Position numbers and translations under genes: made by a program. Source: Chitinophagaceae bacterium (GTDB lineage: Bacteria; Bacteroidota; Bacteroidia; Chitinophagales; Chitinophagaceae). From it: a stretch of 37,699 nucleotides of DNA. The notes below the pieces were generated by a model that did no database searches, was not told the origin of the DNA, and worked only from the letters and a program-made list of their open reading frames with translations. Positions 1 through 37,699 of the stretch are shown here, one piece after another. The number at the start of each line of letters is the position of its first letter. Within the stretch, counting starts at the first letter, position 1. The stretch is from the NCBI GenBank assembly GCA_021299955.1, contig JAJTFQ010000021.1, positions 1 to 37,699 on the forward strand. Reading direction: 5' to 3'.

Positions 1-434
1 GTCTTGTGCATGATGCGCTGTACAGTGGCCTCACGGTCCATCAACAGACCCGTTCGGATGATCACTTTGTCTTCCGGTTTCAATTCCACTGCCTCCACTG
101 ACTCCACCTTGACATCAGTGTACTCATTCAGAAACCTCCGGATATCCTCGATCTCCTTGTCTTTCACCACAGCGGGCTTGCCCAGCCAGTAGATGTAATT
201 GATGACCCCGGGTACCATGCGGACCCTCGTTTGCTCCTCCGGCAGGATCCGTACAAAAACGTATGACTTGAACAATGGCTCGTCCACCCACTTCATCCGG
301 TCGCTCCACTTTTTCTTCACCCGGTTGAGTGGACAATAGGACTCTATCCCCTGATCGGAAAGCAGGCCATGAACCTTCTTCTCCCAACGGGGTTTAGTAT
401 AGACCGCGTACCAGTATTTGTTCTTTTTACTCAT
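1..434 (-). CDS. NusG/UpxY-family transcription antiterminator (3' end outside window)
   Basis: About 144 residues are visible before the gene leaves the window. The protein opens MSKKNKYWYAVYTKPRWEKK, the usual N-terminal signature of NusG N-terminal domains (an aromatic-rich 'WYAVYT.PR.EKKV' strand). It continues with 'SYCPLNRVKKKWSDR' and 'LFKSYVFVRI', both typical of the NGN fold and of Bacteroidota UpxY proteins. Specialised NusG paralogues of this kind bind elongating RNA polymerase and promote read-through of long capsule or exopolysaccharide operons. That role fits the neighbouring Wzm/Wzt exporter, but the operon it would serve lies to the left of the window. The KOW domain cannot be seen. 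Start: ATG at 434. A housekeeping NusG is less likely, because secE or ribosomal genes would be expected beside it. Confidence 0.8.
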   Translation of the reverse strand, partial: MSKKNKYWYAVYTKPRWEKKVHGLLSDQGIESYCPLNRVKKKWSDRMKWVDEPLFKSYVFVRILPEEQTRVRMVPGVINYIYWLGKPAVVKDKEIEDIRRFLNEYTDVKVESVEAVELKPEDKVIIRTGLLMDREATVQRIMHK

Positions 435-616
435 GGCTTCGCCACCTCAGTCCCATCAGTCCATGACGGGCCGGGTATGATCGTACACCCATGGCATGGA
501 CATCACACGCCCGCATCCGAAGTTTCGGACGGGGTGAAAACAAAATCCCGAAAGCAATTTTGCAGAACGGAAAGGCGTGTATGTCGACCGATGGGTATAT
601 CGTATTTTTTCTGTCA

Positions 617-624
617 CAAATATA
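617..624 (-). promoter_or_regulatory. Candidate -7 promoter box for the antiterminator gene
   Basis: Read on the minus strand this is TATATTTG, a full match to the Bacteroidota sigma-A -7 consensus TAnnTTTG. No clear TTTG/TTG -33 element is visible at the usual distance, so the match may be fortuitous. Transcription would start near 610. Confidence 0.4.
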
Positions 625-641
625 GCCATTTTTAACATAAA

Positions 642-681
642 GAGCCCTCCGTTGACATCCCGAATGGCGGGAGAAGGGCTC
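642..681 (-). terminator. Nested hairpin, possible terminator of the wzm-wzt-acetyltransferase unit
   Basis: The outer arms GAGCCCT (642-648) and AGGGCTC (675-681) enclose an inner stem TCCCG (658-662) / CGGGA (668-672). On the minus strand it is followed by TTTATGTT, a weak U tract. It lies between the end of the broken acetyltransferase gene and the candidate promoter of the antiterminator gene, a sensible place for a terminator. A leader structure is also possible. Confidence 0.4.
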
Positions 682-800
682 AATTTTCTCATTGATAATC
701 AGTCTTTTTTAAGAAATAATGATCGATACACACACAGGATCCTATCGGCCTGCAGTGCCGGCCTGACGGTCTCGGCCGAAATTGAACCGGACATACCGGG

Positions 801-1312
801 TCACTCAGCCGGAGCTACCCTGCCGTCAGAAAGGAGATAGGACTGCCCCTCGGCCGCACACCAGGCCCTGCCAGTGGAGTCAAAAGATAGCTTCTCTCCC
901 GTGCGACTGATCCATCCGATCTGACGAGGGCGTAGGTCCCGATCTGCACACCACAGACGATGGTCGCGTTCGCACCGACCGTGCAACCCCTGCGCAACAG
1001 GGTACGGCGGAATTCCGACTTCCGCTCTACAAAACTTCTGGGATTGATAACATTCGTAAACACCATGGACGGACCGAGGAATACATCATCCTCCACCTCC
1101 ACTCCATTGTAGACAGACACATTGTTCTGGATCTTCACCCCGTTGCCAATGGTGACCCGGTTGTCGATGAACACGTTCTGACCAATATTGCAGCGTTCAC
1201 CGATCAGGGCTGTGGGCATGATATGACAGAAATGCCATATACTCGTCCCGGTGCCGATGCGGGCGCCTTCATCCACCCATGAACTCGGATGGACATAAAA
1301 AGAATCTTGCAT
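801..1312 (-). pseudogene. Broken WbpD/WlbB-type sugar N-acetyltransferase (left-handed beta-helix)
   Basis: The first ~126 residues match enzymes that N-acetylate UDP-2-acetamido-3-amino-2,3-dideoxyglucuronate for surface glycans. The motifs, in order, are '[14 protein letters not shown]', '[13 protein letters not shown]', '[19 protein letters not shown]', '[14 protein letters not shown]' and '[18 protein letters not shown]'. Family members continue with a last coil of about 21 residues (of the type GAGAVVT..VP.YALVVG.PA) and then '(R)QIGW'. Here the coil is missing and '[13 protein letters not shown]' follows in another frame, ending at 801. The junction is the shared triplet CGT at 924-926. 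The deletion would be about 67 bases, not a multiple of three. Unrepaired, the original frame runs to 815 with an unrelated tail. The lost coil helps form the acetyl-CoA site, so activity is doubtful. It lies downstream of wzt on the same strand. A real deletion and an assembly collapse cannot be told apart here. Confidence 0.75.
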
Positions 1313-1405
1313 GGGTTGGCCTTTTTATCCTCCGGACATGCGCAGAGGTCGGCCAAATTATGACATTTTACGGGAAAGCATCGAGCGGTGCGAAAGGATT
1401 TCTGC

Positions 1406-2707
1406 CTACTCACCTGCAGGCTCGTTGCGCCAGGCGATCGGAGGCAACAGGAACCCCGGACGCTTCTCGAAACCATAGATCGGTGTGATGCCCTCGATGT
1501 TCCGTACCTCCAGGGGTACTTTCAACTGCCCGTTGATGATCCATCTGACATTGTGGATGCAGACGGCAATGTTGATGATGAAGGACCCCTCCCGCAACAG
1601 GTTCGCATCGATCACGGCCTCCGAAGTGTACACGCCCTCTTGCCAGGGCTCGATCGTCTTATAGGAATCATCATGAAAGACCGTGAATAGCGTCATCTCG
1701 CTCTTCTGCTCGATGAAGTCGAAACCCACCCGCAGCCCTGTGACCCGCTTCTTGATGCGATAACGATAGCAGACCTTGATCGGACGGCTGCTCAGGAATA
1801 CCACCCCGTCCGATTGCTCCTGCTGCAGGTCGAAATCAAGAAGCTCAAAGTATTCGTCCTCCGGCAGCGACTTCAGGGATTCACTCAGATCGGAGGATTC
1901 AATCACATGCTGCATGTGGTTGATGTAGTAGTTCAGCCCCTCCTTCACATCTCCATGAAAGTCGACCTGCCCATGCTTCATGACGAGCAGCTTGTTGCAC
2001 AACGAACCGATGGAGATCATGTTATGACTCACGAACAGCACGGTCTTGCCACCCTGGCGGCTCACCTCGCCCATCTTCCCCAAAGATTTCTTCTGGAACT
2101 CGATGTCACCCACGGCCAGCACTTCATCCACGATCAGTATTTCACTCTCCAGATGCGCCGCCACACCAAAGGCCAGTCGCACATACATCCCGCTGCTGTA
2201 GCGTTTCACCGGTGTGTCGATATATCGTTCTACACCTGAGAAATCCACGATCTCATCGAACTTCCGGGTGATCTCATGCTTGGTCATACCCAGGATGGCC
2301 CCGTTCAGGAAGATATTCTCCCGCCCCGTCAGTTCGGGATGGAAACCTGTACCCACCTCGAGCAGACTAGCTACACGGCCCTTGATCCGGATGCGGCCCG
2401 TGCTCGGAGAAGTGGTTCGGCTGAGCACCTTCAGCAGCGTGCTCTTACCCGCACCATTTTTACCGATGATACCGAGGACTTCGCCCTGGGCGACATCGAA
2501 GCCGACATCCTTCAGTGCGAAGACATAGTCACTCGTACCCTTTTTGGATCGGTCATTCACCTCTCCCACCTTGAGCAATGGATCCTCCTTGCCCTGGACA
2601 CGGTACCACCATCGATACAGGTCATCTTTCAGGGTGCCTGTGCCAACAAGGCCAAGGCGATATTGCTTGCTGATATTTTCGACGTTGATGACGGGTCTCA
2701 TAATCAT
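1406..2707 (-). CDS. wzt: Polysaccharide ABC exporter ATP-binding protein (Wzt-type)
   Basis: This is the ATPase of an ABC-2 exporter that moves lipid-linked O-antigen, capsule or teichoic-type glycans across the inner membrane. The nucleotide-binding domain covers roughly residues 1-250. It has Walker A GKNGAGKST (82-90), a signature-like 'YSSGMYVRLAFG' (170-181), Walker B 'ILIVDE' (190-195) followed by 'VLAVGD' typical of the Wzt/TagH/RfbE branch, and the switch His in 'LFVSHN'. The remaining ~180 residues form an extra C-terminal domain of the type that reads the glycan end in Wzt proteins. Its start ATG overlaps the permease stop by one base (TAATG), implying translational coupling. An alternative ATG lies two codons in. 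Confidence 0.9.
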   Translation of the reverse strand: MIMRPVINVENISKQYRLGLVGTGTLKDDLYRWWYRVQGKEDPLLKVGEVNDRSKKGTSDYVFALKDVGFDVAQGEVLGIIGKNGAGKSTLLKVLSRTTSPSTGRIRIKGRVASLLEVGTGFHPELTGRENIFLNGAILGMTKHEITRKFDEIVDFSGVERYIDTPVKRYSSGMYVRLAFGVAAHLESEILIVDEVLAVGDIEFQKKSLGKMGEVSRQGGKTVLFVSHNMISIGSLCNKLLVMKHGQVDFHGDVKEGLNYYINHMQHVIESSDLSESLKSLPEDEYFELLDFDLQQEQSDGVVFLSSRPIKVCYRYRIKKRVTGLRVGFDFIEQKSEMTLFTVFHDDSYKTIEPWQEGVYTSEAVIDANLLREGSFIINIAVCIHNVRWIINGQLKVPLEVRNIEGITPIYGFEKRPGFLLPPIAWRNEPAGE

Positions 2708-3576
2708 TATACGGTATCCATGAAAGTTTTCTCCACCCGGTTGAACACGACGATCCCAAATACGAGGATCAATGCCATGACACCGAAACTATAGGCCAAA
2801 CCGGGCAGACTCAGTTCGCCCGCTCCGAGATACACATGACGGAAGGCCTCCACCAGCCATGAGATAGGATTTGCCTGGATCAGCCAGCGATACTTTTCAT
2901 CCATCGATGAAATAGGATAAATGACCGGCGTGGCATACATCAGCAACTGGATCCCGAAGGTGATCAGAAAGAAGAGATCCCGATATTTCGTGGTCATCGC
3001 CGACAAGATGAGGCCCAGACCCAGTGCCAGTCCCGCCAGGATCAACACCACCACCGGTGTGACCCAGAGAATGCCAGGGAGGTCAGGATGCACGTTCGAA
3101 CCACTGAGGGTATAATACACCAGGAATCCCACGAAAAGCAGGAACTGCACACCAAACTTCGCGAGACCGGAAATGGCGCGCGACAGCGGCATCACCAGCC
3201 GGGGGAAATACACCTTACCAAAGATGCTCGCATTGACAGTGAAGGTGTTGCTGGTATTCGTCAGGCAGTCAGAAAAGTAATTCCACAGGGTGATGCCCGA
3301 CATGTAGAACAACACCTGCGGCAACCCGTCGGTCGATATCTTGGCAATATTGCCGAAGATGATCGTGAAAGTGATGGTCGTCAACAGCGGCTGGATGAAG
3401 AACCACAAAGGACCAAGGATGGTCTGCTTGTACACCGATACCAGGTCGCGGCGCACAAACATCATGAGCAGGTATCCATATCCCCATACCTCTCGAAGAT
3501 TCAGGGAGAAGAGACTTGACCGGGGTTCGATCACCATGTCCCAATCCTCCGCAAACTGATTTTTTTCCGAATTCAT
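2707..3576 (-). CDS. wzm: Polysaccharide ABC exporter permease (Wzm/TagG-type)
   Basis: An inner-membrane ABC-2 permease of 289 residues that forms the glycan channel with the downstream ATPase. Typical features are the amphipathic N-terminus before 'FVRRDLVSVYKQTILGPLWFFIQPLL', about six hydrophobic segments, 'NASIFGKVYFPRLVMPLS' in the first cytoplasmic loop, and the late motif 'YATPVIYP...W.IQANPISWLVEAFRH'. The ATG at 3576 is chosen; an in-frame GTG at 3597 would add seven residues. The two-gene Wzm-Wzt order with a C-terminally extended Wzt suggests ABC-dependent export of a finished O-antigen-like chain. The damaged acetyltransferase follows on the same strand. Confidence 0.9.
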   Translation of the reverse strand: MNSEKNQFAEDWDMVIEPRSSLFSLNLREVWGYGYLLMMFVRRDLVSVYKQTILGPLWFFIQPLLTTITFTIIFGNIAKISTDGLPQVLFYMSGITLWNYFSDCLTNTSNTFTVNASIFGKVYFPRLVMPLSRAISGLAKFGVQFLLFVGFLVYYTLSGSNVHPDLPGILWVTPVVVLILAGLALGLGLILSAMTTKYRDLFFLITFGIQLLMYATPVIYPISSMDEKYRWLIQANPISWLVEAFRHVYLGAGELSLPGLAYSFGVMALILVFGIVVFNRVEKTFMDTV

Positions 3577-3752
3577 GCTTTTTCCATTCTGTCGCACAAT
3601 GCGACTTTGTAACGAAGTGTCCGTTCGAGCCGTGAATACGTAACACCTGAGTAGGCCACGGACGCACGGATGAACACCCTCTCAAAACGGCGGACCCGCG
3701 ATTCTATTGCCCGGCAACAGACATGCACCGGAAAAAAGACCCCGCCGGGACG

Positions 3753-3787
3753 CAAATGTAACCGCCGCCGGACGAACCGCCGCCCAA
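3753..3787 (-). promoter_or_regulatory. Candidate promoter of wzm-wzt
   Basis: On the minus strand there is TACATTTG (3753-3760), a full TAnnTTTG match. TTGG lies 23 bases upstream (3784-3787), at the long end of accepted spacing. It would give a leader of about 170 bases. The 3577-3875 gap otherwise holds only the divergent upstream region of the next gene. Confidence 0.4.
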
Positions 3788-3875
3788 CCAATATGTTTTA
3801 CGCATTTTTCTGTAAATGAGATAAATACTATCATTGGATTACGTTAACCGATCGCATAATACACAACTCCGCAGC

Positions 3876-5024
3876 ATGCAGGAACGCTATCCCTCGCTCG
3901 ATGTCTTCCGTGGCGCCACCGTGGCACTGATGATCCTGGTGAACAACCCGGGTAGCTGGTCGCACATCTACTCGCCACTGGCTCATGCCTCCTGGCATGG
4001 TGCTACGCCCACCGATCTCGTGTTTCCCTTCTTCCTCTTCGCCGTCGGCAACGCCCTCGCCTTTGTCATGCCCCGGTTCGAACAGTCCGGGCCCCTTGTC
4101 TTCCGAAACAAAGTGTTACGACGTACCCTGCTGATCTTCGGGATCGGCCTGCTGCTCAACGCCTTCCCCTTCGTGCGCTATGATGCAGAAGGACACCTCG
4201 TAATGAAACAATGGGAAAATCTCCGGATCATGGGCGTACTGCAACGCATCGCCCTCTGCTATCTCCTGGCGGCGACCTTCGCCTTCCGGTGGAAAGAACG
4301 CGGAACGCTGGTCACAGGCGGCATCCTGCTGATGGGCTACTGGCTGCTCTGCCTGGGACTGGGTACACCGGGCGATCCCTTCAGCCTCGAAGGATACTTC
4401 GGAAATACAGTAGATCGCGCCATCCTGGGCGAATCTCACCTCTATCGCGGCGAAGGTGTACCCTTCGATCCGGAAGGCCTCATGAGCACCCTGCCCGCCG
4501 CCGTGAACACCATGTTCGGCTATCTCACCGGTGCATACATCATACGCAAGGGACGCAACTGGGAAATGCTCTCCAACCTTTATGCAGCCGGCCTCGTGCT
4601 GGTCTTCACCGGTCTGTCATGGGGACTGCTCTTCCCCGTAAACAAGAAGATATGGACCAGCTCATACGTATTGTACACGGTCGGGCTTGCGATGTGTGTG
4701 CTGGGGATCTTCATCCACCTGCTCGAATTCAGAAGATCCGAAGGCGGCTGGAGCCGCTTCTTCCTGGTATTCGGACGCAATCCGCTCTTCATCTTTGTGC
4801 TCAGCGGCGTGGTGGCCAAGACCTACGGACTTTTCCGCATCGAAGACGGCATGAAAGATGGCCGGCCCGTCTTTCGCGGACTCGGAAACTGGATGTACGA
4901 ACATCTCTTCTCACCGCTGTTCGGTCAACTGAACGGATCATTGATGTATGCCCTGGCACACATCCTCGTATTCTGGCTGATCTGTCGCTGGCTGGATCGC
5001 AAAAATATCTACATCAGGGTCTGA
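3876..5024 (+). CDS. DUF5009/NagX-like membrane acyltransferase, copy 1
   Basis: A polytopic inner-membrane protein of 382 residues related to the heparan-alpha-glucosaminide N-acetyltransferase (HGSNAT)/NagX group, which transfers acetyl groups to amino sugars across a membrane. It opens with 'RYPSLDVFRGATV' and has the conserved 'HASWHGATPTDLVFPFFLF' near residues 37-55, with two His candidates for the acyl-carrying residue. Later come 'GVLQRIALCY', 'FDPEGLMSTLPA', 'LFPVNKKIWTSSY' and 'GRNPLFIF'. About ten hydrophobic segments follow. The ATG at 3876 is preferred because it matches the N-terminus of the second copy (9555-10673); an in-frame TTG at 3834 would add 14 residues. The epimerase-like gene follows after 52 bases and may be co-transcribed. 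The substrate is unknown. Confidence 0.8.
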   Translation: MQERYPSLDVFRGATVALMILVNNPGSWSHIYSPLAHASWHGATPTDLVFPFFLFAVGNALAFVMPRFEQSGPLVFRNKVLRRTLLIFGIGLLLNAFPFVRYDAEGHLVMKQWENLRIMGVLQRIALCYLLAATFAFRWKERGTLVTGGILLMGYWLLCLGLGTPGDPFSLEGYFGNTVDRAILGESHLYRGEGVPFDPEGLMSTLPAAVNTMFGYLTGAYIIRKGRNWEMLSNLYAAGLVLVFTGLSWGLLFPVNKKIWTSSYVLYTVGLAMCVLGIFIHLLEFRRSEGGWSRFFLVFGRNPLFIFVLSGVVAKTYGLFRIEDGMKDGRPVFRGLGNWMYEHLFSPLFGQLNGSLMYALAHILVFWLICRWLDRKNIYIRV

Positions 5025-5076
5025 CCCCTCCATACACTTCCGCTTCTTCCGTATTTTCACCTTTCAAACACCCATC

Positions 5077-6030
5077 ATGCGATTCACCATCACCCACCAC
5101 GCCGAACAAGGCTGGAACGAAGTGAGACTGACCGACACCCTGCGTGGAACCATCGCTTCCGTCATTCCTTCTGCCGGCGCCCTGCTCAACGGCTTCAGTG
5201 TGGAACGATCACGTGTCCGCACGAACATCATCGATGGTTTCCGGAATGCGGAAGACTGGCGGGCCCGCATCGAACAGGGCTTCCAGAGCGCAAAATTGTC
5301 GCCCTTCGTCTGCCGCCTGCGCGACAGCACCTACCGGTGGATGGGAGCCGAACTATGTGTCGAGAAATTCAGCCTCAACGGATCAGCGATCCATGGCATC
5401 CTGTACGACGCTCCCTTCGTGACCGTTGACGAGAAGATCCACCCCGATTTTGCCGAGATCGAACTACTCCACAGCTACAAGGGCGACATCCCCGGCTATC
5501 CCTTCGCATACGACTGCTACATCCGTTACCGCCTGCTGGCAGACGACAGCCTCATCGTCACTACGGCCATCCATAACCGAAACACGACTTCTATACCCGT
5601 CGCAGACGGATGGCATCCATACTTCACCCTGGGCGCAAAGGTCGACGACCTGACCCTGCAATTCCACGCTAAGGGGCAGATGGAATACGACACGGCACTC
5701 CTGCCGACAGGACGTATCCTGGACATGAACGAATGGGCAAACCCACGCCCGATCGGAGACACACAACTGGATGATGGTTTCTTACTGGATTTCGGTTATG
5801 CGCAACCGTTATGCACCCTGTCGAACCCCACGACCGGCATGTATGTAGCCTTTCACCCGGAGCCCTCATATCCGTATCTGCAACTCTACATCCCACCTCA
5901 CCGGAACAGCATCGCCATTGAGAACCTCAGTGCTGCACCCGACGCATTCAACAATGGGATGGGACTGATCACGCTGGAACCTGACCATACCCGCACGTTC
6001 TCCGTCCGCTTCGCCATCGGTATCCGCTAA
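5077..6030 (+). CDS. Aldose 1-epimerase family protein (mutarotase-like)
   Basis: A protein of 317 residues with the galactose-mutarotase fold, predicted to interconvert alpha and beta anomers of a sugar or sugar phosphate. Visible family marks are 'AIHGILYD' (His near 106), 'DGWHPYF' (His near 180, the usual second active-site His), and a late 'IENLSAAPDAFNNG' in which the Glu sits where the catalytic base is expected. No signal peptide is seen, so it is probably cytoplasmic. It follows the DUF5009 gene closely on the same strand, suggesting a shared sugar-handling role. It ends about 40 bases from the convergent umuC. The exact sugar cannot be read from the sequence. Confidence 0.82.
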   Translation: MRFTITHHAEQGWNEVRLTDTLRGTIASVIPSAGALLNGFSVERSRVRTNIIDGFRNAEDWRARIEQGFQSAKLSPFVCRLRDSTYRWMGAELCVEKFSLNGSAIHGILYDAPFVTVDEKIHPDFAEIELLHSYKGDIPGYPFAYDCYIRYRLLADDSLIVTTAIHNRNTTSIPVADGWHPYFTLGAKVDDLTLQFHAKGQMEYDTALLPTGRILDMNEWANPRPIGDTQLDDGFLLDFGYAQPLCTLSNPTTGMYVAFHPEPSYPYLQLYIPPHRNSIAIENLSAAPDAFNNGMGLITLEPDHTRTFSVRFAIGIR

Positions 6031-6070
6031 CGACCGCCCTACGCGTACCCCTGAACCCTGTCGTACACGA

Positions 6071-7369
6071 TCAGTGCACTTCATAGATCTCCGCCCAGCG
6101 CGTGGTGAAGCGCCGGCTGCGGAGCTCCTGACGCATCTTCCAGTTGCGCGTCATGCCCGAGGCGGCATATTTGACGATGTCGTCGCGCATACTGACATTT
6201 AGGTTGTCGATCGCATCCATCAGTCCCTTCGCCCGGCCCGGCTCCGAAGGCATGAAGAGGTTGCCCTGGATGGCGACGTCCGGGACCAGTCCCCCAAGTA
6301 TCACTCCGGCCTTCAGATACTTCATGCCGGGTCGGTACAATTGCTCGACCAGCGGCAGGGTGAATGCCGTCAGCTCATGCGTCACCGAGGTCGGCCGCGG
6401 CAGTACGGCATACCGGTGATCGCTCCGGGGCTCATAGACATAACTGCCCGAACTGCCGCCACTCGTCACCACAAAAACATCCACGGTCGTCGCCGCCGAA
6501 TGCTGCCGCCGCAGCTTCTCCGCCGCCCGGGCCGTATACGTGGCCACCGCCTCGCGTAATGCCCCCGCATCAAAGACCGGAGCACCGAACATCCGCGTCG
6601 TGGCGATCATCTGCTTCTTCTCCAGCGGATCCTTTAACGCGATGCAGGCATGCCCCCGTAATTCCCGGATCAGACGCACCCCGACCACACCACCCAGCTG
6701 TCGGCGCGCCCACTCCTCCGGCATCTGACGCAGCTGCCAGGCCGTCCGAATACCATAATGATCACGCAGCCGCACCGCGTACCGGCGACCGATCCCCCAG
6801 AGATCCCCCACCTCCGTTCGCTCCAACGCCTCACGGATCGCGTCCTCCGAATCGAGCACCATCACACAGTTCGTCGCCTGCTTGTCCTTCTTCGCCAGTT
6901 TATTCGCCACCTTGCTCAATAGCTTCGTTGGCGCCAGACCCACAGACACCCGGATCCCCGTCCACTCCTCGACCACCATCCTCAGATGCATCGCAAAGGA
7001 TACCAAGCGGTCCGCCGGAATATGCCGCAGATCCAGAAAAGCCTCGTCCACCGAATAGACCTCCACCCGCTCATGAAGCCCCTCCGTGTCATCCATCAGA
7101 TGGCGCAACGTGTCCATCACCCGCATACTCATGTCGCCATACAAATGATAGTTCGATGAAAAAGCCGAAACTCCATGCGTCCGGAGCAGATCCCTGCACT
7201 GATAGAACGGTACGCCCATGTCTATGCCCAGCGACTTCGCCTCATCCGTCCGAGCAATGATGCAACCATCATTATTACTCAACACCACCACCGGCTGCGC
7301 CTGCAGATCCGGCCTGAACAATCGCTCACAGGAACAATAAAAACTGTTGCAGTCCACAATGCCCATCAT
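6071..7369 (-). CDS. umuC: Y-family DNA polymerase, UmuC-type (Pol V catalytic subunit)
   Basis: A translesion polymerase of 432 residues that copies across damaged template bases. The palm residues are intact: 'GIVDCNSFYCSCE' near the start, with the first metal-binding Asp, and 'VYSVDEAFLDL' with the DE pair. 'SVGLAPTKLLSKVANKLAKK' and 'LWGIGRRYAVRL' complete the palm and helix-hairpin-helix region. The UmuC C-terminal extension is present. It includes 'IQGNLF' near residues 367-372, which resembles the beta-clamp motif QLNLF of the E. coli protein. Two consecutive ATG codons (7369, 7366) are possible starts. It lies 29 bases downstream of umuD in a two-gene operon. Nothing suggests that this polymerase itself is inactive. 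Confidence 0.95.
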   Translation of the reverse strand: MMGIVDCNSFYCSCERLFRPDLQAQPVVVLSNNDGCIIARTDEAKSLGIDMGVPFYQCRDLLRTHGVSAFSSNYHLYGDMSMRVMDTLRHLMDDTEGLHERVEVYSVDEAFLDLRHIPADRLVSFAMHLRMVVEEWTGIRVSVGLAPTKLLSKVANKLAKKDKQATNCVMVLDSEDAIREALERTEVGDLWGIGRRYAVRLRDHYGIRTAWQLRQMPEEWARRQLGGVVGVRLIRELRGHACIALKDPLEKKQMIATTRMFGAPVFDAGALREAVATYTARAAEKLRRQHSAATTVDVFVVTSGGSSGSYVYEPRSDHRYAVLPRPTSVTHELTAFTLPLVEQLYRPGMKYLKAGVILGGLVPDVAIQGNLFMPSEPGRAKGLMDAIDNLNVSMRDDIVKYAASGMTRNWKMRQELRSRRFTTRWAEIYEVH

Positions 7370-7398
7370 ACCGCCTCCTTAATGATTTGTCGAACAGG

Positions 7399-7830
7399 TC
7401 ACAACGCATGGATCACATAGGTCACCACACCCCAGACCGAAAACTCTGCGTAGGGATCCACGTCGATCGTCGCCAGCCGGGGCGTCTCCGGGATCAGCCG
7501 GACACGGTTCAAGGTCCGCTCCAGCCGACGGATCAGCATATCCCCGTTCAGGGTCGCAATCACCACCCTACCACTCACAGGCTTCAGGCTCCGGTCCACG
7601 ATCACCACATCTCCGTCAAAAATGCCGGCCCCCGTCATCGCATCGCCCCGCACCCGCATAAAAAAAGTAGCCGGCTTGTTGCGCACGAGTTGCTCATTCA
7701 GATCGATCCCGCGCTCAGCATAGTCGTCCGTCGCCGCTCCGAAGCCGGTGGCCGCCGCCGTGCGGACCTGCTGCTGCGTGTATTGCCGCGTACCCTGGTA
7801 CGCGGCCCCTGATATCACTTCTCCATCCAT
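7399..7830 (-). CDS. umuD: UmuD-like S24 protein lacking the catalytic Ser-Lys dyad
   Basis: A protein of 143 residues aligned along its length with UmuD. The cleavage-region neighbourhood 'TGFGAATDDYAERGIDLNEQL' parallels E. coli 'CGFPSPAADYVEQRIDLNQ'. It is followed by 'ATFFMRVRGDAMTGAGIFDGDVVIVDR' and ends 'VWGVVTYVIHAL'. In UmuD/LexA the serine is in 'GDSM' and the lysine in 'TVKKL'. Here these read GDAM (Ala64, codon GCG) and 'LIRRL' (Arg101-Arg102, codons CGT CGG). Both self-cleavage residues are therefore replaced. UmuD normally cuts itself on RecA filaments to give UmuD', which activates UmuC. This copy is predicted not to cut. It may act as a constitutive scaffold or inhibitor, or be cleaved by another protein. 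There is no DNA-binding N-terminal domain, so it is not a LexA repressor. Confidence 0.88.
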   Translation of the reverse strand: MDGEVISGAAYQGTRQYTQQQVRTAAATGFGAATDDYAERGIDLNEQLVRNKPATFFMRVRGDAMTGAGIFDGDVVIVDRSLKPVSGRVVIATLNGDMLIRRLERTLNRVRLIPETPRLATIDVDPYAEFSVWGVVTYVIHAL

Positions 7831-7840
7831 GAGTATATTT

Positions 7841-7880
7841 TTTGAAATACTAAATTATTTAGTAATTTCATGCTAAACAA
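7841..7880. promoter_or_regulatory. Divergent umuD / 7905-gene promoters sharing one palindromic operator
   Basis: A perfect inverted repeat TACTAAATTATTTAGTA (7848-7864, 8-bp arms around one central base) lies in an AT-rich island. Minus strand, towards umuD: TTG (7878-7880), 20-base spacer, TAATTTAG (7850-7857), which is inside the palindrome. Plus strand, towards 7905: TTTG (7841-7844), 18-base spacer, TAATTTCA (7863-7870), overlapping the palindrome end. Both -7 boxes deviate from TAnnTTTG only in the last two positions. A repressor bound at the palindrome would cover both promoters, so the two units are probably switched together, plausibly by DNA damage. The protein that binds is unknown; no lexA gene is in the window. 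Confidence 0.6.
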
Positions 7881-7904
7881 TTTATCACAGAAATTTATTT
7901 CCCC

Positions 7905-8501
7905 ATGGTTGGAATGACCACACGGACGAACGAAACTGCGCCTTGGAAACCGCAGGGCGGAGAAACCGCCTGGCAGGAATGGATGTACCGGCTCGTGATC
8001 TGCCCCGAAGGCGAAGCCGCAGAACGGATCAGACAACTCAACGGAGGGCGGGCGACAGAACCACTGCGTGCACAACTGCCATCCATCCCTCTGATCGCCT
8101 TCCGCGGACGCGAGGCCATGGAAGACACCATCATCCGCTGGGTGCAGCGCGTGTGCCGGATGCAACGGCGTTTCCCGATCAGCCTGGAAAAACCCGAACG
8201 CCATCCGGCCGGCGGCTGGAGAATGGCCGTGACGGATACCGACACCCTGTGCGGACTATCGGAAAAACTGTCGGTGATCGACGACTACATCCGCGCTTGC
8301 CGAATGGGGCCCGTCCACCGCGAAACAAACCACGCCTGCCGTCAGGAGGGGACATCCGGCATGAGCGCGATGCCGGACATACCGGCGACAGACAAGGAAA
8401 GGCCGTTCACCAGCTTCATGGCCCATAGCCTCGTACTGACGCGACAGGCATACGCCGGCAGTACAACGGAGGTCGTCAACCTGTTCGCCTTCCTACCCTG
8501 A
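7905..8501 (+). CDS. Uncharacterised protein, possible degenerate 2'-5' RNA ligase (2H) family member
   Basis: A soluble protein of 198 residues. The layout recalls Bacteroidota 2'-5' RNA ligase-like (2H phosphoesterase) proteins. There is an initial strand 'YRLVICPEGEAAERI', then 'LPSIPLIAF' where the family has a 'PHITL' strand, then 'FPISLEKPERHPAGGW', and a closing 'FMAHSLVLTRQ...EVVNLFAFLP' like the usual 'f.v..l.Llk....y..v..f.f'. The first catalytic H-x-T is replaced by Ser-Ile-Pro. No clear second H-x-T/S is found (the region reads 'VHRETNHACRQ'). If the relationship is right, the protein is catalytically dead. It is divergent from umuD and shares its palindromic operator, suggesting a damage-related function. 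The family assignment is inference; the safe statement is unknown function. Confidence 0.55.
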   Translation: MVGMTTRTNETAPWKPQGGETAWQEWMYRLVICPEGEAAERIRQLNGGRATEPLRAQLPSIPLIAFRGREAMEDTIIRWVQRVCRMQRRFPISLEKPERHPAGGWRMAVTDTDTLCGLSEKLSVIDDYIRACRMGPVHRETNHACRQEGTSGMSAMPDIPATDKERPFTSFMAHSLVLTRQAYAGSTTEVVNLFAFLP

Positions 8502-8630
8502 TCAGCACGTGTTTACACAGTGCAGAAAGGCCGGAAAAACGAACATCGACACAGAAAAATCACCCCGGAATCCGTTGATCACGACGAGGTGGAGAAGGCC
8601 TTGCGTGTGACTTTTACCAAAACAAGTCAC

Positions 8631-9461
8631 ATGGCCGGAAAAGAACAACGGAACAGGATCAGTCTCGACGATCAACTCAGGATCGAAAACGAGATCATCA
8701 AGATGAAACTTATGCTCGAATATGGTGCCCGGTTCGGTAGCGGACAGGATTCGGAAAAAATGGAGCCCGCCCTGGAACACGCCTTCCTCAAACACGTGCT
8801 CGCCATGGAAGAGGCACACCGGAACGGAAAAAACCTGACGGTGTTCGAAAAGATCGGCAGCCCGGCCGATATCCGCCCGGCGGAGGAACTTTCGGAAGAC
8901 GAACTGCCGGAAGCACTGCGGGAACTGCAAGAACGACTGGCCGGACATGGGATAGAGGTACGGCCGATGGAAAAGAACATCGATCCGGAAGCATTCTACC
9001 GCTTCCTGACCAAAGATCTGATGGAGATCTGCGTGCTCGACAGCCCCGGTATCCATTGCTTCCTGTTTGAAGCGCACCCTGCACCGGAAGGATCCCGCCT
9101 CGAACGCATTGCTCAGGAAGCATGCCTCCAATCCATCATCTCCGGAAAGGCACCGCTCGGAGAAATTACCAAAGAAAGGCCCCTGCGGCTGAACGGATTC
9201 GACCATCACGACCGCACCTCCATCCAGCAAAGACTGATGAGATTCAGGGCTCCGTATGAGGATGTGCTCGGACTCGACAAACGGATCTGCCGCACCATCA
9301 TGGAACAAGATACCTGCACCGTCCACGGCTCGCATGAAACCGCACTATGCATGAAAGACCGCTGCGAGATCATCCGCGGTGACTGGTTCGTGACCTTCCA
9401 GCGGAGCAGATCAGATGAATGGGGCATTGCCGAGATCGACATCGATGGACTGAGGATTTGA
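8631..9461 (+). CDS. Conserved-looking protein of unknown function next to the umuDC cassette
   Basis: A soluble, acidic protein of 276 residues that I cannot assign to a named family. It begins with a helical stretch 'SLDDQLRIENEIIKMKLMLEYGARFG', then 'LEHAFLKHVLAMEEAHRNG' and 'VFEKIGSPADIRPAEELSEDELPEAL'. 'EAFYRFLTKDLMEI' precedes a C-terminal half ending 'RGDWFVTFQRSRSDEWGIAEIDIDG', which could be a small alpha+beta (NTF2-like) domain. From memory, proteins with this 'LENE..kLkl..eyGa' and 'YRFLT.dL' pattern occur as hypothetical proteins in Bacteroidota. The ATG at 8631 lies ten residues before the first recognisable segment; an in-frame GTG at 8520 would add 37 residues. It follows the 7905 gene on the same strand by about 130 bases and may be co-expressed with it. 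Confidence 0.6.
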   Translation: MAGKEQRNRISLDDQLRIENEIIKMKLMLEYGARFGSGQDSEKMEPALEHAFLKHVLAMEEAHRNGKNLTVFEKIGSPADIRPAEELSEDELPEALRELQERLAGHGIEVRPMEKNIDPEAFYRFLTKDLMEICVLDSPGIHCFLFEAHPAPEGSRLERIAQEACLQSIISGKAPLGEITKERPLRLNGFDHHDRTSIQQRLMRFRAPYEDVLGLDKRICRTIMEQDTCTVHGSHETALCMKDRCEIIRGDWFVTFQRSRSDEWGIAEIDIDGLRI

Positions 9462-9554
9462 AACTGCGGACGGCATGTCCGATAAGAATTTTCACTGTTG
9501 GCATGGCCGGATTCTGAGTGGCTTTCAATAACTTGAGCTCAGACGCCAAATGCC

Positions 9555-10673
9555 ATGACCCAGACCGCCATCACCAGATACCCGGCCATCGACCTGCTGC
9601 GGGGGATCACTGTTTGCTTCATGATCATCGTTAATACCGGCGGATCAGGAGCCGAGCCTTACGCGCTGCTGCAACATGCGGAATGGCACGGATTCACACC
9701 GACAGACCTGGTATTTCCGACCTTCCTGTTTGTCGTGGGAAATGCACTGGCCTTCACCATGCCGAAACTGCAGGCCATGGAAGATAAACAGGCGATATGG
9801 AAGATCCTGAAACGCACCGCCCTGATCTTCGGACTTGGCTATCTGATGTATTGGTTCCCATTCGTGCGCTTCGATGAAAGCGGCGGTTGGACATGGAAAC
9901 ACATCTCGGAAACCCGCATCCTCGGCGTGCTGCAGCGCATCGCCCTCTGCTATGGTATCAGCGCGCTCTTGCTCCGCTCGCTGAATGTCAGAAGCATTTG
10001 GATCACCGGCCTGCTGATATTGATCGGGTACTGGGCACTCATGGCCTGGGGTGGTGATTACACCATCGAAAACAACCTGGCCAGGCAGATCGACAGACTG
10101 CTGCTCGGAGATGCACACCTGTACCACGGAGATGACATCGCGTTCGATCCTGAGGGACTCCTGAGCACCCTGCCGTCCCTGATCAATGTATGGGCAGGCT
10201 ACCTCGCAGCCGAACACATCCGCAGGAACGGTGATCGTTACAAAGTCGTTGCCGATGTGATGATCGCTGCCATGGTGATGCTGTTCGTCGCTTATCTGTG
10301 GGACCGGCTGTTCCCGGTCAACAAGAAACTGTGGACAAGCTCCTTCAGCCTGCTCACCGGCGGCCTGTCGATGGCCATCCTTGCACTGCTCATCTTTCTG
10401 ACGGAAATACACAGATACAAGGTGGGAGCAGGATTCTTCGGGGCATTCGGCAGAAACCCGCTGTTCATATATCTGCTGTCTGAACTCCTGGCCATCCTGA
10501 TGTGGGCCATACCTGCCGGAAATCGGTCCGTGTACGAATATGTGAACGATATGCTCTTCCAGTCCATTCTGCCGGGCGCGAATGGGTCCCTGCTTTTCGC
10601 TGTTACTTTCATGTTCATCTGCTGGATCGCCGGACGCATCCTCGACAGAAAGCGGATCTACATCCGCGTATGA
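9555..10673 (+). CDS. DUF5009/NagX-like membrane acyltransferase, copy 2
   Basis: A multi-pass membrane protein of 372 residues, paralogous to the 3876-5024 product. It has the same ordered landmarks: 'RYPAIDLLRGITV', 'HAEWHGFTPTDLVFPTFLF' (residues 41-59), 'LGVLQRIALCY', 'FDPEGLLSTLPS', 'LFPVNKKLWTSSF' and 'GRNPLFIY'. Both proteins end with a similar 'DRK-I-YIRV' tail. The predicted activity is transmembrane acyl (acetyl) transfer to a sugar or amino sugar, as in HGSNAT/NagX relatives. The two copies differ substantially between these landmarks, which argues for an old duplication or separate acquisition rather than a recent tandem copy. It ends three bases from the convergent SRAP gene. Substrate and donor are not evident. 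Confidence 0.8.
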   Translation: MTQTAITRYPAIDLLRGITVCFMIIVNTGGSGAEPYALLQHAEWHGFTPTDLVFPTFLFVVGNALAFTMPKLQAMEDKQAIWKILKRTALIFGLGYLMYWFPFVRFDESGGWTWKHISETRILGVLQRIALCYGISALLLRSLNVRSIWITGLLILIGYWALMAWGGDYTIENNLARQIDRLLLGDAHLYHGDDIAFDPEGLLSTLPSLINVWAGYLAAEHIRRNGDRYKVVADVMIAAMVMLFVAYLWDRLFPVNKKLWTSSFSLLTGGLSMAILALLIFLTEIHRYKVGAGFFGAFGRNPLFIYLLSELLAILMWAIPAGNRSVYEYVNDMLFQSILPGANGSLLFAVTFMFICWIAGRILDRKRIYIRV

Positions 10674-10676
10674 CGA

Positions 10677-11465
10677 TCATGCCGTCAGTAAAGGCAACTC
10701 AGGATAGGTGAATGGCTGGGTCGGATCGGCCGCCTCCCTGAAATCCTTACGGATCGTCTGCGCATGCATCTGTGCCGACGGATACTGCCACGTAGCCAGC
10801 GCACGGAGTTCTGTTTCCGGCAGGTCCGCCCGGATCCACGCCTCGGCGTGATCCTCGTCCAGGATCAGTGGCATGCGTTGTTTGCGATTGTGCACCTCCG
10901 ACATCAGCGTGTTCGCTGCGGTGGTTACGATCGCAAAGGTCTCCATCGTCTCGCCCGTCTCCTGATCCGTCCACGGCTGCCAGATGCCACCCATGAAGAA
11001 ATATTCATGACCGGGCAACGTAATGTGATACGGATATGCCTGATCCTTTTTCGAGCCGGGGGGTGTGAAATGCCTCCATTCGTAGAAGCCGGATGACAAT
11101 ACCAGGCATCTCCGCTGCTGAGCCGCCTGTTTGTAGGATACCTTTTCCAACATCTCTTCGCCAATCGCGTTCAACGTATTTCTGGGCGGATCGCGCCTGC
11201 CCGTCTTTGGATTCAGACCGCCATGCCTGAAATGCATCCAGTCTGCAGCTGTTCGGATATAAAAGGGGACCAGCTCCCAGTGCATAAGCACCAGGTCCGC
11301 ATCCTTGCCGCCATCTTTAGGCCGCAATACAGGCCACTGGCCGTAGGCAAACCCGCTCTGCATCGGGCGCTGCAACTCCGGCCTGAAAGACCCGATCTCC
11401 TGCTCGATCTTCTTCAATCGAATGTGCTCGGCGCGATTTACATTGATCCCGTTGTAAAAACACAT
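10677..11465 (-). CDS. SOS response-associated peptidase (SRAP), YedK/HMCES-type abasic-site sensor
   Basis: A protein of 262 residues with the complete SRAP signature. Cys2 follows the initiator Met (which must be removed). Asn99 lies in 'TLNAIGEEM', Glu129 in 'SGFYEW', and His192 in 'VHNRKQRMPLIL'. Family members use Cys2 to form a thiazolidine cross-link with abasic sites in single-stranded DNA, shielding them at stalled forks. The Glu and His residues serve cross-link formation and reversal. The start is fixed by the need for Cys at position 2. A -7-like TACATTAG lies just upstream on the minus strand; the umuD-type palindrome is absent. Its presence near umuDC fits a DNA-damage neighbourhood. 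Confidence 0.92.
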   Translation of the reverse strand: MCFYNGINVNRAEHIRLKKIEQEIGSFRPELQRPMQSGFAYGQWPVLRPKDGGKDADLVLMHWELVPFYIRTAADWMHFRHGGLNPKTGRRDPPRNTLNAIGEEMLEKVSYKQAAQQRRCLVLSSGFYEWRHFTPPGSKKDQAYPYHITLPGHEYFFMGGIWQPWTDQETGETMETFAIVTTAANTLMSEVHNRKQRMPLILDEDHAEAWIRADLPETELRALATWQYPSAQMHAQTIRKDFREAADPTQPFTYPELPLLTA

Positions 11466-11551
11466 ATCCTAATGTACGAATTCAGCATGTTATGATCCGG
11501 TGATGCCCCGGTGTTGCGATAAAAGTCGCATGAATTGAGTTATTTCGCGGG

Positions 11552-11995
11552 ATGATCCTGGACGACGAACATTTCATGAAGATGGCCCTGACCGAGGCGC
11601 AAAAGGCGTTTGATGCCGGGGAAGTGCCCGTGGGAGCCATCGTCGTGGCCGGTGGCCGCATCCTCGCACGAGGACATAACATGGTGGAACGCCTGAATGA
11701 CGCCACCGCACACGCCGAAATGATCGCCCTGACCTCCGCTTTCAACCAGATCGGTGCCAAATACCTGACAGAAGCAACGCTGTACGTCACCCTCGAACCC
11801 TGTCTGATGTGCACAGGAGCCATCTACTGGAGCAAGATCGACCGCATCGTTTGGGGTGCAGATGATGAGAAGAACGGACATCGGCATTTCACGGGCGATA
11901 ACTGGGCCTTTCACCCTAAGGCTACCATCACCCGGGGCGTACTTGCGCAGGAGGCGGCCGAACTGATGAAAGCATTCTTCCGCGCCAGACGCTGA
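11552..11995 (+). CDS. Nucleoside deaminase, TadA/CDA-type (tRNA adenosine-34 deaminase or guanine deaminase-like)
   Basis: A zinc-dependent deaminase of 147 residues. The zinc and catalytic motifs are complete: 'NDATAHAE' with His54 and Glu56 (proton shuttle), and 'PCLMC' with Cys84 and Cys87. The N-terminal 'FMKMALTEAQKAFDAGEVPVGAIVV' and 'GHN' are typical of TadA, which makes inosine at the wobble position of tRNA-Arg. The segment after 'IVWGADDEKNGHRHF' differs from the canonical TadA ending, so a free-base deaminase (guanine deaminase-like) remains possible. It lies 116 bases upstream of the superoxide dismutase gene on the same strand. Confidence 0.85.
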   Translation: MILDDEHFMKMALTEAQKAFDAGEVPVGAIVVAGGRILARGHNMVERLNDATAHAEMIALTSAFNQIGAKYLTEATLYVTLEPCLMCTGAIYWSKIDRIVWGADDEKNGHRHFTGDNWAFHPKATITRGVLAQEAAELMKAFFRARR

Positions 11996-12081
11996 TGCCC
12001 GACAGGCTTCATCCATGACATAAAAATTGTCGTTTTTCCTGTATCATTCAAGTTCGCTGAACAGGCTGAACTGAATGGGCT

Positions 12082-12089
12082 TACCTTTG
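12082..12089 (+). promoter_or_regulatory. -7 promoter box of the superoxide dismutase gene
   Basis: TACCTTTG is an exact TAnnTTTG match, placed so that transcription would start about 15 bases before the ATG at 12112. The -33 region is weak (TTCG near 12053, too far upstream). This suggests sod has its own promoter rather than depending on the deaminase gene. Confidence 0.5.
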
Positions 12090-12111
12090 TTTTTCCAAAA
12101 AAACTAAGAAT

Positions 12112-12711
12112 ATGCCATTCACATTAGCACCCCTGCCTTACGGCCATGATGCACTCGAACCCCATATCGACACGACGACGATGCAGATACATCATGGTAA
12201 GCATCACCAGGCGTATGTTGACAATCTGAACAAGGCCATCGCAGGAACGGAGCATGAGGGAAAGAGCCTCGAGGAACTCGTGGCTGTCGCAGGCACCATC
12301 TCCCCGGCCGTCCGCAACAACGGCGGAGGACACTGGAATCATACCTTCTTCTGGGAATCCCTCGCACCCAACGCTGGCGGGGCCCCCACCGGTGCGCTGG
12401 CCGCTGCCATCGATGCCGCCTTTGGATCCTTCGATGCCTTCAAAGAGAAATTCAGCACCGCCGGCATGACTCGATTTGGTAGCGGCTGGGCCTGGCTGAT
12501 CGTTAAGGACGGTGCACTCCACATTAGCAGCACCCCTAACCAGGATAACCCGCTGATGGACGTCGCAGAAGTGAAGGGAACCCCGATCCTCGGCGTCGAT
12601 GTATGGGAACACGCCTACTACCTGAAATACCAGAACCGCCGGGCAGATTACCTGTCTGCCTTCTGGAATGTCGTCAACTGGAACAAGGTGGCGGAAAGAT
12701 TCGGAAAGTAA
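12112..12711 (+). CDS. Superoxide dismutase, Fe/Mn family
   Basis: A cytoplasmic enzyme of 199 residues that converts superoxide to oxygen and peroxide. The metal ligands are all in place: His27 ('[12 protein letters not shown]'), His77 ('[10 protein letters not shown]'), and Asp163 and His167 ('[11 protein letters not shown]'). 'GGHWNH' and the Gln in 'STPNQD' (Gln144) are features of manganese or cambialistic enzymes; iron enzymes usually carry the second-sphere Gln earlier. Length and lack of signal peptide are normal. It has its own promoter and a strong downstream hairpin shared with convergent yidD. Confidence 0.95.
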
Positions 12712-12735
12712 GATCGGTCCATCAATGATCCATAC

Positions 12736-12769
12736 AAAGAGGGCACGGGTTATAATCCGTGCCCTCTTT
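12736..12769. terminator. Bidirectional terminator between sod and yidD
   Basis: A perfect 13-bp stem, AAAGAGGGCACGG (12736-12748) and CCGTGCCCTCTTT (12757-12769), with an 8-base loop. The A- and T-rich ends give a U tract in either direction. It ends sod (plus) and the rpmH-rnpA-yidD unit (minus). Confidence 0.85.
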
Positions 12770-12772
12770 CAT

Positions 12773-13036
12773 TCATGGTACCGGATCATATCCCGATCCG
12801 CCCCAGGGATGACATCTTGAAATCCTTCTGACAGCCAGCCAGGTTCCCCGGATCGGTCCATGACGACGCAACGCCGTGATCGCATAGGCAGAACAGGTTG
12901 GCGTGTACCGGCACTTCGGCGGCAACATGGGAGAGATCACCCATTGATACACGCGAATGGGCGCCACCAACGGAAAGATCAGCAACCGCCGCCACAGCGG
13001 AAGGCCGGCTTCACCCTCAGACCGATGATCGCACAT
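12773..13036 (-). CDS. yidD: Membrane protein insertion efficiency factor YidD
   Basis: A protein of 87 residues with the family core '[36 protein letters not shown]' and the terminal '[12 protein letters not shown]'. It is a small inner-membrane-associated protein that helps YidC-dependent insertion. Its start overlaps rnpA by 20 bases, which points to translational coupling. The order rpmH-rnpA-yidD is the common bacterial one, but yidC does not follow here; the transcript meets the terminator next to sod. Confidence 0.93.
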
Positions 13037-13412
13037 ATCGCTGTTGAAGTTTTTGGATGACCCCTGCTACTTGCTGCATCACCGCTCCCTGGTCAGGCAA
13101 TTGCTTTCCCCGATAGATCATGAATACGACCAGTCGCTCCGTTCGTCCCTCAAAATATTCGCGCAGCGGAAGCTGCTGCAATCGCCAGGCCTCCCGTAGC
13201 AGCCGCTTGACACGATTACGATCTACCGCCTGCCTAAACTGCCTGGCAGGGGCACTGAAACCCACCTGAACGCCGCCCTCTGCATTCGGCTCTATCAAGT
13301 GTAGGGCGCGGACCTGATCCACCGATATGCCCTGCGCAGAAGCGAACAGGGCCGCAATGGTCTTCCGGCTCTTCAGCCGCTCGGTGCGTGGAAGCGTATA
13401 TCTCGCGTTCAA
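13017..13412 (-). CDS. rnpA: Ribonuclease P protein component
   Basis: A basic protein of 131 residues that assists the RNase P RNA in maturing tRNA 5' ends. The RNR signature is clear: '[19 protein letters not shown]', preceded by 'VGFSAPAR' and an N-terminal '[19 protein letters not shown]'. The only sensible start is TTG at 13412, since no ATG or GTG lies in frame just upstream; weak initiation would suit a protein needed in small amounts. It follows rpmH, with a hairpin and U tract between them. Confidence 0.92.
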
Positions 13413-13442
13413 TGGCGCAGACTTGTAACAGGTAAAACAAAA

Positions 13443-13470
13443 ATAGCCCCGGTATACATACCGGAGCTAT
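13443..13470 (-). terminator. Intercistronic hairpin between rpmH and rnpA
   Basis: The arms ATAGCCCCGGTAT (13443-13455) and ATACCGGAGCTAT (13458-13470) pair with one mismatch around a 2-base loop. On the minus strand the stem is followed by a U-rich run (TTTTTGTTTT). It looks like a partial terminator that would let L34 mRNA greatly exceed rnpA mRNA. Confidence 0.7.
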
Positions 13471-13494
13471 GAAAAAATATCAGATACCCCCGAA

Positions 13495-13650
13495 TTACTT
13501 CTGTTTGAATTCGTCGGAGACCGTAAGCTTGTGACGTCCCTTGCGGCGACGGCTGGCCAGAACCTTACGACCATTGGCCGTTTGCATGCGCTTGCGGAAA
13601 CCATGAACAGACTTCCGGCGGCGGCGATGGGGTTGAAATGTACGTTTCAT
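13495..13650 (-). CDS. rpmH: 50S ribosomal protein L34
   Basis: A very basic protein of 51 residues that opens [20 protein letters not shown] and continues '[25 protein letters not shown]', a full match to L34. It is a component of the large ribosomal subunit. It is the first gene of the rpmH-rnpA-yidD unit, with a near-consensus promoter about 110 bases upstream. The length is normal for the phylum. Confidence 0.97.
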
Positions 13651-13753
13651 TGTGTTAGTGCATTAACGCGTTGCTGTAAAATGGGCCGGGAGAACGACCC
13701 TGTTACTCATTCCATCCACAGGTCACCACACCCGTAGATTTGTGAAAGGATGG

Positions 13754-13784
13754 CAAAGGTATGGATTTTTCAGAGAATCACCAA
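13754..13784 (-). promoter_or_regulatory. Promoter of rpmH
   Basis: On the minus strand: TTGG (13781-13784), a 19-base spacer, and TACCTTTG (13754-13761). This is one of the best Bacteroidota-type promoter matches in the window. It overlaps the last codons of murI, so rpmH is transcribed independently of murI. Confidence 0.7.
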
Positions 13785-14653
13785 CCGGTTTCCGACGATA
13801 ACCTGATATGGGCAGAAGAAATGACCCCGGGATAGAAACGGGCGGCCTCCCGATCGAAGATATCAGCCCTGTCCGTCGTGTAGAATGTTCGGGAACCTAC
13901 CCCCGAGTCTGCACCTGAAATGCGCTGCCTCATCTCCGGATGCCTGTCAAGATAATCCCTCAGGCTCTCCGCAACGATGGCTCCCTGCTCGATCACCCTG
14001 ACACCTGAAGGCAGGAACCGGCGGATCCGATCGGCCAAGAGCGGAAAATGCGTACAAGCCAGCAGGATCGTATCAATATCAGGACACCGACTCAGCAGGG
14101 CATCCGGATACTTTCGGATGAAAGAATCAGCAGATGGATCCAGGTACTCGCCGGTCTCGATCAATGGCACCCAGATCGGACAGGCCTGCTGCCACACCCG
14201 AACCTTGGGAAAGAATTTGCGGATCTCCAGCGGATAGGATTCCGAACGCACCGTGCCATCGGTCGCCAGGATGCCGACATCCCCTGACTTCGTAAAAGCG
14301 CCGATCACTTCCGCTGTAGGCCGGATCACACCCAGGACCCGACGGTCTGGCGCCCATAACGGCAGATCTTGTTGCTGAATATTGCGCAGCGCTTTGGCCG
14401 ATGCCGTATTACAGGCCAGGATCACCAGATGACACCCCTGAGCAAAAAACCACCGCACCGCCTCGCGGGTATATGCATACACGGTCTCAAAAGAACGCGG
14501 TCCATATGGCGCCCGGGCATTATCTCCAAGATAGATGAAATCATGGCCTGGAAGATACCTGACCAGGGAAGACAAGATCGTCAGCCCTCCATATCCTGAA
14601 TCAAATACACCGATCGGACCCTTTTCGGATGAGGCAAGGCTCGGTATCTGCAT
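13778..14653 (-). CDS. murI: Glutamate racemase
   Basis: A cytoplasmic enzyme of 291 residues that makes D-glutamate for peptidoglycan. The catalytic parts are visible: 'GVFDSGYGGL' (Asp18, Ser19), 'DNARAPYG', Cys81 in 'ACNTAS', and Cys200-Thr201-His202 in 'LACTHFPLL'. The start is the ATG at 14653. It lies downstream of the bamA-ompH-ompH string on the same strand but is separated from it by a strong terminator, so it probably has its own promoter in the 14654-14713 gap. No clear box was found there. Confidence 0.95.
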   Translation of the reverse strand: MQIPSLASSEKGPIGVFDSGYGGLTILSSLVRYLPGHDFIYLGDNARAPYGPRSFETVYAYTREAVRWFFAQGCHLVILACNTASAKALRNIQQQDLPLWAPDRRVLGVIRPTAEVIGAFTKSGDVGILATDGTVRSESYPLEIRKFFPKVRVWQQACPIWVPLIETGEYLDPSADSFIRKYPDALLSRCPDIDTILLACTHFPLLADRIRRFLPSGVRVIEQGAIVAESLRDYLDRHPEMRQRISGADSGVGSRTFYTTDRADIFDREAARFYPGVISSAHIRLSSETGW

Positions 14654-14713
14654 ACGGGCGAGACAGATTTGGTGATCGCCGTCCCCTGAATATCACGGGA
14701 CACAGGCTTAAAA

Positions 14714-14758
14714 AATAAGAGGGAAAGAGGACCACACCGGCCTTCTTTCCCTCTTATT
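14714..14758 (-). terminator. Terminator after the bamA-ompH-ompH string
   Basis: The arms AATAAGAGGGAAAGA (14714-14728) and TCTTTCCCTCTTATT (14744-14758) form a perfect 15-bp stem with a 15-base loop. On the minus strand it is followed by TTTTT (14715-14711 reads as a U run). It sits between the second ompH and murI. Confidence 0.85.
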
Positions 14759-14780
14759 CAAATACGTTGGGATAATATTC

Positions 14781-15317
14781 TTACTTTCCGCCGGCCGGCT
14801 TCGGTGGCGCAGATCCACCTGCACCCAATTTCTTTCGTATCGCGGGCAACAGATCGTCGGCATCCGGCTGTACCAGTAACGCTTCCTTTCTGAGAACATA
14901 AGCATAACCACTGGCTTTGGCAACCTCAGCAATGAGTGCGTTCGCCTTCTGGGCAACGGGCGTCATTAACTCTTCCTGCTTCTGCTGCATCTGCTGCTGA
15001 TAGCTGCTTTCGAAGCCCTGGAGGTCAACGAGCAACTTCTTCATCTTCTCACGATTGGCCGTGCGAATGGCATTCGACCACTTGGTGGAATCAGCCTTGA
15101 AGATGCTGTCCTGGCGATTCAACTCGCGAACGGTTTCTGCGTAGTTGATCTGCAGGGCGCTGTCGAACTGAGACATTTCAGACATGGCCTTCTTATATTC
15201 GGGCATCAGCTGCACGACTTCATCGACACTGACGTAGGCGAATTTTGTCTGGGCACTCAGCGAGCCGGCGGAGGCCAGTGCAATGAACATCATGCCCAGG
15301 AACAATACTTTTTTCAT
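14781..15317 (-). CDS. OmpH/Skp-family periplasmic chaperone, copy A
   Basis: A protein of 178 residues. The start ATG at 15317 gives an immediate signal peptide (MKKVLFLGMMFIALASAGSLSA then Q); an upstream in-frame start would add 13 non-signal residues. The mature part has 'KFAYVSVDEVVQLMPEYKKAMSEMSQF', the typical OmpH opening. A long charged, Gln-rich coiled-coil stretch follows (about residues 45-130), as in the tentacles of Skp. It ends in a Pro/Gly/Lys-rich tail. Skp-like trimers hold unfolded outer-membrane proteins for delivery to BamA. It is the last gene of the bamA-ompH-ompH set. Confidence 0.88.
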   Translation of the reverse strand: MKKVLFLGMMFIALASAGSLSAQTKFAYVSVDEVVQLMPEYKKAMSEMSQFDSALQINYAETVRELNRQDSIFKADSTKWSNAIRTANREKMKKLLVDLQGFESSYQQQMQQKQEELMTPVAQKANALIAEVAKASGYAYVLRKEALLVQPDADDLLPAIRKKLGAGGSAPPKPAGGK

Positions 15318-15391
15318 TGATTGGTTTGTTTTGTTATCTGTTAAGTCGTTCTGCAACGATCAAAGGTTGCGGGTGGTTTGCGTTTTCACGG

Positions 15392-15904
15392 TCATTTAAC
15401 ACCCAGCGCCTTCAAAATATCGTCGCTTTTGTCCAGTTTAGGGTCGGCAAATATAATGGTAATTCCTTCACTTTTGTCTAAAATAAAATCATACTGACGC
15501 TCAGTGGCCAGCTTCTGAATGGCATTGTACACCTTGTCCTGTATCGGCTTTACCAGCTCCTGACGTCGCTTGAACAGGTCGCCCTCGAAACCGAACCTGC
15601 GCTTCTGCAGATCACGCAGTTCCTTTTCGCGGTTGAAGAGTTCATCCTCACGCTTCCTGCGCAACGTCTCGCTGAGCATGACCTGCTCCGCCTCGAAACT
15701 CCTGTACATCGCATCTAGTTGCGCCTGCTTCGCCTCGATCTCCTTTTGCCACTGCTCACTCGCCAGATCCAGTTTCTGCTGTGCCTCCTTGTATTCCGGC
15801 ATCCGGTCAAGGATATACTTGGTGTCTATGACGGCATAACGCTGCGCCGATGCGGAAAACGTAGTCAGTCCGATGAACAGCGCAGAAAGGATCCAATGCT
15901 TCAT
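15392..15904 (-). CDS. OmpH/Skp-family periplasmic chaperone, copy B
   Basis: A protein of 170 residues with a short signal peptide (MKHWILSALFIGLTTFSASA then Q). 'RYAVIDTKYILDRMPEYKEAQQKLD' follows, then a long charged helix rich in Glu, Lys, Arg and Gln, and a C-terminal 'YDFILDKSEGITIIFADPKLDKSDDIL', the usual second half of the OmpH fold. It lies 36 bases after bamA and 74 bases before copy A, all on one strand. Paired OmpH genes behind bamA are common in Bacteroidota. The two copies differ in sequence, so they may form distinct trimers. Confidence 0.9.
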   Translation of the reverse strand: MKHWILSALFIGLTTFSASAQRYAVIDTKYILDRMPEYKEAQQKLDLASEQWQKEIEAKQAQLDAMYRSFEAEQVMLSETLRRKREDELFNREKELRDLQKRRFGFEGDLFKRRQELVKPIQDKVYNAIQKLATERQYDFILDKSEGITIIFADPKLDKSDDILKALGVK

Positions 15905-15940
15905 GGCCGCGATATTTATTGTGTATAGATTATGGTGGGT

Positions 15941-18655
15941 TTATTCAGGTTCGAAACCAAGCATGAAGGTAAATTTGCTGGCATCTCTGAGCTTGCCGGT
16001 CGCAGTTACCCGGTCAAGGCCAATGCCATAGTCAAATCCGAGCAGACCGAACATCGGCAGGAAGAAACGGACACCTACGCCCACAGAACGCCTCAGCTCG
16101 AAAGGATTCCACTGCTTGACACTATACCAGCCGTTGGCCGCCTCGAAGAAGGCCAGACCGAAGATCGTACTGCTCGGGTTCGTGACGAACGGATACCTCA
16201 ACTCCATCGTATACTTGTTGAAGATGGTGAAGAAGTTCGAGGCACGGGAGATATCTGGATTGATCGTCGGATCAGAGACCTGGTAGACCGGATAGCCTCG
16301 ATGTGCGATGATATCATATCCAAGGACACCAAAGTTGTTGGTCAGACCGGCATCCCCCACCTGGAAACGTTCGAAAGGAGAGATCGGCAGATCTTTGTTG
16401 TACCGGCCCATGAAACCATACTTGGCAGCAAAACGGAGTACGAACTGCCTCGACTTATCTTCTCCCGTGGCACGGCCCAGCGGAACGAACCACTCAGCAT
16501 TGAAGCGCCACTTATGATACTCCACCAGCTTATAGATATCATTCTGATCGATACCCAGGAACGATGACCATGGCGGTGTGAAGGCACCACTCAACATAAA
16601 GTTCGAACCACTCCGCGGGAAGATCGGCTGGTCAACAGATGCGCGCGACAGCGCAATGCGCAGGTTGAGGTTGGACGACTTACCCGTCGAGAAGGTCGGG
16701 AAGATGGCATAGTTCCTCGACTCGTAATTGATGTAACTCAGCGTGTACACCAGCGTGAAGAAGTCATCCGGCCACTTCAACTGCTTACCCAGGGAAATGG
16801 AACCACCCGTCGTATTCAGGAACGAGGAATCAGCGTAATTACGATCGAACATCCCCGTGTAGGGGTTGTATGCATTGGAGAATCGGGTGTTGAAGATGCT
16901 GACCGTGAAGGAGTTCCGCTTTTTTCCACCTAACCAGGGTTCGGTGAACGAAAAGTTGAGCGATCGGAAGAAGCGTCCGTTCGACTGGAACCTCAGACTC
17001 AGCTTCTGGCCACCACCGGAGGGCAGGGGATCCCACGACTCCTTACTGAAGATGTTCTTGATCGAAAAATTATTGAAGGTCACACCGAGCGTTCCCGTCA
17101 GGCCGATATTACCGCCCCATCCTGCACTCAGTTCAAGCTGGTCAGAAGACTTCTCCTCCAATGAATAGTTGATATCCACCGTTCCGTCCTCCTGGTTGGG
17201 CACGGGATTGATGCCGATCTTCTCCTGGTTGAAATAACCAAGCTGCGAAAGTTCCCGCTGGGTTCGAATGATGTCCGACCGGCTGAACTTTTCGCCGGGC
17301 AATGTACGGATCTCCCGGCGGATGACGTATTCGCGGGTTTTGTCGTTGCCTTCGATCTTGATGTTCTTGATGGTGGCCTGCGGGCCTTCCATGATGCGGA
17401 TCTCGTGATCGATGGTGTCGTTGTACACCGAAGTCTCCACCGGATCGATCTGGAAGAACAGATACCCGTTGTCCATATACAGCGAGCTGATGTCTCCGCC
17501 CTCCTGCGAGAGCTGCTTGCCGAGTTTCTTGTTAAGCGTCTCGATATTGTAGATCTCGCCCTTACGAATGCCTAGCAACATATTCAGGATAGAATCGGGA
17601 TACTTCGTGTTGCCCTTCCAGGTCATATTGCCGAAATAGTAGCGCTTGCCCTCATCTACCTTCAGGGCCACGTTCAGGTTGCCCTTGCGGTCATAATACT
17701 GCGTATCCGATGCGATCACGGCATCGCGGTAGCCGATGGAATTATAGTATTCCAGGACCTTCTCCTTGTCTTCGCGATACTTTTTATCATTGAACTTGGC
17801 GGAACCAAAACGGAAGCGGAACCATGGCTCGAGGTACTGAAGGGTCTGCGTTGGTATCAGGAACTTCTTCTCCTGGACGAATTGCCTGGCAGACATGCCG
17901 CTGACCTGACCATAAGGAGTCCATATGCTGTCCGGCTGCAGGGTGAATCGCATCCGCTCCTTCGTCCCCTTCATTTTCTTCTTCAGCTTGGTCTCCTCAA
18001 CGGAATTGTTGCCAAAGAAATGCACCTGATCGATCCGGACCTTGTTTCCCTTGTCGATCTGAAACTCCAGAATGACGCGACCTGCCGCATTCGGATCGGG
18101 TAGCTCCTTGATCTTTGTCTCTGCACCCTGGAATCCCTTCTCCGTGTAATACTTCGAGATGGCTTCGAGAGCCGACAGACGCATATTATCGGTGACCACA
18201 CGGCTTTTGAACAGGCCTACTTTATCCTTCAATTCCTCAGCCTCCCCTTTGCGGATGCCCGAGAAACGGAAATCCGATAGCATGGGGCGCTCCTGGGCGA
18301 CGATCTCCACCCAGATGTTCCGGTCCTCCAGTTTGGTGATGAAGATGTTGATGTTGGTGAACATGTTCTGCGCCCAAAGCTTGTTGATGGCCTTGGCGAA
18401 GTTGTCACCCCCCGGAATGGTCACCTCATCTCCGACCGAAAGGCCGGACACGGAAATGACAATGGCCGCATCAAATTTCACGTTACCCGTGACCTTGATA
18501 TCGGCAATGGTATATTTTCTGGGGATCTTGGCCTCAAAAATGGCCAACAGCTCCGGATCCACCGAGGCTGGCGGTATGGTGTCCGTCTGTGCAAACCCGG
18601 AGAAAGCCGAGAGTGTAAAAAGAAAAAGGCCAAGGAACGACAGGGTCCGCTTCAT
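15941..18655 (-). CDS. bamA: Outer membrane protein assembly factor BamA
   Basis: A protein of 904 residues. The start at 18655 gives a clean signal peptide (MKRTLSFLGLFLFTLSAFSGFA then Q); an earlier in-frame start adds eight residues without improving it. A periplasmic region of POTRA repeats covers roughly residues 45-475; one repeat holds 'IKNIKIEGNDKTREYVIRREI' followed by 'LSQLGYFNQEKI'. A 16-strand type beta-barrel makes up the rest, with 'SAGWGGNIGLTGTLGVTFNNFS' and 'FERFQVGDAGL' near the lid-loop region. It inserts beta-barrel proteins into the outer membrane. It has a long insert between POTRA units (around 'FRFRFGSAKFNDKKYREDK'), usual in this phylum. Located between uppS and the ompH pair. 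Confidence 0.95.
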   Translation of the reverse strand: MKRTLSFLGLFLFTLSAFSGFAQTDTIPPASVDPELLAIFEAKIPRKYTIADIKVTGNVKFDAAIVISVSGLSVGDEVTIPGGDNFAKAINKLWAQNMFTNINIFITKLEDRNIWVEIVAQERPMLSDFRFSGIRKGEAEELKDKVGLFKSRVVTDNMRLSALEAISKYYTEKGFQGAETKIKELPDPNAAGRVILEFQIDKGNKVRIDQVHFFGNNSVEETKLKKKMKGTKERMRFTLQPDSIWTPYGQVSGMSARQFVQEKKFLIPTQTLQYLEPWFRFRFGSAKFNDKKYREDKEKVLEYYNSIGYRDAVIASDTQYYDRKGNLNVALKVDEGKRYYFGNMTWKGNTKYPDSILNMLLGIRKGEIYNIETLNKKLGKQLSQEGGDISSLYMDNGYLFFQIDPVETSVYNDTIDHEIRIMEGPQATIKNIKIEGNDKTREYVIRREIRTLPGEKFSRSDIIRTQRELSQLGYFNQEKIGINPVPNQEDGTVDINYSLEEKSSDQLELSAGWGGNIGLTGTLGVTFNNFSIKNIFSKESWDPLPSGGGQKLSLRFQSNGRFFRSLNFSFTEPWLGGKKRNSFTVSIFNTRFSNAYNPYTGMFDRNYADSSFLNTTGGSISLGKQLKWPDDFFTLVYTLSYINYESRNYAIFPTFSTGKSSNLNLRIALSRASVDQPIFPRSGSNFMLSGAFTPPWSSFLGIDQNDIYKLVEYHKWRFNAEWFVPLGRATGEDKSRQFVLRFAAKYGFMGRYNKDLPISPFERFQVGDAGLTNNFGVLGYDIIAHRGYPVYQVSDPTINPDISRASNFFTIFNKYTMELRYPFVTNPSSTIFGLAFFEAANGWYSVKQWNPFELRRSVGVGVRFFLPMFGLLGFDYGIGLDRVTATGKLRDASKFTFMLGFEPE

Positions 18656-18733
18656 CCGGGTTACTTTACGAAGGGGCAAAATAACTGCTTTTTGTGTAAT
18701 GGTATGTTAAAGAAGGGGCATTCACCCCTGTGA

Positions 18734-19495
18734 TCACGCATTCGCATCGACTTCCTCCTGTAATTGACGGCCCGTCTTTCCAAATCTCCGCTCACGGCCC
18801 TGGTAGTCGATGATGGCTTCATAGAGGTGCTCCTTCCGGAAATCCGGCCAGCGCGTCGATGTAAAATACAGCTCCGCATATGCCAGCTGGTACAGCAGGA
18901 AATTGCTGATGCGATATTCCCCGCTCGTCCGGATCATCAGCTCGGGATCCGGAAATCCGCTGGTGGCGAGGTAGTTCTGCAGGGTATCCTGACCGATGGC
19001 GTCCGGATCTACCTTGCCTTCCTTTACATCCCTTGCGATCCGTTTCACCGCATTGACAAGCTCCCACCTGGAACTGTAACTCAGCGCCATCACCAGATTC
19101 AGACCCGTGTTCGCAGCTGTCATCTCCAGGGCCTCAGAAAGCGCCTGTTTGGCGTAGTCTGGTAACATCGACATATCACCTATGACATGCAGACGTATAT
19201 TGTTACGATTCAGGATCGGTACCTCCTTGCGGATGGTCTCCACCAGCAACTCCATCAGCCCGGTCACCTCCGGTTCAGGCCTGTCCCAGTTCTCCGTGGA
19301 AAAAGCATACAGCGTCAGATACTCCACATTCAGCTCCGCGCACCCTTCGACGATGTTGCGCACACTCTCCACGCCGTGGAAATGACCGTAGAGGCGATCC
19401 TGTCCCTGCTCCTGGGCCCAACGTCCATTGCCGTCCATAATGATGGCGATGTGTCGGGGCAGCCGTTGCAGATCGATCTTCTCCTTGGATGTCAT
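18734..19495 (-). CDS. uppS: Isoprenyl transferase (undecaprenyl diphosphate synthase)
   Basis: A cis-prenyltransferase of 253 residues that makes the C55 lipid carrier for peptidoglycan and surface glycans. It has 'HIAIIMDGNGRWA' with the catalytic Asp21, 'YLTLYAFSTENWDRP', and the C-terminal 'DPELMIRTSGEYRISNFLLYQLAYAELYFT', 'WPDF' and 'RERRFGKTG'. One member of a usual triplet (Arg-Thr-Ser-Gly-Glu) is intact, so activity is expected. It has its own promoter and is followed by bamA after 78 bases on the same strand. Confidence 0.95.
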   Translation of the reverse strand: MTSKEKIDLQRLPRHIAIIMDGNGRWAQEQGQDRLYGHFHGVESVRNIVEGCAELNVEYLTLYAFSTENWDRPEPEVTGLMELLVETIRKEVPILNRNNIRLHVIGDMSMLPDYAKQALSEALEMTAANTGLNLVMALSYSSRWELVNAVKRIARDVKEGKVDPDAIGQDTLQNYLATSGFPDPELMIRTSGEYRISNFLLYQLAYAELYFTSTRWPDFRKEHLYEAIIDYQGRERRFGKTGRQLQEEVDANA

Positions 19496-19511
19496 ATGCT
19501 GAAATAATGTG

Positions 19512-19545
19512 CAAAGATACTACTATGCCGGGAAGATGGACCAAA
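19512..19545 (-). promoter_or_regulatory. Promoter of uppS (and possibly bamA-ompH-ompH)
   Basis: On the minus strand: TTTG (19542-19545), a 22-base spacer, TATCTTTG (19512-19519), and the start codon about 16 bases downstream at 19495. Both elements match the Bacteroidota consensus. Confidence 0.65.
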
Positions 19546-19563
19546 AACAGCAAGGGCAGGCAA

Positions 19564-20409
19564 TTACTCCGGACATCGGTAAGACGAAAGCGAGAGAGAG
19601 ATGCCTGCCTGAACGAAAATGTACTGGTCGCGTTGAGCGCTGAAACCCCGCTGACGACCGGCGAACCCGATCGGCGTACCGGTATCGCCCGACCGGTCCT
19701 GTAACTGATAAGCCACGGATACGCTGCCATCCGGACGAGGCGAGAAGGCTCCTGCACCTGCATAGGTGCTACTGACATCGTCCAGATAATCGGTGGTCGT
19801 GAACCGATGCGTCGCCTCCAGTACCAGGTTGATATTACGCGTCAGATTGTACTTGACGCCCATCCCGATCGGAAAGGAAAAAGCCATGTTCCGGTAAAAG
19901 GTACGCTCCGGATACATGGACGACCCCTGGCCCTCCGTACCCAGTGGCCGCAGGAAATGCTTCTCCCCGTCGATAAACGCATACGGATTGAAATTGAAGA
20001 TCCCGGCACCCAGCGTCACATAGGGCGTGAAAAAGAACTCGTCGCTCCAGGGCTCGAACCGGAAGAAGTTGAAATCACCCTGCAGCCCGACCTCGAAGAG
20101 GTGCGTGTTGAAACTCAGATTCCGCCGGCGGTTGAATTCAATATCGCTGTAACGGTCAGAATATCCCAGCTCCGCATAGTTGGCCGCCAGTCGCACCGCC
20201 ACATAGTTCCCGATCTGCTTGCGCATGAAAAACCCGACAGATGGCTTGGGGCGATTCACGGCGGCCCGGTTGTTCAGATCGCCGAAATAATGGGCAGCGC
20301 CAAACGTGATGCCGATCTCCCCCTCATGGACGAACGACTGCGGCTGGCCCGACACAAAGCCGGCCCTCAACAACAGCACGCAACAAACGATGAACGGAAT
20401 TCTTCCCAT
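19564..20409 (-). CDS. DUF6089-family outer-membrane beta-barrel protein
   Basis: A protein of 281 residues. The start at 20409 yields a signal peptide (MGRIPFIVCCVLLLRAGFVSG then Q) and lies only about ten bases from a -7 box; a longer in-frame start at 20451 would add 14 residues and bury the promoter. The mature part has alternating strands with aromatic residues: 'EIGITFGAAHYFGDLNNR', 'FFMRKQIGNYVAVRLAANYAEL', 'FTPYVTLGAGIFNFNPYA' and 'FSFPIGMGVKYNLTRNINLVLEATHRFTTTDYLDDVS'. This is the pattern of the DUF6089 proteins found between nadK and uppS across Bacteroidota. Its role is unknown; an outer-membrane location is inferred. Confidence 0.85.
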   Translation of the reverse strand: MGRIPFIVCCVLLLRAGFVSGQPQSFVHEGEIGITFGAAHYFGDLNNRAAVNRPKPSVGFFMRKQIGNYVAVRLAANYAELGYSDRYSDIEFNRRRNLSFNTHLFEVGLQGDFNFFRFEPWSDEFFFTPYVTLGAGIFNFNPYAFIDGEKHFLRPLGTEGQGSSMYPERTFYRNMAFSFPIGMGVKYNLTRNINLVLEATHRFTTTDYLDDVSSTYAGAGAFSPRPDGSVSVAYQLQDRSGDTGTPIGFAGRQRGFSAQRDQYIFVQAGISLSLSSYRCPE

Positions 20410-20418
20410 GGCGGATGG

Positions 20419-20426
20419 CAAAAGTA
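20419..20426 (-). promoter_or_regulatory. -7 box directly before the DUF6089 gene
   Basis: On the minus strand this reads TACTTTTG, a full TAnnTTTG match, followed by the ATG at 20409 after only nine bases. The mRNA would be nearly leaderless. T-rich TTTTTTG sequences lie upstream as possible -33 elements. Confidence 0.55.
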
Positions 20427-20464
20427 ACCGATGATCCTTTAACGAAAACAAAAAACGGAACCCT

Positions 20465-21343
20465 TCAGTTCCGGGCGTCCAGTCCCCAGGCCAGCTTGTC
20501 GCGCAGGGTCTGCAGGAAGGTGTTCTCCTGAAGCCGGATCAGACTGATCTTGAAGGATTCCTTCTTGACCGCCAGCTGGACCTTCCGGTCCACGATCTCC
20601 TTCCTCGAATCCATCGTACAGATCAACTGGTCGGTCCTGCCCTCCACTTCGAAGGAGATCACAGAATCGTCCGGCACCACAATGGGACGCACATTCAGAT
20701 TGTGAGGTGCCACCGGATTGATGATAAAACCGCCCGCATCAGGGAACAACAACGGACCATTGCAGCTGAGTGAATACCCGGTGGACCCGGTGGGTGTGGC
20801 AACGATCAGTCCGTCCGCCCAGTAATTATTCAACGGCTCCCCGTTCAGATAGGTATGGATCCGGATCATCGGGGAAACATCCCGCTTGTGGATGACAAAC
20901 TCGTTGAGGGCGTATGGCGTTTCACCGAACAGGGGCACATCCGCATCCAGGTGGATCAGGGTTCGCTTGTCGATCACATAGTTACGATCTGCCAGTGCCC
21001 GGACGGCCGCATCCAGGTTCTCCTTACCCAAGCTCGCCAGGAATCCCAGCCTGCCGAAATTAATGCCGAGGACAGGGATATTCTTATTCCGGACCAGGGT
21101 GACGGTGTCGAGCAGCGTGCCGTCGCCACCCAGACTGACCAGGCAATCGAAATGCTCATCCAGATCGGCAGAATGACGGAACACCGGGATGTCGGCCGAC
21201 CCCTCGATATGATGACTCACCTGATGAAAGATGTCTTCGTGGATCACCGGGGTGATGCGAACATTCCTGAGGGCTTCCAGCAGTTTATGGACATCCCCTG
21301 GCCGGACGCTTTCACCGCCACGGCTGTAGATCGCTACTTTCAT
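20465..21343 (-). CDS. nadK: NAD kinase
   Basis: An enzyme of 292 residues that phosphorylates NAD to NADP using ATP. Signature parts are 'LVSLGGDGTLLDTV' (GGDG motif with catalytic Asp), 'LGINFGRLGFLAS', 'ALNEFVIHKRD', and 'ADGLIVATPTGSTGYSLSCNGPLLFP'. The ATG at 21343 (MKVAIYSRG) is preferred over an in-frame start five codons earlier. A -7-like TACTTTAG lies at 21347-21354, immediately before it. The NAD kinase is followed on the same strand by the DUF6089 gene, an order widely kept in the phylum. Confidence 0.94.
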   Translation of the reverse strand: MKVAIYSRGGESVRPGDVHKLLEALRNVRITPVIHEDIFHQVSHHIEGSADIPVFRHSADLDEHFDCLVSLGGDGTLLDTVTLVRNKNIPVLGINFGRLGFLASLGKENLDAAVRALADRNYVIDKRTLIHLDADVPLFGETPYALNEFVIHKRDVSPMIRIHTYLNGEPLNNYWADGLIVATPTGSTGYSLSCNGPLLFPDAGGFIINPVAPHNLNVRPIVVPDDSVISFEVEGRTDQLICTMDSRKEIVDRKVQLAVKKESFKISLIRLQENTFLQTLRDKLAWGLDARN

Positions 21344-21382
21344 CCCGCTAAAGTACAACTTCCCCCGACAAACAGTCGCCCG

Positions 21383-22812
21383 TCAGAAGGGGTTCTTGTG
21401 GAAGAAGAAGCCCCCCTCCCTGAATTGATTGAAACTGAACTCGAGCCGCACGACCCAGTCATAGATGGTAATTACATCCAGTCCGAAGCCCCCCGTGTAC
21501 ATGAAGCGGTTGGCCAGGCGGTCATCCGCATTCCGCTGCGGATCATACACATAGCCGAAATCGGCAAAGGTCTTCGCATAGAACTGAAAGGGAATGACTC
21601 CATACGTTCTGGATTTCAGACCGGTGCGCAGGCGCCAGTCGGCGACCCGACGACGCAGCGTACTCCGTATGACCCCTCCCGCGACACCATCCACCACATA
21701 ATACTCCAGTCCCCGCAGGAACATATCACCATATCCCATCAGGTTCCTGTTCACAAAGGGCTGATCAAAGGGAAGTTTCAAACCCATATCCCCCTGCAAA
21801 CTGAAAAACAATTTGCGGGGGAGTGTCCAGTGCCTGGATCCCCGGGCGTTGAACTGCCAGAGATCGACAGGGCCTCCAACACCCATCCTGGTGAACTGAA
21901 ACTCGAAAGTGTGTCCACGGTTCGGATAGGGTATGTAATCCACATCCAGGTGCTGGAAATGGTAGTTGAGCATCGGATAGGAGACCGATCGATGGCCTTC
22001 GGCCAGAAATTCCGGATTGCGGCGCAGGATCGAATCCGACACCGATTCGCTGACGTAACCCAGACGGGCCGTATGCCGGTTGATCGACCCCTTCCGGTAC
22101 GAATAGGTGAGCCCCGCGTAGTACTGCCTGCGCATGAACTCGTCCGGGGCCTTGAAGAACTGCTGGCGATTGCCCAGGCTGCCGTAGTTGACCTCCCGCG
22201 TGAAGGACCTCGACAACTCGAAGCCGTATCCGTGGCGGAGCGATCGATCGGCAAAAGGATTGAAATATTTCAGGGTCAGCTGGCGGGCATATCCGTCAAT
22301 GACCCAGATATTGATCTTATCATTCCGCCCCGTGATATTGTCGCCCTTCAGTTTGATCCCATAGTTGACCCGCTCCAGGCTCGCGTCATACTGGTTGAGC
22401 CAGACGTTCCAGTTACGATCGATGGGCTTGAAATAAAAGAAGGGCCAGTAATACCACCGCTCCTTGAGTTCGACCATAATATCCAGCGTATCCCCCTCCC
22501 AGTGACAGGGCTGTACCGTCACGTCCACGAAAAGCGCCGTGTTGATGAGATTCTGACGGGTGGTACGTATGCCTGAAATGATGTCGGGCAGAGGTAGGAC
22601 CGGCCCTCTTCCAGGGCAAACTCCCGGCGGATAATGTGTGGGCGGGTCTTGCGGGCGCCCTGCACCAGGATGGTACGGATGGTGTGACGTACGTCCGGAT
22701 TGAGGGTGTCCGGACCTCCGGGTTCCATGGCAGCTGAAGGCTGTGCCGACGCCCGAACCACCGCCATCAGGCAGCAAATGATCAGCAAGAGGGGTTTCAC
22801 AGGCACCAACAT
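21383..22812 (-). pseudogene. POTRA/beta-barrel outer-membrane protein (BamA/TamA-like) with a one-base frameshift
   Basis: The start ATG at 22812 gives a signal peptide (MLVPVKPLLLIICCLMAVVRASA then Q). A POTRA-like segment 'HTIRTILVQGARKTRPHIIRREFALEEGRSYL' follows, after which the frame breaks. The next frame resumes with 'PDIISGIRTTRQNLINTALFVDVTVQ', normal POTRA continuation, and runs as a barrel to 21383, ending 'GFFFHKNPF'. The minus-strand sequence at the break reads CTACCTCTGCCCGAC. A single extra C (CTCCTG) would restore 'SYLLPDII'. The break is therefore best explained by loss of one base near 22590-22594. The barrel frame is otherwise uninterrupted for about 390 codons, which favours a sequencing error or very recent mutation. 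Its role is probably outer-membrane protein insertion or export, unproven. Confidence 0.8.
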
Positions 22813-22846
22813 GCCTGAAAATTACATGAATACGGGGAGCAGTAGG

Positions 22847-23506
22847 TCAGATGTTGAGATAATTCAACAGATGTTCCAAATTCGACTGCAATTCGTTGCG
22901 GAATAACTCCTCGCCCAGGTAGTAGCGGACAGTGTACTCATAGCGCTGAAAAGTGGCGACAATATCTGATACCTCCTCCCTGTTGATACGCAGGATCACC
23001 GTCAGACGCTGGCTGGCCGGGTCGTACCAGGTGTTGAGCTGCGTGATGATCGCATCGTTGGATTCCACCAGCCGGTTGATCTCACCCGGAGCATAAGTAT
23101 GCCTGTCCATTTCCAGGACCACCAAAGATCCACTCTCGGTCACCCCCGTAAATCTCGAAAGCTCACGCATCATCCCCTCCTGGGTGATCACGCCTTCGTA
23201 GTCGTCCTGTTCCGACAAGACGGCCACGACATCGGTATGCATCTCCCGGCTCCGCTTGACGGCCGTCAGGAATATATCATGGGTGTGTACGGAAACCTTC
23301 CGAAGCCGATCCGTCAGCGGCGCCAGTTCGGTATCCTCCGACAGGTCCAGCAGATCGTCCTCGGCAAGCAACCCGAGATAGCGGGCACCCTCTGTCACGG
23401 GCAGATGCCGTAACTTCCACTCCTCCATCTGGTGGAGTGCATGTCCGACGGAGTCGTGCGGACGAAGCACGGGGATTTCTCCCGAGATGAGTTGTTCGCA
23501 ATACAT
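22847..23506 (-). CDS. CBS-domain pair protein with C-terminal ACT-like region
   Basis: A cytoplasmic protein of 219 residues. Two CBS motifs fill the first ~120 residues ('VLRPHDSVGHALHQMEEWKLRHLPVTEGARYLGLLAEDDLLDL' as parts of the first; 'VVAVLSEQDDYEGVITQEGMMREL' in the second). CBS pairs usually sense adenosine nucleotides. The rest ('GSLVVLEMDRHTYAPGEINRLVES', 'LTVILRINREEVSDIVATFQRYEYTV') looks like an ACT-type regulatory fold. It sits 34 bases upstream of the POTRA protein gene. Genes of this type beside nadK are common in Bacteroidota; the ligand and target are not known. Confidence 0.85.
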   Translation of the reverse strand: MYCEQLISGEIPVLRPHDSVGHALHQMEEWKLRHLPVTEGARYLGLLAEDDLLDLSEDTELAPLTDRLRKVSVHTHDIFLTAVKRSREMHTDVVAVLSEQDDYEGVITQEGMMRELSRFTGVTESGSLVVLEMDRHTYAPGEINRLVESNDAIITQLNTWYDPASQRLTVILRINREEVSDIVATFQRYEYTVRYYLGEELFRNELQSNLEHLLNYLNI

Positions 23507-23545
23507 GAGACGCGTCTCCTCTTTGGATATGGAAGCCGAAAGACC

Positions 23546-24325
23546 TCAGCCGACGGGTTCCGTCTGCTTCAGCTTCAGCAGAAACTGTTTCAGAATGACG
23601 TTGAAATCATCCGGCAGCTCCATCATCGGTGCATGGCCGCACTTGTCAATGAAGTGCAGCTCGCTGCCGCGGATGAGCCGCTGGAACTCCCGGCCCACGT
23701 AGGGCGGGGTCACGATGTCGTTATTTCCCCAGATGAGCAGGGTCGGCTTATCGATCTCCTTGAGCTCGTCTGAGAGATTATTGCGGATGGCACTCTTGGC
23801 CAGCGCCAGGATCTTGATCACCTTCAGCCGCTCGTTGACGATGCCAAAGACCTCATCCACCAGTTCCTTGGTGGCTGTCCGGGGATCGTAGAAGGTTTGC
23901 TCGGTCTTATTCTTTATGTATTCATAGTCACCGCGCTTGGGATAGCTGTCGCCCATGCCGTGCTCGAAAAGACCGGAGCTGCCGGTCAGGATCAGTGAAC
24001 GTACCCGCTCCGGATGCTTCAGCACATACACCAGCGCCACGTGACCGCCCAGGGAATTACCCAGCAGATGAATATCGCGCAGATCCTTGTGCTCAATGAA
24101 CTTGTGCACGAACTTCTGAAGGCCTCCAACGGAGGTATGCAGCAGATCCAGATCGAAAAGCGGAAGGATCGGGACAATGACCCTGAAGCCCTCGTTCCGG
24201 AAATGGTCGATGATGCCGCGGAAATTGCTCATGGCGCCAAACAGCCCGTGAAGCAACAGCAGCGTCTCGCCCTGTCCCTCTTCTATGTACCTGAATTTAC
24301 CTTCCTGTTTGACCGAATAATCCAT
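23546..24325 (-). CDS. Alpha/beta-fold hydrolase
   Basis: A protein of 259 residues with a complete alpha/beta-hydrolase triad: Ser91 in 'GNSLGG', Asp203 in 'IWGNNDIVTPP', and His231 in 'DKCGHAPMMELP'. The oxyanion-type 'LLLLHGLFGAMSNF' is near the N-terminus. There is no signal peptide, so it is cytoplasmic. The start is the ATG at 24325; the preceding in-frame codon is TTG. A -7-like TATTTTAG is seen at 24360-24367 on the minus strand. The substrate cannot be told; esters or C-C hydrolase products are both possible. It is followed by the CBS gene after 39 bases. Confidence 0.85.
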   Translation of the reverse strand: MDYSVKQEGKFRYIEEGQGETLLLLHGLFGAMSNFRGIIDHFRNEGFRVIVPILPLFDLDLLHTSVGGLQKFVHKFIEHKDLRDIHLLGNSLGGHVALVYVLKHPERVRSLILTGSSGLFEHGMGDSYPKRGDYEYIKNKTEQTFYDPRTATKELVDEVFGIVNERLKVIKILALAKSAIRNNLSDELKEIDKPTLLIWGNNDIVTPPYVGREFQRLIRGSELHFIDKCGHAPMMELPDDFNVILKQFLLKLKQTEPVG

Positions 24326-24372
24326 CAAATTCTGGTTACTTGTGTTAGCAGTCCGTCCGCTAAAATAGTGGT

Positions 24373-24975
24373 TTAAATCAAATACGCAGATGCTGTTATT
24401 CCGCTAAAGGGGAATCTGGCGGCATCAAGCGTAGGTCTTCCTGATCCCTGAACGGGCAATCCGTCGAAAAAACGCTGCAGTTCCTGAAAGGCATCTCCCA
24501 GGAAAGGGAGAAGTTTCCCCAGCGCAGCCATGGCAGCGGGCGCCCATCCCGAAATGACCGCAAAGGTACTCGAAGCTTTGCGCACTTCGGGACTTATCAT
24601 TCCCAATTCGTCAATGTAAAATAACAGGATGCTGTATAGCATCAAATACAACGATGCAAAAACCACGAAACCCGCCATCCGGTTCAGCGGTCCCAGCATG
24701 ACATCCTCTGCCGTCTTCTCCAGGAGCCGGCCCACATTCCTGACCAGGGCCGAAACCAGCAGTAGCACTGCCACGAAGGCCAGTATCGGCCACCATTTTG
24801 ATGGCATACCGAAGGTCCTGGAAAGCCAGACGGCCGCGATCGCAGAGCATTTCATGGCGGCTGCCCACCCGATGAACAGGGCCGCAAACGAGAACAATGC
24901 CATGATGAACCCTTTCCTGAAACCCTGCCAACCCGCATAGGCCAGAATGCTCACCGTGACAATATCCACCCACAT
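24373..24975 (-). CDS. CvpA-family membrane protein
   Basis: A protein of 200 residues with about four hydrophobic segments: 'IVTVSILAYAGWQGFRKGFIMALFSFAALFIGWAAA' (first two), 'WWPILAFVAVLLLVSALVRNVGRLLEKTAEDV', and 'GFVVFASLYLMLYSILLFYID'. The 'G...G...G' opening and 'LEK....LGPLNRMAGFVV' motif are typical of CvpA, the colicin V production family, now linked to envelope stress tolerance. Its start codon shares one base with the stop of the YqeY-like gene, so the two are translationally coupled. Confidence 0.88.
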   Translation of the reverse strand: MWVDIVTVSILAYAGWQGFRKGFIMALFSFAALFIGWAAAMKCSAIAAVWLSRTFGMPSKWWPILAFVAVLLLVSALVRNVGRLLEKTAEDVMLGPLNRMAGFVVFASLYLMLYSILLFYIDELGMISPEVRKASSTFAVISGWAPAAMAALGKLLPFLGDAFQELQRFFDGLPVQGSGRPTLDAARFPFSGITASAYLI

Positions 24976-25433
24976 CAGCCGAGGTTTGAGAGCAGTCCGC
25001 GCACGACCTCCGAGATGGCCTTGCCGTCAGCCTGGCCGGTCAGCCGCTTCGTCGCCAGCCCCATTACCCGGCCCATATCAGCAGGACCGGTTGCACCGGC
25101 CTCCGCTATGATGGCCGCAATGGCCTCCTTGAGATCCTCCGCGGAAAGCTGTCCCGGAAGGAACCGCTCGATCACTTCGATCTCCTCACGCTCCTTCACG
25201 GCCAGGTCCGGACGCTGCTGCTTCTCATAGATCTCCAGCGAATCCCGGCGTTGCTTGACCAGTTTTTGCAAAAGCCGCAGCTCATCCTCGGCAACCATCT
25301 CTGCCTGACCACCCTCGGAGGTTCGTGCCAGCAGGATCGCCGCCTTTATGGCGCGCAAGGCCCTCAGGCCTGCTTCGTCACGGGCCAGCATGGCCTTCTT
25401 GATATCGTCGTTTACCTTTTTTTCCAATGACAT
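24975..25433 (-). CDS. GatB/YqeY-domain protein
   Basis: A protein of 152 residues with the YqeY pattern: 'INDDIKKAM'-like opening (MSLEKKVNDDIKKAMLARDEAGLRALRAIKAAIL in part), 'LRLLQKLVKQRRDSLEIYEKQQRPDLAVKE' and 'LPGQLSAEDLKEAI', then the closing 'GPADMGRVMGLATKRLTGQADGKAISEVVRGLL'. The fold is shared with the tail domain of the GatB amidotransferase subunit, which contacts tRNA. A free-standing function is not firmly known. It overlaps the next gene (CvpA) by one base. Confidence 0.92.
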   Translation of the reverse strand: MSLEKKVNDDIKKAMLARDEAGLRALRAIKAAILLARTSEGGQAEMVAEDELRLLQKLVKQRRDSLEIYEKQQRPDLAVKEREEIEVIERFLPGQLSAEDLKEAIAAIIAEAGATGPADMGRVMGLATKRLTGQADGKAISEVVRGLLSNLG

Positions 25434-25514
25434 ATCTGTCTGTTATGGATGGATGAACAGTTGGGTGGCTGCCACGGCAGGTTCCGGCCGGGAGCCTTTC
25501 GGCACAAGGGGATC

Positions 25515-25865
25515 TCAGAGTCCCTTTTCCGCCAGTTTCTGCTGATGGTCGCGGAATTTCTGGTAGAAATCCTTCGCAAACCTGCGCAGGTCGCTCGCCA
25601 GCTCCTGCTGGTGCGTAGCCCGGTCGAAACTGTCGGCCAGCCCCATCAGGTTCTGGTAGTAGAAGTCGGCCATCTCGTCGACCATCATATCCTTGGTCCA
25701 GAGGTCTATGCGCATCGCAGCCTTCTCCTGACCATCCCACAAGGAAAGGGTCATGGCCTTGGCCTTCTGCTTCTGGTCAACGGTCGACTGACTGGCTTCC
25801 CACTGGATCGATTCGGGGATCTTGTCCGGATCGAGTGTTACATCAATGGAAATGGTAGAGGTCAT
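25515..25865 (-). CDS. gldC: Gliding motility protein GldC
   Basis: A protein of 116 residues matching GldC of gliding Bacteroidota: 'SIDVTLDPDKIPESIQWEASQS', 'AKAMTLSLWDGQEKAAMRIDLWTKDMMVDEMADFYYQ' in parts, and 'RRFAKDFYQKFR'. In Flavobacterium johnsoniae GldC supports gliding but is not strictly required. It has no signal peptide. A promoter box lies 20 bases upstream. The presence of gldC and gldA does not prove gliding, because the set also occurs in non-gliders. Downstream, 81 bases without a gene lead to the YqeY gene. Confidence 0.9.
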   Translation of the reverse strand: MTSTISIDVTLDPDKIPESIQWEASQSTVDQKQKAKAMTLSLWDGQEKAAMRIDLWTKDMMVDEMADFYYQNLMGLADSFDRATHQQELASDLRRFAKDFYQKFRDHQQKLAEKGL

Positions 25866-26881
25866 ATGCTGTCATGGTTAAGTGGCAAAGGTACGCATTC
25901 ATCCCCGGTCGGCCGCCTCCCGCAATATTTCCGACACCCGAAGCGCGGAATCCTCGAGGAGTTCCCCGAACACAGCACGGGCACCCCCGCCTGCATGGCT
26001 TCCACCAGCGGGATCCCGAAACCCTCCCAGAGGGAAGGATACACGAGCGCATAGGCGCCGCCCACCAGGGCAGGCATGGCTTCCGTAGGCAGATAGCCCG
26101 TCAGCCGGACATCCGAACGAAAGGCATACCGCGAAAGCATCTCCTCAAAATCACCATGCTGCCAGGCCAGCCGACCGGTGATGACCAGCTTCATATTCGA
26201 TCGCTGGCGCTTCTTGAAGATAGAAAAACCTTTCAGCAGATTGATCAGGTTCTTGCGCGGATGGATCGACCCGACCACTACGAAATACGCGCAGCCGTCA
26301 GCATATTTGTCCATCATCGCCTGGCGGACGCCCCAGTCTACCGGACGAAACGCCGGATCGGCAGCATTGTACACGACCTCCACCTTCCCCTCGGCAAACG
26401 GGTAGTGACGCAGGATGTCTGCCCGCGCATGTTCCGATACCGTGATCACCCGGGCGGCCTTCCGGATACAGGCAGGCGTATGCCAGGCGAGATATGCCTG
26501 CTGCCACTTCGGCAGAAAGGCCGGAAAATGCTTAAAGGCCAGATCATGGATGACCATGACCTGGGGTACCCTCGTCCTCAAGGAACAAAGACCATCCGGA
26601 GAGAGAAAGACATCTGCCCGCCGGCGTCTCAGAAAGGCCGGAACCCTGACATCGTACCAGAACTTCCACAACAGCGGATGCCGGGCCGGCGGGCCGAGGA
26701 CATGCGCAGATACCCGGGGGCCCTCCGGCAAACCGGACCTGACCGGCCGGTCGTACACAAACAGGAACTCATCTGTACCACCGGAAGCAGCGGCCATCCG
26801 GCCGGAGACCTCCCGCGTGAAACGGCCGTAACCCTCCTCGTAGGCGTAATTCGAAAACCTGGTATTGATGGCGATGCGCAT
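25862..26881 (-). CDS. Glycosyltransferase family 4 (GT-B) with damaged 3' end
   Basis: The first ~309 residues form a normal GT-B retaining glycosyltransferase. The opening is 'MRIAINTRFSNYAYEEGYGRF', followed by 'VMVIHDLAFKHFP', 'ARVITVSEHARADI', 'VYNAADPAF', 'VVVGSIHPRKNL' and the E-x7-E motif in 'EGFGIPLVEAMQAGVPVLCSGNSS'. The remaining 30 residues (RIPRFGCRKYCGRRP and on) look like no GT tail. In the frame one base away the same DNA reads 'GELLEDSALRVSEILREAADRG' and stops at 25899, which is a typical GT4 C-terminal helix. About 25-30 residues (the 'LPEV.GDAA..F' part) seem to be lost by a deletion at GGGAACTCCTCG (about 25950-25965). The readable frame overlaps gldC by four bases. It probably acts in surface-glycan synthesis; activity is doubtful. 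Confidence 0.8.
   Translation of the reverse strand: MRIAINTRFSNYAYEEGYGRFTREVSGRMAAASGGTDEFLFVYDRPVRSGLPEGPRVSAHVLGPPARHPLLWKFWYDVRVPAFLRRRRADVFLSPDGLCSLRTRVPQVMVIHDLAFKHFPAFLPKWQQAYLAWHTPACIRKAARVITVSEHARADILRHYPFAEGKVEVVYNAADPAFRPVDWGVRQAMMDKYADGCAYFVVVGSIHPRKNLINLLKGFSIFKKRQRSNMKLVITGRLAWQHGDFEEMLSRYAFRSDVRLTGYLPTEAMPALVGGAYALVYPSLWEGFGIPLVEAMQAGVPVLCSGNSSRIPRFGCRKYCGRRPTGDECVPLPLNHDSI
25886..25893 (-). promoter_or_regulatory. -7 promoter box of gldC
   Basis: On the minus strand: TACCTTTG, an exact consensus match, 20 bases before the gldC ATG. It lies inside the aberrant tail of the glycosyltransferase frame but outside it if the original stop (25899) is used. No good -33 element is seen. 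Confidence 0.5.
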
Positions 26882-26977
26882 GCAGACACCCCAAAACTAC
26901 GGGAAAGCCGGCGGGTTTGACGTCACTGGCGGATTTGGGGGATTTGACGTAACTTCGTATCTCCACCTAATAAAGTT

Positions 26978-27658
26978 ATGGAGTACAATACCACCCGCAA
27001 CCACCTGGAAATGCGGGAATACGGCCGCCACGTTCAGAAGATGGTCGATCACATGCTCACCATCGAAGACCGGGAAAGAAGGCAGGCCAATGCCCTCGCC
27101 GTCATCGAACTCATGGGATTCCTCAATCCGCAACTGAAAAATCAGGAGGATTTCAGGCATAAACTCTGGGATCACCTGTTCCTCATCTCCGACTTCAAAC
27201 TGGATGTGGACAGCCCATACCCGATCCCCACACGGGAATCGCTCCGCGCCAAACCCCAGCCGCTGAGGTATCCTAAACGCTATCCCAAATTTTCCCACCT
27301 GGGCGTGCATCTGGAGAACATCATCAACAAGGCCCTGGCGGAAGAGAACCCGGAGAAACGTTCCGGCTTCGCGCACGCCATCGCCTACTACATGAAACTG
27401 GCCTATAACACCTGGCACCGTGAACTCGTGCATGACGACGCCATACGTCAGGAACTCAACGCCATCACCGGCGGACAACTGGAATTCACCGCCACGCCCT
27501 TCGTGAAGGCCTACCGTGAGCGCGACGAACAGCGCTTCGTCAAGCGCGGGAAACCCGGCTTCACCCCCCGTAACAACAACCGGCCGGGTCCACCCCAGGT
27601 CGGACAGGGCGGCAACAAGAACAGGCCCCAGAAATTCCAGAAGAAAAGATTCAAATAA
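26978..27658 (+). CDS. DUF4290-domain protein
   Basis: A protein of 226 residues. The first ~175 match the DUF4290 family restricted to Bacteroidota: 'EYNTTRNHLEMREYGRHVQKMVDH', 'DRERRQANALAVIELMG', 'NPQLKNQEDFRHKLWDHLF', 'YPKRYPKFSHLGVHLENII' and 'AYYMKLAYNTWH'. The last ~40 residues are a basic, Pro/Asn/Gly-rich, low-complexity tail (KPGFTPRNNNRPGPPQ and on, ending KKRFK). Such a tail could bind nucleic acid or a phosphate-rich partner; this is inference. No function is established. It is nine bases upstream of gmk and is likely co-transcribed with it. Confidence 0.9.
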   Translation: MEYNTTRNHLEMREYGRHVQKMVDHMLTIEDRERRQANALAVIELMGFLNPQLKNQEDFRHKLWDHLFLISDFKLDVDSPYPIPTRESLRAKPQPLRYPKRYPKFSHLGVHLENIINKALAEENPEKRSGFAHAIAYYMKLAYNTWHRELVHDDAIRQELNAITGGQLEFTATPFVKAYRERDEQRFVKRGKPGFTPRNNNRPGPPQVGQGGNKNRPQKFQKKRFK

Positions 27659-27666
27659 GCACCCGC

Positions 27667-28251
27667 ATGTCCGGCCACCCGCAACGGATCGTGATCATCA
27701 CCGCCCCCTCAGGTGCCGGAAAGACAACGATCACCAAACATCTGCTGGAAAGGTTCCCCGACAAGCTGGCCTTCTCCGTGTCCGCCGCCACCCGCGCACC
27801 CCGCGGCCGGGAGGTGGATGGTCAGGACTACCACTTCATGAGCGTGGACAGATTTCGCGAACTCATTGACGCTGGCGCTTTTCTGGAATGGGAGATGGTG
27901 TACGAAGGCAAATACTACGGAACCCTTATGTCTGAAGTGGAACGCATCTGGGCCTCCGGCCGGGCGCCCATGCTGGACATCGACGTCAAGGGCGCCATCC
28001 GGGTCATGGAACAGCACCGCGACCGGTGTACATCCCTGTTCATCCGGCCGCCAAGCCTCGAAGAACTGGAACGACGACTCAGACAGCGGGGAACTGACCC
28101 CGAAGCATCCATCCGCGCCCGGCTTGAAAAGGCAGGGTTCGAATTGTCCCATGCCAACCGGTTCGATCACGTGATCGTGAATGACGACCTGCCAACGGCA
28201 CTGGCCGAGGCAGAAGATTTCATCGGCAAGTTCCTGTCGAAAGCACCCTGA
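27667..28251 (+). CDS. gmk: Guanylate kinase
   Basis: An enzyme of 194 residues that phosphorylates GMP to GDP with ATP. The P-loop is 'TAPSGAGKTT' (about residues 12-21). The GMP-binding segments 'SVSAATRAPRGREVDGQDYHFMS' and 'FLEWEMVYEGKYYGT' follow, then 'LDIDVKGA' and the lid 'RLRQRGTDPEASIRARL'. All expected parts are present and the length is normal. It follows the DUF4290 gene and precedes the CNNM/CorC-type gene on one strand. Confidence 0.96.
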   Translation: MSGHPQRIVIITAPSGAGKTTITKHLLERFPDKLAFSVSAATRAPRGREVDGQDYHFMSVDRFRELIDAGAFLEWEMVYEGKYYGTLMSEVERIWASGRAPMLDIDVKGAIRVMEQHRDRCTSLFIRPPSLEELERRLRQRGTDPEASIRARLEKAGFELSHANRFDHVIVNDDLPTALAEAEDFIGKFLSKAP

Positions 28252-28282
28252 ACCGACCGCCGCGACAACGCACAACCCAACC

Positions 28283-29557
28283 ATGGAGCTGCTCTTGCTG
28301 ACAGGCATCGTCACCGCAATCCTTACCGCCGGCTTCTTCGCCGGCGCAGAAGCCGCCTTCGTCACGGTCGACAGACTGCCTGTGGAACTCAGACGGCGAC
28401 AGGGAGACCCCGGAGCACTCGTCATCTCCAGACATCTCGACCGACCGGCGGCCTTCATGGCCACACTGTACATCGGTCTGCACACCTCCGCTGTGATCTA
28501 CGGACTCCTGATCGGCGAATTCCTTCAGCCGGCCTGGATATGGACATACGAATGGCTCGATCTCAAAGGTGCCGCCTTTATACCTTTTGCCCGACTCCTT
28601 TTCGACACCTTGATCGCGGCCACCGCCCTGCTCGCTGTCTTCTTCTTCAGCCGGGCCCTCTTCAAAGCCTGCAATTCCGCCTTCCTCATCGCCTTCGGCG
28701 GCATCCTCGGATTCTACCACTGGCTCTTTGGCCATGTGCGACGCATCATGGCGGCCATGGCCGGATGGATCCTGAAATACCTGTTCAACGTTCCGGTCAG
28801 ACCCGAGATCGAAACCTTTGCCCGGGCCGACTTCGAACAATTCTATCTTCCCGGGGCACCGCCTCCGGAACACGCACATGAACTGAACACGGAGATGCTC
28901 GAGGCTGCACTCGGACTCCCGAACCTGCGGATCAGACAATGCCTCGTCCCAAGGAATGAGATCGAAGGCATCGATATCGACACCGACATGGAAACCCTCC
29001 GCCTGCGGTTCATGGACACCAAACTCAGCAAGCTCGTGGTCTATGAGGGACATATCGACCGCATCCGGGGATATGTCCACCAGCTCGACCTGTTTCGCCC
29101 GGCGGCAGACATCGCCTCCATCCTGCTGCCCATCCCCGCCGTCCCCGAAAGCATGACGGCCTCGGAAATGATCGAGCGGTTCAGTCGCGAACGCAGATCC
29201 ATCGCCTGGGTGGTCGATGAGTTCGGAGGCACCGCCGGCATCATCACGATGGAAGACCTCCTCGAAGAGATCTTCGGAGATATACGCGACGAGTACGACA
29301 CGGATGAGTTCACCGAACAAAAAATATCCGACACGGAATTCATGTTCTCCGGACGGCTGGAGATCGATCACCTGAACAATACCTACGGGTTCGGGATCCC
29401 CGTCAGGTCATCGGAAACCCTATCCGGCTTCATCATCGCCCACCACGAAAGCATTCCCCGGCAACGACAACGCATCGTCATCGATCAATTTGAATTTGAG
29501 ATACTCAACGTATCTGCCACCCGCATCGATACCGTCAGAATGAGGCTGCTATCCTGA
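28283..29557 (+). CDS. CNNM/CorC-type transporter-associated protein (DUF21-CBS-CorC; hemolysin family)
   Basis: A protein of 424 residues. The N-terminal DUF21 membrane domain covers about residues 1-175, with 'AGFFAGAEAAFVTVDRLPVELRRRQGD' and three to four hydrophobic segments. A CBS pair follows at about 210-330 ('CLVPRNEIEGIDIDTDMETL'), ending in the diagnostic 'WVVDEFGGTAGIITMEDLLEEIFGDIRDEYD'. A CorC/HlyC C-terminal domain completes it. CNNM/CorC proteins move or sense Mg2+; the hemolysin name is historical. The start ATG at 28283 is chosen; an upstream in-frame start would run into gmk. It is read 31 bases after gmk. Confidence 0.9.
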   Translation: MELLLLTGIVTAILTAGFFAGAEAAFVTVDRLPVELRRRQGDPGALVISRHLDRPAAFMATLYIGLHTSAVIYGLLIGEFLQPAWIWTYEWLDLKGAAFIPFARLLFDTLIAATALLAVFFFSRALFKACNSAFLIAFGGILGFYHWLFGHVRRIMAAMAGWILKYLFNVPVRPEIETFARADFEQFYLPGAPPPEHAHELNTEMLEAALGLPNLRIRQCLVPRNEIEGIDIDTDMETLRLRFMDTKLSKLVVYEGHIDRIRGYVHQLDLFRPAADIASILLPIPAVPESMTASEMIERFSRERRSIAWVVDEFGGTAGIITMEDLLEEIFGDIRDEYDTDEFTEQKISDTEFMFSGRLEIDHLNNTYGFGIPVRSSETLSGFIIAHHESIPRQRQRIVIDQFEFEILNVSATRIDTVRMRLLS

Positions 29558-29659
29558 AGGGGATCGGTGAGGTTTGACTGCAATGCCCTAACTTTACATC
29601 CGTTAAAAACATAAACGCTGAGCAATACTTCTTCTGACCGGAAAGGCTTTTTCCAACGC

Positions 29660-30499
29660 TTGCGCGGAGTGGACGACCACAGCTCGGAGATGAGCTTCAT
29701 CGACCACCTCGAAGCGTTGCGCTGGCATATCGTCCGCGCCGTCCTCTTCGTATTCATCGCCGCCATCGTCTGCTTCGTATTCATAGATTTCATCTTCGAC
29801 CAGATCATCATGGGGCCTACCCGGAACGATTTCGTTTCCTACAGGTTCCTGTGCTCGCTCAGTCATAGTCTGGGTATGGGCGATTCCCTCTGCATGCCCC
29901 CGATGGATATGAAACTGCAGGTCACCAGCGTCAGCGGCACCTTCATGTCCAGCATCACGATGGCCATCACCTGCTCCATCGTCGTCGGCTTCCCTTACCT
30001 CCTGTGGGAGGTATGGCGCTTCATCAAACCCGCACTGACAGACAACGAACTCAAACACACCCGTGGCATCATCTTCTGGGTGAGCCTATTCTTCTTCCTG
30101 GGGGCAGGCTTCGGATATTTCATGCTGGCGCCCTTCACCTTCAATTTCCTGTCCAACTATAAGATCGGCACGGCAGCCATGCTCGAATACAGGCCGACGC
30201 TTTCGGACTATCTGGACACCCTGATCGACATCACCCTTGGTGCCGGACTGGCTTTCGAACTGCCTATGGCCTCCTGGCTGCTGTCGAGCATGGGACTGGT
30301 CACGCCGGACTTCCTGCGCGCCTACCGAAAGTACGCCTATGTGGCCCTGCTGGTGATCGCCGCCATCATCACACCCTCGCCCGACTGGGGCAGCCAGCTG
30401 GTGGTCGTCATACCCCTGGTGCTCCTTTACGAGATCAGCATCCTGATATCCGCCCGGGTGAATGCCAAGAAGGAGAAAGCCTGGAAGGAATGGAGCTGA
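29660..30499 (+). CDS. tatC: Sec-independent protein translocase TatC
   Basis: A core Tat translocase protein of about 279 residues with six membrane segments. It exports folded proteins with twin-Arg signals. Marks: 'EMSFIDHLEALRWHIVRA', 'FPYLLWEVWRFIKPALTDNE', 'FFLGAGFGYFMLAPFTFNFL', 'FELPMASWLLSSMGLVTPDFLRAYRKYA' and 'ITPSPDWGSQLVVVIPLVLLYEISI'. The N-terminal extension before 'EMSF' occurs in relatives and is encoded here, but no ATG precedes it. TTG at 29660 is taken, while ATG at 29690 would remove ten residues. The frame is open back to a stop at 29612, so a CTG or other start near 29618 is also possible. TAACTTTA (29589-29596) may be its -7 box. Confidence 0.9.
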   Translation: MRGVDDHSSEMSFIDHLEALRWHIVRAVLFVFIAAIVCFVFIDFIFDQIIMGPTRNDFVSYRFLCSLSHSLGMGDSLCMPPMDMKLQVTSVSGTFMSSITMAITCSIVVGFPYLLWEVWRFIKPALTDNELKHTRGIIFWVSLFFFLGAGFGYFMLAPFTFNFLSNYKIGTAAMLEYRPTLSDYLDTLIDITLGAGLAFELPMASWLLSSMGLVTPDFLRAYRKYAYVALLVIAAIITPSPDWGSQLVVVIPLVLLYEISILISARVNAKKEKAWKEWS

Positions 30500-30541
30500 T
30501 CCATCCTGCCGGCGGACGGCAAGAAAAGACACAAGCAAGAC

Positions 30542-31000
30542 ATGAACCATTCACCATTCAACCTCTTCCTGCCGATCGCACTCGGATGCGACCATGCGGG
30601 ATTTGAGTACAAGGAAGACGTCAAAGCGCATCTGGAAGGACTCGGCCTATCTGTCATGGACATGGGCACACATTCCAAGGACTCCGTAGACTATCCCGAC
30701 CATGCCCACCGCGTGGCAGAGGCCGTGGAAAAGGGTGAATGCGCCTTCGGCATCCTCTTCTGCGGGTCAGGTAACGGCGTTGCGATGACCGCCAACAAGC
30801 ATGCAGGCATTCGTGCTGCCATCTGCTGGAATGTACCCATTGCAGAACTCGCCCGGTCGCATAACGATGCCAACATTCTCTGTGTACCGGCCCGCTATGT
30901 CTCCACAGAGATCTCCCGGCAAATGGTGGATAAATTCATCGCCACCGATTTCGAAGGCGGACGCCACGCTACCCGCGTAGGAAAGATCCCCTGCGCCTGA
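30542..31000 (+). CDS. rpiB: Ribose 5-phosphate isomerase B
   Basis: A cytoplasmic enzyme of 152 residues that interconverts ribose 5-phosphate and ribulose 5-phosphate. Motifs: 'LGCDHAGFEYK', 'DYPDHAHRVAEAV', 'GILFCGSGNGVAMTANKHAGIRAAICWN' with the catalytic Cys74, and 'ARSHNDANILCVPAR' with His108. It is read 42 bases after tatC, and the peptidase gene follows 40 bases later, so the three are probably one transcript. Confidence 0.94.
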   Translation: MNHSPFNLFLPIALGCDHAGFEYKEDVKAHLEGLGLSVMDMGTHSKDSVDYPDHAHRVAEAVEKGECAFGILFCGSGNGVAMTANKHAGIRAAICWNVPIAELARSHNDANILCVPARYVSTEISRQMVDKFIATDFEGGRHATRVGKIPCA

Positions 31001-31040
31001 CCTTCCATTCATCACCCCCGACGCCCCAAACCATCAAACA

Positions 31041-32576
31041 ATGAGAATCTCCCTCATGCTCGCGGGCCTGCTGACGGCCCATGCGGCCCTGGCACAACCC
31101 AAGACGGCGGACCCCAGAACCTTCGCCGCCACCATCACCGAAACCGACCTGAAGACCCACCTCTACACGGTAGCAGGTGCCGAGATGGAAGGCCGTGAAA
31201 CCGCCACCGAAGGACAACGCAAGGCAGCAGCCTACATCGAACAGCATTTCCGCAACCTGGGCCTCACCCCGGGTACCGCCAGCGGCTATCAGATGACCTT
31301 CCCCGTTTACCGCGACTCCCTGGTGGGCAGCCGGATGGTCGTCAACGGAAAAACCCTGCAGGTCAATACCGATTTCCAGCCGGTCATGATGTTCAGCCAC
31401 AACCAGACCCAGTATTTCTCGGAAGTGGTGTTCGTCGGCCATGGCATCGTGGATGAAGGATACGACGACTACGGCACAGAAGACGTACACGGTAAGGCCG
31501 TACTCCTGCTCGAAGGCGCCCCCTCCACCTACAAACCCAAAACACCGGGTTTCAACTCCCCCGCCAATACCTTCTCCAAGATCCGCAACGCCCAGAAGAA
31601 GGGAGCTGCCGCCGTCCTCCTCGTCGGCACCGGCTTCCCGCGCCGTCCCCTGACACCTGTCGGAAACATGTACACCGAACTGTTCAAGGCCTCCCTGCCG
31701 CCCAACACCTACATGATCTCCGAACAGACCGCCACCCTCATCGCCGGCACTGGCTTCGCCGCCTGGAGGGAAAAAGGACGCGCTGAAGCCCTGAAACCCG
31801 CCGTCTTGAATACCGAAGCGGAACTCGAGTTCCAGAAGGTCACCCGATTCCTCGAAAGCACCAACGTACTGGGCGTGCTGGAAGGTAGCGACAAGAAGGA
31901 TGAATACCTCGTACTCACCGCTCACTATGACCACCTCGGTAAACGCGGAGATGTCATTTACTACGGAGCAGATGACGACGGATCCGGTACCGTGGGCGTT
32001 CTGGAGATCGCCGAAGCATTCGTGAAGGCAAAACAAGCCGGAAAAGGCCCCCGCAGGAGCATCCTCTTCATGACCGTCAGCGGTGAAGAAAAAGGACTCT
32101 GGGGTTCTGAGTACTACTCCGAACACCCCACCATCGCGATCGATAAGATCACGGCCAACCTGAACATCGACATGATCGGCCGTGTCGATACCGAACGGAA
32201 CAAACCCGACACATTGAACTACATCTATGTAGTGGGGGATGACAAGCTGAGTACCGAACTCAAACCTGTGAGCGAATCCGTCAACGGAAAATACGTGAAG
32301 ATGACGCTCGACTACAAGTTCAATGACCCGAACGACAGGGAACGCATCTACTTCCGCAGCGATCATTACAACTTCGCCAGAAAGGGCGTACCCATCATCT
32401 TCTATTACGATGGCATGCTGAAGGCCGACTATCACAAGCCCACTGACACGCCCGACAAGATCAACTACCCGCTGCTCGCCAAACGCGCGCGCCTGGTCTT
32501 CCACACCGCCTGGGAGATGGCCAACCGCGAGGCGATGATGAAGCGCGACCTGCCGCTGCCAACCCTCGAGCGCTAA
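31041..32576 (+). CDS. Secreted M28-family metallopeptidase with PA-like insert
   Basis: A protein of 511 residues with a signal peptide (MRISLMLAGLLTAHAALA then Q, residue 19). Residues ~110-260 resemble a protease-associated insert ('VFVGHGIVDEGYDDYGTEDVHGKAVLL' in parts). The dizinc aminopeptidase core follows: 'TAHYDHLG' (His295), 'ADDDGSGTVGVLEIAEAF' (bridging Asp), 'SGEEKGLWGSEYY' (catalytic Glu349-Glu350), 'LNIDMIGR' (Asp377), and 'RSDHYNFARKGVPIIFYYDG' (last His). Predicted to release N-terminal amino acids in the periplasm. It is followed by a strong hairpin. Confidence 0.93.
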   Translation: MRISLMLAGLLTAHAALAQPKTADPRTFAATITETDLKTHLYTVAGAEMEGRETATEGQRKAAAYIEQHFRNLGLTPGTASGYQMTFPVYRDSLVGSRMVVNGKTLQVNTDFQPVMMFSHNQTQYFSEVVFVGHGIVDEGYDDYGTEDVHGKAVLLLEGAPSTYKPKTPGFNSPANTFSKIRNAQKKGAAAVLLVGTGFPRRPLTPVGNMYTELFKASLPPNTYMISEQTATLIAGTGFAAWREKGRAEALKPAVLNTEAELEFQKVTRFLESTNVLGVLEGSDKKDEYLVLTAHYDHLGKRGDVIYYGADDDGSGTVGVLEIAEAFVKAKQAGKGPRRSILFMTVSGEEKGLWGSEYYSEHPTIAIDKITANLNIDMIGRVDTERNKPDTLNYIYVVGDDKLSTELKPVSESVNGKYVKMTLDYKFNDPNDRERIYFRSDHYNFARKGVPIIFYYDGMLKADYHKPTDTPDKINYPLLAKRARLVFHTAWEMANREAMMKRDLPLPTLER

Positions 32577-32598
32577 ACGACGTCTGTTTAATTTAAAG

Positions 32599-32634
32599 GG
32601 CAAAGCCTTCTTCTCGATGGAAGAAGGCTTTGCC
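32599..32634 (+). terminator. Terminator after the M28 peptidase gene
   Basis: A perfect 15-bp stem, GGCAAAGCCTTCTTC (32599-32613) and GAAGAAGGCTTTGCC (32620-32634), with a 6-base loop. The U tract after it is poor (GTCTCTGTCC), so termination may be partial or depend on a factor. Confidence 0.65.
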
Positions 32635-32745
32635 GTCTCTGTCCGGGCCACTTTCCCAAAGAAAACAAAAAATACTGCCCGGACAGGCCCGGAACAGATT
32701 CGGGGCATCGAATTTGCCCTTATTGTTATCAAAGGATGACCTGAT

Positions 32746-33303
32746 ATGATATCCCGATCCCTGATCCTGTTGCTACTCTGCCTCCCGTTCAGCGCGGCCG
32801 TCGCCGCCATCGGTACCAGTGCGCGAGACACCGGCCGCTCCGATACCCGCAGCCCGGATGAGATCGTCTACTCCATCGTGATCGATAAGTCAGACTACGA
32901 ACTCATGCTTTTCGAAAACGGGGAATGGATCGCCACCTATCCGGTGGTGTTCGGCAACAAGGACCAGGGCGACAAACTGATGGAGGGCGACCGGCGGACG
33001 CCCGAGGGCAGGTTCAGGATCACCGGCAAGCGCAAACACCCGGAATGGGGTTTCTTCCTCTTGCTGGACTATCCCAACCCAGAGAGCATCTCCCGCTTCT
33101 CCGATCGAAAAAAAGCCGGACAGATCCCTCGCAGCGCGCGGATAGGCGGCGGCATCGGCATCCACGGTACCCGGCGCAACGAAGAGTACGCCGTCGACCG
33201 CTTCATGAACTGGGCCGAGGGGTGCATATCCGTGAAATACAGCCATATATCCGAACTATACGAAATGTTGCCCGTAGGCACCTCCGTCGAGATCCGGAAG
33301 TGA
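32746..33303 (+). CDS. L,D-transpeptidase family protein (YkuD domain)
   Basis: A protein of 185 residues with a signal peptide (MISRSLILLLLCLPFSAAVA, cut near 20-21). The YkuD fold covers residues ~42-183: 'YSIVIDKSDYELMLFENGEWIATYPVVFGN', 'GDRRTPEGRFRITGKR', 'GGGIGIHGTRR' (His140), and the catalytic Cys160 in 'NWAEGCISV', where many members have 'SHGCIR'. The His is replaced by Glu at that one point, as in several periplasmic relatives. Expected to form or remodel peptide cross-links, or attach proteins to peptidoglycan. It ends nine bases from the convergent acs. Confidence 0.9.
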   Translation: MISRSLILLLLCLPFSAAVAAIGTSARDTGRSDTRSPDEIVYSIVIDKSDYELMLFENGEWIATYPVVFGNKDQGDKLMEGDRRTPEGRFRITGKRKHPEWGFFLLLDYPNPESISRFSDRKKAGQIPRSARIGGGIGIHGTRRNEEYAVDRFMNWAEGCISVKYSHISELYEMLPVGTSVEIRK

Positions 33304-33312
33304 ACCCGGAGA

Positions 33313-35232
33313 TCAGTGCGTGAGCCGTCCCTTTGCGATGTCCTGCACCACGGATGGGTCCAGCAGCGTCGTCGTATCTCCGAGATTTTCCGTCTCCCCT
33401 TCCGCGATCTTCCGCAGGATGCGGCGCATGATCTTGCCACTGCGGGTCTTAGGCAATCCCTTCACGAACTGGATCTTATCGGGCTTGGCGATGGGCCCGA
33501 TGATCCGGCTGACGGTGGAGGTGATATCCCGGCGTGTAAGCTCCTCGTCGCCGTGCATTTCACTGAAGATCACATAGGCATAGATCCCCTGTCCCTTGAT
33601 ATCATGCGGATACCCGACGACGGCGCTTTCCACAACGCCGGCGTGCATATTGATGGCGTTCTCCACCTCGGCCGTACCGATGCGGTGACCGCTGACATTG
33701 AGCACGTCGTCTACCCGGCCGGTGATCCGATAAAATCCGTTTTCGTCACGCATGGCGCCATCTCCGGTAAAATAGAGTTCAGGATAGGCGGAGAAGTAAT
33801 TCTTCTGGCAACGCTCATGGTCGCCGTAAGTCGTCCGGATCACAGATGGCCAGGGTGAACGGATGCAGAGATTGCCGCTGACATTGTTGCCCTTGATCTC
33901 CTGCCCGTGTTCGTCCACCAGCAGGGGCTCCACGCCGGGCAGCGGCAGGGTCGCATAGGTCGGCTTCGAAGGTGTGACGCCCGCCATGTTACTGATCAGG
34001 ACCCCGCCTGTTTCCGTCTGCCACCAGGTATCCACGATGGGGCATTTGCGTTTCCCGACATGTTCGTTGTACCACTGCCAGGCCTCTTCATTGATGGGCT
34101 CTCCAACGGTACCGAGCACCCGGAGCGAATCAAGCTGCTTGCCCTGCAGGGGGCCGAGGCCGAAGGCCATCAGGCTGCGGATCGCCGTCGGCGCTGTATA
34201 AAGGATATTGACGCGGAACTTGTCGACGATATCCCAGAAGCGACCGGCGTCAGGCCAGGTGGGGATGCCTTCGAACATCAGGGAGGTGGCCCCTGCACTG
34301 AGGGGTCCGTACACGATGTACGAATGACCGGTGATCCAGCCAATGTCGGCCGTGCAGAAATGCACCTCGCCGGGTTTGTACTGGAAGACATTCACGAAAG
34401 TGTAGTTCGTATAGACCATGTACCCCGCGCAGGCATGCACAACGCCCTTGGGCTTGCCCGTGGAACCGGAGGTGTAGAGAATGAACAGGGGGTCCTCCGC
34501 TTCCATCTCAACGGCCGGGAAGGGCGGGTTACCGAGGGTTTCGACCTTGTGGATCTCATCCTCCCACCATACATCGCGGCCCTTGATCATGCTGACCGGG
34601 GTGCGCGTACGGGTAAAGACAATGGTGCGCTTCACGAACGGACAGGCGATCAGCGCGTCGTCGATCACACTCTTCAGTGGAATGTCCTTGCCGCCCCGGA
34701 AGGCCCCGTCGCAAGTGACGATATATTCGGCCTGCGCATCCTGCAGGCGATCCGCAATGCTCTGGGCGGAGAAACCGCCGAAGATCACGGAATGGATGGC
34801 TCCGACCCGGGCGCAGGCCAGGACAGCGATGGCGAGCTCCGGGATCATGCCCATATAGATGCATACCCTGTCTCCCTTCCGGACGCCGTTGTTGTGCAGC
34901 ACGTGCGCGAACTGGTTCACCTTGAAATGCAGCTGCTGATAGGTCAGCACCCGGTGATGCTCATCAGGATGGTTGGGTTCCCAGATGATCGCGGGATAGT
35001 TTCCGTAACGCTCCAGGTGGCGGTCCAGACAGTTCTCCGTGATGTTCAGGCGACCGCCCTCGAACCACTTCACGTCCGGATCACGGAAATTCCAGGACAA
35101 TACCTTGTCCCACTTCCTGCGCCATAGGAAATGCTCCGCCACTTCGCCCCAGAAGCCTTCGGGGTCTTCCACACTTTGCTTCCACGCCGACTGATAGGCT
35201 TCGTAAGACTCGATCTGATAGGGATAAGACAT
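33313..35232 (-). CDS. acs: Acetate-CoA ligase
   Basis: An AMP-forming acetyl-CoA synthetase of 639 residues, which scavenges acetate in two steps through acetyl-AMP. Marks: 'FGGFSAQSIADRL', the P-loop 'YTSGSTGKPKGVVH' (253-266), 'ADIGWITGHSYIVYGPL', 'DTWWQTETGG', 'YFTGDGAMRDENGFYRITGRVDDVLNVSGHRIGTAEVE' (in parts), and 'PKTRSGKIMRR' with Lys600. That lysine is the one usually acetylated to shut the enzyme off. Length is typical. It is transcribed divergently from an MHS-type transporter across a 129-base gap, suggesting the pair handles a short organic acid. Confidence 0.96.
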   Translation of the reverse strand: MSYPYQIESYEAYQSAWKQSVEDPEGFWGEVAEHFLWRRKWDKVLSWNFRDPDVKWFEGGRLNITENCLDRHLERYGNYPAIIWEPNHPDEHHRVLTYQQLHFKVNQFAHVLHNNGVRKGDRVCIYMGMIPELAIAVLACARVGAIHSVIFGGFSAQSIADRLQDAQAEYIVTCDGAFRGGKDIPLKSVIDDALIACPFVKRTIVFTRTRTPVSMIKGRDVWWEDEIHKVETLGNPPFPAVEMEAEDPLFILYTSGSTGKPKGVVHACAGYMVYTNYTFVNVFQYKPGEVHFCTADIGWITGHSYIVYGPLSAGATSLMFEGIPTWPDAGRFWDIVDKFRVNILYTAPTAIRSLMAFGLGPLQGKQLDSLRVLGTVGEPINEEAWQWYNEHVGKRKCPIVDTWWQTETGGVLISNMAGVTPSKPTYATLPLPGVEPLLVDEHGQEIKGNNVSGNLCIRSPWPSVIRTTYGDHERCQKNYFSAYPELYFTGDGAMRDENGFYRITGRVDDVLNVSGHRIGTAEVENAINMHAGVVESAVVGYPHDIKGQGIYAYVIFSEMHGDEELTRRDITSTVSRIIGPIAKPDKIQFVKGLPKTRSGKIMRRILRKIAEGETENLGDTTTLLDPSVVQDIAKGRLTH

Positions 35233-35361
35233 GTTGGACGAGATAGGATTTGATGGCGGAAGTTAAAAAATTATCGGCTATGCCGACCCGGCCCTTGGCC
35301 TAAATAATTTATATTCGGTGCCGTTTGACAACCATTGCATTCAAAATCCCTTAACGACAAC

Positions 35362-36906
35362 ATGCAGTTACAGCAACAGGACCAGGCAGCCAACCCGATC
35401 TGGAAGGTGATCGGCGCGTCATCGGTCGGCACCCTGATCGAGTGGTATGATTTTTACATCTTCGGTAGTCTCGCGCCCATCATTGCAGCCCAGTTCTTCC
35501 CGCAGACAAACCCCACGGCTGCCCTCCTCGCCACCCTCGCCACCTTTGCCGCGGGCTTCATCGTCAGGCCTTTCGGTGCGCTGGTCTTCGGCCGGCTCGG
35601 CGACCTGGTCGGTCGTAAGTACACCTTCCTGCTGACACTCATCCTGATGGGCGGCTCCACCTTCGCCATCGGCCTCGTACCAGGCTACGAGCGCATCGGC
35701 TTCGCGGCACCCATCATTGTACTGCTACTGCGACTCATCCAGGGCCTGGCGCTGGGCGGCGAATACGGCGGCGCAGCGACTTATGTCGCGGAACACGCAC
35801 CGGACGGGAAACGGGGATATTACACCAGCTGGATACAGACCACGGCAACCCTTGGCCTGCTGCTTTCCCTGGGCGTCATCCTGGGTACCCGCAGCAGCCT
35901 GGACCCCGATGCGACGATATCCGTCCAGAAATTCGAAGAATGGGGATGGCGCATCCCCTTCCTGCTATCCATCCTGCTGGTGGGCGTATCCGTGTACATC
36001 CGGCTTCGGATGAAGGAATCCCCGCTGTTCACGGAGATCAAGGCCTCCGGGAAGATCTCCAAGAACCCGCTGCGCGAAAGCTTCGTGCACCGGGCCAACC
36101 TGAAAATGGTGCTCCTGGCGCTGTTCGGGATGGTGATGGGGCAGGGGGTCGTCTGGTATACGGGGCAGTTCTATGCGCAGACTTTCATGGAAAATGTATG
36201 CAGGCTGGATTTTGGCCAGACACGCACCATCCTCATCTGGGCCATCGTACTCGCCACCCCCGGCTTCATCCTCTTCGGCTGGCTCAGCGATCGCATCGGT
36301 CGGAAGTGGATCATGCTGCTGGGAATGTTCCTGGCCATCATTTCCTACCGCCCGATCTATCAACAGATGCTCGCCATCAGTGACACGAAAGGTATGACGG
36401 CAGACCCGGCCAGGGGCCGCGTGGATCGAACCATCCTGCCCGCCGGCAACAATGGCCACAGCCTGGTGAACGTGACGACGATCGCACAATTTGATAACGG
36501 CATCATAGAGAAAGAAGTCAGGAAGGATACGCTCTTCCTTGCAGAGAAACCTACCGCAAAGGGCAAAGGAAAGATCAGCAGAACCCTTCCATCGGGCCGC
36601 TACTGGCAGATGATCGGGCTGGTATTCATTCAGATCATGTTCGTGACCATGGTCTACGGCCCCATCGCGGCTTTCCTGGTGGAGCTCTTTCCCACGCGGA
36701 TCCGGTATACATCGATGTCGCTGCCCTATCACATCGGCAACGGCGTCTTCGGCGGCCTCACACCCTTCATCGCCCTGCTGCTGACCACCATCCGGCAGGG
36801 GGATCCGCTGGTGGGTCTTTGGTATCCCATCGGCGTGGCGACTGTCTGCCTGATCATTGGCACCTTATATGTGAGCAACCGCATCGATCCTAACGTCAAC
36901 GACTAA
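35362..36906 (+). CDS. MHS-type MFS transporter (metabolite:H+ symporter)
   Basis: A 12-segment transporter of 514 residues. The N-terminal 'WKVIGASSVGTLIEWYDFYIFGSLAPIIAAQFFP' and 'FGRLGDLVGRKYTFLLTL' are typical of the metabolite:H+ symporter family, which carries organic acids, osmolytes or sugars. 'LIQGLALGGEYGGAATYVAEHAP' and 'GWLSDRIGRKW' follow the usual order. After the ninth segment there is an insert of about 75 residues (around 'DTKGMTADPARGRVDRTILPAGNNG') not usual in family members. The start is the ATG at 35362; a TTG at 35335 is possible. Divergence from acs hints at acetate or a related acid, unproven. Confidence 0.88.
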   Translation: MQLQQQDQAANPIWKVIGASSVGTLIEWYDFYIFGSLAPIIAAQFFPQTNPTAALLATLATFAAGFIVRPFGALVFGRLGDLVGRKYTFLLTLILMGGSTFAIGLVPGYERIGFAAPIIVLLLRLIQGLALGGEYGGAATYVAEHAPDGKRGYYTSWIQTTATLGLLLSLGVILGTRSSLDPDATISVQKFEEWGWRIPFLLSILLVGVSVYIRLRMKESPLFTEIKASGKISKNPLRESFVHRANLKMVLLALFGMVMGQGVVWYTGQFYAQTFMENVCRLDFGQTRTILIWAIVLATPGFILFGWLSDRIGRKWIMLLGMFLAIISYRPIYQQMLAISDTKGMTADPARGRVDRTILPAGNNGHSLVNVTTIAQFDNGIIEKEVRKDTLFLAEKPTAKGKGKISRTLPSGRYWQMIGLVFIQIMFVTMVYGPIAAFLVELFPTRIRYTSMSLPYHIGNGVFGGLTPFIALLLTTIRQGDPLVGLWYPIGVATVCLIIGTLYVSNRIDPNVND

Positions 36907-36917
36907 ACGAAACGGAC

Positions 36918-37166
36918 ATGAATACCCTGAAAAGACTGGCCGGATGGATATGGATGGCCCTCGCTCCCGCCGCCGTCTGGCTGCTGGCCAACACCGCCCA
37001 CAGCGAGATCGCCCGCAACCCCACTATAGACACACGCATACAATGGACCGTCTTCATCCTCGTGTTCATACCCATCGCCTTTGGGCTCCTGCTTTTCGGA
37101 TGGTTTGCATGGAAGGGGGAATACGACCGTCTGCCCGAAAGCTCGGCAGAGGTGGCGGAAGACTAA
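36918..37166 (+). CDS. Small two-pass membrane protein downstream of the MFS transporter
   Basis: A protein of 82 residues with two hydrophobic segments ('LAGWIWMALAPAAVWLLANTA' in part, and 'WTVFILVFIPIAFGLLLFGWFAW') and an acidic C-terminus (KGEYDRLPESSAEVAED). From memory, short proteins of this kind (the DUF6814-type label) commonly follow MFS transporters in Bacteroidota; no function is known. It starts 11 bases after the transporter stop and is presumably an accessory subunit or stability factor. Its last codons overlap the gldA promoter box. Confidence 0.75.
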   Translation: MNTLKRLAGWIWMALAPAAVWLLANTAHSEIARNPTIDTRIQWTVFILVFIPIAFGLLLFGWFAWKGEYDRLPESSAEVAED

Positions 37167-37171
37167 CTTTG
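37164..37171 (+). promoter_or_regulatory. -7 promoter box of gldA overlapping a stop codon
   Basis: TAACTTTG, an exact TAnnTTTG match, includes the stop codon of the upstream small gene. The gldA ATG at 37176 follows four bases later, so gldA mRNA would be almost leaderless. No good -33 element is visible. Confidence 0.5.
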
Positions 37172-37175
37172 CAGC

Positions 37176-37699
37176 ATGTCGATCGAAGTCAGCCGTCTTG
37201 TGAAATCATACGGGACCCAACGTGCCGTGGATGATGTTTCGTTCAGGGTCGGGAAGGGAGAGATCGTTGGATTCCTCGGTCCTAACGGAGCCGGGAAGTC
37301 CACGACCCTGAAAATGATCACCGGATACCTCCGGCCCGATGAGGGAACGGTCAGTGTCTGTGGCATTCCCGTACAGACGGATGCCATAGGAGCCCGGCGC
37401 CGCCTGGGCTACCTGCCGGAGCACAATCCCCTGTACCCCGACATGTACATCCGGGAATATCTCGACTTCATGGCTTCGGTGCATCGGCTGGCGGACCGTA
37501 AGAAAGCCGTCGAAGCGGCCATGGTCACTACCGGACTTATGCCGGAAGCCTCAAAGCGCATCGGACAACTCTCCAAGGGTTACCGGCAACGAGTAGGATT
37601 CGCCGCTGCGCTCATCCATCAGCCGGAAGTCCTCATCCTCGACGAACCCACCACGGGTTTCGATCCCAATCAGATATCCGAGATCCGCGAAGTGATCCG
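37176..37699 (+). CDS. gldA: Gliding motility ABC transporter ATP-binding protein GldA (3' end outside window)
   Basis: About 174 residues are visible. The start MSIEVSRLVKSYGTQRAVDDV leads to Walker A GPNGAGKST (35-43), 'LGYLPEHNPLYPDMYIREYLDFM', the signature 'LSKGYRQRVGFAAAL', and Walker B 'VLILDEPTTGFDPNQI'. 'LPEHNPLYPDMYI' followed by 'LSKGYRQR' is typical of GldA, the ATPase of the GldA-GldF-GldG transporter needed for gliding in Flavobacterium johnsoniae, although it is absent from many gliders. The Walker B tail has Gly-Phe-Asp where most have Gly-Leu-Asp. gldF and gldG would be expected to the right of the window. Confidence 0.87.
   Translation, partial: MSIEVSRLVKSYGTQRAVDDVSFRVGKGEIVGFLGPNGAGKSTTLKMITGYLRPDEGTVSVCGIPVQTDAIGARRRLGYLPEHNPLYPDMYIREYLDFMASVHRLADRKKAVEAAMVTTGLMPEASKRIGQLSKGYRQRVGFAAALIHQPEVLILDEPTTGFDPNQISEIREVI

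Follow-up and report, generated by a model that had tools for sequence, protein, structure and literature searches.

What becomes of UmuD when both residues of its catalytic dyad have been replaced? Self-cleavage of UmuD is the textbook gate on SOS mutagenesis, and the question is raised by a gene in a stretch of 37,699 nucleotides from a Chitinophagaceae bacterium (contig JAJTFQ010000021.1), the whole of which is referred to here as the window. A first-pass annotation of this gene, which starts with ATG, had proposed that Ala64 and Arg101 occupy the columns of Ser60 and Lys97 of Escherichia coli UmuD. Our alignment confirmed both replacements, with Arg101 falling on the first Lys of the E. 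coli VKKL motif, which is Lys97, and the motifs GDAM and IRRL were found as described. The features discussed below are listed in Table 1.

Table 1. Features of the umuDC locus in the window, with positions, strand and the basis of each assignment.
Feature	Positions	Strand	Basis
umuC, Y-family polymerase with SVDEAF motif and C-terminal DUF4113	6071..7369	-	Pfam, NCBIfam, motif
umuD, UmuD without dyad, 143 aa	7399..7830	-	ORF, profiles, PDB sequence matches, model
Arg101 codon (CGT), column of general base Lys97	7528..7530	-	alignment
Ala64 codon (GCG), column of catalytic Ser60	7639..7641	-	alignment
Thr28-Gly29, former scissile junction	7744..7749	-	alignment
N-terminal arm, residues 1-28; a different conserved arm replacing the docking arm	7747..7830	-	residue counts, dN/dS, motif count
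SOS box ACTAAATAATTTAGT, CTAA-N5-TTAG, palindromic, written on the umuD strand	7849..7863	.	motif scan

The protein is a UmuD by profile and by fold. It scored 85 bits against Pfam Peptidase_S24 (cut-off 23.3) and 128.5 bits against NCBIfam NF007621 (cut-off 110), its best PDB sequence matches were UmuD and UmuD', and its predicted structure was superimposed on that of UmuD' (1umu_A) with a TM-score of 0.93, normalised to the target length, and an rmsd of 1.6. Sequence identity amounted to 36% with 1umu in the Foldseek alignment and to 27-33% with nine canonical UmuD proteins of Bacteroidota. In contrast, the Ser-Lys dyad of UmuD and of active S24 peptidases (nucleophile Ser, base Lys) was absent, and so was the Ala-Gly or Cys-Gly cut site, since Thr28 (ATGF) takes the place of the Ala or Cys that cleavable proteins carry just before the cut. 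Thus, where E. coli UmuD has Ser60, Lys97 and a Cys at P1, the window protein has Ala, Arg and Thr. The label attached to NF007621, 'autoproteolytic subunit' of Pol V, can therefore be wrong, as the window UmuD receives it above the cut-off. Two related families were considered and rejected, namely HumD (NF051876, 64.6 bits against a cut-off of 120, and a 28-residue arm is present) and LexA (TIGR00498, 58.3 bits against a cut-off of 110.95, with Peptidase_S24 as the only domain found by Pfam).

We examined how far the replacements extend among relatives. Of 99 relatives searched, 49 had a match, as did 180 of the 294 genomes in a sample of the family, and a scan of named genomes yielded 80 loci kept of 163 relatives found. 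Together with 30 loci from a class-level search, 190 distinct coding sequences were read, the window's own included. Leaving aside the class-level loci, 160 remain; 151 of them share at least 44% identity with the window UmuD, and every one of these has Arg at the Lys column. The remaining nine, at most 41% identical, comprise seven genes with the Ser-Lys dyad, one with Arg (L048) and one spurious match (L051) that was left outside the residue counts. All 30 class-level UmuDs have Ser and Lys, and in every UmuD read, with the exception of the spurious match, the Lys column holds either Lys or Arg and nothing else. The 151 genes and L048 are hereafter called Arg-type genes (n = 152). Their Ser column holds Ala in 124, Ser in 22, Thr in three, Asn in two and Cys in one. 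The recurrence of Ala64 and Arg101 that the first-pass annotation had suggested looking for was thus observed, with Ala as the majority residue at the former column. By their titles, the named Arg-type records belong to Chitinophagaceae and include Niastella, Puia, Flavitalea, Longitalea, Ferruginibacter, Pinibacter and Paraflavisolibacter, which are genera of this family.

Two of the loci read lie apart from the general picture. L048, from a genome of another family of the order (G075), encodes a diverged UmuD that is 38% identical to the window protein, has the motifs GQNM and VRQL and sits on a long branch; it is perhaps another, separate loss of the dyad. In G022, a genome of the same genus as the window's, the only UmuD obtained was of the Ser-Lys kind (L050, 33% identical), which perhaps reflects horizontal replacement or a foreign contig.

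The window's genome is assembled in 219 contigs and is 76% complete, and these figures would leave room for decay, an assembly error or contamination in a single genome. However, a second genome encodes the identical protein, and relatives down to 44% identity, cultured species among them, have these residues too. Furthermore, dN/dS ratios were low, with values of 0.129 for codons 2-28, 0.018 for codons 29-40 and 0.049 for codons 41-143; these were pooled over 99 pairs from 51 genes with 0.58-0.70 synonymous differences per site, which is near saturation, so that the ratios are rough. Decay or error in one genome is refuted by this recurrence and these low ratios, and we consider its probability negligible. 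The pattern that the first-pass annotation had named as speaking against its proposal, relatives with GDSM and Lys and a change in the window's genome alone, was looked for and not encountered, and its view of a maintained gene is supported by the replacement in 151 of 151 genes, by dN/dS values near 0.05 (core) and 0.13 (arm), and by the presence of a downstream umuC in 86 of 93 loci. Direct production of UmuD' from a start within the gene was also rejected, because the window UmuD has no Met between residues 1 and 29, the starts picked by script are ATG in all 152 Arg-type genes, and codons 2-28 are under purifying selection.

The codons at the two columns bear on the history of the change. 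The catalytic serines of the Ser-Lys rows are encoded by TCN in 34 of 37 cases, whereas the serines found in Arg-type genes are encoded by AGY in 18 of 22. As TCN and AGY are not one step apart, most of these remaining serines probably arose anew once the constraint had been lifted. The Arg codons are CGN in 115 of the 152 genes, two steps away from AAR, which suggests that the Lys-to-Arg change is old. These data also bear on residual autocleavage, in which Arg would serve as the base and another residue as the nucleophile. In its favour, Arg is present in 151 of 151 genes and never drifts to another residue, and a Lys-to-Arg mutant of LexA may cut slowly at high pH. Nevertheless, the nucleophile column holds Ala in the window UmuD and lacks Ser in 130 of the 152 Arg-type genes, and we regard residual autocleavage as very improbable.

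The cut site has changed along with the dyad. Whereas P1 is Ala in 35 of the 37 Ser-Lys rows (Ser in one, unread in one), it is Thr in 138 of the 152 Arg-type genes, Asn in eight, Ser in four, Pro in one and Gln in one; the old site thus reads Thr-, Asn- or Ser-Gly in 150 of the 152 genes and Ala-Gly in none. At the same time, Gly29 is present in all 152 and Ala27 in 98% of them.

The arm preceding this site differs as well. A hydrophobic-Pro-hydrophobic motif at positions -10 to -8 before the cut was found in 29 of 36 canonical Ser-Lys UmuDs of Bacteroidota and in none of 147 Arg-type proteins, and under a looser rule the counts were 33 of 36 and 0 of 147 (L048, L170, L172, L173 and L195 are outside the 147, and L045 is outside the 36). 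Judging from its position, this motif would be the docking segment of the arm. The docking segment of E. coli UmuD, which reads TFPLF around T14, L17 and F18, has no counterpart in the window protein. Instead, residues 11-33 of the Arg-type arm follow the pattern Y-x-G-[ST]-K-x-[FY]-x-Q-x-x-[VI]-x-T-A-N-A-T-G-F-G-A-A (majority residues). In an AlphaFold2 model of the window UmuD the core was confident, while the arm had block means of pLDDT 44-49 and no strand; in a model of a canonical UmuD (L224), residues 1-20 had block means of 60 and 70 and formed two strands. Both models are monomers and their alignments differ in depth and make-up (83 versus 52 rows), so that the comparison is support rather than proof. 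In two Arg-type genes, L170 and L172, the arm is rearranged or missing, and L170 shares its genome with a Ser-Lys UmuD (L299).

Non-cleavable forms of the E. coli protein offer a precedent, the standard one being UmuD S60A. The E. coli arm can be undocked by changing T14, L17 and F18, and the resulting UmuD 3A (T14A L17A F18A), which keeps its arms at full length but undocked, cannot be cleaved and is regarded as a mimic of UmuD', according to the parts of PMC5342242 covered here. The window protein resembles UmuD 3A in having a full-length arm and in being apparently non-cleavable; undocking has been demonstrated for UmuD 3A and would follow here from the missing motif. In the absence of a docking motif, the window UmuD is probably already UmuD'-like, as UmuD 3A is in E. 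coli. Unlike this laboratory variant, however, the window type is natural, extends through the family, also lacks the dyad and has a different, conserved arm.

Expression of the gene appears to remain under damage control. The box upstream of umuD is the only CTAA-N5-TTAG in the window, where 0.08 would be expected. In the whole genome the exact pattern ACTAA-N5-TTAGT occurs three times, before umuD, before recA and before a gene for a 252-aa HTH-S24 protein, and the reversed control pattern occurs once. The box lies at most 200 bases from the start in 143 of the 149 Arg-type genes that have at least 60 upstream bases; L020, L173 and L195 have fewer, and no box was found in the remaining six of the 149 (L048, L123, L165, L168, L171 and L194). 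In Bacteroidetes, CTAA-N5-TTAG has been described upstream of umuDC, of recA and of the gene for the non-canonical LexA (Sanchez-Osuna et al. 2021, PMC8565304, parts covered). The window's genome has the elements of this regulon, with the box upstream of umuD and a putative S24 repressor gene that has the same box and encodes an intact dyad. This HTH-S24 protein looks like the SOS repressor by virtue of its box, S24 domain (32.9 bits), AAAGY cut site and dyad; its HTH part was judged from the sequence and from NCBIfam HTH-type matches below their cut-offs. Ser and Lys are kept in this protein in 21 of 21 genomes examined (20 with GDSM, one with GESM), and the box is present in all 19 genomes with upstream sequence. 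Since the dyad of the putative repressor is kept in the same genomes in which that of UmuD is gone, the S24 switch would have been retained in the former and lost in the latter.

Taken together, the sequences show that the nucleophile, the general base and the P1 residue have all changed, that Arg is fixed at the Lys column, that the docking-type motif has gone and another conserved arm has replaced it, that umuC is kept, and that an SOS box precedes the operon as it does recA and the putative repressor gene with its own Ser-Lys dyad. We therefore favour the view, which we hold to be somewhat more likely than not, that the window UmuD serves a Pol V-type translesion polymerase as its regulatory subunit, works without self-cleavage and is permanently UmuD'-like, so that Pol V would still be gated at the level of transcription but no longer after translation. 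According to this view, damage would lead to RecA filaments and these to self-cleavage of the repressor, an expectation based on the intact dyad of the latter and on the known regulon, so that umuDC would be made solely in response to damage. The dimer of UmuD would then need no cutting, because its arm probably no longer folds back on the globular domain, and could directly join UmuC and RecA in its uncut form. The arm, with its strongest constraint around ANATGFGAAADDY, would probably be a fixed contact surface, perhaps for the cleft of UmuC. Models of Pol V place the arm of UmuD' in this cleft (PMC12926913, parts covered), and such a placement would fit the strong constraint on residues 29-40.

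The polymerase subunit itself is largely as the first-pass annotation had it. Its umuC is an open frame, next in the operon after umuD, with SVDEAF at residue 106. The description as intact holds in these respects but less so by profile, as the protein scored 356 bits against the NCBIfam UmuC model, below the curated cut-off of 431, and is thus a diverged UmuC. In the 7 loci of 93 outside the count given above, no umuC was found on the same strand within 1 kb. Both points count against the view favoured above, as do the altered arms of L170 and L172 and the lone Ser-Lys UmuD of G022.

The first-pass annotation had suggested a permanent scaffold or inhibitor. In a wider form of this rival, a permanently uncut UmuD acts as a scaffold, as a checkpoint factor or as a brake on UmuC or the replicative polymerase, with Pol V in the E. 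coli sense being off. Greatly reduced UV mutagenesis is known from E. coli, so that a brake or scaffold is possible (PMC5342242, parts covered). It also agrees with this rival that the arm is kept and conserved. On the other hand, none of the 147 arms has the docking-type motif and the arm is modelled as disordered, and UmuC keeps SVDEAF and its place in the operon. On balance, such a role seems unlikely to us.

The conservation around the old cut site could also mean that another protease cuts there. The ANAT-GF site might be processed by a host protease or by a Ser-Lys UmuD of the same cell, and the constancy of Gly29 and Ala27 can be read in this way. To look for additional copies, a canonical UmuD served as the query against all 28 genomes of the family sample that had given at least two matches; this yielded 60 places, of which 30 were obtained as loci and read. 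Ser and Lys were found in 10 of these 30 second-copy loci, from eight genomes, four of which also have an Arg-type gene (L166, L167, L170 and L189), and cleavage in trans would therefore be possible in these four. However, no second UmuD was found in the window's genome (219 contigs, 76% complete), where the only other S24 match was the HTH-S24 protein, and no third S24 protein was found in 18 same-genus genomes that are at least 90% complete and have an Arg-type UmuD. The proposed dependence on a second S24 protein thus gains some ground from the extra Ser-Lys UmuDs of certain family genomes and loses it in the window's own genus. The search of the window's genome, at 76% completeness, for a second umuD or lexA with an intact dyad succeeded for the putative SOS repressor and not for UmuD. 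It also speaks against processing that P1 is Thr, Asn or Ser in nearly all Arg-type genes rather than Ala or Cys, and that the constraint is stronger still on residues 29-40, beyond the site, a pattern that binding to UmuC could account for. We consider processing by a protease to be a rather poor candidate.

A further set of 30 loci indicates that self-cleavage may also have been dispensed with in a different manner. Ten of their genes (L304-L308, L313, L315, L317, L326 and L332) start with Met right at the former cut site (M-GFPSP, M-AFPSP or M-LFPSP) and so encode a pre-cut UmuD'. In each of them the Lys column is occupied by Arg. Nine are in genomes that also match the arm-keeping type, while L317 is the sole match of its genome, and umuC adjoins nine of the ten, none being found beside L317. 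In a first tree of 136 rows, from which the arm and both dyad columns were omitted and in which 65 of 132 inner branches were unresolved, the pre-cut genes were scattered over several separate places and six changes were needed at the Lys column. In a second tree of 66 rows, picked after the first tree and with 118 usable columns, the arm-keeping group formed one side of a branch (100/100) and the Lys column needed five changes; a single origin of Lys-to-Arg, with all Arg rows in one clade, was rejected on these rows (p-AU of 0.007). Given separate Arg clades and a column that holds only Lys or Arg, the change looks convergent, with two outcomes, the arm being either removed or replaced. The lost docking motif, together with the separate lineages that encode a pre-cut UmuD', speaks for a subunit that is permanently UmuD'-like rather than for a scaffold or inhibitor or for processing by a protease. 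A broader proposal, which we judge to be evenly poised, is that the family dropped the post-translational checkpoint of Pol V and turned the arm into a permanent contact element, that other lineages reached the same end through a pre-cut UmuD', that Arg is an adaptive replacement, as it is what Lys changes to each time, and that Pol V does not require the cleavage of UmuD, which would be an optional level of control. As for mobile elements, all plasmid and phage matches kept were below 60% identity to the window UmuD and none covered 80% of the query, on the plasmid side among the matches listed; in the listed matches of both kinds the alignments begin at query residue 35 or later.

Several known systems share parts of this arrangement. 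With UmuD and UmuD' of E. coli, as subunit of Pol V, the window protein has in common the fold, the S24 domain, the umuD-umuC order and a damage-type operator. The LexA of Synechocystis is reportedly a transcription factor, whereas the window UmuD is a polymerase subunit. That LexA belongs to the S24 proteins as well, and autocleavage is believed not to act as its switch (PMC7567884, parts covered). HumD of phage P1 also has no cleavage step, but it is encoded in the short form while the window UmuD keeps its 28-residue arm, and HumD provides a precedent for a pre-cut UmuD' (PMC7092418, parts covered). The parts of PMC8565304 covered here share with the window's genome the non-canonical LexA regulon; they describe the dyad of the repressor and do not mention a loss of the dyad of UmuD. 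No report of a natural UmuD clade without the dyad was found in the literature searched, which mostly did not extend to subscription journals. A conserved clade of full-length UmuD without dyad, cut site and docking motif thus did not appear in that literature, whereas a pre-cut UmuD' was already known from HumD.

The Arg-type genes represent a natural, old and widespread case without UmuD self-cleavage, which includes the cultured genera Niastella, Puia and Ferruginibacter. Two questions thereby become directly testable, namely the contribution of cleavage beyond control at the level of transcription, and the role of an uncut arm that does not act as a brake. Bacteria whose UmuD lacks what self-cleavage requires, but whose umuD apparently stays under damage control, probably regulate their error-prone polymerase differently.

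Lastly, some neighbours of umuDC should be mentioned. Two open reading frames without a Pfam match (7905-8501 and 8520-9461, both on the plus strand) lie between umuD and the second of two genes for HGSNAT_cat-type membrane acyltransferases, which flank the umuDC neighbourhood at 3837-5024 and 9555-10673, again on the plus strand. About 3 kb from umuDC, at 10677-11465 on the minus strand, there is a SRAP gene for an SOS response-associated peptidase (PF02586, 126 bits).
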